Source: an uncultured Chthoniobacter sp. (lineage in GTDB: Bacteria > Verrucomicrobiota > Verrucomicrobiia > Chthoniobacterales > Chthoniobacteraceae). Taken from it: a stretch of 41,942 nucleotides of DNA. Position 1 is the stretch's first letter. Each line of letters starts with the position of its first letter. This document shows, piece after piece, positions 1 through 41,942 of the stretch. The DNA lies in contig CAIQUL010000318.1 of NCBI GenBank assembly GCA_903874975.1, positions 1 to 41,942 on the forward strand, in the 5' to 3' direction. The notes beneath the pieces are model-generated. The model was not told the DNA's origin. It ran no database searches and was given only the letters and a program-made list of their open reading frames with translations. Made by a program: the position numbers and the translations under genes.

Positions 1-1671
1 ACGCTGTGGCGGAGCCGCCGGGAGATCGCCCGCGGCCAGCCGCCGACGGCTTGGGAATGGGCGGCGATCGTCGCGTTCGCGCTGGTGACGGCGCGCATTT
101 TCCTGTGGCTGGTTTTCATCGAGCGCGACGAGGCGCACGCGAGCACGGCGATCAAGGTTCTCTCGCCCAACAATCTCGGCGACCTCTCGCTGCATCTCAC
201 CTACATCAATTTCCTCGCGAGCGGCGTGCCGTTCTGGCCGGACAACCCGATCTTCACCGGGGGCAAGCTGACCTACCCGATCGGCGCGGACCTTTTCAAC
301 AGCCTGCTCACCCTCGTGGGCGTGGACACGCTGCGGGGGCTGATCTGGACAGGGCTGGCGGGCAGCGCGCTGCTCGGGCTGGCGCTCTGGAAATGGGGGC
401 GCGGGTTCGCGGTGTTCGGGTTTCTGGCGAATGGCGGGCTGTTCGGATTCGCGATTTTTTCGACGGGCGAGTTCGCGGATTTCCAAAGCATCCACGCCTG
501 GAAAAGTTTCGCGCTGGCGCTGCTGGCCACGCAGCGCGGGTTGCTTTTCGCGCTGCCGGCGGGGCTGGCGCTGCTCTGCAGTTGGCGCACGCGCTGGTTC
601 GCGGGCGGTGGCGATGGCTGGAAGCTGACGCGCGGCGGCGAGCTGCTGCTCTACGCGGCGATGCCGCTCTTTCATCTACACACCTTCCTCTTTCTCTCGC
701 TCATGCTGGCGTCGTGGTTCGTGCTGCACGCGCCGGCGCGGCGGGAGCTGGCGCTGTTCGTCGGCGCGGCGCTGGTGCCGGCCAGCGGGTTGGTCTTGCT
801 CGTCACGGGGATGCTGGGAGGGGCGAGCGTGCTGGGTTTCAAAGCGGGCTGGATGTGGGCGGACGAGCCGTTTGTGACGTGGTGCGGCGAGGTTTTCGGC
901 CAGCCGCAGCGGCTCTCCGCCGCGCTGTTTTTCTGGCCGCTGAATTTCGGCGTGCTGCCGATTTTTGTCGTCCTGCTCGGCGTCGCGATCTGCCGCGGAA
1001 AACGCCCGGTCGGCCCGGCGGAGATCGTCTTCCCGGCGGTCGGCGCGTTCCTGCTCTGCTGCTTCGTGAAGTTTGCGCCGTGGGAGTGGGACAACACGAA
1101 GATCATGGTCTGGTCGTATCTCGCGGTGCTGCCGTTTTTGTGGACGCACCTGATCGCGCGCTGGCCGGAGTGGGCGCGGGTGCTGGGCTGCGGCGCGCTG
1201 TTTTTTTCGGGGTTTGTCTCCACGCTCGGCGGGATCAATTCCGCGCACCGCGGCTACACGATCGCCAGCCGCGAGGAGTTGGACCTGGTGGGTGCGGCGG
1301 TGCGCGGGCTGCCCGTCACGGAGCGGTTCGCGGGTGCGCCGACCTTCAACCATCCGCTGCTGCTCTGCGGGCGGAAAATGGCGCTGGGCTACCTCGGCCA
1401 CGTGAGCAGCCACGGGCTCGCGTGGGAGCAGCCGGCGGCGCGGTTGCAGGCGCTGATGATGGGCGAGGCGGACTGGCGCGAGAACGCCCGGGCGCTGGGC
1501 GTGCGCTACATTTTTTGGGGGCGCTGCGAGCACGAGGATTATCCCGGCTCGAAGGAACCCTGGCGCGAGACGGCGGCGTGCGTGGCGCTGGGCGACTGGG
1601 GGGAAGTCTACGATCTGGAGGAGGGAAAAATTCAAAATCCGAAACCCGAAATCCGAAACAAATCCGAATGA
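1..1671 (+). CDS. Multi-pass membrane protein, possible GT-C type glycosyltransferase (5' partial)
   Basis: The reading frame is already open at the first base, so the start lies outside the window; an internal GTG at 85 is probably not the start. About 556 residues are visible. The protein is mostly hydrophobic helices separated by short charged loops, as in polytopic membrane enzymes. An early soluble loop holds an Asp/Glu pair (IERDEAHAS), followed by a pattern close to YPIGADLFNSLL. That arrangement resembles lipid-linked-sugar transferases of the GT-C fold, but I cannot assign a family. The C-terminal part after about residue 430 is more soluble. The last dozen residues (KIQNPKPEIRNKSE) are encoded by one arm of an inverted repeat, so the tail is probably not functional. 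It converges with a GT2 gene, which makes a role in envelope glycoconjugates plausible but unproven. Confidence 0.6.
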   Translation, partial: TLWRSRREIARGQPPTAWEWAAIVAFALVTARIFLWLVFIERDEAHASTAIKVLSPNNLGDLSLHLTYINFLASGVPFWPDNPIFTGGKLTYPIGADLFNSLLTLVGVDTLRGLIWTGLAGSALLGLALWKWGRGFAVFGFLANGGLFGFAIFSTGEFADFQSIHAWKSFALALLATQRGLLFALPAGLALLCSWRTRWFAGGGDGWKLTRGGELLLYAAMPLFHLHTFLFLSLMLASWFVLHAPARRELALFVGAALVPASGLVLLVTGMLGGASVLGFKAGWMWADEPFVTWCGEVFGQPQRLSAALFFWPLNFGVLPIFVVLLGVAICRGKRPVGPAEIVFPAVGAFLLCCFVKFAPWEWDNTKIMVWSYLAVLPFLWTHLIARWPEWARVLGCGALFFSGFVSTLGGINSAHRGYTIASREELDLVGAAVRGLPVTERFAGAPTFNHPLLLCGRKMALGYLGHVSSHGLAWEQPAARLQALMMGEADWRENARALGVRYIFWGRCEHEDYPGSKEPWRETAACVALGDWGEVYDLEEGKIQNPKPEIRNKSE

Positions 1672-1780
1672 TTTAAAATCGGGAAACCACTCGCCCCTGC
1701 CCGACGAAGCCCCAGCCGTTTTCCTGATTTTCTGTCGTTTAGAAAATTGTTTCGGATTTCGGATTTCGAATTTCGAATTT
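1628..1780. repeat. Inverted word repeat, family A (TTCGAAATCC-type)
   Basis: The left arm (1628-1661) and right arm (1747-1780) are 34 nt each. As inverted repeats they match with 3 mismatches. Each arm is built from variations of the word ATCCGAAA. The spacer of about 85 nt shows further weak complementarity near its ends. The element lies between two convergent genes and reaches into the 3' end of both. It could act as a bidirectional terminator-like structure or be a small mobile or REP-like element; no transposase is present. Confidence 0.75.
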
Positions 1781-2518
1781 CTTCGACGGCGCGTAGTCGC
1801 CAAAGCGCGCGCGGAACCCGGCGGCGAGGATTTTGCACCCGACCGACAGCGTCCGCCCGAAACTCACGCGCGACACTTTCTGCTGCCCGGCGATCCGTTC
1901 GCGCTCGCGGACCGGCACCTCCACGATCCACGCGCCGAGCCGAGCCGCCCGGACTTGCGCCTCGATGGTCCAGCCCATCGTCCATTCGCGCAGCCGGAGC
2001 GCGTGGAAGAGATCGCGCTCGATGAAGCGCAGCGGGCCGAGATCGGCGAAGAAGCGCCCGGTGAGACCGCCGCAGAAAGTGCCAAGGATGCGGTTCGCGA
2101 CGACGTATTGCAGGTTCATCGGGCGCCAGTTCGCGCGGAGCCGGGTGCGGCAGCCGAGGATCATCGCCGCACCGCGCGCGCGCGCGGCGAGCAGGGCGGC
2201 GAGGTCACGCGGGTCGTTTGCGCCGTCGGCGGCGAAAAAGATGTAGCCGTCCACCGGCGGGTGCTCGCGCTCCACGAGATCCACCGCCGCGCGGCAGCCG
2301 TGGCCGTAGCCGCGCGCGCTCGTTTCCGCCACGAGGACGCCAGGCCGCGCGCGGGCGATCTCGGCGGTGCGGTCGGTGGAGCCGTTGACGCCGACCGCGA
2401 TGAGATGCGGCTGACCAGCGAGAGCTGCGCGCAGTTCGTCGAGCACCGCGCCGAGGCAGGGTTCCTCATCGCACGCCGGGATGATGACGGCGAAACGAGG
2501 AGTGGTGTCGGTGGGCAT
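1739..2518 (-). CDS. GT2 family glycosyltransferase (dolichol-phosphate mannosyltransferase-like)
   Basis: 259 residues from an ATG at 2518; the in-frame ATG at 2545 falls inside a hairpin and is less likely. The N-terminus has the GT-A/GT2 opening VIIPACDEE, then a NGSTDRT motif that binds the nucleotide. IFFAADGANDP at about residues 95-105 stands where family members carry the DxD-type metal/sugar site. There is no C-terminal membrane segment, so this is a soluble or peripheral GT2. The likely reaction is transfer of a sugar from a nucleotide-sugar to a lipid carrier or other acceptor at the inner face of the cytoplasmic membrane. The upstream bases are pyrimidine-rich with no Shine-Dalgarno. 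The C-terminal tail (KKFEIRNPKSETIF) comes from the repeat arm at 1747-1780. The gene lies downstream of a dehydratase and a lipoprotein on the same strand. Substrate unknown. Confidence 0.8.
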   Translation of the reverse strand: MPTDTTPRFAVIIPACDEEPCLGAVLDELRAALAGQPHLIAVGVNGSTDRTAEIARARPGVLVAETSARGYGHGCRAAVDLVEREHPPVDGYIFFAADGANDPRDLAALLAARARGAAMILGCRTRLRANWRPMNLQYVVANRILGTFCGGLTGRFFADLGPLRFIERDLFHALRLREWTMGWTIEAQVRAARLGAWIVEVPVRERERIAGQQKVSRVSFGRTLSVGCKILAAGFRARFGDYAPSKKFEIRNPKSETIF

Positions 2519-2530
2519 GGAAAGGAGCGG

Positions 2531-2569
2531 GGACTTCAGTCCCAATGGAGGTTCGTTGGACTGAAGTCC
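2531..2569. repeat. Short inverted repeat, family B (GGACTTCAGTCC word)
   Basis: Arms 2531-2545 and 2556-2569 are complementary except for one extra C, giving a stem of about 14 bp around a 10-nt loop. The word GGACTTCAGTCC is itself nearly self-complementary. It lies between the end of the dehydratase gene and the start of the GT2 gene on the minus strand. It has no run of T after the stem on that strand, so it is not a classical intrinsic terminator. It may be a dispersed palindromic repeat or an mRNA-processing hairpin. Confidence 0.7.
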
Positions 2570-2572
2570 AAA

Positions 2573-2992
2573 CTACTTTATTCCCGCTTCGCTGAGGACG
2601 ACCACCCCCTCGGCGACGGTCTCGCCGCGGACACGGCCTGTCACTTCAAACTGCCAGAGCGTGCCGACGACGGCGGTCTTCCGCGCGGAGAGCACGATCT
2701 CGTCGTCGGGGCGCACGGGGCGCAGGAATTTCATCCCGCGGATCGCGGAAAGGCGGAACGCGCGCCCCGGCTGGCCGGCGGCAAGCCCGGCGGTTTGCGC
2801 GAGGGCCTCGGTGAGAATCACGCCCGGCACCAGCGGGTCGCCGGGGAAGTGGCCGGCGAAGAACGGTTCGGCAGGCGGGAAGGTTTTCGCGCACTCCGCG
2901 CTTTCGCCGGGAACGTGCGCCCGCACTTCATCGACAAAAATAAACGGAGCGCGATGCGGCAGGCCGAGCGCGACGGGATCGGACGGGCTCAC
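2573..2992 (-). CDS. FabZ-like 3-hydroxyacyl-ACP dehydratase (hotdog fold)
   Basis: 139 residues from a GTG at 2992, chosen because homology begins there (LPHRAPFIFVDEV) and because it overlaps the upstream stop as GTGA. The signature GHFPGDPLVPGVILTEALAQ matches the FabZ active site: the His of GHFP and the acidic residue of the TEA helix are the catalytic pair. The remainder (MKFLRPVRPDDEIVL) matches the conserved hotdog strand that shapes the acyl tunnel. Members dehydrate beta-hydroxyacyl-ACP in fatty-acid or polyene synthesis. The housekeeping fabZ normally sits with lpxD/lpxA, which are absent here. Together with the lipoprotein and GT2 genes, a specialised lipid or aryl-polyene-like pathway is possible, but no ketosynthase or ACP is present in the window. 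An upstream extension to 3181 is an artefact of reading through the lipoprotein gene. Confidence 0.85.
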   Translation of the reverse strand: MSPSDPVALGLPHRAPFIFVDEVRAHVPGESAECAKTFPPAEPFFAGHFPGDPLVPGVILTEALAQTAGLAAGQPGRAFRLSAIRGMKFLRPVRPDDEIVLSARKTAVVGTLWQFEVTGRVRGETVAEGVVVLSEAGIK

Positions 2993-3441
2993 AGCGCGTT
3001 TTCCGCCGGGACGAAGTAGGTGAATTTCCAGCTCCCGCCGACGATGCGCATCCCGGCGCGGTAACCTTGGTAGCCGGGTTGCGTGGCGACCTCGGCGGGC
3101 GCGACCATGTAGAGTTCGTGCGCGGCGAATTTCTCCCGCAGGGTGGCGGCCAGCTCTGCCCAGAGGTGGTTTTTGTCCCAAAAGGCAAACGGCGTCTCCC
3201 CGGCGGGCGCGGTGTCCCAGCGGTAGCCGAAATCGGGCGCGGGGACCATCAGCTTGGTCAGCGTGGCGAGGTCTTTCTGCGCCACCGCCCGGCGCAGGCG
3301 ACCGAGGAAGGACTGGAACGCTTGGTCGCCGCTTTGGTCCTTCAGCGGCTTTTTGTCTTCGTCGTCCTTCTTCTTATACGGAGCCTCGCAGGCGGCGAGG
3401 GAGGCGAAGAGGAGCGCGACGAAGGTGAGGCGGAGTTTCAT
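2989..3441 (-). CDS. Small lipoprotein of unknown function
   Basis: 150 residues from an ATG at 3441. The N-terminus is a lipoprotein signal peptide: KLR, a hydrophobic core, then a lipobox LAAC with Cys at about residue 18. The mature protein starts with a highly charged K/D/E-rich linker, followed by a globular domain with FQSFLGRLRRAVAQKD near its start. That start, the alternating strands and the final WKFTYFVPAE strand resemble NTF2/SnoaL-like proteins, but this is only an impression. The stop overlaps the dehydratase start (GTGA), so the two are probably translationally coupled. Upstream is a weak GAGG motif. The in-frame extension to 3963 is antisense to the protease and is not expected to be coding. 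Confidence 0.7.
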   Translation of the reverse strand: MKLRLTFVALLFASLAACEAPYKKKDDEDKKPLKDQSGDQAFQSFLGRLRRAVAQKDLATLTKLMVPAPDFGYRWDTAPAGETPFAFWDKNHLWAELAATLREKFAAHELYMVAPAEVATQPGYQGYRAGMRIVGGSWKFTYFVPAENAL

Positions 3442-3583
3442 GGGCCTCGCAGATAGGCCGGGGTTGGAGGCAAAGCGAGGCGATTTTCGCGGGCGGGGAG
3501 GAGGAATGAGGATAGGGGACTGCCTTGAAATACAATTAGTTGCCGTGCAGTGATTTGCCACTAGGGTGTGGCCCTTGAAACCG
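3442..3583. promoter_or_regulatory. Divergent intergenic region between lipoprotein and protease genes
   Basis: This is the only AT-richer stretch nearby and it must hold promoters for both divergent units. On the plus strand TTGAAA at about 3528 could be a -35 element, but the sequence 17 nt downstream is a poor -10. No operator-like palindrome is evident. Assignment as a regulatory region follows from gene orientation only. Confidence 0.3.
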
Positions 3584-6500
3584 ATGCTGGTCCAGCCCCC
3601 CACCCGCCGCGCGCACGCTGGCCTGCTCTCCAGCTTGCTCTTGCTGATGGTTTTCGCGGTGTCGGCCCGGGCCGGTTCGCATGCGGAAAAGCGGACGCTG
3701 CCGGACTTTGATAAACGCACCGCGGTGGCGGCGGCGCCGGTGCATCCCGACAAAACGGCGGCGGCGGGGCAACTCCGCGGACGGCTGCGCGCGGCGCGGG
3801 TGGAGACGGATGCGATTTCCGATGCGCCGAAGGTCGTGGGCTCGCCCTTCGAGTTTCTCACCGGCCCGGCGGGGGAGGGTCGCGCGGTGCCGCGGGCGCG
3901 GTTGCAGGCGCGGGCGAAGGGCGAGGCGCATCGGGAGGTGAAGGCGTTCCTTGAAGAATACAAAGCGCTTTACGGTCACGGCGCGGAAGCGCTGAACGCC
4001 GCGCAGGTGAAGCGCGACTACACGAACAAGCACAACGGGCTGCGCAGCGTGGTCTGGCAGCAGCAGGTGGACGGCGTGCCGGTCTTTGGCGCGATGATGC
4101 AGGCGCACACGACGAAGAACGGCGAACTCGTGAACGTGGCCAGCCAGTTTCTCGCCGACCCGGTGGCGGCGGCCGACCGCGGCACCCCGCGGCGGGCGGC
4201 GCGGCTCGCGGCTCCGGCGATCTCGGCGGTGGAGGCGGTGGCCATCGCCGCGCGCAATATCGGAGAGGCCGTGCAGGCGGCGGATCTCACGCGCACTTCG
4301 GCTCCGGCCGGGGTGGAAAGAAAGCAGGCGTTCAAGGCGGCGGCACTGCGCGGGGCGACGGCCCAGTTGACCTGGCTGCCGATGGACAAAGGCAGCGCGC
4401 GGCTGTGCTGGGACGTGGTGCTGACGGGGCGGACGACCGGGGAAATGTTTCGCATCCTGATCGACGCCACGACTGGCGAGGCGCAGGTGCGGCATGGCCT
4501 GACCACCTACATCAGCGAGGCCACCTACCGCGTTTTCACCGGCGACAGCCCCACGCCTTTCCAGCCCGGCCACGCCACGCCCTCGACCGCGCAACCCGCC
4601 GAGGTGCCGCGCACGCTGGTCACGCTCAGCGCGCTCGACCCCACGGCTTCGCCGAACGGCTGGATCAACGACGGCGTGACCGAAACGCGAGGCAACAACG
4701 TGGACGCGCATCTCGACGTGGATAACAGCAACACCCCCGACCTGCCGCGCCCGCAGGGTTCGGGGCTGAACAACCGCGTCTTCGATTTCCCGCTCGATCT
4801 CACGCAGGCCCCCAGCACCTACCGCAGTGCGACCGTGACGCAGCTTTTCTACTGGTCGAATTGGACGCACGACAAACTCTACCAGCTCGGTTTCAACGAG
4901 GCGGCGGGCAATTTTCAGGCGGACAATTTTGGCCGCGGCGGCGCGGGCAATGACGCCGTGGTGGCCGAGGCCCAGGACGGCAGCGGCACGAACAACGCGA
5001 ACTTTTCCACCCCGCCGGATGGCAGCGCCCCGCGCATGCAGATGTATATCTTCGACGGCCCCAACCCGGATCGCGACGGGGCGTTTGATGCGTCCATCGT
5101 AATCCACGAATACGTCCACGGCCTGAGCAACCGGCTCGTCGGCGGCGGGGCTTTGATCAGCAGCGCGGCCACGCAGGCGATGGGCGAAGGATGGTCCGAT
5201 TTCTACGGCCTCGCGCTGCTCGCGAAGCCGGGCGACGACGTGCATGGCAACTACGTGATGGGCGGCTACGCCACGCTCGGCTTCAGCGGTCTGACGGAGA
5301 ATTACTACTTCGGCATCCGGCGGTATCCGTACACCACGGACATGACGAAAAATCCGCTGACCTTCCGCGACATCGACCCCAACCAGGCCAGCCTGCACAG
5401 CGGCATCCCGCGAAATTCGGTCATCGGCACCGGAGCCAATCAGGTCCACAACGCTGGCAGTGTCTGGTGCGCGGCGCTGTGGGAGGCGCGCGCCAACATG
5501 GTCGTCAAACACGGCTTCGCGATCGGCAACCAACTCATCCTCCAGCTCGTGACCGACGGCATGAAGCTCTCGCCGGCGAACCCGAATTTCCTCGAGGCGC
5601 GCGACGCCATCATCCAGGCCGACCTCGTGAACAACGCGGGCGCGAATCGCATCGACCTGTGGGCGGCCTTTGCCAAACGCGGGATGGGTGCGAGCGCCAC
5701 GGCACCGTCGAGCGCGACCATGATCGGCGTGGTGCAGTCCTTCGATCTGCCGGACGACCTCGGCGTTTCCCCCAGCAGCGAAATCACCGCGAGCGGGCCG
5801 GTCGGCGGACCTTTCAGCAACACCTCCGCGACCTACACGCTGAAGAACCACGGCACCGCAGCGATCAACTGGACGGCCTCGACCGCCGCCGCGTGGCTGA
5901 CGGCTTCCGCCAGCAGCGGCACGCTCGCGCCGAGCGCGACCACGACCGTGACGGTCTCCGTGAACGCGGCGGCCAACAGCCTGCCCGCCTCGATCCTCGC
6001 CGCTGCGATCATCTTCACCAATACCGGCTCCGCCGGCGTGCTCACGCGGGCCGCCAATCTTTACATCGGCCAGCCGGACAATTTCACCGAACTCTTCGAC
6101 ACCACGGACATCGACACGGCGAACACGTCTTTCACTTTCACCCCGCACCCCTCCGCCGCCGGATACTCCGTGGTCCGCGAACCGGTGACCTCGTTTCCCT
6201 CGGACACGACCACCGGGGCCACGACGATCGGGATGGCGGACGACTCCAGCGCGTTCGTCACCCTCTCCGGCGTGACCGTGCAACTTTACGGCACGAGCTA
6301 CTCCTCATTTTTCGTGGGCAGCAACGGCTACATCACCTTTGGCTCCGGTGACACGCAATGGACGGAATCTTTCACCAATCATTTCGCCATGCCGCGCATC
6401 GCCGGATTTTTCCGCGACCTCAATCCGCCTCTCGGCGGCGGCACGGTGAAACGTCGGCAGTTTGCGGACCGCATCGCGGTGACGTGGCTGAGCGTGCGGG

Positions 6501-9175
6501 AATTCGGCACGTTCCTGACGAACAATTTTCAGATCGAGATGTTCTTCGACGGGCGCATCCGCATCACGCAACTCACGATGAACTCGAGGAAAGGACTCGT
6601 CGGCCTCGCGCGCGGGACCGGCGTCCCGGCGGGTTTTGTGGACAGCGCCTTCACCACGTACGCGTTGCCGACGCTCGGGGTGACGCCGCCCGCGACTGCG
6701 ACCGAAGGGGCGGGACCGCTCGCAAATCAAGGCACGGTCACGCTTTCCAGCCCGACGGCCATCGCCCGGACGATCGCGCTGACCTCCAGCGACCCGACCG
6801 CCGTGACCGTCCCGGCCACGGTCACGCTGCCCGCGGATCAGACGAGCGTCGCGTTCACGCCGACGATTCTCGAGGACCCGAAAATCAACGGCACGCGCGC
6901 CGTCACGATCACCGCCAGCGCGACCGGCCTCGCTCCCGCGAACGCCGCGACGAATGTCGCCGACAACGAGCACACCAACCTCGCGCTCGCGGTTCCGAAT
7001 CTCAACGAAGGCGGCACCTCGACCGGCACCGTTTCGATCTCCGGCACGTTGCCGACCAACCTCGTCGTTGCTCTCGCCTCGAACACGCCCGCGCGGCTGA
7101 CCGTGCCCGCGACCGCGACCATTCTCGCCGGAGCGACGAGCGCGACTTTCACCGCGACCGGCGTGGAGAACACGATCGCCGACGGCAATGCGAACGTCAC
7201 CGTCACGGCGAGCACGGCGGGCTTCACCGGCGGCACGACCACGGCGTCCGTGGAAGACAACGACGCGCACCATTTCGTCATCGCGCCGATCGTCGGCCCG
7301 CAGATTCGCGGCGCGCCGTTCAGCGTGACGATCAGCGCCGTGACAGCGAGCGGTGTGCCGGTGCCGAGTTACAGCGGCGCGGTCTTTCTCACCACGCTGA
7401 CCGGCGTGCCGATCGGGCCGGCGACGGTCACGCTCGTCGGCGGCACCGTCACCACCGCGATCACTGCCGGCACTTTCGCGAATGCCGTGATCCTGCGTGT
7501 CCTCGACCTCGGCTGGCGCACCGGCGCGAGCAATGCCTTTGACGTGACCTTCGGCCCGCTCGATCACTTCGCGTGGGATCCCATCGGCGCGTCTCCGGTG
7601 ATCGGGGCGCCATTTGCCGTCCGGCTCACGGCGCTGGATGTGGCGGGCAACACGGTCACCGATTACACCGGTCCCGCCGCGCTCGACTGCGGCACGCCGG
7701 GGAACCGCACCGTGCCGCTGAGCCCGGCGGTGACGGGAAATTTCGTGGCGGGCGTTGGGACGGGTTCGCTCGCGGCGGGGCAGATCATTGATGGCGTCAC
7801 GCTCCGCGCGGTGGATGGCGCGGCGGAGGGCGAAAGCGCGACGTTCAACGTGCTCGGGATTCCCGTGCTCGGCCTCACGCCGGCGGACGGGCTCGCGGCC
7901 TCCGGCAATTTCGGCGGGCCGTTTGTCCCGCCAACCGCGACCTACACCGTGACCAACTCCGGCACGGGCGTCCTCGCGTGGACCGTCTCCACACCGGCGG
8001 ACTGGCTCACGTTCTCCGCGACCAGCGGCACGCTCGCGCAAGGTGCGAGCGCGACCGTCACGGCCACCGTCACCGCGCCGCACACGGACCCTGGCCAGCA
8101 CGCGGCGGACATCACTTTCACCAACACCTCGAACACGCTCGGCACGACCGCCCGCGGGGCCGCGCTCGCGGTGAATCTGCCGCCGCCCTCGCTCGCGTGG
8201 CTCCCCGCTTTCCTCGGCGGGACAACGGCGACCCTCACCTGGGGACCGGTCAACGGCGCGCAGTGGTTCGAGGCGCAATGCTCCACCGATCCCGGCTTCA
8301 CTGCGCCCACTTCGAGCGGTTTCATCGCCGCGAACAGTCACACTTTCACCGGCCTGGCCGACGGCCGGCACTACTATCGGGTGCGCTCGCGGCGGATCAG
8401 CGGCGCGGCGGTTTTCGACAGCGCCTGGAGTCCGCTCCAGACCTCGTATCAAGCCGCAACCGGCCCCGCCGTCATCGTCACCTCGCCCACGCTCACCCCC
8501 CAGCCGTTCTTCACCGTCAATGGCCTCGCCTTTGGCCCGGCCGGTGTCGCCTCCATCACCGTCAACGGGACACCCGCGACCAGTGCCAACGGCTTCGCGC
8601 ACTGGACCGCCGCCGGCGTGTCACTCGCGCCGGGCACGAACACGCTCGTCATTGAATCCGCCGCCACCGGCTTTGCGCCGACCACGACCACGACCAACTG
8701 GAACGTGTATCTCGCCGCGATGACCACCGACTTCGACCACGACGGCCTGCCCGACCTGTGGGAAATCCAGTCCGGCTTGAGCTTCGACAACGCCACCGGA
8801 CAGAACGGGCCGCTCGGCGACCTCAGCGGCAACGGCGTCCCGAATCTCCTCAAATACGCCCTGAACCTCGACCCGCACAGCGCCGCGCTCACCGGCCTCC
8901 CGGCCACGAGCATCGAGCTAAACCCCGCCGACTCCGCGCGCTACCTCACCTTCCGCTACCGCCGCCGTCTCAGCCCCGGCCCGCTGCAATACCAGATCGA
9001 GGCCACCTCCGACCTCACGACTTGGACGAGCACCGCCGCCGACTTTGAGGAAGCCGCGCCGCCCGTGCCCAACGCCGACGGCTGCACCGAGACCGTCACC
9101 ATTCGCGTCAAACCCGCGATCGACACTCCCGGCACCCCGACGCGCAACGTCCGCCTGCGCGTCCTCGTCCCGTAA
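3584..9175 (+). CDS. Secreted M36 (fungalysin-like) metalloprotease with multidomain C-terminus
   Basis: 1,863 residues from the ATG at 3584, which gives a typical signal peptide (RRAHAG, a Leu-rich core, cleavage near SARA); a GTG at 3566 is an alternative. An FTP/PepSY-type propeptide follows (about 110-190). The M36 catalytic domain contains HEYVH (508-512), with the third zinc ligand Glu in GEGWSDFYG (about 535). After it come a BACON-like domain (about 735-815, GPVGGPFSNTSATYTLKN...), an unassigned region, two Calx-beta-like repeats (about 1030-1228), two short unassigned beta domains, a second BACON-like domain (about 1436-1530), a fibronectin-III-like domain (about 1535-1620) and a C-terminal DFDHDGLPDLWE calcium-binding-like segment with the NLLKYAL motif. 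It should be exported and may bind glycans or the cell surface. T2SS export is inference. It stands alone on the plus strand between lipoprotein and exporter genes. Confidence 0.9.
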   Translation: MLVQPPTRRAHAGLLSSLLLLMVFAVSARAGSHAEKRTLPDFDKRTAVAAAPVHPDKTAAAGQLRGRLRAARVETDAISDAPKVVGSPFEFLTGPAGEGRAVPRARLQARAKGEAHREVKAFLEEYKALYGHGAEALNAAQVKRDYTNKHNGLRSVVWQQQVDGVPVFGAMMQAHTTKNGELVNVASQFLADPVAAADRGTPRRAARLAAPAISAVEAVAIAARNIGEAVQAADLTRTSAPAGVERKQAFKAAALRGATAQLTWLPMDKGSARLCWDVVLTGRTTGEMFRILIDATTGEAQVRHGLTTYISEATYRVFTGDSPTPFQPGHATPSTAQPAEVPRTLVTLSALDPTASPNGWINDGVTETRGNNVDAHLDVDNSNTPDLPRPQGSGLNNRVFDFPLDLTQAPSTYRSATVTQLFYWSNWTHDKLYQLGFNEAAGNFQADNFGRGGAGNDAVVAEAQDGSGTNNANFSTPPDGSAPRMQMYIFDGPNPDRDGAFDASIVIHEYVHGLSNRLVGGGALISSAATQAMGEGWSDFYGLALLAKPGDDVHGNYVMGGYATLGFSGLTENYYFGIRRYPYTTDMTKNPLTFRDIDPNQASLHSGIPRNSVIGTGANQVHNAGSVWCAALWEARANMVVKHGFAIGNQLILQLVTDGMKLSPANPNFLEARDAIIQADLVNNAGANRIDLWAAFAKRGMGASATAPSSATMIGVVQSFDLPDDLGVSPSSEITASGPVGGPFSNTSATYTLKNHGTAAINWTASTAAAWLTASASSGTLAPSATTTVTVSVNAAANSLPASILAAAIIFTNTGSAGVLTRAANLYIGQPDNFTELFDTTDIDTANTSFTFTPHPSAAGYSVVREPVTSFPSDTTTGATTIGMADDSSAFVTLSGVTVQLYGTSYSSFFVGSNGYITFGSGDTQWTESFTNHFAMPRIAGFFRDLNPPLGGGTVKRRQFADRIAVTWLSVREFGTFLTNNFQIEMFFDGRIRITQLTMNSRKGLVGLARGTGVPAGFVDSAFTTYALPTLGVTPPATATEGAGPLANQGTVTLSSPTAIARTIALTSSDPTAVTVPATVTLPADQTSVAFTPTILEDPKINGTRAVTITASATGLAPANAATNVADNEHTNLALAVPNLNEGGTSTGTVSISGTLPTNLVVALASNTPARLTVPATATILAGATSATFTATGVENTIADGNANVTVTASTAGFTGGTTTASVEDNDAHHFVIAPIVGPQIRGAPFSVTISAVTASGVPVPSYSGAVFLTTLTGVPIGPATVTLVGGTVTTAITAGTFANAVILRVLDLGWRTGASNAFDVTFGPLDHFAWDPIGASPVIGAPFAVRLTALDVAGNTVTDYTGPAALDCGTPGNRTVPLSPAVTGNFVAGVGTGSLAAGQIIDGVTLRAVDGAAEGESATFNVLGIPVLGLTPADGLAASGNFGGPFVPPTATYTVTNSGTGVLAWTVSTPADWLTFSATSGTLAQGASATVTATVTAPHTDPGQHAADITFTNTSNTLGTTARGAALAVNLPPPSLAWLPAFLGGTTATLTWGPVNGAQWFEAQCSTDPGFTAPTSSGFIAANSHTFTGLADGRHYYRVRSRRISGAAVFDSAWSPLQTSYQAATGPAVIVTSPTLTPQPFFTVNGLAFGPAGVASITVNGTPATSANGFAHWTAAGVSLAPGTNTLVIESAATGFAPTTTTTNWNVYLAAMTTDFDHDGLPDLWEIQSGLSFDNATGQNGPLGDLSGNGVPNLLKYALNLDPHSAALTGLPATSIELNPADSARYLTFRYRRRLSPGPLQYQIEATSDLTTWTSTAADFEEAAPPVPNADGCTETVTIRVKPAIDTPGTPTRNVRLRVLVP

Positions 9176-9263
9176 GCGCGCAGGCCGGGCGGTGCCCCGC
9201 GACCTGGCGCGGGAGCCGGGCCGAGGTGTCGGCTGACAAAACGCCTGATCTCGCCGAGACTCC

Positions 9264-10037
9264 GTGCCAGTGAATCCGAGCTCAACCGCCACGCCCGCCG
9301 CTCCCGCGAGTGCGCCATCCCGCGATGCGGGCCGCGAGCTGCTCTTTCAGGCGCGCGGGCTCACAAAGGTTTACCCGAGCGGCGAGGCGGAGATTCGCGC
9401 GCTCGATGGCGTGGACCTCGATCTCTACCGGGGCGAACTCATCGTCCTGCTCGGCGCGTCGGGTTCGGGAAAGTCCACGCTGCTGAACATCCTCGGCGGG
9501 CTCGATACGCCGACGGGCGGCACGCTGACCTACCGCGGGAGCGATCTCGCGGGCGCGAATGAGGACGGCCTCACCCGTTTTCGGCGCGACGCGGTCGGCT
9601 TCGTTTTCCAGTTCTACAATCTGATCCCGAGCCTCACCGCGCGGGAAAACGTGGCGCTGATCACGGAAATCGCGCGCGCGCCGATGACGCCGGAGGCCGC
9701 GCTGGCGCTCGTCGAACTGACGGACCGGCAGGATCATTTCCCGTCGCAGCTTTCCGGCGGGCAGCAGCAGCGGGTGGCCATCGCGCGCGCCATCGCGAAG
9801 CGGCCCGAGGTTCTGCTTTGCGACGAGCCCACCGGCGCGCTCGACGTGAAGACCGGCATCACCGTGCTCGAAGCCATCGAGCGCGTGAACCTCGACCTCG
9901 GCACGCTCACCGTCCTCATCACCCACAACTCCGTTCTCTCCGACATGGCCGACCGGGTCATCCATCTTTCCGACGGCGTGATCGTGGACATTCGGGAAAA
10001 CAAGACGCGCCGGTCGGTGCGCTCGCTGGCGTGGTGA
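9264..10037 (+). CDS. ABC transporter ATP-binding protein (MacB/LolD-like)
   Basis: 257 residues from a GTG at 9264. The N-terminal 25 residues are Ala/Ser/Pro-rich and probably disordered. Walker [10 protein letters not shown] lies at 64-72, the Q-loop in [10 protein letters not shown], the signature LSGGQQQR at about 162-169, Walker [13 protein letters not shown] just after, and the switch His in LITHN. The closest families are the ATPases of MacB, LolD and DevA, which work with FtsX-like permeases by mechanotransmission rather than by transporting substrate through the membrane. The permease and a HlyD-type adaptor follow on the same strand, so the three form one tripartite exporter operon. 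The substrate is unknown; antibiotics, peptides or envelope lipids are all possible. The gap to the permease is filled by an inverted repeat. Confidence 0.93.
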
Positions 10038-10041
10038 CATG

Positions 10042-10184
10042 GGAAATGACGAATGACGAACGTCGAATGACGAAAAAAGCCCGAAAGCCGAATGACGTGA
10101 ACCGCGCGCGAGCGAGCGCGCCTGATTCGTCATTCCCGCTTCGTCATTCCTTCGTCCTTCGTCATTCCACATTCGTCATTCCAT
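10042..10184. repeat. Inverted word repeat, family C (GAATGACGAA word)
   Basis: The left side (10042-10073) holds three copies of a word close to GAATGACGAA. The right side (10125-10184) holds about five copies of its complement, TTCGTCATTCC. The centre has a small GC palindrome (GCGCGAGCGAGCGC). The element fills nearly the entire gap between the ATPase and permease genes, and its last word (CATTCC) runs directly into the ATG of the permease. It may fold into a long imperfect hairpin in the operon mRNA. Confidence 0.75.
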
Positions 10185-11067
10185 GACCGCGCTCGACCTC
10201 AAACTGGTCCGCGACATTGGCAAGATGAAGGGCCAGATGTTTGCCGTCGGCATCATCATGGCTTGCGGGCTGGCGATGCTGATCATGATGCGGAGCCTCA
10301 TCCTCTCGCTCGAATCCACGCGCGACGCCTACTACACGCAGCACCAGTTTGCGGACGTATTCTGTGAGTTGAAACGTGCGCCGAACGCTCTGCGGACGCG
10401 GCTCGCCGGGCTGCCGGGTGTGGCCGCGGTGGAGACGCGGGTCACGGGAAACGTGACGCTCGATCTGCCGGGGCTGGCCGAGCCGGCGGATGGCACGATC
10501 ATCTCGCTGCCCGACGATCGCCCGCAGCGGTTGCACACCCTTTTCCTCCGCCGCGGACGGCTCCCGGAACTCGGCAGCCGCAATGAAGTCGTGGTCGGCG
10601 AGGCTTTCGCGGAAGCGCATGGCTTCGCGCCGGGGAACACGATCACTGCGATCATGCACGGCGCGCGGCAGACTTTGAAAGTCGTCGGCATCGCGCTCTC
10701 GCCGGAGTTTGTCTTTGAGGCGCGGGCGGGCGACACGCTGCCGGATAACCGGCGCTTCGGCGTTTTCTGGATGAACGAGCGCGAACTCGCCAACGCCTTC
10801 CAACTTGATGGCGCGTTCAACAGCGTGCTGATCGACGTCGCCCCGGGCGCGACGATTCCGCCGGTGATGGCCGAGCTGAACCGCGTGCTTGCGCCCTACG
10901 GCGGGCTCATCGCGTATGATCGGCGCGACCACCCTTCCGCGAAGCGGCTCGACGACGAGATCAACATTCTCGGCGCGCTTTCCGTCGCGTTTCCCACCGT
11001 CTTTCTCAGTATCGCGGCCTTCATGAGCAGCGCGGTGCTCACGCGTCTGGTGCGGCTCCAGCGCTAG
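10183..11067 (+). CDS. FtsX-like ABC permease, N-terminal part ending at an in-frame amber codon
   Basis: 294 residues from the ATG at 10183 to TAG at 11065-11067. It begins with a short cytoplasmic segment and a membrane helix (about 18-40). A MacB-type periplasmic domain follows, then a second membrane segment (FPTVFLSIAAFMSSAVL) just before the stop. The residues flanking the stop, VRLQR and QIAQLKAFGYS, are the two halves of the conserved cytoplasmic coupling-helix region of FtsX-family permeases (usual form QREQIGxLKAxGxS). The same frame continues with good codon usage to 12546, so this is one gene with a nonsense codon. The likely ancestral codon is GAG (Glu). A sequencing error, a real mutation or read-through are all possible. 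The truncated product would lack most transmembrane helices and should be non-functional alone. Confidence 0.8.
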   Translation: MTALDLKLVRDIGKMKGQMFAVGIIMACGLAMLIMMRSLILSLESTRDAYYTQHQFADVFCELKRAPNALRTRLAGLPGVAAVETRVTGNVTLDLPGLAEPADGTIISLPDDRPQRLHTLFLRRGRLPELGSRNEVVVGEAFAEAHGFAPGNTITAIMHGARQTLKVVGIALSPEFVFEARAGDTLPDNRRFGVFWMNERELANAFQLDGAFNSVLIDVAPGATIPPVMAELNRVLAPYGGLIAYDRRDHPSAKRLDDEINILGALSVAFPTVFLSIAAFMSSAVLTRLVRLQR

Positions 11068-11157
11068 CAGATCGCGCAGCTCAAGGCGTTCGGCTACTCC
11101 TCGCGGCAGGTCGGTTTCCACTACCTGAAATTCTCGCTCGTCATCGTTGGGTTCGCG

Positions 11158-12546
11158 TTGGTGGTCGGCGCGATGGTCGGTGTCTGGATGGGCACCAATG
11201 TCGTCGGGATTTACCACCGCTTCTTCCGCTTCCCGCTGCTGACCTTTCATCTCGACGCACCCGCCATCGGCGTCGCGTTTCTGGTCAGTTCGGGAGCGGC
11301 GTTTGTCGGCGTCATCGGCGCGGTCCGGCAGGCGGTGAAGCTTCCGCCCGCCGAGGCCATGCGCCCCGAACCGCCGGCGGAGTTTCGCGCCTCGCTGTTC
11401 GAGCGCATCGGTCTCGCCCGGCTCGCGTCGCCAGCCTTTCGCATGGCTTTGCGAAACCTCGAACGCAAACCGTGGCAGGCCGCCTTCACCGCGCTGGGGC
11501 TCGCCCTGGCCACGGGCATCCCGGTGGTGCCGGGCTCGATGCGCGAGGCGATCGACTATCTCATCCGCGTGCAGTGGGAGGAGGCCCAGCGGCAGGACGT
11601 GACGGTCAGTCTGATCGAGCCCGGCTCCGGCGCGGCGCTGAGCGCCATGCGGCACCTGCCCGGCGTGGTGCAGGCCGAAGCTTTTCGCAGCGTGCCCGCG
11701 CGGCTGCGCTTCGGGCATCGCAGTCGGCGGCTCGGCGTGACCGGCGTCCCGCGCGAGGCCCAGCTCAGCCGCCTGCTCGACGCCGACCGCCAGCCGCTCG
11801 CGCTCCCACCCGATGGCCTGCTCCTCTCGGCGAAACTCGCGGAAATCCTCGGCGCGAAACCCGGAGACCGCATCATCCTCGAAGTCCAGGAAGGCCGCCG
11901 CCCGACCTGCGAGGCGACCATCCAGGGGCTCGTCACCGACTACGCCGGCCTCGCCGCCTACATGGATGTGGAAGCGCTCCGCCGCCTCATGCGCGAAGGC
12001 CCCACCGTGAGCGGCGCGTATCTCACCGTGGATCAAAGCCACTGGCCGGCCTTTCTCCAGGCGGTGAAAGAATCGCCGCGCGTGGCCGCGCTCGGCATCA
12101 AGAGCGCGGTGCGCGCGAGCTTTCGCAAAAGCACCGCCGACATGATCGGGCTCGTGCAGGGGCTCTACTTCAGCTTCTCCATCGTGGTCGCCTTTGGGGT
12201 CGTCTATAACAGCGCACGCATCGCCCTTTCCGAACGCAGCCGCGACCTCGCCACCCTGCGCGTCATTGGCTTCACCCAGCGCGAAGTTTCCGCCGTGCTC
12301 ATCGGCGAACTCGCGCTGCTCACCCTCATCGCGCTGCCCGTCGGCCTCGTCATCGGCAGCCTGCTCGCGCAGGGCATTGTCGGCACCGCCAGCACCGAAA
12401 GCGTGCGGCTGCCGCTCGTCCTCACCGCTCGCACTTATGCCACGGCTGTGCTCATAGTTCTGCTCTCCGCGGGCTTTTCCTTCGCCGTCGTCAGCCGTCG
12501 CATCCAGCGGCTCGACCTGCTCGGGGTGTTGAAAGCGCGCGACTGA
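11158..12546 (+). CDS. FtsX-like ABC permease, C-terminal part downstream of the amber codon
   Basis: Continuation of the same reading frame as the N-terminal part. The frame is open from 11068; the GTG/ATG starts near 11158 are simply the first available and probably not used as natural starts. It contains the rest of the first FtsX domain (helices near 11150-11330), then a second complete MacB-PCD/FtsX module. That module carries MALRNLERKPWQAAFTALG at its start, a periplasmic domain, and three membrane helices with SERSRDLATLRVIGFTQRE as the second coupling helix. With the N-terminal part the protein would be 787 residues, normal for the duplicated two-module permeases of this family. It pairs with the upstream ATPase and the downstream adaptor. 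Confidence 0.75.
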   Translation: MVVGAMVGVWMGTNVVGIYHRFFRFPLLTFHLDAPAIGVAFLVSSGAAFVGVIGAVRQAVKLPPAEAMRPEPPAEFRASLFERIGLARLASPAFRMALRNLERKPWQAAFTALGLALATGIPVVPGSMREAIDYLIRVQWEEAQRQDVTVSLIEPGSGAALSAMRHLPGVVQAEAFRSVPARLRFGHRSRRLGVTGVPREAQLSRLLDADRQPLALPPDGLLLSAKLAEILGAKPGDRIILEVQEGRRPTCEATIQGLVTDYAGLAAYMDVEALRRLMREGPTVSGAYLTVDQSHWPAFLQAVKESPRVAALGIKSAVRASFRKSTADMIGLVQGLYFSFSIVVAFGVVYNSARIALSERSRDLATLRVIGFTQREVSAVLIGELALLTLIALPVGLVIGSLLAQGIVGTASTESVRLPLVLTARTYATAVLIVLLSAGFSFAVVSRRIQRLDLLGVLKARD

Positions 12547-12589
12547 TTCCATGATCCACCTCTTCCTGATCTTGTATCCGTCGCCTTCG

Positions 12590-12700
12590 CGTGGCGCGGA
12601 CGCCTCCGTCCGCGACTGTGGCGCGGGCGCCCCGCCCGCCGCAGGCTGCGACGGACGAGGCGTCCGCCGGATCATCACGGACGAGGGCGTCCGCGCCACG
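12590..12700. repeat. Inverted word repeat, family D (GGCGCGGACGCC word)
   Basis: Arms 12590-12612 and 12678-12700 match as inverted repeats at 21 of 23 positions. The spacer contains a related word (GACGGACGAGGCGTCCGCC) and a GC-rich inner segment. It occupies most of the gap between the permease and the HlyD-type adaptor genes, and it could attenuate or terminate transcription of the adaptor. No coding capacity with plausible composition is seen here. Confidence 0.75.
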
Positions 12701-12723
12701 CGGAGGCGGCATCCATCGCTTCC

Positions 12724-13980
12724 ATGACTTCCCCATCGCTTCCCACTGTGACTACAGCGCGATCTAACCGGCGCAAGCCCGGCACGTGGCGGCGCTTTAT
12801 CCCGTATGTCATCGTCAGCGCGCTCGGGGTCGCCATCGTCGGTGGGCTGCGCCAGCGGGTCATCGAGGTCGAGTCGGCGACGGTCATCACCGGCCCGCTC
12901 GACGTGACGGTGCTGGAGGAGGGCAAGACCCGCATCCGGCATCGTTACGTCATTTCGCCGCCGATCTCCGGCTACCTGAACCGCATCGCGCTGCGCGCCG
13001 GCGACCGCATCGCCGCCGGCCAGACCGTGCTCGCCACCATCGAGGCGCAGCCGTCGGCTTTCCTCGACCCGCGCGCCCGCGCCGAGGCCGAGGCCCGTGC
13101 CAATGCCGCCGCCGCCACGAAGCAGCGCGCCGAATCCGAACTCGAACGCCTGCAAGCCTCCCTCGCGCTCGCGCAGAAAGAAAAGGCGCGTGCCGCCGAT
13201 TTGAAGACCAAAGGCGCGATCTCGACCAAGGAATGGGACACCGCGGAAACTCAGGTCACCATGATCACGCGCGAACTGCACTCCGCGGAGTTTGGCATCC
13301 GCGTGGCGGAGTTTGAGCGCGTCCAGGCGCAGGCCGCGCTCGCCCAGGTGCAGACCCCGGCGACCGCGCGATCCGAACCGTTCACGCTACTTTCGCCGGT
13401 CACCGGGTTCGTCCTCAGCGTGCAGGAGGAAAGCGCGCGCACCGTGGCCGCCGGCGTAGCGCTCATGGAAGTCGGCGATCCCACCGATCTCGAAGCCGAG
13501 ATCGAGCTGCTCTCCAGCGATGCCGTGGGCGTGCAGCCCGGCGCGGAGGTCAGCATCGAGCAGTGGGGTGGCGCGGCGCCGCTGCGCGGAAAAGTCACCG
13601 TCGTCGAGCCCGGCGGCTACACGAAAGTCAGCGCGCTCGGCGTGGAGGAACAGCGCGTGAAAGCGCGCGTCGAATTCACCGACCCGATCCCCGCCACGCA
13701 CCCGCTCGGCGACCGCTTTCGCGTCGAGGCCCGCATCCTCACCTGGCGCGGCGCGAACGTCCTCCAAGTCCCCACCGGTGCGCTTTTCCGCCGCGGCAAC
13801 GACTGGATGACCTTCGTCCTCGCCGGGGGAAACGCCCGGCTGACGAAAGTCGAAATCGCCCACAACAACGGCCTCGCCGCCGAAGTCCGCTCCGGCCTGC
13901 AGCAAGGCCAGAGCGTCATCCTCCACCCGCCCGACGCCCTCGCCGACGGAGCCGCCGTAAAGACCCGCGGCGCGCGGTAA
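12724..13980 (+). CDS. HlyD/RND-type membrane fusion protein (periplasmic adaptor)
   Basis: 418 residues from an ATG at 12724. A single N-terminal membrane anchor (about 25-42) is followed by a barrel-sandwich half, a long Ala/Glu/Arg-rich coiled-coil hairpin (about 115-205, with repeated AEAEARANAAAATKQ-like heptads), the second lipoyl half (LLSPVTGFVLSVQEE) and beta-barrel/membrane-proximal domains to the end. This is the organisation of adaptors such as MacA, DevB and HlyD, which bridge an inner-membrane transporter to an outer-membrane TolC-like channel. The order ATPase, permease, adaptor supports one tripartite exporter. No TolC homologue lies nearby. The start is preceded by CGCTTCC and lacks a Shine-Dalgarno motif. 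It converges with the histidine kinase gene with only 5 nt between stop codons. Confidence 0.9.
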   Translation: MTSPSLPTVTTARSNRRKPGTWRRFIPYVIVSALGVAIVGGLRQRVIEVESATVITGPLDVTVLEEGKTRIRHRYVISPPISGYLNRIALRAGDRIAAGQTVLATIEAQPSAFLDPRARAEAEARANAAAATKQRAESELERLQASLALAQKEKARAADLKTKGAISTKEWDTAETQVTMITRELHSAEFGIRVAEFERVQAQAALAQVQTPATARSEPFTLLSPVTGFVLSVQEESARTVAAGVALMEVGDPTDLEAEIELLSSDAVGVQPGAEVSIEQWGGAAPLRGKVTVVEPGGYTKVSALGVEEQRVKARVEFTDPIPATHPLGDRFRVEARILTWRGANVLQVPTGALFRRGNDWMTFVLAGGNARLTKVEIAHNNGLAAEVRSGLQQGQSVILHPPDALADGAAVKTRGAR

Positions 13981-13985
13981 CGGGA

Positions 13986-16388
13986 TCAGTTCGGCGGGAA
14001 GATTTCCTGCAGTTTTTCGCGGAGGGCGTGGACGGTGAAGGGTTTTTGCAGGAAGCCGGCCAGCCCTTTTCCGGTGAAGCGCTCGATGGCCTGCTGCTCA
14101 TTGAATCCACTGATCAGCAGCACCCGGGTGTCAGCCCGCGTTTCCCGGATCCGGCGGAACGCCTCCTCCCCGTCCATGTGCGGCATGGTGAGGTCGAGCA
14201 CCACGAGATGGAAGCGGTCGGGAGCGGCCTGGAAGGCGTCCACCGCGCCCCGACCGTCTTCGGCCAGTCGGGTGGTGAAGCCGATCATTTCCAGCATGCG
14301 GGCGACGGTGGCGCGCACGCTTTCCTCGTCATCGGCCACGAGCGCGAGCCCGCTGCCGCGCCACGATGGCTTCGACACGCCGTTCGGAATGGGCGTGTCC
14401 ACCGGGCCCGAGGCGCAGGGGAAGAGGATGCGAAAGGTGGTGCCGCGCCCGCGGTCGCTCGTGGCCGTGAGCGCGCCGCGGTGTCCGCGGACGATCCCGA
14501 GGACGGCGGCCAGCCCCAGCCCGCGACCGGTGAATTTCGTGGTGAAAAACGGATCAAAGATGCGCCCCAGCACTTCGGGGGTCATGCCGATGCCGGTGTC
14601 GGCGATTTCCAGAAAGAGGTAGTCGCCCTCCGGTAGATCGGGCGCGAAAAAGGTGCCCGTGAGATAGGCGTGGTCGGCGCGCGTGACTCCCGTGGTGATG
14701 CTGATGACCCCGCTCGTTTCGCCGAGCGCCTCGGAGGCGTTGATGACCAGATTCATGACCACCTGGCGGAGCTGCGTGGCGTCGCCGAGGAGCGCGGGTA
14801 GTCCCGGCGTGAGGTGAAACCGGAGGATGGCGCGTTTGCTGATCGAAACCTGGAGGAGGCGCGTGGTGTCCTCGATGAGCGCGTTGAGATCGATCTGCTG
14901 GACGACGAAATGCCCTTTCCCGGAATACGCGAGCATCTGCTTGCACAGCTCGGCGGCGCGGTGGGCGGCGAGTTCGATCTTCTCGAGGCAGGTCTGCACC
15001 GGCGAGTCCGGCGCGAGGTCCATGCGCGCGAGGCTGGCATTGCCGAGCACCGCGCCGAGGAGGTTGTTGAAATCATGCGCGATCCCGCCGGCGAGGATCC
15101 CGAGGCTTTCGAGTTTCTGCGTCTCCTGGAGCTTGCGATCCAGCGCCCGCCGCCCGGCCTCCTCCGCGACCACGCGGTCGGTCACGTCCTGGACCAGCGA
15201 GAGGATCGAGACGATGCGGTCCGAGGCATCGTGCAGCACGGAATTTTGCCAGGTCGTATGCACCACCCGGCCGCACTTGGTCAGGTGGCGATTGGTCGAG
15301 GTATTGCGCCGATCGCGGCCATCCACGAGCCGGGCGACCACGTTGCCCACCAGCGCTTCGTCGTCGGGATGCACAAAGGAAAATTCGCCGTAGTGCCGCC
15401 CCAAAACCTCCGCGCTGCTCCACCCGAAGATCGCCTCCGACTGCCCCGCCCAGCGCCCGATGCGAAAGTCGGGATCCCACTCGATCACCGCGAGGGGCGA
15501 ATTTTCCACGTGGTCGATCAGCCGGAGCTGCGCCTCGCGCAGCTCTTTCGCGGCGCGTTTCATCTGCGTGATGTCGCGGGAGATGCCGGCCACGCCCAGG
15601 ATCTGCCCGGCCTCGTCGCACAGCGGATATTTCGACGTGAGCAACCATCCCTTGGCTCCATCCGGGCGCTCATAGGGCTCCTCCCGACCGACCAGCGGCT
15701 GCCCCGTTTGCACCACCGTCATATCGTCCGCGTGATACAGTGCCGCGTGGCTCTGCATGCCGGGAAAATCAAACGCCGTCTGGCCTAGCGCCTCGTTCTC
15801 GTTGATCGCGAACAACACGCGATGCGCCTCGTTTTGCAGCAGAAAACGGCCTTGGCGATCCTTGCAAAACATGGCATCCGGCCCCGCGTCGATCAGCGCA
15901 CGGAGGAGATAGCGTTCGTCGGTCAGCAGCGGTTCCTCGGGCCACTGGAGAGTCACGCGCGCGGCGGGCGGGGCCGGCGGCGCGGAGGAATCGTCCTCCG
16001 GCCCGCTCAGCGCGAGGAGCGTGCCCCACACATTCCCCGCCTGGTCGAGCAGCGGCAGCGCCACCGTGCCGCACCAACCTTCCTCCCCATTTTTCCGCAC
16101 AAACGCCGTGCGTCCGCCCCACCGCCCCTGCCGCGCCACCACCGTGTGGATGGACGGCCACAGCGAGGGCGCGTCCTCCGGGCGGTGGAAAAGCGCGGGC
16201 GTCTTCCCGAGCGCTTCCGTCCGCGTCCAGCCGAGCATGCGCTCCGCGCCGGCATTCCAATCGCGGATCGTGCCGTCCGGCGCCGTGACGATCATCGCGT
16301 CGTAGATGTGGTTAAAGACCAGCGCCCGGCGGAGCAGGGCGTCGAGCCGTTCGATGTCGGGCGACGGATGGAAAGTGGGAGCCGTCAT
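13986..16388 (-). CDS. PAS-rich hybrid sensor histidine kinase with C-terminal receiver
   Basis: 800 residues from an ATG at 16388; longer in-frame starts at up to 16514 read into non-homologous sequence. There is no membrane segment, so it is a cytosolic sensor. It has PAS1 at about 25-135 (TIRDWNAGAERMLGW), PAS2 at about 165-290 (GRFLLQNEAHRVLF), and PAS3 at about 295-410 (IGRWAGQSEAIFGWS). HisKA follows with the phospho-acceptor His438 in GGIAHDFNNLL, then a HATPase_c domain (N-box VMNLVINASEALG near 545, DTGIGM near 600, GRGLGLA). Last is a receiver from about 683 with DD, the acceptor Asp near 733 (VVLDLTMPHMDG) and Lys in LQKPF. The HDFNNLL form is typical of NtrB-like kinases and of hybrid kinases that lack DNA-binding partners nearby. 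The signal is unknown; PAS domains suggest redox or small-molecule sensing. Confidence 0.93.
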   Translation of the reverse strand: MTAPTFHPSPDIERLDALLRRALVFNHIYDAMIVTAPDGTIRDWNAGAERMLGWTRTEALGKTPALFHRPEDAPSLWPSIHTVVARQGRWGGRTAFVRKNGEEGWCGTVALPLLDQAGNVWGTLLALSGPEDDSSAPPAPPAARVTLQWPEEPLLTDERYLLRALIDAGPDAMFCKDRQGRFLLQNEAHRVLFAINENEALGQTAFDFPGMQSHAALYHADDMTVVQTGQPLVGREEPYERPDGAKGWLLTSKYPLCDEAGQILGVAGISRDITQMKRAAKELREAQLRLIDHVENSPLAVIEWDPDFRIGRWAGQSEAIFGWSSAEVLGRHYGEFSFVHPDDEALVGNVVARLVDGRDRRNTSTNRHLTKCGRVVHTTWQNSVLHDASDRIVSILSLVQDVTDRVVAEEAGRRALDRKLQETQKLESLGILAGGIAHDFNNLLGAVLGNASLARMDLAPDSPVQTCLEKIELAAHRAAELCKQMLAYSGKGHFVVQQIDLNALIEDTTRLLQVSISKRAILRFHLTPGLPALLGDATQLRQVVMNLVINASEALGETSGVISITTGVTRADHAYLTGTFFAPDLPEGDYLFLEIADTGIGMTPEVLGRIFDPFFTTKFTGRGLGLAAVLGIVRGHRGALTATSDRGRGTTFRILFPCASGPVDTPIPNGVSKPSWRGSGLALVADDEESVRATVARMLEMIGFTTRLAEDGRGAVDAFQAAPDRFHLVVLDLTMPHMDGEEAFRRIRETRADTRVLLISGFNEQQAIERFTGKGLAGFLQKPFTVHALREKLQEIFPPN

Positions 16389-16530
16389 GGAAAGGAAAGG
16401 GCAGGTGATCGCATGCTTGCGGCGCGTTTGGCGAGCGCGAGATTTCGCCGTGGGGCGGAAAGGTTCATGTCTCCGCCGCGCGCCGAAGCCCCGACTGCTG
16501 CGCGTATTTTCCATTGGCCGGGCGGCTCTC

Positions 16531-17405
16531 TTGCTACGTCTCCCGCCTCCCCATGCGTGCCGGAATTACGCAATCATCCTGATTGCGGTCGCCCTCCAGG
16601 CGCTTGGTCCGGTTTCGGCCCGGTCGCAGGACGTGCCTTTGGCCGAGCAGGTGCAGGCGCTGGAGACGCTCTTCAAGGTCGGCCTCCCGGAGACGCGCGG
16701 CGGGAAGTGGGTAAAGGCGCAACTGCAGGATGGAAATGGCGGCGGCATCCTGCTGCTGGGAGACGAAGCGGCGGGTTACACGGGCGATGCGTGGCTGGTG
16801 CGGGAGGAGAAAAACGGGACGGCGGAACTCATCATCCTAGCCGCGGGATGGGGATTTTTAACGCAGAGGCGCAAAGGCGCAGAGGACGCAGAGTTACGGA
16901 GCCCTGGCGGACCTGAAAATGTTCACCTGCTGGGTGCGCCTGTGGAGCAACGGACTTTTCCCCCATTCCTCTGCGCTCTCTGCGCCTCTGCGTTTTCCAT
17001 CCCATCGCCGCATTGCGGATCATGGATCACACCCGGCGCGTCCGGGCGCGACGTTCCGGCGGTCCAGATTCAGCCGGCGGATCTCGATGCCGATTTGAAA
17101 AAACTCGCGACGGCGTTGAGGCCGGGCGGAGGTATCGCGGACGACGGATGCCGGTGGAGGATTCGGAGAAAGCCACGGCACCGAGCGGCCCGATGACCGC
17201 GTTTTTCGCCGAACGCCGCACCGCCTTTGCCGCGGTCGCGCGGCTGCTCGATGACCGCCGGTTCGTCCCGCTCCGGCGCAGCGAGATTTCCGGTTCCGGC
17301 TCATCCTATGTCAGCAGCGACGCGCTCATCGCCTTCCAGAAAAAACACACCGCCCTAACGAAGGCCCTCACCGGCGTGCTCTTCCTCGCGCTTTTGGCCA
17401 CGCCT
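16531..17405 (+). pseudogene. Damaged small secreted-protein gene with repeat insertion and frameshift
   Basis: A signal-peptide-like segment (NYAIILIAVALQALGPVSA) is followed by good GC3-rich coding sequence (DVPLAEQVQALETLFKVGLP...) to about 16845. The frame then passes through an inverted repeat (16842-17012) that adds residues such as TQRRKGAEDAEL. Coding resumes at about 17044 (DVPAVQIQPADLDADLKK). Near 17110-17125 the coding frame shifts by one base, and a second stretch (MTAFFAERRTAFAAVARLL... then a hydrophobic LTGVLFLALLA) continues in the other frame to about 17405. No clear start is visible: the only nearby ATG (16553) is out of frame, and a TTG at 16531 would be in frame. I do not recognise the family. 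The coordinates are estimates from codon composition. It is probably a decayed gene, or one affected by sequence errors. Confidence 0.5.
16842..17012. repeat. Inverted word repeat, family E (CGCAGAGGCGCAGAG word), inside a gene
   Basis: The left arm (16842-16892) and right arm (about 16968-17012) are inverted copies. Their core words are CGCAGAGGCGCAAAGG and its complement, and the arms extend outward through GGGATGGGGATTT and its partner. The spacer is about 75 nt. The element interrupts the small secreted-protein gene without breaking the reading frame. The translated words (QRRKGAEDAE, or NAEAQRRRG in another frame) are an easily recognised footprint of this type of repeat. Confidence 0.75.
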
Positions 17406-17432
17406 GGCTCGGCGGGAGTGCCGCACGCTGAC

Positions 17433-18527
17433 CTAGCTGATGCGCATCGGCATGAGCACGTAGAGGAACGGGGTCTGGATCTTGATCACGCCGGGGCTCA
17501 TTTCGTCGATGAGATCGAGGAAGATCTCGTCGTTGGGCAGGGCGCGAAGCGGGGCCTGGAGAAACTCGGGGTTGAAGGCGATGGAGAATTCGCGGCCTTT
17601 GTAGGCCACGGCGAGCGACTCGCGGGCTTCGCCGATGTCGGGCGTATTGGCGGCGATCTCGATGTTGTTTTTCGTAAAGACGAGTTTGACCGAGTTGGAT
17701 TTCTCGCTGGAGAGGAGGGAAACGCGGTGGACGGCGTTGAGGAAAGTTTCGCGCTCGAGGGTAATGCGCTCCTTGGCTTCGCCGGGGATGACTTGGCGGT
17801 AGTTCGGGTAGTTGCCTTCGATGAGTTTGGAAACGAGGAGGCTGCCGCCGATCTCAAAGGCGATCTGGTTTTCGCCGACGCTCATTTTCACGTCGCCCTC
17901 GTCGCCGAGCAGGCGGCCGAGTTCGGTGACGCACTTGGTCGGGACGATGATTTCGACTTCCTGGCTGCGGGGAAACTCGACTTCGAGATCGACGAGCGCG
18001 AGGCGGCGTCCGTCGGTGGCGACCATGGTGAGTTTGTTCTCCTTGAAGGAGAAAAGGATGCCGTTGAGGACGTAGCGGGTCTCGTCGGTGGAGATCGCGT
18101 AGCTGGTTTTTTTCAGCGCGTCGCGGAGGGCCTGCTGGTGGATGGTGAAGGTCTTGGCACCTTCAAACTTCGGGAGCGGGGGAAATTCCTCCTCGGGCAG
18201 GCCGAGGATTTTGAAGAAGCTCTGGCCGCAGCGGATGGAGGCGACGTTTTTCGCATCGATCTCGATCTGGACTTCGGCGGCGGGGAGTTCGCGCACGATG
18301 TTGGCGAGGCGCCGGGCGGGCAGGGTGGTGGCACCGGGTTTCTCGATCTGTGCGTCGATGACACCGCTGACGCCGACATCGAGGTCCGTGGTGGTGAGCC
18401 GGAGCTGGCCGTCGGCTGCGTGGAGGAGGACGTTGGAAAGGATGGGAAGCGTGGTGCGGGTGCTAACGACGTTTTGGACCGTTTGCAGACCGGCGAGGAG
18501 CTTCTCTTTGCTGACGCTAAATTTCAT
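17433..18527 (-). CDS. dnaN: DNA polymerase III beta subunit (sliding clamp)
   Basis: 364 residues from an ATG at 18527, the standard DnaN length of about 365-375. It begins MKFSVSKEKLLAGLQ and carries family landmarks including RTTLPILSNVLL (about residue 24), LTTTDLDVGV, DGRRLALVD near the end of domain II, NYPNYRQVIP in the linker to domain III, and the C-terminal LMPMRI strand, which forms part of the clamp-binding cleft. The dimeric ring tethers polymerase III to DNA and recruits repair and initiation factors. It lies 93 nt downstream of dnaA on the same strand, the classic bacterial arrangement, so the two are probably co-transcribed. The gene ends with TAG, which shows that TAG is a normal stop codon here. 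The bases before the start (CCAATCCCT) contain no Shine-Dalgarno. Confidence 0.97.
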   Translation of the reverse strand: MKFSVSKEKLLAGLQTVQNVVSTRTTLPILSNVLLHAADGQLRLTTTDLDVGVSGVIDAQIEKPGATTLPARRLANIVRELPAAEVQIEIDAKNVASIRCGQSFFKILGLPEEEFPPLPKFEGAKTFTIHQQALRDALKKTSYAISTDETRYVLNGILFSFKENKLTMVATDGRRLALVDLEVEFPRSQEVEIIVPTKCVTELGRLLGDEGDVKMSVGENQIAFEIGGSLLVSKLIEGNYPNYRQVIPGEAKERITLERETFLNAVHRVSLLSSEKSNSVKLVFTKNNIEIAANTPDIGEARESLAVAYKGREFSIAFNPEFLQAPLRALPNDEIFLDLIDEMSPGVIKIQTPFLYVLMPMRIS

Positions 18528-18620
18528 AGGGATTGGAGTGGCGGTTTAGATGAATGATTGCCCGAAGCGCTGCAATCATTTTCCCCAAGGGTTTCGGCGG
18601 ATAATCCGCGGCGGCCGGCG
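18528..18620 (-). other. dnaA-dnaN intergenic spacer
   Basis: 93 nt without coding signal. Near 18597-18609 there is a perfect small palindrome, GCGGATAATCCGC, close to the dnaA stop. It is too short and lacks a T-run, so I do not call it a terminator. No DnaA box is seen here. Confidence 0.4.
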
Positions 18621-19973
18621 TCAGCGCGTGAGCTGGCTGTCGAGAAAGGAGACGACGTTGCGGGTCTTCTCGTCCTTTTGGATGCGGCCCTTCACGAGCC
18701 GGTGCGCGTGGAGCACGGTGCCGTGGTCGCGCCCGCCAAAGGCGTCGCCGATTTCGCTGAGCGAGATTTTCGTCAGCTCGCGGGCGAGGAACATGGCGAT
18801 CTGTCGCGGAAAGGCGATGTTCGCGGGGCGGCGCTTGCTGGTCATGTCGGCGATCCGCACGTCGAAGTGTTCGGCCACGCGCTTTTGAATTTGGTCGATG
18901 GTGATCGCGCGGCGCGCCTCCTCGTGGAGGATGTCCTTGAGCAGATGCTCGATGGTTTCGAGGTCGGGGACGCGGCCTTCATTGAGCGAGACGTAGCCGG
19001 CCACGCGCATCAGTGCGCCTTCGAGCCGGCGCACGTTGGTGCGGATGCGCGTGGCGAGAAATTCGAGGATTTCCCGCGGCAGGCTGATCTCCATGCCCTG
19101 CGCCTTTTTTCCGAGAATGGCGAGCCGGGTCTCGATGTCGGGCGCCTGCAACTCGGCGGTGAGGCCCCACTCGAAGCGCGAGACCAGCCGCGTTTCGAGG
19201 TTGGCGATTTCCGAGGGCGGGCGGTCGCTGGAAAGGACGATCTGTTTGTGGCCGTCGAAGAGCGTGTTGAAGGTGTGAAAGAACTCCTCCTGCGTGCGGC
19301 CCTTGTCGGCGAGAAACTGGATGTCGTCGATGAGCAGCACGTCGGCTTGGCGGTAGCGTTTGCGGAATTTGACGAGCGTGTTGTTCTGGATCGCGTCGAT
19401 GAACTCGTTGGTGAAGCTCTCGCTGGTGATATAGACGACCTTGGTTTTTTTCTTCGCCGCGATGGCCTGGCCGATGGCGTGCATGAGGTGGGTTTTGCCG
19501 AGTCCCACGCCGCCGTAGATGAAGAGTGGATTGTAGGTGCGCGCCGGCGCGTCGGCGACGGCTTTGCAGGCGGCATGGGCAAACTGGTTGTTCGTCCCGA
19601 CAACGAACGCGTTGAAAGTATTGCGCGCGTTCATCCCGGTGGCGCGGGTGTCGGTGGTCGAGCTGGTGTCCGGGACCAGGTCGGCCGTGGGCGCGGGCGC
19701 GGGGAGGGGAGCGGTCTCGGTGCTCGCGCCGGCAAAGACAAAGCGGATCTCCCGCTCGGCGTGCAGCACGAGCAGCACGGCGGCGCGCAGCAGGCTGATG
19801 TAGTTCGTCTCGATCCAGAGCTGGTAGATGTTATTCGGCACCCGCAGCGTGAGCTGTTTGGGGTCGAGTTCCACAAGGTCGATGTCCTTGAACCAGCGGT
19901 CGTACGTGTCCGTGCTGACGTCGGCTTTCAGGGCTTTCGCGATGGCGTTCCAGGTCGTCTTAAGGTCGGTCAT
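18621..19973 (-). CDS. dnaA: Chromosomal replication initiator DnaA
   Basis: 450 residues from an ATG at 19973; an in-frame extension to 20063 runs across the DnaA-box region and has no homology. Domain I (1-80) holds WNAIAKALKADVSTDTYDRWF and the oligomerisation surface. A Pro/Thr-rich domain II linker follows (about 82-112). Domain III is AAA+ with NTFNAFVVGTNNQFAHAA, Walker A GGVGLGKT (154-161), Walker B LLIDDIQFL, and the sensor region PPSEI. Domain IV ends with the helix-turn-helix signature SEIGDAFGGRDHGTVLHA, which reads DnaA boxes. ATP-DnaA opens the origin and also represses its own gene. A perfect DnaA box lies 11 nt upstream of the start codon, consistent with autoregulation. The start has no Shine-Dalgarno (ATCATTGAAA precedes ATG). 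Confidence 0.97.
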   Translation of the reverse strand: MTDLKTTWNAIAKALKADVSTDTYDRWFKDIDLVELDPKQLTLRVPNNIYQLWIETNYISLLRAAVLLVLHAEREIRFVFAGASTETAPLPAPAPTADLVPDTSSTTDTRATGMNARNTFNAFVVGTNNQFAHAACKAVADAPARTYNPLFIYGGVGLGKTHLMHAIGQAIAAKKKTKVVYITSESFTNEFIDAIQNNTLVKFRKRYRQADVLLIDDIQFLADKGRTQEEFFHTFNTLFDGHKQIVLSSDRPPSEIANLETRLVSRFEWGLTAELQAPDIETRLAILGKKAQGMEISLPREILEFLATRIRTNVRRLEGALMRVAGYVSLNEGRVPDLETIEHLLKDILHEEARRAITIDQIQKRVAEHFDVRIADMTSKRRPANIAFPRQIAMFLARELTKISLSEIGDAFGGRDHGTVLHAHRLVKGRIQKDEKTRNVVSFLDSQLTR

Positions 19974-19983
19974 TTTCAATGAT

Positions 19984-19992
19984 TTATCCACA
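19984..19992 (+). promoter_or_regulatory. DnaA box (perfect TTATCCACA)
   Basis: This is an exact match to the consensus 9-mer, located 11 nt upstream of the dnaA start codon. It may serve both origin function and autoregulation of dnaA. Confidence 0.75.
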
Positions 19993-20239
19993 GCGGCAAT
20001 TGAGGTTCTGGAGTTGCGAAAAGGCCGGTGCGAAACCGGCGAAAGGGTTCTCTGTCGGGCCATTCCAGCGGCGCGGCTGGCTGGCGGCAGATTTTTCCGC
20101 CGTGCGCAAATCGCTGGAAAACAGTGAGATGAACCGGCGGGGCGTGTGGAACGCAGATTTCACATGGCTCCGCGTCAACAGCGGCGGGGCAATCCTTTGG
20201 GAGACAGGAAGCGGTTGGGCTGGATGGCGTTTTTGGTCT

Positions 20240-20259
20240 TTGTTCACAAGTTATTCACA
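20240..20259 (+). promoter_or_regulatory. Tandem DnaA boxes (TTGTTCACA and TTATTCACA)
   Basis: Two direct-repeat 9-mers are separated by 2 nt. The second fits TTWTNCACA exactly; the first has one mismatch. Such close same-orientation pairs are typical DnaA loading sites next to an unwinding element, and AT-richer DNA follows at about 20315. Confidence 0.55.
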
Positions 20260-20425
20260 ACGGTTGGCTTCCCTTTCCGGCGCTGGGCTTGAGACTATTT
20301 TTCCGGCTCCAGAGCGCCAAGAAAATTTGACCGAAAACCGCGAACTATTTTCTCCATAATTCGCGTTTTCCTGTTGACCACTCCGCGCGCCAGAGCGCAT
20401 GCGCTTTTCCCCTCGTGGGCCGATG

Positions 20426-22057
20426 CTACGCATGCGCCGCGACCTCCGCGCGCATCGTTTCGCGGGCCGCTTTGGACGTGCGAAAGCAGAGCGCCGTGCC
20501 GACGGTGACGAACGTCCCGAGGGTGATCCGCCACGGAAAGGCGAGCACGAGCAGCGGGGCTGGCTGGCCGTCCGGGCCGGTGGTGGTGAAGCCCACGAGC
20601 ATTTGCAGCGGGCCGTAGCTGAAGAAAACGACCGCGGCGAATCCGCAGACCATCGCGAGGACGTTGCCGAAGTCGCTGCCGCGTGACTGCGTGAGCACGC
20701 CGACGAGGAAAATGCCGAGCAGCGAACCGAAGGTGAACCCGAGGATGCCGAGCACCAGCGGGATGATCGCGGCCTTCGGATGGTGCGCCATGTAGTAGGA
20801 GGTGCCGAGGCCGACGAGGATGATGAACCCGGCAAAGAGCACCGTGCTCCAGCGCAGCACGCGGACGCGCCCGGCCTCGCTGACCGGGCCGCGCGCTTCC
20901 TGCCACGGCAGCACAAAGTCCCGCGCGAAGCTCGTGCCGAGCGCGTTCAGCGCGGTGCTCAGCGAACCCATCGCCGTGGCCATGATGCCGGCGATGACCA
21001 AGCCGCGCATGCCGGCGGGCATCTGCGTGAGAATGAAAAAAGGAAACGCCTCGCGATCCGCAATGCCGGCGGGGAGCGCCGCCTGGCCGCTCGTGTAAAA
21101 CGCGGAAACGAGGATGCCCACGAGCACGAAGCAGCCGACCACGGGCAGATCCACGAGGCCGGAAAGAATCGTCGCCTTGGCGCTCTCGCGCCGGTTCTTC
21201 GCGGTGAGCATGCGCTGCACGGTGTCCTGATCGATGCCGTGGGTGGACATGGTGACAAAGGTGCTGCCGATGACCGCGGCCCAGATGGTGTACTCGGAAG
21301 TCAGCACGTTTTTGATCCACGGCCAGGCACCGGCCTCGGCGGAGGGCTTGGCAAAGTTCCAAAAGAGCGGTTCCTGAAAATGCTGCGTCGCAGCGCCCCA
21401 ACCGCCGGGGATTTTCCCGAGCAGGAAAAAGATCGAAAAGCCCAGCGCGGCGACGAGCACGCCGACTTGGATGAAGTCCGTCCAGATCACCGCGCGAATG
21501 CCGCCGACCGCCGTGTAGAGCGCAGTGAGCATCGTGACGAGGACGACCGCCGCAGCGAAGATCCAAAACTTTTCCCACGCTCCCACCGGTGCGCCGCGCC
21601 AGAGCTGCCAGCCGAGCACGAGGATGATCGCGCTGACGTAGAGCCGCGTCCCCATGGCCAGAACGCGCGTGACGAGGAACGTCGCCGACGCCCAGGTCCG
21701 CGTGCGCGGGCCGAAGCGGGTCCCGAGGAACTCGTAGAGCGAGATCACGCCATGGCGGTAGAAGAGTGGGATGAAAAGAAAGCTGACGATGATCCGCGCG
21801 AGGATCGTGCCGATGGCGAACTGCGCGTAGGTCCAGTTGCCCTTGATGTAGCCGCTCTCCGGCGCGCCGAGGAAAGTCGCCGCGCTGATTTCCGCCGCGA
21901 GGATGCTCGCGAGCACCGCCCACCACGGCGTCTGCCGGTCGCCCAGCGCAAAACCCTCCATGCTCCCGCTCTTCGAGCGCTGCGAGAGCCCGATCCCGAT
22001 GATGATGGCGAAGTACGCCACCAGCACCACCGCATCCAGCCAGAGATTTCCGATCAT
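20426..22057 (-). CDS. Sodium:solute symporter (SSS family)
   Basis: 543 residues from an ATG at 22057. The N-terminus (DAVVLVAYFAIIIGIGLSQRSKS) and the following GFALGDRQTPWWAVLASILAAEISAATFLGAP are the classic SSS opening with the unwound TM1 sodium site. About 13 hydrophobic segments are seen, along with the family motif TALYTAVGGIRAVIWTDFIQ (near TM5-6) and GLVIAGIMATAMGSLSTALNALGTSFARD (TM8 region). Members import sugars, amino acids, sialic acid, acetate or similar solutes with Na+. The sequence alone does not give the substrate. The start overlaps the argA stop as ATGA, so expression is coupled to N-acetylglutamate synthase; transport of a metabolite linked to arginine or glutamate is tempting but unproven. 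No clear terminator follows the gene. Confidence 0.92.
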   Translation of the reverse strand: MIGNLWLDAVVLVAYFAIIIGIGLSQRSKSGSMEGFALGDRQTPWWAVLASILAAEISAATFLGAPESGYIKGNWTYAQFAIGTILARIIVSFLFIPLFYRHGVISLYEFLGTRFGPRTRTWASATFLVTRVLAMGTRLYVSAIILVLGWQLWRGAPVGAWEKFWIFAAAVVLVTMLTALYTAVGGIRAVIWTDFIQVGVLVAALGFSIFFLLGKIPGGWGAATQHFQEPLFWNFAKPSAEAGAWPWIKNVLTSEYTIWAAVIGSTFVTMSTHGIDQDTVQRMLTAKNRRESAKATILSGLVDLPVVGCFVLVGILVSAFYTSGQAALPAGIADREAFPFFILTQMPAGMRGLVIAGIMATAMGSLSTALNALGTSFARDFVLPWQEARGPVSEAGRVRVLRWSTVLFAGFIILVGLGTSYYMAHHPKAAIIPLVLGILGFTFGSLLGIFLVGVLTQSRGSDFGNVLAMVCGFAAVVFFSYGPLQMLVGFTTTGPDGQPAPLLVLAFPWRITLGTFVTVGTALCFRTSKAARETMRAEVAAHA

Positions 22058-23364
22058 GCGCGGGGAGTTTCGAGAGTGCCCGGCGGCAGCACGGCCTTGA
22101 GCATGATTTTGGAATTGCGCGCGCTCGCCTCGTATTTCCTCCGGCGCTCCGCCGGCAGCTCCTCCGGTCCCACCTCCAGGAACCCGCCCTTTTGCTGGAA
22201 GAAATTAAACGCCTGCGTGGAGAGCGCGAAAAGCTGCCGCATCCCTTTCTCCCCCGCGAGCTGCTCCGCGAAAGACACCAGCTTCCGCCCGTAACCCTGC
22301 CCCTCGTGGTTCTTGCTCACGTAGAGGCACGCCAGCTCCGCCTTCTGCTCCTCGGGGTAAAGATGCACCGCCACGCAGGCGAGCAGGTTCCGGTCGATCT
22401 CCAGCACCCAGTAGTCGTCGAGATGCGCGAGGATGTCCGCGCGCGTGCGCTTCACCAGCTCCTCATTGTTCACCGACTGCCGGATCAGCGCGATCACCGC
22501 GCGCACGTCCTTCTTAAAGATCCGCCGGATCTGCTGATACTCATTCGAGTAAACCATCGTTCCGATGCCCTCGTGGCTGAACACCTCGCTGAGCAGCGCC
22601 TCATCGTGCCGCCCGTCCAGCAGATGCACCCGCGCCACGCCCAGCCGGCAGGCCCGCGCCGCGTGCTCCAGCTTCGAGACCAGACTCGCCGCCAGCAGCG
22701 CCCGCTTCTTCTTCACAAACTCCTCCGCCTCCGCCATCGAGAGCTGCCCCACGATTTCGCCATTCACCACCACGCCCGAGCTGGCGGAGAGAAAAAGAAT
22801 CTTCATCGCCTGCATCGCCTCCGCCACCTCCAGCGCGATGCCATCGCTGTTCACGCGAAACGTTTTCCCTTCGCCGTCATAACCCATCGGCGGAATCACC
22901 GGGATGATTCCGTCATTCAAAAACAAATGCAGCGCCTTCGTATCCACGCGCTCGACCCGCCCCGTATTGAGCTGGTCCACGCCGCCGAGGATGCCCGCCG
23001 GATGCGCGATCAGCGCGTTCGCGTAGGCCGCGCGCAGGTCCACCGACGTCAGCCCCTGCATGATCTCCGTCATCACATTCGTCGCGGCCTCGATGCTGAC
23101 TTTGAGCGTCGCGTCGTCGGTGATGCCGGTCCCGTCCGCATTGGAAATCGCCACGCCCCGCTCCGCGGCGAGCTGCGCGATCTGCCGCGCCGCGCCGTGG
23201 ACGAGAATGACCTTGATGCTCAGCGAGCGCAGCACCGCGAGATCGAGCAGGATGTTGGCGAAATTGGGCGACGCCACGATCTCGCCATCCACCGCGACCA
23301 CGAAGATTTTTTCCCGGAAACGGGGGACGTATTGGAGGATGCCGCGCAGGTCGGAGACTTTCAT
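22054..23364 (-). CDS. argA: Amino-acid N-acetyltransferase (N-acetylglutamate synthase)
   Basis: 436 residues from an ATG at 23364, close to the 443 of Escherichia coli ArgA. Residues 1-280 form an amino-acid-kinase-like domain (REKIFVVAVDGEIVAS, VILVHGAARQI, and FRVNSDGIALEVAEAM). This domain binds arginine for feedback control but has no kinase activity in ArgA. From about 290 a GNAT domain follows: VYSNEYQQIRRIFKKDVRAV, then LACLYVSKNHEGQGYGRKL, the acetyl-CoA pyrophosphate loop (Q/RxxGxG/A type), and FNFFQQKGGF at the end. It makes N-acetylglutamate from glutamate and acetyl-CoA, the first step of arginine synthesis. It is coupled by ATGA to the symporter gene. The in-frame extension to 23994 is low-complexity antisense sequence and was rejected. 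Confidence 0.93.
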   Translation of the reverse strand: MKVSDLRGILQYVPRFREKIFVVAVDGEIVASPNFANILLDLAVLRSLSIKVILVHGAARQIAQLAAERGVAISNADGTGITDDATLKVSIEAATNVMTEIMQGLTSVDLRAAYANALIAHPAGILGGVDQLNTGRVERVDTKALHLFLNDGIIPVIPPMGYDGEGKTFRVNSDGIALEVAEAMQAMKILFLSASSGVVVNGEIVGQLSMAEAEEFVKKKRALLAASLVSKLEHAARACRLGVARVHLLDGRHDEALLSEVFSHEGIGTMVYSNEYQQIRRIFKKDVRAVIALIRQSVNNEELVKRTRADILAHLDDYWVLEIDRNLLACVAVHLYPEEQKAELACLYVSKNHEGQGYGRKLVSFAEQLAGEKGMRQLFALSTQAFNFFQQKGGFLEVGPEELPAERRRKYEASARNSKIMLKAVLPPGTLETPRA

Positions 23365-23462
23365 TCGTGATCGAGGGCGCCTACGAAACGCAAATTCCCC
23401 CGGCGCGGAAAGCGGAAAAGTGGGAGGCGGGAGGAGGTCCGCCGACCGGACCCGGGAGCGGA

Positions 23463-24761
23463 TCAGTATTCGCGTTCGAGTTCGTCGAGGTAGCGGGCGA
23501 TGGGGTCGCGTTGTTTGCGTTCCTGTTCGGAAATCTCGCGGGCGGTCTTGAGGTATCCGTCGAAGTCGCGGTTCGGCCCGATGCGCTGCGTGGCTTCGAA
23601 CCAGTTGAGGTAGTCGGCGATGGCACTCATCCGCTGGAGCACGTCGACCCGGTATTTCCGGACGCTGGCGAGGCGCTCGCGAACGCCCTTGGTTTTTCCC
23701 CGCGCGAGCAGGGCGAGGGCGGCCTCGTAGTCCACGAGCACCGGGCGGAAGAGGGCGTTCGCGCGGGTGCTGAGGGCGATGAGTTTCGCGTGATGCTCGG
23801 CGAGGACGGCGCGGCAACCGGGGAGCGGCAGGTAGCTTTCGTAGTCGGCAAGGTCGAAGGTTTTTTTCTCGCTGCCTTGGCCGGTGCGGATTTCCAGGGT
23901 CAGCAGAGGCGCGAGTTGCTGATCGGTCTCCTCGACGCTGAGGCCCCGGTAGCGGTCGGCGGCGGCGAAGCGCGCGAGGTTCAGCGTCCACCATTTTTGC
24001 AGGGTGGCCTCGTCGGCGGCGATGACGGGGAATTCCTTCTTCAGCAGGGCCAGCGGGGCACCATTGCTCTGCGGCCAGGCGCGGACGAGGCGGGCGAGGG
24101 CGGCTGGGCCGCCGGGCTGGGCGGTGAGGAGCTGAACGAGGCAGGCGGCGAGCGCGCGGTCGAGGGCGCGGACAGTGGCGCCGAGTTCGTCGGGGCGTTC
24201 GCTGAGGAAGTTTTCCAGCGGGGGCAGTTTATTGGTCCGGAGGAGTTGCTGAAAGATCGCGGCATTCGGACCGTCCTCCCGCTGGCGGGCCAGACCGACG
24301 CAACCCTCGATCACCCACCACGGCGCGTCGCGGAATTCCGTGCCGCCTTTCACCCCCACCTCGCGGTAGGCGTACTCGAGCAGGACGGCGCGGACGATTT
24401 GCCGCTGGAGATTCACGGCGGAGGGATCGCGGCCGATGCGGACGTCAATCTGGACTTTGAAACCGGGGAGGGATTCGACGAGGCGGACGGTGGCCGCCGG
24501 CTCCTGGGCGCGGGCGGGTGCGGCGCGTTCGATGGTGATGACGATGGGGGCCTTCCAACCCTCGCGCTCCCCGAGCGTTTTGAGGACATCGCGTTTCACC
24601 TCCTCGACGAAGCTGACCACGCGCATCCGCAGAGGCCGGTCCTCGCAGTAGATGCTGAACTGATTGGAAGCGCTGTCGCTGCGCTCCCGGAGATCGAGCG
24701 CGTCCGCGGGGAGCGGTGCCGTGAGGAGCACCATCGCCGCGACCAGCGCCCGCGGGATCAT
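23463..24761 (-). CDS. Secreted protein resembling a peptidase MA-like gluzincin without its zinc ligands
   Basis: 432 residues from an ATG at 24761, with an N-terminal signal peptide (ALVAAMVLLTAPLPADA). Residues 70-160 follow the order of peptidase-MA-like families: a strand PIVITIERA, then the helix QIVRAVLLEYAYREV (120-135), then DAPWWVIEGCVGLA (146-157), which matches the usual P-x-W-x-x-EG-x-A that supplies the third ligand. Where active members have HExxH, this protein has LEYAY (128-132). The Glu is kept but both His are lost, so zinc hydrolysis is unlikely. The C-terminal half is helical and rich in Arg/Glu. The stop precedes argA by 98 nt, and the start overlaps the zinc-ribbon protein stop (ATGA). 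It may be a binding or chaperone relic. The homology is inferred by eye. Confidence 0.6.
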   Translation of the reverse strand: MIPRALVAAMVLLTAPLPADALDLRERSDSASNQFSIYCEDRPLRMRVVSFVEEVKRDVLKTLGEREGWKAPIVITIERAAPARAQEPAATVRLVESLPGFKVQIDVRIGRDPSAVNLQRQIVRAVLLEYAYREVGVKGGTEFRDAPWWVIEGCVGLARQREDGPNAAIFQQLLRTNKLPPLENFLSERPDELGATVRALDRALAACLVQLLTAQPGGPAALARLVRAWPQSNGAPLALLKKEFPVIAADEATLQKWWTLNLARFAAADRYRGLSVEETDQQLAPLLTLEIRTGQGSEKKTFDLADYESYLPLPGCRAVLAEHHAKLIALSTRANALFRPVLVDYEAALALLARGKTKGVRERLASVRKYRVDVLQRMSAIADYLNWFEATQRIGPNRDFDGYLKTAREISEQERKQRDPIARYLDELEREY

Positions 24762-25537
24762 GGGGCCGCGCCGCCTTTGGTCACGAGCGAGACGGTGCCC
24801 TTTTGCACTACGATGGTCTGCATGTCGGCCAGTTGCTTCTTCTGCTGGGACAGTGCGGTCCAGAGCTTTTGAAAGGAGAAGTCGAGATATTGCATGAGGT
24901 CGGGATGCACGGCGAGGCGCCCGAAATTGCCGCCGATGAGGGTGGCCGTCAATTTCTTGTCCTTGGTTGCGACGCGGTAGGTCACGCCGGAGTAAATGGG
25001 CAGGCCGAAAAGATCCTGCTGGGTGGCGAAATGGACGTCGCCGGGCTGAAAATTCACGAAGAGCCGCCGGAACTCGATCAGGCCGCCAACCTGCGATTTC
25101 TTGAGGATTTGCTGGAGGTGGCCGTTGATCTCCGCCTCGGTGAAGTCCACCCGGCGCGGCTGGGGCGAATCAATCGCGTCCATCAGGTCCATACCCACCG
25201 AGCGCTCCGGTAGTTCCTTCTTCGCCTCCGGCACGCCATCCGGCTTTTGCACGATGAGCAGGACGCCCGCGGCGAGCGCGGCGTAAAACAGCACGTTGGC
25301 CGCAGTTCTGAGGTCGCGCAGCACGCCGCCCGAACCCGGATTGGTCATCTTCGCGACGTGCTTGCGGGCGGCCTCCACGGCGGCCTGAGTCGAGGTCTTC
25401 GGGTCTTCCTTTGGCAAAAGGGAGCGGTCGAGCTTGCCGCCGCAGTTGTGGCAATAGACGCGCTCGGCTTCGTTTTCGTGACCGCACTGCTCGCAGGTCA
25501 GATTGACGGGCTTGGTCGGTTCAGGGCTTTTGGCCAT
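24758..25537 (-). CDS. Zinc-ribbon membrane protein of unknown function
   Basis: 259 residues from an ATG at 25537. The N-terminus carries a zinc ribbon with Cys15, Cys18, Cys29 and Cys32 (CEQCGHEN and CHNCGGKL). After a charged linker there is one membrane helix at about 79-97 (AANVLFYAALAAGVLLIVQ). A domain of about 155 residues follows, probably outside the membrane; it contains a strand-rich section (LIEFRRLFVNFQPGDVHFA, then YSGVTYRVATKD) that suggests a beta-barrel or LolA-like sheet. No catalytic motif is visible and I do not recognise the family. It sits 2 nt downstream of the FmdB-type gene and overlaps the next gene by ATGA, so the three are almost certainly one transcription unit. 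Confidence 0.7.
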   Translation of the reverse strand: MAKSPEPTKPVNLTCEQCGHENEAERVYCHNCGGKLDRSLLPKEDPKTSTQAAVEAARKHVAKMTNPGSGGVLRDLRTAANVLFYAALAAGVLLIVQKPDGVPEAKKELPERSVGMDLMDAIDSPQPRRVDFTEAEINGHLQQILKKSQVGGLIEFRRLFVNFQPGDVHFATQQDLFGLPIYSGVTYRVATKDKKLTATLIGGNFGRLAVHPDLMQYLDFSFQKLWTALSQQKKQLADMQTIVVQKGTVSLVTKGGAAP

Positions 25538-25539
25538 GG

Positions 25540-25872
25540 CTATTCGGCTTTCTTTTTAGTGCCGGACTTGGGCTTTTCGGCGACCGGTTTCGACTCGGTT
25601 TTCTTGGGGTCGCTGCTTTTCGTTTCACCACCGCCGGAATCGCTCTTCGCTGCCGCCTGGTAGCCGGCGCTGCGGTAGTCGGTGATGTAAAAGCCCGAGC
25701 CTTTGAAAATCAGGCCCGCCCCCGTGCCGAGCAGGCGCTTCACTTTACCTTTGCCCCACGTTTTTTTCCGGCACTGCTCCTTCGGGCAGGTGGTCAGCGT
25801 GGCATCCTTCATCGACTGGTAAAGCTCGAAGGTCTTTTTGCATTTCTCACACTGGTAATCGTAGTTCGGCAT
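25540..25872 (-). CDS. FmdB-family zinc-ribbon protein
   Basis: 110 residues from an ATG at 25872; the in-frame ATG at 25944 adds residues with no homology. It opens MPNYDYQCEKCKKTFELYQSM in the standard FmdB manner and has Cys8/Cys11 and Cys29/Cys34. The second pair is spaced CPKEQC rather than the usual CPxC, a mild variation. GTGAGLIFKGSGFYITDYR is the conserved family tail motif. The rest is a Ser/Lys/Glu-rich low-complexity tail, typical of this family. FmdB proteins are small putative regulators whose molecular role is not established. This gene heads the run that continues through the zinc-ribbon protein, the dead-peptidase-like protein, argA and the symporter. Confidence 0.85.
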   Translation of the reverse strand: MPNYDYQCEKCKKTFELYQSMKDATLTTCPKEQCRKKTWGKGKVKRLLGTGAGLIFKGSGFYITDYRSAGYQAAAKSDSGGGETKSSDPKKTESKPVAEKPKSGTKKKAE

Positions 25873-26009
25873 GGGGCTTGGTCGGTCTCTCTCGGGAAAA
25901 GTGGAGTGGGAGATAGCAGAGTGGGTGCCGTGCTGGCAATCCAATGTTCCCGCCCTTGACGCTCCCGAGCGCCCCGATAGTCTCCCGCTCCTTAAAATTA
26001 CCTTTTCCG

Positions 26010-26606
26010 ATGCTTCGCACTCTCGGTCTCATCATCCTCACCGCTCTCCTCGCCGGCGGCTGCGCGCACGACCCGCGCCTGAACCCGGACACGCGCTACC
26101 TCAATGGCACGCGGACCACCCATGAGCGCGGCCCCCGGTCGCCGGCGGACAATATTTCTTACTGGGATGGAGATCACGTGAGCGGATCTCCCTCGATTCG
26201 CATCAGCCTGAGCGAGCAGTGCGCCTATTTCTATAAAGGCGGGGAACTGGTGGGCATCGCGGCGATTTCCAGCGGGCGCGAAGGCTTCTCCACTACGCCG
26301 GGCAGTTTCAAGATCCTCCAGAAAAACAAGGATCACGTCTCGTCCATCTTCGGCAACTACGTGGACCGCGATGGCAACATCCTGAGAAAGGACATCGACC
26401 GGCGGAAGGACCCCATGCCGCCGGGCGGCATCTACGACGGCGCAAAGATGCCCTTCTTCATGCGGTTCGTCGGCGGCACCGGGATGCACGAGGGCTTCCT
26501 CCCCGGCTACGCGGCCTCGCACGGCTGCATCCGCATGCCCGGCTACATGGCCGAGATCTTTTTCAACAACGTCTCCATCGGCACGCCCGTCACGGTCGTC
26601 CACTGA
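26010..26606 (+). CDS. L,D-transpeptidase (YkuD-type) lipoprotein
   Basis: 198 residues from the ATG at 26010, which gives a lipoprotein signal: a hydrophobic core (LGLIILTALLA) and lipobox AGGC with Cys18. The YkuD domain covers about 61-198. It shows IRISLSEQCAYFYKGGELV and a GREGFSTTPGSFKI strand, the conserved GMHEG (His160), and the catalytic SHGCIRMPG (His171, Cys173, Arg175). Such enzymes form 3-3 cross-links in peptidoglycan or attach proteins to it, using the thiol of Cys as nucleophile. The lipid anchor places it at a membrane facing the periplasm. It is a single gene, divergent from fmdB. The start is preceded by CCTTTTCCG with no Shine-Dalgarno. Confidence 0.92.
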   Translation: MLRTLGLIILTALLAGGCAHDPRLNPDTRYLNGTRTTHERGPRSPADNISYWDGDHVSGSPSIRISLSEQCAYFYKGGELVGIAAISSGREGFSTTPGSFKILQKNKDHVSSIFGNYVDRDGNILRKDIDRRKDPMPPGGIYDGAKMPFFMRFVGGTGMHEGFLPGYAASHGCIRMPGYMAEIFFNNVSIGTPVTVVH

Positions 26607-26621
26607 GGTCGCGCGGCGTTT

Positions 26622-26960
26622 TCAGTTCGTGGCGACGATGAATATGCCGCCGCTGATGAGAACCACGCCGGCCCACAGACGAGGGGTGATTTTTTCGCGA
26701 AAGAAGAGGCCCGCGGCTCCGAGGAGCAGGATGCGGGTGATGGCCTCGAAAGGGTAAAGCATGCTGAGTTCGCCCTGAGGAAGGAGACCCATCCACAGGA
26801 AAAAACTCGCCGCCGAGACGGCCACGCCGGCAGCGAGCGCCAGCCAGGCGCGGGCGCGGGCGCGGTCCCAGAGGCCGCCCATGGCGTGCTTGAAAAAGAG
26901 CTGCCCGGCGAGATTGCACATCTCGCAGAGCGACACGATGGCGAGCATCACGGGCGTCAT
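26622..26960 (-). CDS. Small EmrE/EamA-like membrane protein, second of a pair
   Basis: 112 residues from an ATG at 26960, which overlaps the upstream partner stop as ATGA. Four hydrophobic helices are visible (MLAIVSLCEMCNLAGQLFFK, WLALAAGVAVSAASFFLWMGL, FEAITRILLLGAAGLFF, LWAGVVLISGGIFIVAT). GQLFFKHAM in helix 1 and LYPFEAITRI before helix 3 match the short half-size members of the drug/metabolite transporter superfamily, such as EmrE, ArnE and ArnF. These act as dimers, and adjacent unequal pairs usually form heterodimers. It ends near the L,D-transpeptidase gene, 15 nt away and convergent. Compare the upstream partner and the aminotransferase for possible function. Confidence 0.8.
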   Translation of the reverse strand: MTPVMLAIVSLCEMCNLAGQLFFKHAMGGLWDRARARAWLALAAGVAVSAASFFLWMGLLPQGELSMLYPFEAITRILLLGAAGLFFREKITPRLWAGVVLISGGIFIVATN

Positions 26961-27340
26961 AGCTTTTCCTCCACCGCGGCGGCGGCCTGCGCGCTCAGGA
27001 CCACGCCCGCGACGACGAGCGCGATGCCCAGCCAGCGCAGCGGCGAGATGCTTTCGCCGAGCCACGCCCAGCAGCCGAGCGGGATGAGCACGTGGGTGGC
27101 TCCGCTGAGATTGTAGGCGATGCTCAAGGGCACGGTGCGCAGCGCGCCGAGCCACGCCACCAGGCTGGCGACCTCGGCGATGATGCCCGCCCACACCCAC
27201 GGCGAAAGCAGCGCGGCGAAATTAAAGACATCATCCGAGCCAGCCCCGGCCCCGCGCTTCAGCAGGAGCTGCGAGGCGGCGAAAAGGACGATGCTCACGA
27301 TGAGCTGGAGCGTCGAAGCCGAGAGCGGGCGGCTGGGCAT
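26957..27340 (-). CDS. Small EmrE/EamA-like membrane protein, first of a pair
   Basis: 127 residues from an ATG at 27340; longer in-frame starts up to 27742 are antisense to the aminotransferase and rejected. Four membrane helices are predicted from LQLIVSIVLFAASQLLLK, PWVWAGIIAEVASLVAWLGAL, AYNLSGATHVLIPLGCWAWL and WLGIALVVAGVVLSAQ. The SQLLLKRG ending of helix 1 and the LSIAYNLSGA loop are typical of paired half-size DMT transporters. It starts 17 nt after the aminotransferase stop and overlaps the next gene by 4 nt. The arrangement aminotransferase plus two such proteins resembles arnB with arnE/arnF, where the pair flips a lipid-linked aminosugar. That parallel is inference only. Confidence 0.8.
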   Translation of the reverse strand: MPSRPLSASTLQLIVSIVLFAASQLLLKRGAGAGSDDVFNFAALLSPWVWAGIIAEVASLVAWLGALRTVPLSIAYNLSGATHVLIPLGCWAWLGESISPLRWLGIALVVAGVVLSAQAAAAVEEKL

Positions 27341-27357
27341 GCGTGGACTTTCTGCCG

Positions 27358-28491
27358 CTAGGCGGCGGTGAAAAACTCCGCCAGCGCCGCGACGACCTCG
27401 GCCTGCTCGGCCTCGGTCAGCTCCGGGAAAATCGGCAGTGCGAGCGACTCCTGCGCGGCGCGTTCGGACTCGGGGAAGTCGCCCGCTTTGTAGCCCAGAT
27501 AGCGAAAGCACTCCTGCTGGTGCAGCGGGAGCGGGTAGTAAATCTCCGTGCCGATGCCGCGCGCGGTGAGGTGCGCGCGGAGCGCATCGCGCCGCGGGGT
27601 GCGGACGACGAACTGATTGTAAATGTGCTGCAATTCGCCGCCGGGCCAGCTCTCCACCGGCAGGGTGAGGTGCCCGAGCAGCCCGGCGCGCTCCATCTCC
27701 CGCCGGTAGTAGGCAGCCCGGTCGCGGCGTCCGGCGCTCCACGAGTCGAGGTGCGGGAGCTTGATGTGGAGGATCGCGGACTGGAGCGCGTCGATGCGAA
27801 AATTGCCGCCGATGAGCGGGTGAAAGTAGCGCGGCTCCATGCCGTGATTGCGCAGCGCGCGCATCTTAGCGGCGAGAGCGTCGTCGTGGCAGACGACCAT
27901 CCCGGCGTCGCCGAACGCGCCGAGATTTTTCGTGGGGTAAAAGGAAAACCAACCCGCCTGCCCGAGCGCGCCCGCATGGCCGAGCGGATGCCGCGCGCCG
28001 AGCGCCTGCGCGGCGTCTTCGAGCACGGGGACGCCGTGCGTTTTGCCCAGATCGAGGATCGCCGCCATGTCCGCGCACTGGCCGAAAAGGTGGACCGGGA
28101 TGATCGCCTTCACGTTGGCCGTGCGGTTGAGCAGCTCGGCGAGCTGGCGCACGTCGAGATTGAAAGTGTGCGGGTCGATGTCCACGAAGACGGGCGTGGC
28201 TCCGAGCCGGACCACGCACCCGGCGGTGGCAAAAAAGGTGTAAGGCGTCGTCACCACCACATCGCCGGGGCCGACGCCGAGGGCCATGAGCAGCACGAGT
28301 TGGGCATCCGTGCCGCTCGAGCAGCCGATGGCGTGCGGCGCCCCGCAGTATTCCGCGACCGCCTTTTCAAACGCCTCCGTGCGCGGCCCGAGGATGAGCG
28401 CCTGCGAATCGGCGACTTCCTCCATGGCGGCGAGGCACTGCGCCTTGAGCGGCGCATATTGACGGCGGAGATCGAGCAGCGGGACGGACAT
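27358..28491 (-). CDS. DegT/DnrJ/EryC1/StrS family PLP-dependent aminotransferase
   Basis: 377 residues from an ATG at 28491, the usual length. The fold-type I landmarks are in order: VPLLDLRRQYAPLK at the N-terminus, GCSSGTDAQLVLLMALGVG (phosphate-binding), VVTTPYTFFATA, VFVDIDPHTFNLD, IIPVHLFGQCADM, LEDAAQALGA with the PLP-binding Asp, and FYPTKNLGAFGDAG with Lys188 as the Schiff-base lysine. GIGTEIYYPLPLHQQECF closes the active site. Family members aminate keto-sugars linked to nucleotides for lipopolysaccharide, capsule or natural products. The two small EmrE-like genes downstream suggest envelope aminosugar modification. Its 5' coding segment (28417-28467) has a diverged copy upstream at 28618-28668, in the same frame, so the in-frame extension to 28626 is probably non-functional. 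Confidence 0.92.
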   Translation of the reverse strand: MSVPLLDLRRQYAPLKAQCLAAMEEVADSQALILGPRTEAFEKAVAEYCGAPHAIGCSSGTDAQLVLLMALGVGPGDVVVTTPYTFFATAGCVVRLGATPVFVDIDPHTFNLDVRQLAELLNRTANVKAIIPVHLFGQCADMAAILDLGKTHGVPVLEDAAQALGARHPLGHAGALGQAGWFSFYPTKNLGAFGDAGMVVCHDDALAAKMRALRNHGMEPRYFHPLIGGNFRIDALQSAILHIKLPHLDSWSAGRRDRAAYYRREMERAGLLGHLTLPVESWPGGELQHIYNQFVVRTPRRDALRAHLTARGIGTEIYYPLPLHQQECFRYLGYKAGDFPESERAAQESLALPIFPELTEAEQAEVVAALAEFFTAA

Positions 28492-28668
28492 CGCCGAAAA
28501 ATGCGCGGAAGGCCGGGCGGGGAAAAGGCTAAAGGCTGGGGGACGAGGCTCCGGCGCTTCGCTCTCGCGGAAAATCGGCCGAGGAATCGTGGACCCCTCG
28601 TGATTTTCGGAGTGCGTTTCCTCCATGGCGGCGAGGCCCTGCGCCCCGAGCGGCGCATGCTGGCGCGG
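28417..28668. repeat. Duplicated 5' segment of the aminotransferase gene
   Basis: The segment 28417-28467, inside the gene, and 28618-28668, upstream of it, are direct copies. About 41 of the first 47 bases are identical, with an offset of exactly 201 nt (67 codons). Both code, in the same minus-strand frame, for a version of Q-x-APL-x-AQ-x-LAAMEE. The upstream copy ends beside the tonB stop and has no downstream partner gene. The 177 nt between the aminotransferase start and tonB (28492-28668) hold only this fragment and no other plausible gene. It looks like the remnant of a paralogous aminotransferase, or a local duplication. Confidence 0.7.
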
Positions 28669-29394
28669 TCACCTCGGCAGCATGAATCGGACGGGCACGG
28701 TCACGCTCGAAGCCTGCGGCACTCCGTCGCGCAACGCAGGTTTGAAGCGCCAGCGCTGCACGCCTTCCAGCGCGGAGCGGTCGAGGCGGGGAAAGCCGCT
28801 GCTTTTTGCCACGCTCACGCTGGTCGGGCGACCCGCTGCGTCCACCGCCACGGAGAGCATGACCGTGCCTTGCTCATTGGCCGTGCGACTTTCCGCGGGG
28901 TAAGCGGGCTTCGGATTGTAGAGGTGCCCGGGACCGCTCGTGATCCCGGCTTTCGCGCCCGTCGGTGCGCCGGCGGCCGCGGCGGTTCCGGCTCCGGGCC
29001 ACGCGGCTGCCGGCTTCGCAGGGACCGGCGCAACGCTTGCGCGCGGCGGGGCGACGGGGCGCGGCACCGGCTTCGGCTTGGGCTCCGCTGGCAGGGAGAT
29101 GATCTCCTCCTTCGGTTTCGGCGGCTCGGGCTCCGGCACTGGCTCGGGTTTCGGCTGCGGCGGCGGCAGTGCCGCGGGCGGCTGCGGCGCACTTTCCACG
29201 AGGTCCACATCCACGCTCGCGGGTGGTTCCTCCATGCCAAACTCCACGCCGGTCAGCAGCGCGGGCTTTCCGGAAAAATAGAGGACCGCATGCGCCGCCA
29301 GCGCGAACACCGCCGCGCCCCACAGCCGACGCCGGCGAGCCTCCGGCAAAAAGCGCGCGCGCGCTGGGGACGGTGCTGGCGCCAGTGCGGTCAC
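28669..29394 (-). CDS. tonB: TonB energy transducer
   Basis: 241 residues from a GTG at 29394 that overlaps the exbD stop as GTGA. A short basic N-terminus leads to one membrane helix at about 24-42 (LWGAAVFALAAHAVLYF). A long Pro/Glu/Lys-rich periplasmic spacer (about 60-125, with PQPKPEPVPEPEPPKPKEE) follows, then Ala/Gly-rich linker, and a C-terminal TonB domain from about 155 (NPKPAYPAESRTANEQGTVMLSV, VSVAKSSGFPRLDRSALEGVQRWRFKPA). The C-terminal domain grips the TonB box of outer-membrane receptors, using energy passed on by ExbB/ExbD. It is the last gene of exbB-exbD-tonB. The only receptor nearby is a truncated one, so working receptors must be elsewhere. Confidence 0.93.
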   Translation of the reverse strand: MTALAPAPSPARARFLPEARRRRLWGAAVFALAAHAVLYFSGKPALLTGVEFGMEEPPASVDVDLVESAPQPPAALPPPQPKPEPVPEPEPPKPKEEIISLPAEPKPKPVPRPVAPPRASVAPVPAKPAAAWPGAGTAAAAGAPTGAKAGITSGPGHLYNPKPAYPAESRTANEQGTVMLSVAVDAAGRPTSVSVAKSSGFPRLDRSALEGVQRWRFKPALRDGVPQASSVTVPVRFMLPR

Positions 29395-29807
29395 CGGGGT
29401 TTTTTCTTCGTCTCGAAGGCGACTTTGGAAATCCCCAGCTGGCGGGTGGTGTCGAGGACTTCGATCGCGAGCCCGAGCCGCGCGTCTTCGTCGCCATTGA
29501 TGAAAATCTTCAGCTCCGCATTCGCGGACTTCAGCGCGGCGAGCTTTGCGGCGAGTGCGTCGAGCGACAGCTCCTCTTTGTCGAGATAGAGCTGGCCCGT
29601 GGCGCTCACGGTGATGGTGGCGGCGTCCTTTCGCTCCTCCGGCTGGCCGGTCGCGGCCGCGGGCAGCCGCACGGGGATGCCTTGGTTTTTCACCATCGAG
29701 AGCGACACCATGACGAAGGTCGCCAGGAGAAAAAACATGATGTCGATCAGCGGGATGATCTCGATGCGCGCCCGCTTCTGGCCGCGTGGCGAGGGGATGA
29801 TCGTCAT
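29391..29807 (-). CDS. exbD: Biopolymer transport protein ExbD/TolR family
   Basis: 138 residues from an ATG at 29807. The short basic N-terminus is followed by one membrane helix (about 16-38, IEIIPLIDIMFFLLATFVMV), with the essential proton-path Asp in PLIDIMF. The rest is a periplasmic domain with a strand LYLDKEELSLDALAAKLAAL and DARLGLAIEVLDTTRQLGI, as in ExbD/TolR. With ExbB it forms the proton-driven motor that energises TonB. ATGA overlaps at the start (with exbB) and GTGA at the end (with tonB) point to tight stoichiometric coupling. TolR function is less likely because tonB is next to it and no tolA/tolB are present. Confidence 0.93.
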   Translation of the reverse strand: MTIIPSPRGQKRARIEIIPLIDIMFFLLATFVMVSLSMVKNQGIPVRLPAAATGQPEERKDAATITVSATGQLYLDKEELSLDALAAKLAALKSANAELKIFINGDEDARLGLAIEVLDTTRQLGISKVAFETKKKPR

Positions 29808-30424
29808 GGCTTTTGCGTGAGCTGCGCGAGGTGGATTTCCACGTGCGCGGCGGCGTCCTGGATTTCGCGGCGGGCGAGTTCCAGGCGGGAGTTGAGGTAG
29901 TTGAAAGGGATCAGCGCCATGATGGCGACGCCGAGCCCGAACGCCGTGGCGATGAGCGCTTCCGCGATGCCGCCGGTGATCGCGGTCGGCGCGCCCAGCT
30001 CCCCGCCCTGGAGCATGCCAAAGGAGTGCATCATGCCCGTGACCGTGCCGAGCAGGCCGAGCAGTGGGGCCAGCGTGATGATCGTGTCGAGCGTCGAGAG
30101 GCCGCGGTTGTAGCGCGCCAGCTCCTGCTCCGCCGCCCGCAGCAGCGCGCTGGAGATGCTTTTCTCCCGCCGGTGGGAAAGCGCGGCGCAGAGTGTGCGG
30201 GCCACGAAATCCCTCGTCCCGGCGGCCACTTTTACCGCGCCATCCGGGTCACCCTGCTCCACGGCATCGAGCATGGCATCCGCCACTTTGCGCTGCCGCC
30301 GCGCAGCTTCGGCGAGGAGGAAAACGACGCGCTCGACGACCACGGTGAGCGCAACGATCGAGCAGATGAGGATCGGCCACATGATCGGGCCGCCTTTGAT
30401 GAAGAGTTCTTTGATATCCGGCAT
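29804..30424 (-). CDS. exbB: MotA/TolQ/ExbB proton channel protein
   Basis: 206 residues from an ATG at 30424; an upstream in-frame ATG at 30454 is possible but has less support. A hydrophobic N-terminal helix (about 13-33, MWPILICSIVALTVVVERVVFLL) leads into a cytoplasmic region with charged helices. Two further helices follow at about 117-140 (TLDTIITLAPLLGLLGTVTGMMHSF) and 156-180 (GIAEALIATAFGLGVAIMALIPFNYL), which are the conserved core of the ExbB/TolQ pentamer. The motif LAPLLGLLGTVTGM is diagnostic. It forms the proton channel around ExbD. This gene starts the exb-tonB run, 97 nt after the receptor remnant. That 97-nt gap shows no clear terminator. Confidence 0.93.
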   Translation of the reverse strand: MPDIKELFIKGGPIMWPILICSIVALTVVVERVVFLLAEAARRQRKVADAMLDAVEQGDPDGAVKVAAGTRDFVARTLCAALSHRREKSISSALLRAAEQELARYNRGLSTLDTIITLAPLLGLLGTVTGMMHSFGMLQGGELGAPTAITGGIAEALIATAFGLGVAIMALIPFNYLNSRLELARREIQDAAAHVEIHLAQLTQKP

Positions 30425-30521
30425 CGGGTTTGGTTCGGCGAAAAGCCGCGGCACATTGCACGAAGCGCGCGGTCGTGTCGAACGTCCGCGCGTCAGTGCT
30501 CCGGCAGCCGGGCGTGGCGGC

Positions 30522-31145
30522 TCAGAATTTCAGCGACATGCCGAGGTAGAAGTTGCGGCCGTAGGCAGGGTCGATGCCGTCGTCGCGGATGCGGGAGTAG
30601 TAGTCCGCGGCGAAGAGGTTGTTGATGCCGGCATTCACGCTGACGATGTCCTTCCACACCTTCGCCTCGGCGGTGAGGTCCCAGACCATGGAGGCGGGGA
30701 CGTGTCGCGATGGCGTGTTGGCGTCGTCGGCGTAGGAGTCGCCGACCAAGGTGCCGGTGAAAGCGACGGTGAAGCGCTCCTGCGGCGCGCGGTAGATGAT
30801 GCCGGCGCGGACGAGGTAGTCCGGCGCGTAGCGCGGGGTGCGCCCGTCGAGCGGACCGGAGACGAATTCGGCGTCGAGGAACATCACGTTGCCGTAGAGG
30901 CTCAGCGAGCCGTAGCGGTCGGCGAGCGTGGGTGCCGCCGTGGTCTTGCCGTCCTTGCCGGAGGTCGCGGGTTGGTGGCCGGCGAGAGCCTCGGCGAGGC
31001 CGATGACATCAAGCTCCGCGGCGATTTCCGCGCCGAAATGCCGGGCGCGGCCCACATTGGCCACGGTGCTGAATCCGCCGGGCAGCGCGATGCGACCGAT
31101 CTGGTTGTCGAAATCGAGCAGGAAGGCGCTCACGTCCCAGCTCAC
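30522..31145 (-). pseudogene. C-terminal fragment of a TonB-dependent outer-membrane receptor
   Basis: 207 residues are visible from a GTG at 31145, and homology continues a little upstream to about 31180 (AGPKNW before VSWDVSAFLLDFDNQIG). The signature alternation of beta strands, VANVGRARHFGAEIAAELD, GNVMFLDAEFVSGP, VNAGINNLFAADYYSRIRDDG and the terminal Phe in GRNFYLGMSLKF is the end of a TonB-dependent receptor, perhaps FecA-like. Such receptors are 650-900 residues, and the plug domain, TonB box, signal peptide and most of the barrel are missing. The upstream neighbour gspM ends within a few bases of where homology begins, so this looks like a deletion joint. Without a signal peptide it could not reach the outer membrane. 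Confidence 0.8.
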
Positions 31146-31179
31146 CCAATTCTTCGGGCCTGCAGCGCCCTGAACGCGC

Positions 31180-31710
31180 CTACTTCGGTGCGAACCAGCG
31201 GGCGATTTTGAATTTTCCGCGCATTTGTGTCTGGTCGGAGGTGTCGATTTTCAGGTTCGCGGAGTCGAGGACGATGAACTGTTCGGGCGTTTGCAGGCCG
31301 CTGAGAAAGGCGATCAACGCGGGCCAGGTGCTCTTGGTTTCGAGTTCGACGGTGACGCCGGTGTAGTCGGGTTTGTAGACGACGGGACGAATGACGGGCT
31401 TTTCCAGGAGGACCCCCTTGGCCTTCGCCAGGTCCTTGATCTGCTCGAGCAGCCGCACGCCGCCGCTGTCGGCGTCCGCGAGTTTGGGTTGCTTCGCGGT
31501 CAACCACTTCCCGCGCTGTTCCCAGAGCGCCTGGTCGGCGGCCAGCGACTGCACCATCTGGAGCTGGCGATTTTTCGCGGCGAGGTCGGCGGTGAGGCGC
31601 GTGTGATTTTTCCAAAAATAATCGCCGACGAAAAAGGTGACCGCGAGAAAGAGGATCACGCCAACGGCGATGGAGAGATTTTTTTCCCGGGTGGAGAGTT
31701 GCGCGCTCAT
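31180..31710 (-). CDS. gspM: T2SS inner-membrane assembly protein GspM/PilO-like
   Basis: 176 residues from an ATG at 31710 (overlap ATGA with gspL). A single N-terminal membrane helix at about 12-30 (LSIAVGVILFLAVTFFVGDYF) is followed by a coiled-coil stretch (LTADLAAKNRQLQMVQSLAADQA) and a periplasmic ferredoxin-like domain with TVELETKSTWPALIAFLSGLQ. This is the GspM/PilO layout. In T2SS, GspM pairs with GspL to form the inner-membrane platform around GspF. Exact assignment as GspM rather than PilO is by position after gspL. It is the last intact gene of the minus-strand gsp run and ends with TAG, immediately before the receptor fragment. Confidence 0.75.
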   Translation of the reverse strand: MSAQLSTREKNLSIAVGVILFLAVTFFVGDYFWKNHTRLTADLAAKNRQLQMVQSLAADQALWEQRGKWLTAKQPKLADADSGGVRLLEQIKDLAKAKGVLLEKPVIRPVVYKPDYTGVTVELETKSTWPALIAFLSGLQTPEQFIVLDSANLKIDTSDQTQMRGKFKIARWFAPK

Positions 31711-32933
31711 GGCTTGAGTTTGCCGTTGATGTTGAATTGCGCGTGGTCGTTGGGCAGGAGCTGCGGCGGCTTGGCGTCGATGGTGAAGGCGTCGAGTCCT
31801 TGCTCGGCCTTGAGTTTGGCCATGTAGTCGATGGCGACGCTGGCGGTGGGCGCTTCCCCGACCACGCGCCACTGCGCGGCGGAAACGTCGAACTCGGTGA
31901 TGCGGATTTCGCTGGTTGGGAGGTTTTTGCTGACCTGAAAAAGCACCTCGACGACGGAGCGCTGGGGATCGATGGCGGGCTCAAAGGTTTTCCACCGCGC
32001 CCGGCGCGCCTCCAGCGCTTGGAGGGCGGGTTGGGTGGCCCGGACTTTCGCCGCCACTTGGCCGGCCTCGGCTTTCAGCCAGGCGAGGTAGGCAAAGGCG
32101 GCGGCGATGGCGAGCAGCCAGAGCACGGCCGCGCCGATGATCCGGTGGCGCCAGTTCGCGGCGCGGGCGCCGCGCTCCACGTCGGCCTGCCAGGAGGCGG
32201 GCACGAGGTTGATGGCGGGTTCCGGGAGGTCGCCGTCGAAGGACACGGACTCGACCGGGATCTGGAGGAACTCGCGGAGCGGGCCGGCGAGCGGCGCACA
32301 TTCCCCGGCGAGCCGGACGCGGGAAAAAGCCACCGGCGCGCCTTCCATCTCGGCGCTGAGGAGGAGCTGCGGCAGGGCGTCGCGCAGCGTGTCGGCATCG
32401 AGCGCCGGGACGACCTGCGTCCAGGCGAGGCGGCCTTTTTCGCAAATGGCGACGACGAGCTGGCCCTGCTCGGGATAGACGGCGAGCACGGTCTCATCCG
32501 CCGGGCAGGCGGCGGCGATGTGCATGGCAAAGGGGGTGATTTTCTCCGGCGGGCGGCCGCGCTCGCGGAGCGGGGCGCAGAGGGCGGCGAGCTGGCCGTG
32601 CTGCGCGGCGGCGGAGACGAGGGTGGACTCGGTCTCGCCGGTCTCCACGATGAGGAAATCCGCGGACACGTCCTCGATGGGGAAGGGGAGGGATTTTTCG
32701 AGCTGAAGCTGGACCATGCCGGCGAGTTCGGCGCGATCCGTGGCGGGGAGGGTCATGCGCTCCAGGAGCACGGCCTGGCAGGGGAGGGCGAGGTGCAGGT
32801 GGGTGCCCGCGGGCAGGGCGGCGGCGGCCTCGGCGAGCGTGGCAAATTTCTGCGGCGGCACCCCGGCGCGGAGCAGCCGCCAGGCGATGGCATCGGGCGT
32901 GAGAAGCGCGGGGGCCGCGCCGGTTTTCTTCAT
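31707..32933 (-). CDS. gspL: T2SS protein GspL/PilM-PilN-like
   Basis: 408 residues from an ATG at 32933. Residues 1-230 form a cytoplasmic actin-like domain (ATLAEAAAALPAGTHLHLALP, VQLQLEKSLPFPIEDVSADF), which in GspL binds the GspE ATPase. A membrane helix at about 270-292 (IIGAAVLWLLAIAAAFAYLAW) leads into a periplasmic coiled coil and a ferredoxin-like domain (SEIRITEFDVSAAQWRVVGEA). It is a single polypeptide as in GspL, not split as in PilM/PilN. It overlaps gspK upstream and gspM downstream by 4 nt each. The domain order supports recruitment of the ATPase encoded divergently at 38215. Confidence 0.78.
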   Translation of the reverse strand: MKKTGAAPALLTPDAIAWRLLRAGVPPQKFATLAEAAAALPAGTHLHLALPCQAVLLERMTLPATDRAELAGMVQLQLEKSLPFPIEDVSADFLIVETGETESTLVSAAAQHGQLAALCAPLRERGRPPEKITPFAMHIAAACPADETVLAVYPEQGQLVVAICEKGRLAWTQVVPALDADTLRDALPQLLLSAEMEGAPVAFSRVRLAGECAPLAGPLREFLQIPVESVSFDGDLPEPAINLVPASWQADVERGARAANWRHRIIGAAVLWLLAIAAAFAYLAWLKAEAGQVAAKVRATQPALQALEARRARWKTFEPAIDPQRSVVEVLFQVSKNLPTSEIRITEFDVSAAQWRVVGEAPTASVAIDYMAKLKAEQGLDAFTIDAKPPQLLPNDHAQFNINGKLKP

Positions 32934-33895
32934 TCTTTCCAGGAGAGAATTTGAGGGCTGGCGCCAGCTTTTCGGACAACGACTTCGAGTTGTCGATAGG
33001 CATTTCCCGCGCGGCCTTCGCTGATGATGTGCATGGTGGGATCTTTCAACATGACGAGCCCGCCGAGTTCCTTGAACTGGGTGTCGCTGAGCCCGAGGAA
33101 GGATTGGATTTCCTTGAGGTTTTTGAATTCGGGATCGTCGATCGTGCCGTCGAGTCCGTCCTTGCCTTGGCGGTAGGTGAGGAACGCGGCGATCCGCGCT
33201 TCCCCGAGTCCGGGGAGGAGTCGCATGGTTTCCGCGGATGCCGCAATGAGGTCGATCGGACCCTGGCTGTCGATGGTCAGGCCGTCTTTCCACCCGGCCT
33301 GGGAGACGAGCGGCCCGGAGTTCGGCACCTCGGCGATTTCGTCCACGCTGGTCAGCTCGCGATTTGGCGGATGGTAATCGCCTTCGTCTTCCTGGCCGTT
33401 GAGGCGCTTCAGGTTGTCGCCGTCCACGTAGTCGAGCAGGCAGTCCACGAGCGTCTCGCGATCCTGAAATTCGAGGCCGCGGTTTTCCAGCCACTGCTTG
33501 AGAATGACGAGCTTGCGCGGGTCTTCGCCGCGGAGCAGCCAGTTGATGTTCAAGCGCCCGCCCTCGCTCATGAGGCGCACTTTGTAACCGAGGTCGGCGG
33601 CCACATCCTCTTCGAGCAGCGGCGTTTTGATGGTGACCAGCGGATGCAGTGCGACGGCGAGGCCGGAGTGCGCCATGGCCCGCGCCTCCACGTCGCGGTT
33701 GGCCTCGCTGTGGATTTCCAGGTCGCCGTGGATCATCGCCACCCAGGTGAAAACGGCAGCGCTGAGGACCACGAGCGCCCAGAGGACGAGCAGCAGCGCG
33801 GACGCGGAGCTGGTCGCGCGCGCCACCGGCTGGCGCGAGCGGCCCAAGCCCGAGGCCTGGGCGACCCTGGCTGGGAGCGGATCGGGAGTTTTCAT
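32930..33895 (-). CDS. gspK: T2SS minor pseudopilin GspK
   Basis: 321 residues from an ATG at 33895. The basic N-terminus is followed by SASALLLVLWALVVLSAAVFTW, the GspK-type hydrophobic helix. GspK normally lacks the Glu5 of the other pseudopilins, as here. The large periplasmic domain contains GGRLNINWLL, LVDCLLDYVDGDNLKRLNG and ELTSVDEIAEV, matching the conserved GspK alpha-domain insertion, and two helix-hairpin-helix-like stretches LLPGLGEARIAAFLTYRQG and FLGLSDTQFKELGG. GspK caps the pseudopilus tip with GspI and GspJ. It overlaps gspJ and gspL by ATGA. Confidence 0.88.
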   Translation of the reverse strand: MKTPDPLPARVAQASGLGRSRQPVARATSSASALLLVLWALVVLSAAVFTWVAMIHGDLEIHSEANRDVEARAMAHSGLAVALHPLVTIKTPLLEEDVAADLGYKVRLMSEGGRLNINWLLRGEDPRKLVILKQWLENRGLEFQDRETLVDCLLDYVDGDNLKRLNGQEDEGDYHPPNRELTSVDEIAEVPNSGPLVSQAGWKDGLTIDSQGPIDLIAASAETMRLLPGLGEARIAAFLTYRQGKDGLDGTIDDPEFKNLKEIQSFLGLSDTQFKELGGLVMLKDPTMHIISEGRAGNAYRQLEVVVRKAGASPQILSWKE

Positions 33896-34560
33896 GGCTG
33901 CTGCATGTTGCCCGAAGGGACGGGGAGGATGGCTTCGAGGGGGGCTTCGTCCGCCGCTTTCCAAAGGCGGATGCGGACGAGCACGGGGCGCGCGGTCTGG
34001 TCGGTCCAGCGGTCCAGCCAGGCGTTGAGGCGCGAATCGAAGTAGCGCACCTCGAAGCCCGCCATCGGGCGGATGAGCGAGACCCAGTTGTATTTGCTCT
34101 GGCCGCTGCCGCGCGCAAAGAAGTCCACATTGCTGCGCGCCTCGACGGTGATCGGTTCGCGGCGGAGGCCGAGTTCGTATTCGCTGGGCGCGCCCTCCAC
34201 GGGCTGCACCGTCATGGTCACGCGATACTCGCCCGGCGCGGCCGCGGTGAGCACGCCTTGGCCGGCGTGGGTGCGCCAGATGAGTTCGTCGCTCGGCAGG
34301 TCGTGAATCTTCAGCGGGTTGCCGAGGATCACGCCATTCTGGCGGCGCGGCAGGTCGGCGAGCTGGGTTTGCACGAGCTGGACGACGGCCTGCAGTGAGT
34401 CGCGCTCGGCCTGCAGCTCGGTGGTCGTGTGCATGGCCTGCAGGTGCGTGGAGACGAAGCGGAAGAGCGTGAACGCGAGCAGCGAGATGATCAGCGTGGC
34501 GATCATCACCTCCAGCAGGGTGAAGCCGCGGCGCGGGGAGTTAATTGCGCGGAACGGCAT
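33892..34560 (-). CDS. gspJ: T2SS minor pseudopilin GspJ
   Basis: 222 residues from an ATG at 34560. It begins with an 11-residue leader ending RRG, then FTLLEVMIATLIISLLAFTLF: the prepilin-peptidase cleavage site (Gly/Phe), Glu at +5 and hydrophobic N-terminal helix. The periplasmic part contains RFVSTHLQAMHTTTELQAE and strand-rich sequence ending LVRIRLWKAADEA, as in GspJ. It belongs to the tip complex I-J-K. Its start lies 20 nt inside gspI, so the overlap is longer than the usual 4 nt. Prepilin peptidase (GspO/PilD), needed for cleavage, is not in the window. Confidence 0.88.
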   Translation of the reverse strand: MPFRAINSPRRGFTLLEVMIATLIISLLAFTLFRFVSTHLQAMHTTTELQAERDSLQAVVQLVQTQLADLPRRQNGVILGNPLKIHDLPSDELIWRTHAGQGVLTAAAPGEYRVTMTVQPVEGAPSEYELGLRREPITVEARSNVDFFARGSGQSKYNWVSLIRPMAGFEVRYFDSRLNAWLDRWTDQTARPVLVRIRLWKAADEAPLEAILPVPSGNMQQP

Positions 34561-34999
34561 TGGTTGGGGAATATCCGCCGGACTGGCGCGGGTAGAGGTA
34601 AAAGAGCAGCTCTTTGGTTTGCTCCTCGCCGTCGCTCGGCCAGGTGAGGCTGAGCGTCACCGCGTAGATGCCCTCGATTTTTTCGTCCTTCTCGTTCCTT
34701 TTCTCCACCGCCACGCGCGTCGTTTTCAGCGTCATCCCCGCAAACGGCGGCTTCAGCTCCTCCGTGTTCTCGTTCGTCAACTGGACCGCGCCGGACTCGA
34801 TCTCCGCCCAGCGGTTTTCCAGCGCGCGCCGCGCCAGCGCGTCCTGCTCCTTCAGCCGCACGGCGGACAGGCAGCCGCTCACGCAGCGCCCGAGGGTGAG
34901 GACGCCGATGGCGAAGATCGTGACGGCCAGCAGCGCCTCCAGCAGCATGAAGCCGCCCGCCCTTTTCCACCGCGTCCGGCGTGAAGTGGCGCGCGTCAT
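34541..34999 (-). CDS. gspI: T2SS minor pseudopilin GspI
   Basis: 152 residues from an ATG at 34999 (ATGA overlap with gspH). The basic leader (RRTRWKRAGG) ends with Gly, followed by FMLLEALLAVTIFAIGVLTLG: cleavage site, Glu+5 and hydrophobic helix. The remaining part has LKEQDALARRALENRWAEIESG and ends in a beta sheet, the normal GspI fold. With GspJ and GspK it starts pilus assembly at the tip. Family assignment uses motif, size (about 120-150 residues) and gene order H-I-J-K. Confidence 0.85.
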   Translation of the reverse strand: MTRATSRRTRWKRAGGFMLLEALLAVTIFAIGVLTLGRCVSGCLSAVRLKEQDALARRALENRWAEIESGAVQLTNENTEELKPPFAGMTLKTTRVAVEKRNEKDEKIEGIYAVTLSLTWPSDGEEQTKELLFYLYPRQSGGYSPTNAVPRN

Positions 35000-35472
35000 T
35001 TCACCTCCGAGTCCACAAACGTGCCCCGCGCCGTGAGCGGATCGTAATGCACCGTCCAGCTCCCGCTCGCTCCGGCAAAGGTGATCACCGCCTCCTCGCA
35101 CAGCCCGCTCCGCCAGAAAACCCACTCGCCTGGCGGCTCCTTCATCAGCGCCGAGGGGCGGCCGAGTTGGAAAGTCTCGCCTTCCGTGAAAAGGAACCGC
35201 TCCGGCTCGGCGTCCTCGGGATCGGTGTCGCGCCGCTCCACCGCCCGCAGCTCGATGCCTTCCTCCGACCAGACCATCGCGTAAGTGCGCCGCTCGGTGA
35301 TGCTCCGCTCGCGCGCCTGGCGCACCCAGCCGTCGAAGGTATCGAACGACGCCTTCAGCCGCTGCTCGGCGAGCATCGCCAGCACGCCCGGCACCGCGAG
35401 GGTGAGCATCAGCATGGCAATGAAAAGCGCGATGCAGATTTCGAGCAGGGTGAAGCCGGAGCGGCGGGACAT
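34996..35472 (-). CDS. gspH: T2SS minor pseudopilin GspH-like
   Basis: 158 residues from an ATG at 35472; an ATG at 35490 adds six residues before the basic leader. The leader MSRRSG precedes FTLLEICIALFIAMLMLTLAV, a prepilin cleavage site with Glu+5 and a hydrophobic helix. The C-terminal sheet includes TYAMVWSEEGIELRAV and WVFWRSGLCEEAVITFAGASG, typical of GspH/FimT proteins. GspH links the tip complex to the major pseudopilin. It is the first gene of the minus-strand run H-I-J-K-L-M, divergent from gspD. Two hairpins lie just upstream. Confidence 0.82.
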   Translation of the reverse strand: MSRRSGFTLLEICIALFIAMLMLTLAVPGVLAMLAEQRLKASFDTFDGWVRQARERSITERRTYAMVWSEEGIELRAVERRDTDPEDAEPERFLFTEGETFQLGRPSALMKEPPGEWVFWRSGLCEEAVITFAGASGSWTVHYDPLTARGTFVDSEVK

Positions 35473-35673
35473 GACCGGGAAGGTTAGCATTGGCGGGACT
35501 TTTGTGAAGGACGGGCGCAGTCCGAACCCGGCGGCGCACGCGGAGTTGCGGCCGGTGCGGGCCCGCGCACCGCAACTCTGGCGACTGGCAGGAGTTGCGG
35601 CACTTCATTCCAAGTGCCGGGGCGCGGCAACCGTCGTTGACCGCTTCCCGCCACACTGCTACCTCACCCCATT
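35473..35673. promoter_or_regulatory. Divergent gspH/gspD intergenic region with two hairpins
   Basis: 201 nt without a plausible gene. One inverted repeat has arms with GAGTTGC (35543-35549) and GCAACTC (35572-35578), extended by GGTGCG/CGCACC. The second is GGCACTT-CATTCC-AAGTGCC (35599-35618). The word GAGTTGCGG occurs twice, at 35543 and 35592. The region must contain promoters for both T2SS units; the palindromes may be operators or mRNA leaders, but I cannot place -35/-10 elements confidently. Confidence 0.4.
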
Positions 35674-38202
35674 ATGTTGCGCGTCACGCCGGTCCTTTCG
35701 TTCCTCCTTGCCGCCTCCGCCCTGGCGCAGGGCCCGCCCCTGCCACCCGGCCCCACCATCCCGCCACCCCCATCGACCCTCGTGCCCGCGCCGGCCCCGG
35801 CGCCGGCCCCGGTCCCGGCGTTGCCCCGGGTCGCCGTGGGGAGCGATACCGTGCGCCTCCAGATCACCGAACTCAAAGGTGCCCTCGATTTCTACGAGCG
35901 GCTCACGAAAAAGCGCCTCGTGTATGACTCCCAGATTGCCGGACCCACGCCGATCGTCATCAATGTCGCCGGCGAAATCCCGCGCGAGGAAGCCATCCGC
36001 ATCATCGAGATCAGCCTCCTCCTCAATGGCATCACCCTCGTCCCGGTCGAGCGCAGCACCATCGTCAAAGTCATTGCCGCCGGCAAAAATCCGCGCAGCG
36101 CCGCCATCCCCATCATCTCCGACGAACTGGCGCTGCCCGACGGCGAGCACGTCGTCACTTTTCTCGCGAAGCTCCAGTATGCCGACCCGACCGAGCTGAC
36201 GCAGTTGCTCGGCACCTTCGTCGTCCAGTCGCCGGGGCAATACACGAACCTCACCGCGCTCCCGAAATCGCAATCCATCCTCATCACGGAAAACACCGCG
36301 GTCATCCGCGGCCTGCTGCGCATCATTAAAGAGGTCGATGTCCGGCCCGCGGATGTGGTCAGCGAATTCATCCCGCTCGAACGCGCCGATGCCAAAGACG
36401 TGCTCGAAAAGCTAACCGCGATCTTTGAAAAGCAACCCGCTGCGGGAGGCGCTGGCGGCGCTGCGGGCGGTCCCGCTCCCCGCGGCGTCCAAGTGCCGCG
36501 GCCAGTGGCCACCACGCCCGACGGCACCCCGCTGCCTCCCGGAACGACCGCCGAAGTCACCGCGCCGAACACCGTGGAGATTCGCGCCGGGTCGCTCTCC
36601 GAGGACTCGATCATCTCCGGAAAAATCAAGCTCACCGCCGACGTGCGCTCCAACCGCATCCACGTCGTCACGCGCCCGACGAACATGACGTTTGTCCGCA
36701 AACTCATCGCGGAGTTTGATGCCAGCGTGAAGTTTGGCGAGCCGGTCACGCGCCCGCTGAAGTTTGTCCGCGTGGAAGAGGTGCTCGATGTCGTGGTGAA
36801 ATCCATCACGGAGCCCGGCGCCAAGGAGGATACCGGCACGACCGCGGGTGGGACCGCCCGGCCCGGCACGCCGGGCGGGGCGACGAACAACAATCGCGGG
36901 CTCGGCGGAGGCGGCAGCGCCTTTGGCAATACCGGCGGCAACAACGGCGGCGGCGGTGGCGGCGGTAATGTGGGTGGTGAAGAACTCGCCACCACCACGG
37001 TCGATACCACGCCCATCGCGCGGATCGTCGGGACGACGAAGATCATCGCCGATGTGAACGCCAACGCCGTCATCGTCATCGGCAACGCCGACGCGCGCGC
37101 GAAAGTTTTCAAGCTGCTCGACCAACTCGACAAGCGCATCCCGCAGGTCATGCTCCACGCGGTCATTGGTGAGCTGAACATCGGCGGCAAGGTGCAGTTC
37201 GGCGTGGATTACATCCTCCGCAATGCCGGCCTCGGTCTCACCCCGATCGTCGTAAATCCCGGCACCGTCACCACCACGCCCGGCACGACCACGGGCACCA
37301 CGACCGGCACCACGGTCACCGGCACCGGCACGACCCCCGGCCAGACCGCGACGAACCTCGTCGGCTTCAATGGCTCGAACCAGCCCGTCCTCGATCTCAA
37401 CAACCTGCTCAAACAGGACACCGTCCGGCAGATCGCCGCCGCCGGAGCGTCCGGACTGACCGGCTATTTTACCGCCGGCAATTCGCTCACCGCTGTCGTC
37501 ACTGCCCTCGAAAACACCAACCGCTTCACCGTCGTCAACCGCCCGAGCGTTTTCACCAAAAACAACAAGAAGGCGATCATCGCTTCCGGGCAGGAGATTG
37601 CCGTGCCGCAGAATATTCAGAGTTCGATCAATTCCACGAACGTCGGCAACGCCGGGGTCGTGACCAACTCGAGCGTGCAATACAAGAACGTCACTCTGCA
37701 ACTCGAGGTCGTGCCGCTGATCAACTCCGACAAGGAAGTCTCCCTCGACATCCTCCAGCGCAATAACGAGGTCTCCGGCTCCACCCGCATCGACAACAAC
37801 GACATCCCGACCATCGCCACGCGCTACGTCCGCACCTCGGTCACGGTTCCCAACAACGCCACCCTCGTGCTCGGCGGGCTGATCAAATCGAGCGTCAACA
37901 ACGCCAAAACCGGCATCCCCATCCTCAGCAGCATCCCGCTGCTCGGGGCGCTTTTCAGCACCACCACGAAAGAGAAAGTTCGCACCGAGTTGGTCATCCT
38001 CATCCGGCCCGAAGTCACCTGGGCGCCACCGGATGCCATCGATCTGCGCGAGCGCGAAATGGAATACCTGAACATCCCGCCCGATCTCGAATCCACCCTC
38101 TTTCCCGACGTGAAGGCCAAGAAGGCCACCCCCGAGGTGATGCTCCGCAAGCCTGCCGCCTCGCTGCGCGAGAAGGGTCCCGCACCGAAGAAGCGGTCGT
38201 AG
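35674..38202 (+). CDS. gspD: T2SS outer-membrane secretin GspD
   Basis: 842 residues from the ATG at 35674. A signal peptide (LSFLLAASALAQG) is followed by a Pro-rich linker, then N-domains with DFYERLTKKRLVYDS, KLQYADPTELTQLLGTF and FIPLERADAKDVLEKL. A Gly/Asn-rich low-complexity insertion lies at about 386-435 and a Thr/Gly-rich loop at about 528-560, both unusual in length. The secretin core from about 465 to 790 has VMLHAVIGELNIGGKVQFGVD, VTALENTNRFTVVNRPSVFT, VVPLINSDKEVSLDILQ, TLVLGGLIKSSVNNAKTGIPI and LSSIPLLGALFSTTTKE. The product forms the gated outer-membrane ring through which folded proteins exit. It ends in TAG, 12 nt before gspE. Confidence 0.93.
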   Translation: MLRVTPVLSFLLAASALAQGPPLPPGPTIPPPPSTLVPAPAPAPAPVPALPRVAVGSDTVRLQITELKGALDFYERLTKKRLVYDSQIAGPTPIVINVAGEIPREEAIRIIEISLLLNGITLVPVERSTIVKVIAAGKNPRSAAIPIISDELALPDGEHVVTFLAKLQYADPTELTQLLGTFVVQSPGQYTNLTALPKSQSILITENTAVIRGLLRIIKEVDVRPADVVSEFIPLERADAKDVLEKLTAIFEKQPAAGGAGGAAGGPAPRGVQVPRPVATTPDGTPLPPGTTAEVTAPNTVEIRAGSLSEDSIISGKIKLTADVRSNRIHVVTRPTNMTFVRKLIAEFDASVKFGEPVTRPLKFVRVEEVLDVVVKSITEPGAKEDTGTTAGGTARPGTPGGATNNNRGLGGGGSAFGNTGGNNGGGGGGGNVGGEELATTTVDTTPIARIVGTTKIIADVNANAVIVIGNADARAKVFKLLDQLDKRIPQVMLHAVIGELNIGGKVQFGVDYILRNAGLGLTPIVVNPGTVTTTPGTTTGTTTGTTVTGTGTTPGQTATNLVGFNGSNQPVLDLNNLLKQDTVRQIAAAGASGLTGYFTAGNSLTAVVTALENTNRFTVVNRPSVFTKNNKKAIIASGQEIAVPQNIQSSINSTNVGNAGVVTNSSVQYKNVTLQLEVVPLINSDKEVSLDILQRNNEVSGSTRIDNNDIPTIATRYVRTSVTVPNNATLVLGGLIKSSVNNAKTGIPILSSIPLLGALFSTTTKEKVRTELVILIRPEVTWAPPDAIDLREREMEYLNIPPDLESTLFPDVKAKKATPEVMLRKPAASLREKGPAPKKRS

Positions 38203-38214
38203 CCACCGTCGCGG

Positions 38215-39924
38215 ATGACCTCTCGTAAAGTCCTCAGCGACGTGCTCCTCGCGTGCGGCGTCGCCGCCGACGAGGCAAGCACGCTTTCCACCCTCCAGCC
38301 CGGCCCCGGCGTGAGCTGGACGGCCGAGGTGCTGAACTCCGGCAAGGTCGATGAGCACAAGCTCGCCGCCGAACTCGCCCGCCTTTTCAAATCGCCGTGC
38401 GAGACCATTGAGGCCGGCAAGGTCGAGCGCGGCTCGCTCCAGCTCCTGCCCAGCCGCTTCGTCTTCAAGCACCACATCCTGCCCCTCGGCGGCAGCGAGA
38501 CCGCCGTCCGCCTCGGCACCTACGACGTTTTCAACGCCGTCGCCCGCCGCCTCGTCGCGCAGCAGCTCCCCGGAAAAAAACTCGAGTGGGTCATCATCCC
38601 GCGCGGCCCGCTGCTCCGCACCATCAAGGCCGTCTATGGCGTCGGCGCGGAAACCTTCGACGAAATCCTCGCCTCCACGCGCACCTACGACGGCGACCAT
38701 TACGACAAAGCGCAGGACATCACCGGCGACGACCCCGAGGCCAGCGTCGTCAAATTCGTCAACCAGATCATCCGCGAAGCCATCGTCGAGCGCGCCACCG
38801 ACATCCACGTCGAGCCGCTCGAAAACGACCTCCGCATCCGCTACCGCATCGACGGCATCCTCCACGAAGTCGCCGTCCCCCCGCAGCTCCGCCTGCTCCA
38901 GAGCGCCATCATTTCGCGCCTGAAAGTCATGGCCCACATGGACATCGCCGAGCGCCGCCTGCCGCAGGACGGTCGCATCAATCTCACCACCGGCGCCGGC
39001 GCCATCGACGTCCGCGTTTCCACCATCCCCACGGTGAATGGCGAGTCCATTTCCCTCCGCCTCCTCTCCCGCAGCGATGCGCTCAGCTTCGGCCTCGACC
39101 GCCTCGACATGAGCGAAAAGCAGATCGCCACCGTCAAAGGCCTGCTCGCTCAGCCCAACGGCATCATCCTCGTCACCGGCCCCACCGGCTCGGGGAAAAG
39201 CACCACGCTTTACAGCTTCCTCACCTCCATCAACGCGGTCACCCGCCGCATCATCACCATCGAGGAGCCCGTCGAATACCGCCTCCCCGGCGTCTCCCAG
39301 ATCGACGTGAAAAGCGAGATCGGCCTGACCTTTGCCAACGGCCTCCGCGCCATCCTTCGCCAGGACCCGAACATCGTCATGGTCGGCGAGATCCGCGATT
39401 TCGAGACCAGCGAAATCTCCATCCGCGCCGCCATGACCGGCCACCTTGTCTTTTCCACCCTGCACACGAACGACGCCGTCTCCGGCATCACCCGCCTGCT
39501 CGACATGGGCATCGAGCCCTTTCTCCTCGCCAGCGTCGTCCGCTGCTTCCTCGCCCAGCGGCTCCTCCGCACCATTTGCCCGGATTGCAAAACCGAGGCC
39601 AGCTACCCCATCGAATACCTCCTCGAAATCGGCGCGCCCATTCCGCAGGACTTCAAGTTTTACAAAGGCGCGGGTTGCGAGCACTGCCGCCAGACCGGCT
39701 ACCGCGGGCGCACCGCCATCTACGAAATCTGCACCGTCACCGAGCAGCTCCGCCGCATGGTCATCCGCAAGGAAACCGGCACTGCCCTCAAGGCCCGCGC
39801 CATCACCGACGGCATGGACACCCTCCGCACCGACGGCTGGCGCCGCGTCCTCCGCGGCCAGACGACCGTCGAGGAAGTCGTCCGCGTCACCCAGCAGGAT
39901 GAAAATCTCGCGGAGACGGACTGA
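38215..39924 (+). CDS. gspE: T2SS/type IV pilus assembly ATPase GspE (PilB-like)
   Basis: 569 residues from the ATG at 38215. The N-terminal GspE-N domain (1-150) is followed by the ATPase domain. It includes the Asp box DIHVEPLENDLRIRYRIDG, Walker A GPTGSGKS (322-329), the Asp box PVEYRL, Walker B IVMVGEIRDFETSEI, and the His box TGHLVFSTLHTND. A zinc-binding region has four Cys in CPDC (about 456-459) and CEHC (about 488-491), as in GspE and PilB. This hexameric ATPase powers pseudopilus assembly from the cytoplasm by acting on GspL/GspF. It follows gspD on the same strand with no promoter gap. The next component GspF and the major pseudopilin GspG are not in the window, so the cluster is incomplete. 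Confidence 0.95.
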   Translation: MTSRKVLSDVLLACGVAADEASTLSTLQPGPGVSWTAEVLNSGKVDEHKLAAELARLFKSPCETIEAGKVERGSLQLLPSRFVFKHHILPLGGSETAVRLGTYDVFNAVARRLVAQQLPGKKLEWVIIPRGPLLRTIKAVYGVGAETFDEILASTRTYDGDHYDKAQDITGDDPEASVVKFVNQIIREAIVERATDIHVEPLENDLRIRYRIDGILHEVAVPPQLRLLQSAIISRLKVMAHMDIAERRLPQDGRINLTTGAGAIDVRVSTIPTVNGESISLRLLSRSDALSFGLDRLDMSEKQIATVKGLLAQPNGIILVTGPTGSGKSTTLYSFLTSINAVTRRIITIEEPVEYRLPGVSQIDVKSEIGLTFANGLRAILRQDPNIVMVGEIRDFETSEISIRAAMTGHLVFSTLHTNDAVSGITRLLDMGIEPFLLASVVRCFLAQRLLRTICPDCKTEASYPIEYLLEIGAPIPQDFKFYKGAGCEHCRQTGYRGRTAIYEICTVTEQLRRMVIRKETGTALKARAITDGMDTLRTDGWRRVLRGQTTVEEVVRVTQQDENLAETD

Positions 39925-39960
39925 GAAAGTTGGTGCTTCGGGCGACCCCTGCCGCGCCGG

Positions 39961-40614
39961 TTAAAGATTCGGGATCACGAAGCTCTTGTCGGCCAGCCAG
40001 AGCGTGTCGCGATAGTCGGTTTCCTTGATGCACCGCGCCGAGCCAGTGGTGAAGACGTAGTTCGATCCATCCTCATAGACTTTGAGATGCCGCACATCCT
40101 TGGTGTTGCCGTGCGGCGGTGCGAGGAAGTCCATGAAGAAGTGCGGGCGGCCGGCTTTCGGCATGGCGAGGAGCCGCGTGGTGGCGGGTCTTTCGATGGC
40201 ACTGATCGGCACCTCCATGTTGGGTTGCTCAAACGTCCCGAGGTCGTTGTCGCCATTCAGGATGGAGCTCGGGTTGTTGCGGGAGTTGCGCAGCGGGTCG
40301 GCCTGGCGCGCGCGGTGGTTTTGCGGGTCGCCGGGCGCGGCGAAAATCACGGAGTCCTGCACGTAGGGGGCGATGAGTTTCGGCCAGCGGTCGGTGCCGG
40401 AGGCTCCCTTCACGCGACCGGGCAATTGGGAGTCGTGGTCGCCGGCCTAGCTGAGCATCGCGGCAGCGACCGGCCGCAGGTTGCTCAGGCACGCGGTCTG
40501 GTTGGCGTGGCGTTTCATCCGTCCGAAAACCGGGATGGCGAGCCCCGCGAGGATCGCGAGGACGGCGAGGAGTTCGAGCAACGTAAAGGCGCGGCGGCGC
40601 CACGGAGAGTTCAT
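39961..40614 (-). pseudogene. Pseudopilin-like (type IV pilin N-terminal motif) gene with an in-frame amber codon
   Basis: The ATG at 40614 gives MNSPWRRRAFTLLELLAVLAILAGLAIPVF: a basic leader, cleavage before FTLLE (here after Ala rather than Gly), Glu+5 and hydrophobic helix, the mark of a pilin or secreted DUF1559-like protein. After 55 residues there is TAG at 40447-40449 inside MLS-[stop]-AGDHD. The usual family sequence is a Tyr there (LSYAGDHD-like), and TAC to TAG is a single-base change. The frame continues without other stops to TAA at 39961, with sensible sequence (MPKAGRPHFFMDFLA, VYEDGSNYVFTTGSARC). The full protein would be 217 residues. Real mutation, sequencing error or read-through are possible. 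It is not the major T2SS pseudopilin by sequence. Confidence 0.75.

Positions 40615-41942
<1,328 letters not shown>

Follow-up and report, generated by a model that had tools for sequence, protein, structure and literature searches.

The permease YbbP of the YbbAP-TesA complex of E. coli (PDB 9ge6, 9ge7) has two periplasmic domains, two FtsX modules and a coupling helix between TM2 and TM3, and its ATPase is encoded separately. The permease described here is like YbbP in all of these respects. However, it shares only 13% sequence identity with YbbP, the gene that follows it encodes an HlyD-type adaptor instead of a TesA-like esterase, and the copy analysed carries an in-frame stop codon. The second system of interest is the MacAB-TolC tripartite efflux pump (type VII ABC), in which MacB, as PMC5985334 describes it, has a fused ATPase and forms a homodimer of 4-TM units. 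Here the likeness consists of an ATPase of the LolD/MacB/YbbA group, a MacB_PCD domain and an adjacent adaptor of the HlyD/MacA type. The differences are a separate ATPase and a fusion of the two permease halves. A third comparison is with the in-frame stops in conserved bacterial genes treated in PMC7918605, which focused on stops common to two or more species in order to avoid artefacts. The stop studied here likewise interrupts an otherwise conserved frame whose dN/dS is well under 1, but it was found in one genome only.

The gene is located in a stretch of 41,942 nucleotides from an uncultured Chthoniobacter sp., referred to below as the window. We consider it probable (roughly 0.6) that the gene carries a very recent, strain-level nonsense allele of a YbbP-type permease which inactivates a three-gene exporter.

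A permease gene interrupted in its coupling helix

The permease frame (10183–12546) is placed between an ABC ATPase gene and an HlyD-type adaptor gene (Table 1). On translation its sole inner stop is the TAG at codon 295, which follows 294 residues and precedes 492 more before a terminal TGA; the frame is otherwise open over its 787 codons, in agreement with the earlier note, which had described a single in-frame TAG in an otherwise open frame. Pfam MacB_PCD matches the part before the stop (E 3.2e-9) and FtsX the part after it (E 9e-23, in two stretches). Over the whole frame PF02687 was matched twice (10987–11349 and 12169–12510), indicating two FtsX modules in one frame. Since these domains are matched, the orthologues are full-length and all 24 orthologues that cover the codon have Glu there, the frame containing the TAG is, judged from its sequence, a genuine gene and not a chance open frame.

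Table 1. Features of the exporter region in the window (first eight lines) and the corresponding regions of the relative G001
Feature	Position	Strand	Description
ABC ATPase gene	9264..10037	+	257 aa, LolD/MacB/YbbA-like, intact, TGA end; ABC_tran E 2.9e-35
Imperfect palindrome with AATGACGAA/TTCGTCATT repeats	10045..10180	.	ATPase-permease gap; 53-nt arms, 74% complementary
Permease, 5' part	10183..11067	+	294 aa, ends TAG; TM1, first periplasmic domain, TM2 and first coupling-helix residue (predicted)
In-frame amber codon 295	11065..11067	+	Glu in 24/24 orthologues
Permease, 3' part	11068..12546	+	492 codons + TGA; FtsX match
Permease, 3' part, contents	11068..12546	+	Rest of coupling helix, TM3 onward, second periplasmic domain, second FtsX domain (predicted)
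Long GC-rich palindrome	12582..12708	.	Permease-adaptor gap; 63-nt arms, 78% complementary
HlyD/RND_mfp-type periplasmic adaptor gene	12724..13980	+	418 aa, intact; HlyD_3 E 1.6e-11
G001 regions	L033 1410-2440 and L112 1501-3391		ATPase separated from permease-adaptor pair

The frames of the ATPase and the adaptor contain no inner stop, and the statement that the other two exporter genes are intact therefore stands. The best NCBIfam match of the ATPase is LolD-like, under the curated cut-off, and the adaptor scores 93.8 bits against the NCBIfam RND_mfp cut-off of 94.9. Within the fetched flanks the gene order ATPase-permease-adaptor is common to most relatives; the exceptions are L004/L033, L015 and L100, with no ATPase match within the flank, and L005, with no adaptor match. 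Just upstream of the exporter genes (3566–9175) is a frame of 1869 codons with a fungalysin (M36) metallopeptidase domain, a propeptide motif and a BACON-like domain.

The structure of the intact orthologue L033 was modelled with 21 other sequences added (22 rows in all; mean pLDDT 82.6). In this model, residue 295 is position 2 of a short helix (294–302) between two long helices (251–292 and 307–347), and the second half of the permease has a matching short helix (686–694). As the coupling helix of MacB and YbbP is placed between TM2 and TM3 in the accounts of PMC5985334 and PMC12646458, the model of an intact orthologue bears out the location of the stop in the coupling helix given in the earlier note.

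In a Foldseek search with the model, E. coli YbbP (9ge6) ranked first (E 2.0e-22, TM 0.67), and alignment to 9ge6_A with VIA-align gave Z 20.7 and rmsd 5.6 over 700 residues. By the latter method BceABS (8s5g) was level with YbbP in rank (Z 21.8, rmsd 9.1 over 507 residues), and YbbP was chosen because of coverage (700 vs 507 residues). BceB, LolC/E and MacB were matched more partially, and the periplasmic domain of LolE (5udf_C) fits residues 457–643 of the model (Z 17.1, rmsd 4.0 over 183 residues). Periplasmic domains of the MacB/LolC type were thus assigned to both halves, to the first by MacB_PCD and to the second by fold. A sequence-profile search of the PDB returned weak matches only, to LolC, LolE, LolF and MacB; YbbP was found only by fold. 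Simple pairwise alignment gave no significant internal duplication (score 53 against 59 for the best of 200 shuffles), and the duplication was accepted because of the double Pfam match and the structure model. In view of the fold matches to YbbP and, partially, to BceB, LolC/E and MacB, the protein is, as modelled, a YbbP-type permease of the type VII ABC class in which one polypeptide unites both halves.

If the stop acts as such, translation would end in the first coupling helix and yield a 294-residue fragment with TM1, a periplasmic domain and TM2. This fragment would be without TM3 and everything beyond it, including the second periplasmic domain and the second coupling helix. The ATPase would then be left with no complete permease to drive, so that the exporter would be off in this strain.

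Translation might instead restart after the stop, with a second polypeptide pairing with the first, so that the two pieces would form a working permease. Pairing of half-size type VII permeases is known, for example in LolC/LolE as presented in PMC5985334, and in-frame start codons are available about 30–35 codons past the stop (TTG 11158, GTG 11161 and ATG 11173). However, the cut is inside the first coupling helix and not at the boundary of the permease halves, and all three restart codons fall within TM3 (model helix 307–347), so that in the model the second product would lack the coupling helix. No homologue is split at codon 295 either, and we regard this explanation as the least probable of those considered.

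Orthologues and constraint beyond the stop

When 213 genomes of the order were searched, 27 sequences matched at E<=1e-40. The window's own match contains one TAG, and none of the other 26 contains an inner stop. The full-length orthologues (53–84% identity) align from residue 1–4 to residue 779–787. Codon 295 is covered by 24 distinct orthologues, all of which have Glu at this position (12 GAG and 12 GAA); this set excludes L033 (the same gene as L004), L103 and the fragment L016, which stops short of the codon, and the fragment L018 (residues 1–171) is also outside the comparison. A single-base change from GAG to TAG, as proposed in the earlier note, is in keeping with these codons. The accompanying claim of a Glu consensus for the family holds for the orthologue group but not for L103, the nearest paralogue-like match (29% identity), which has Thr at 295. 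Homologues naturally split at the same point, which the note had named as contrary evidence, were not seen among the 26 other matches. The permease is in two pieces, located on different contigs, in G034 and G058, but the breaks are near 399–419 and 440–450. In a search of the genus (5 genomes), nothing above 85% DNA identity was found except the window's own sequence.

To see whether the gene is decaying, changes between the window and L004 were polarised by the majority of seven outgroups, leaving 60 ambiguous and 29 fitting neither. On the window branch the ratio of nonsynonymous to synonymous changes was 20:42 in the pre-stop part and 34:66 in the post-stop part, a contrast without significance (Fisher p 0.87); on the L004 branch the ratios were 19:29 and 46:39, respectively. 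With a neutral expectation of about 0.69–0.73 for the nonsynonymous fraction, the share of the post-stop changes on the window branch that were made under neutrality has an upper 95% bound of 0.34–0.37. Of 160 invariant columns, the window differs in 2, namely 295 and 318 (Ala to Ser); when the orthologues were taken in turn, 22 of the 24 gave 0–5 departures, and the far L036 and L037 gave 22–23. The post-stop part of the frame thus looks normally constrained at the sequence level. The reading as an old, decaying pseudogene is rejected, there being no post-stop excess of nonsynonymous changes and no further stop.

The remainder of the frame is undecayed, and the stop is therefore very young, or false, or translated through. 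A post-stop part so well preserved counts towards a young nonsense allele, but would be expected just as much if the TAG came from a wrong assembly or consensus, or if the gene were still translated. The main rival is a consensus error: the TAG may be an error of assembly or a minority strain variant in the consensus, in which case the gene would be intact in the population and the exporter would work. The genome is a fragmented bin (3.86 Mb in 348 contigs, 95.89% complete, 1.11% contaminated), one substitution in an undecayed frame would account for everything, and the stop was seen in no other genome searched. On the other hand, the window gives no other sign of poor sequence, the nine other Pfam-supported genes checked in it having no inner stop, and natural nonsense alleles are commoner than wrong substitutions in assemblies of short reads. 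We hold an error or minority variant to be a serious possibility, though the less likely one. The weights of all four readings are matters of judgement, and the choice between the first and the second depends partly on this general difference in frequency. Within the preferred reading, a recent nonsense allele, three things are inferred: a real base in the organism, an inactive exporter and a young (strain-level) allele.

Decoding of TAG in this genome

Readthrough would leave the exporter in use: a near-cognate tRNA, or a missed suppressor, would decode the TAG and give full-length permease at a reduced level. Purifying selection persists after the stop, in line with this explanation. PMC7918605 reports that bacteria widely contain in-frame stops at dN/dS values below 1, and readthrough has been proposed for many bacterial in-frame stops. 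The anticodons of all 45 tRNA genes found in the genome were read and none is CUA, so that the tRNA scan for amber suppressors suggested in the earlier note came out negative. The recovered tRNA set is incomplete, lacking a few expected members such as Ile-GAU, Ser-GCU and Ala-UGC; this leaves room for a missing suppressor and makes the absence of CUA strong evidence but not final. Both RF1 and RF2 are intact and over the NCBIfam cut-offs (RF1, of 360 aa, scores 473.7 bits where 400 are required). PylS gave only a match below the cut-off (36.7 bits against 178.15), whereas 1 of 14 control genomes scored above that cut-off.

No second in-frame TAG was found in 75 domain matches from the genome (59 ABC_tran, 10 FtsX and 6 MacB_PCD). 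By domain, the inner stops were one TAA among the 59 ABC_tran matches, one TAG among the 10 FtsX matches (codon 295 of the permease) and none among the 6 MacB_PCD matches. In the window, TAG serves as terminator of dnaN and of a sodium:solute symporter (SSF) gene. A change of the code was accordingly rejected, and dedicated amber suppression seems unlikely from these data, because there is no CUA tRNA, the release factors are intact, no PylS was detected, no other TAG was found in frame and TAG terminates genes. A literature search joining amber codon, alternative genetic code and Verrucomicrobia found nothing. Thus, of the three options left by the earlier note, suppression finds no support, and recent inactivation and assembly error both stand.

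Near-cognate readthrough, to which the same observations apply, is further weakened by the stop being conserved in no relative, and we consider functional readthrough improbable. A special form of it, in which a real amber codon with useful near-cognate readthrough would be a transient brake on exporter dosage, is more improbable still; if true, the post-stop constraint would be selection acting through the stop.

Two further frames with inner stops were noted in this genome, one with a TGA and a weak permease match (G000:C331:2300-2866) and one with a TAA inside an ABC_tran match (G000:C211:1201-1545). Genes predicted to be broken or frame-shifted thus occur elsewhere in the bin, and broken frames are not unique to the permease. 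The dnaN gene adjoins dnaA on the minus strand (17433–20063 of the window), which suggests that the window may include the replication origin region.

Palindromes, operon stability and meaning of the stop

Both gaps between the exporter genes contain palindromes (Table 1), which differ in sequence type. The minimum free energy of the one between ATPase and permease is -60.2 kcal/mol (z -5.7) and that of the one between permease and adaptor is -108.9 kcal/mol (z -8.4). Copies of the 16-mer AATGACGAATGACGAA are scattered through the genome: 75 matches were counted with at most one mismatch, and none for the reversed control. Palindromes, CGTC families included, are treated in PMC3733652. Alignment coordinates put 145 bases between ATPase and permease in the window; in 21 relatives this distance spans -1 to 112 and is <=8 in 14 of them.

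A different contig carries the ATPase gene in G001, the closest full-length relative, where it stands beside a phosphofructokinase-like gene. The permease-adaptor pair is behind a divergent sugar-kinase-like gene, with a remnant of TTTCGTCATTCC just before the permease ATG; both kinase names come from reading the translations. This separation may mean that the operon has really been rearranged or broken, or that the contig is chimeric at the repeat. Because palindromic repeats are present in both gaps and the ATPase of G001 has a different neighbourhood, the operon around the permease appears to be unstable.

Beyond annotation the significance of the stop is small. For annotation, the gene should be marked as a permease with a premature stop, and neither as two genes nor as evidence of recoding. 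Provided that the base is real, this strain would have lost the transporter so lately that its remains are still undamaged.
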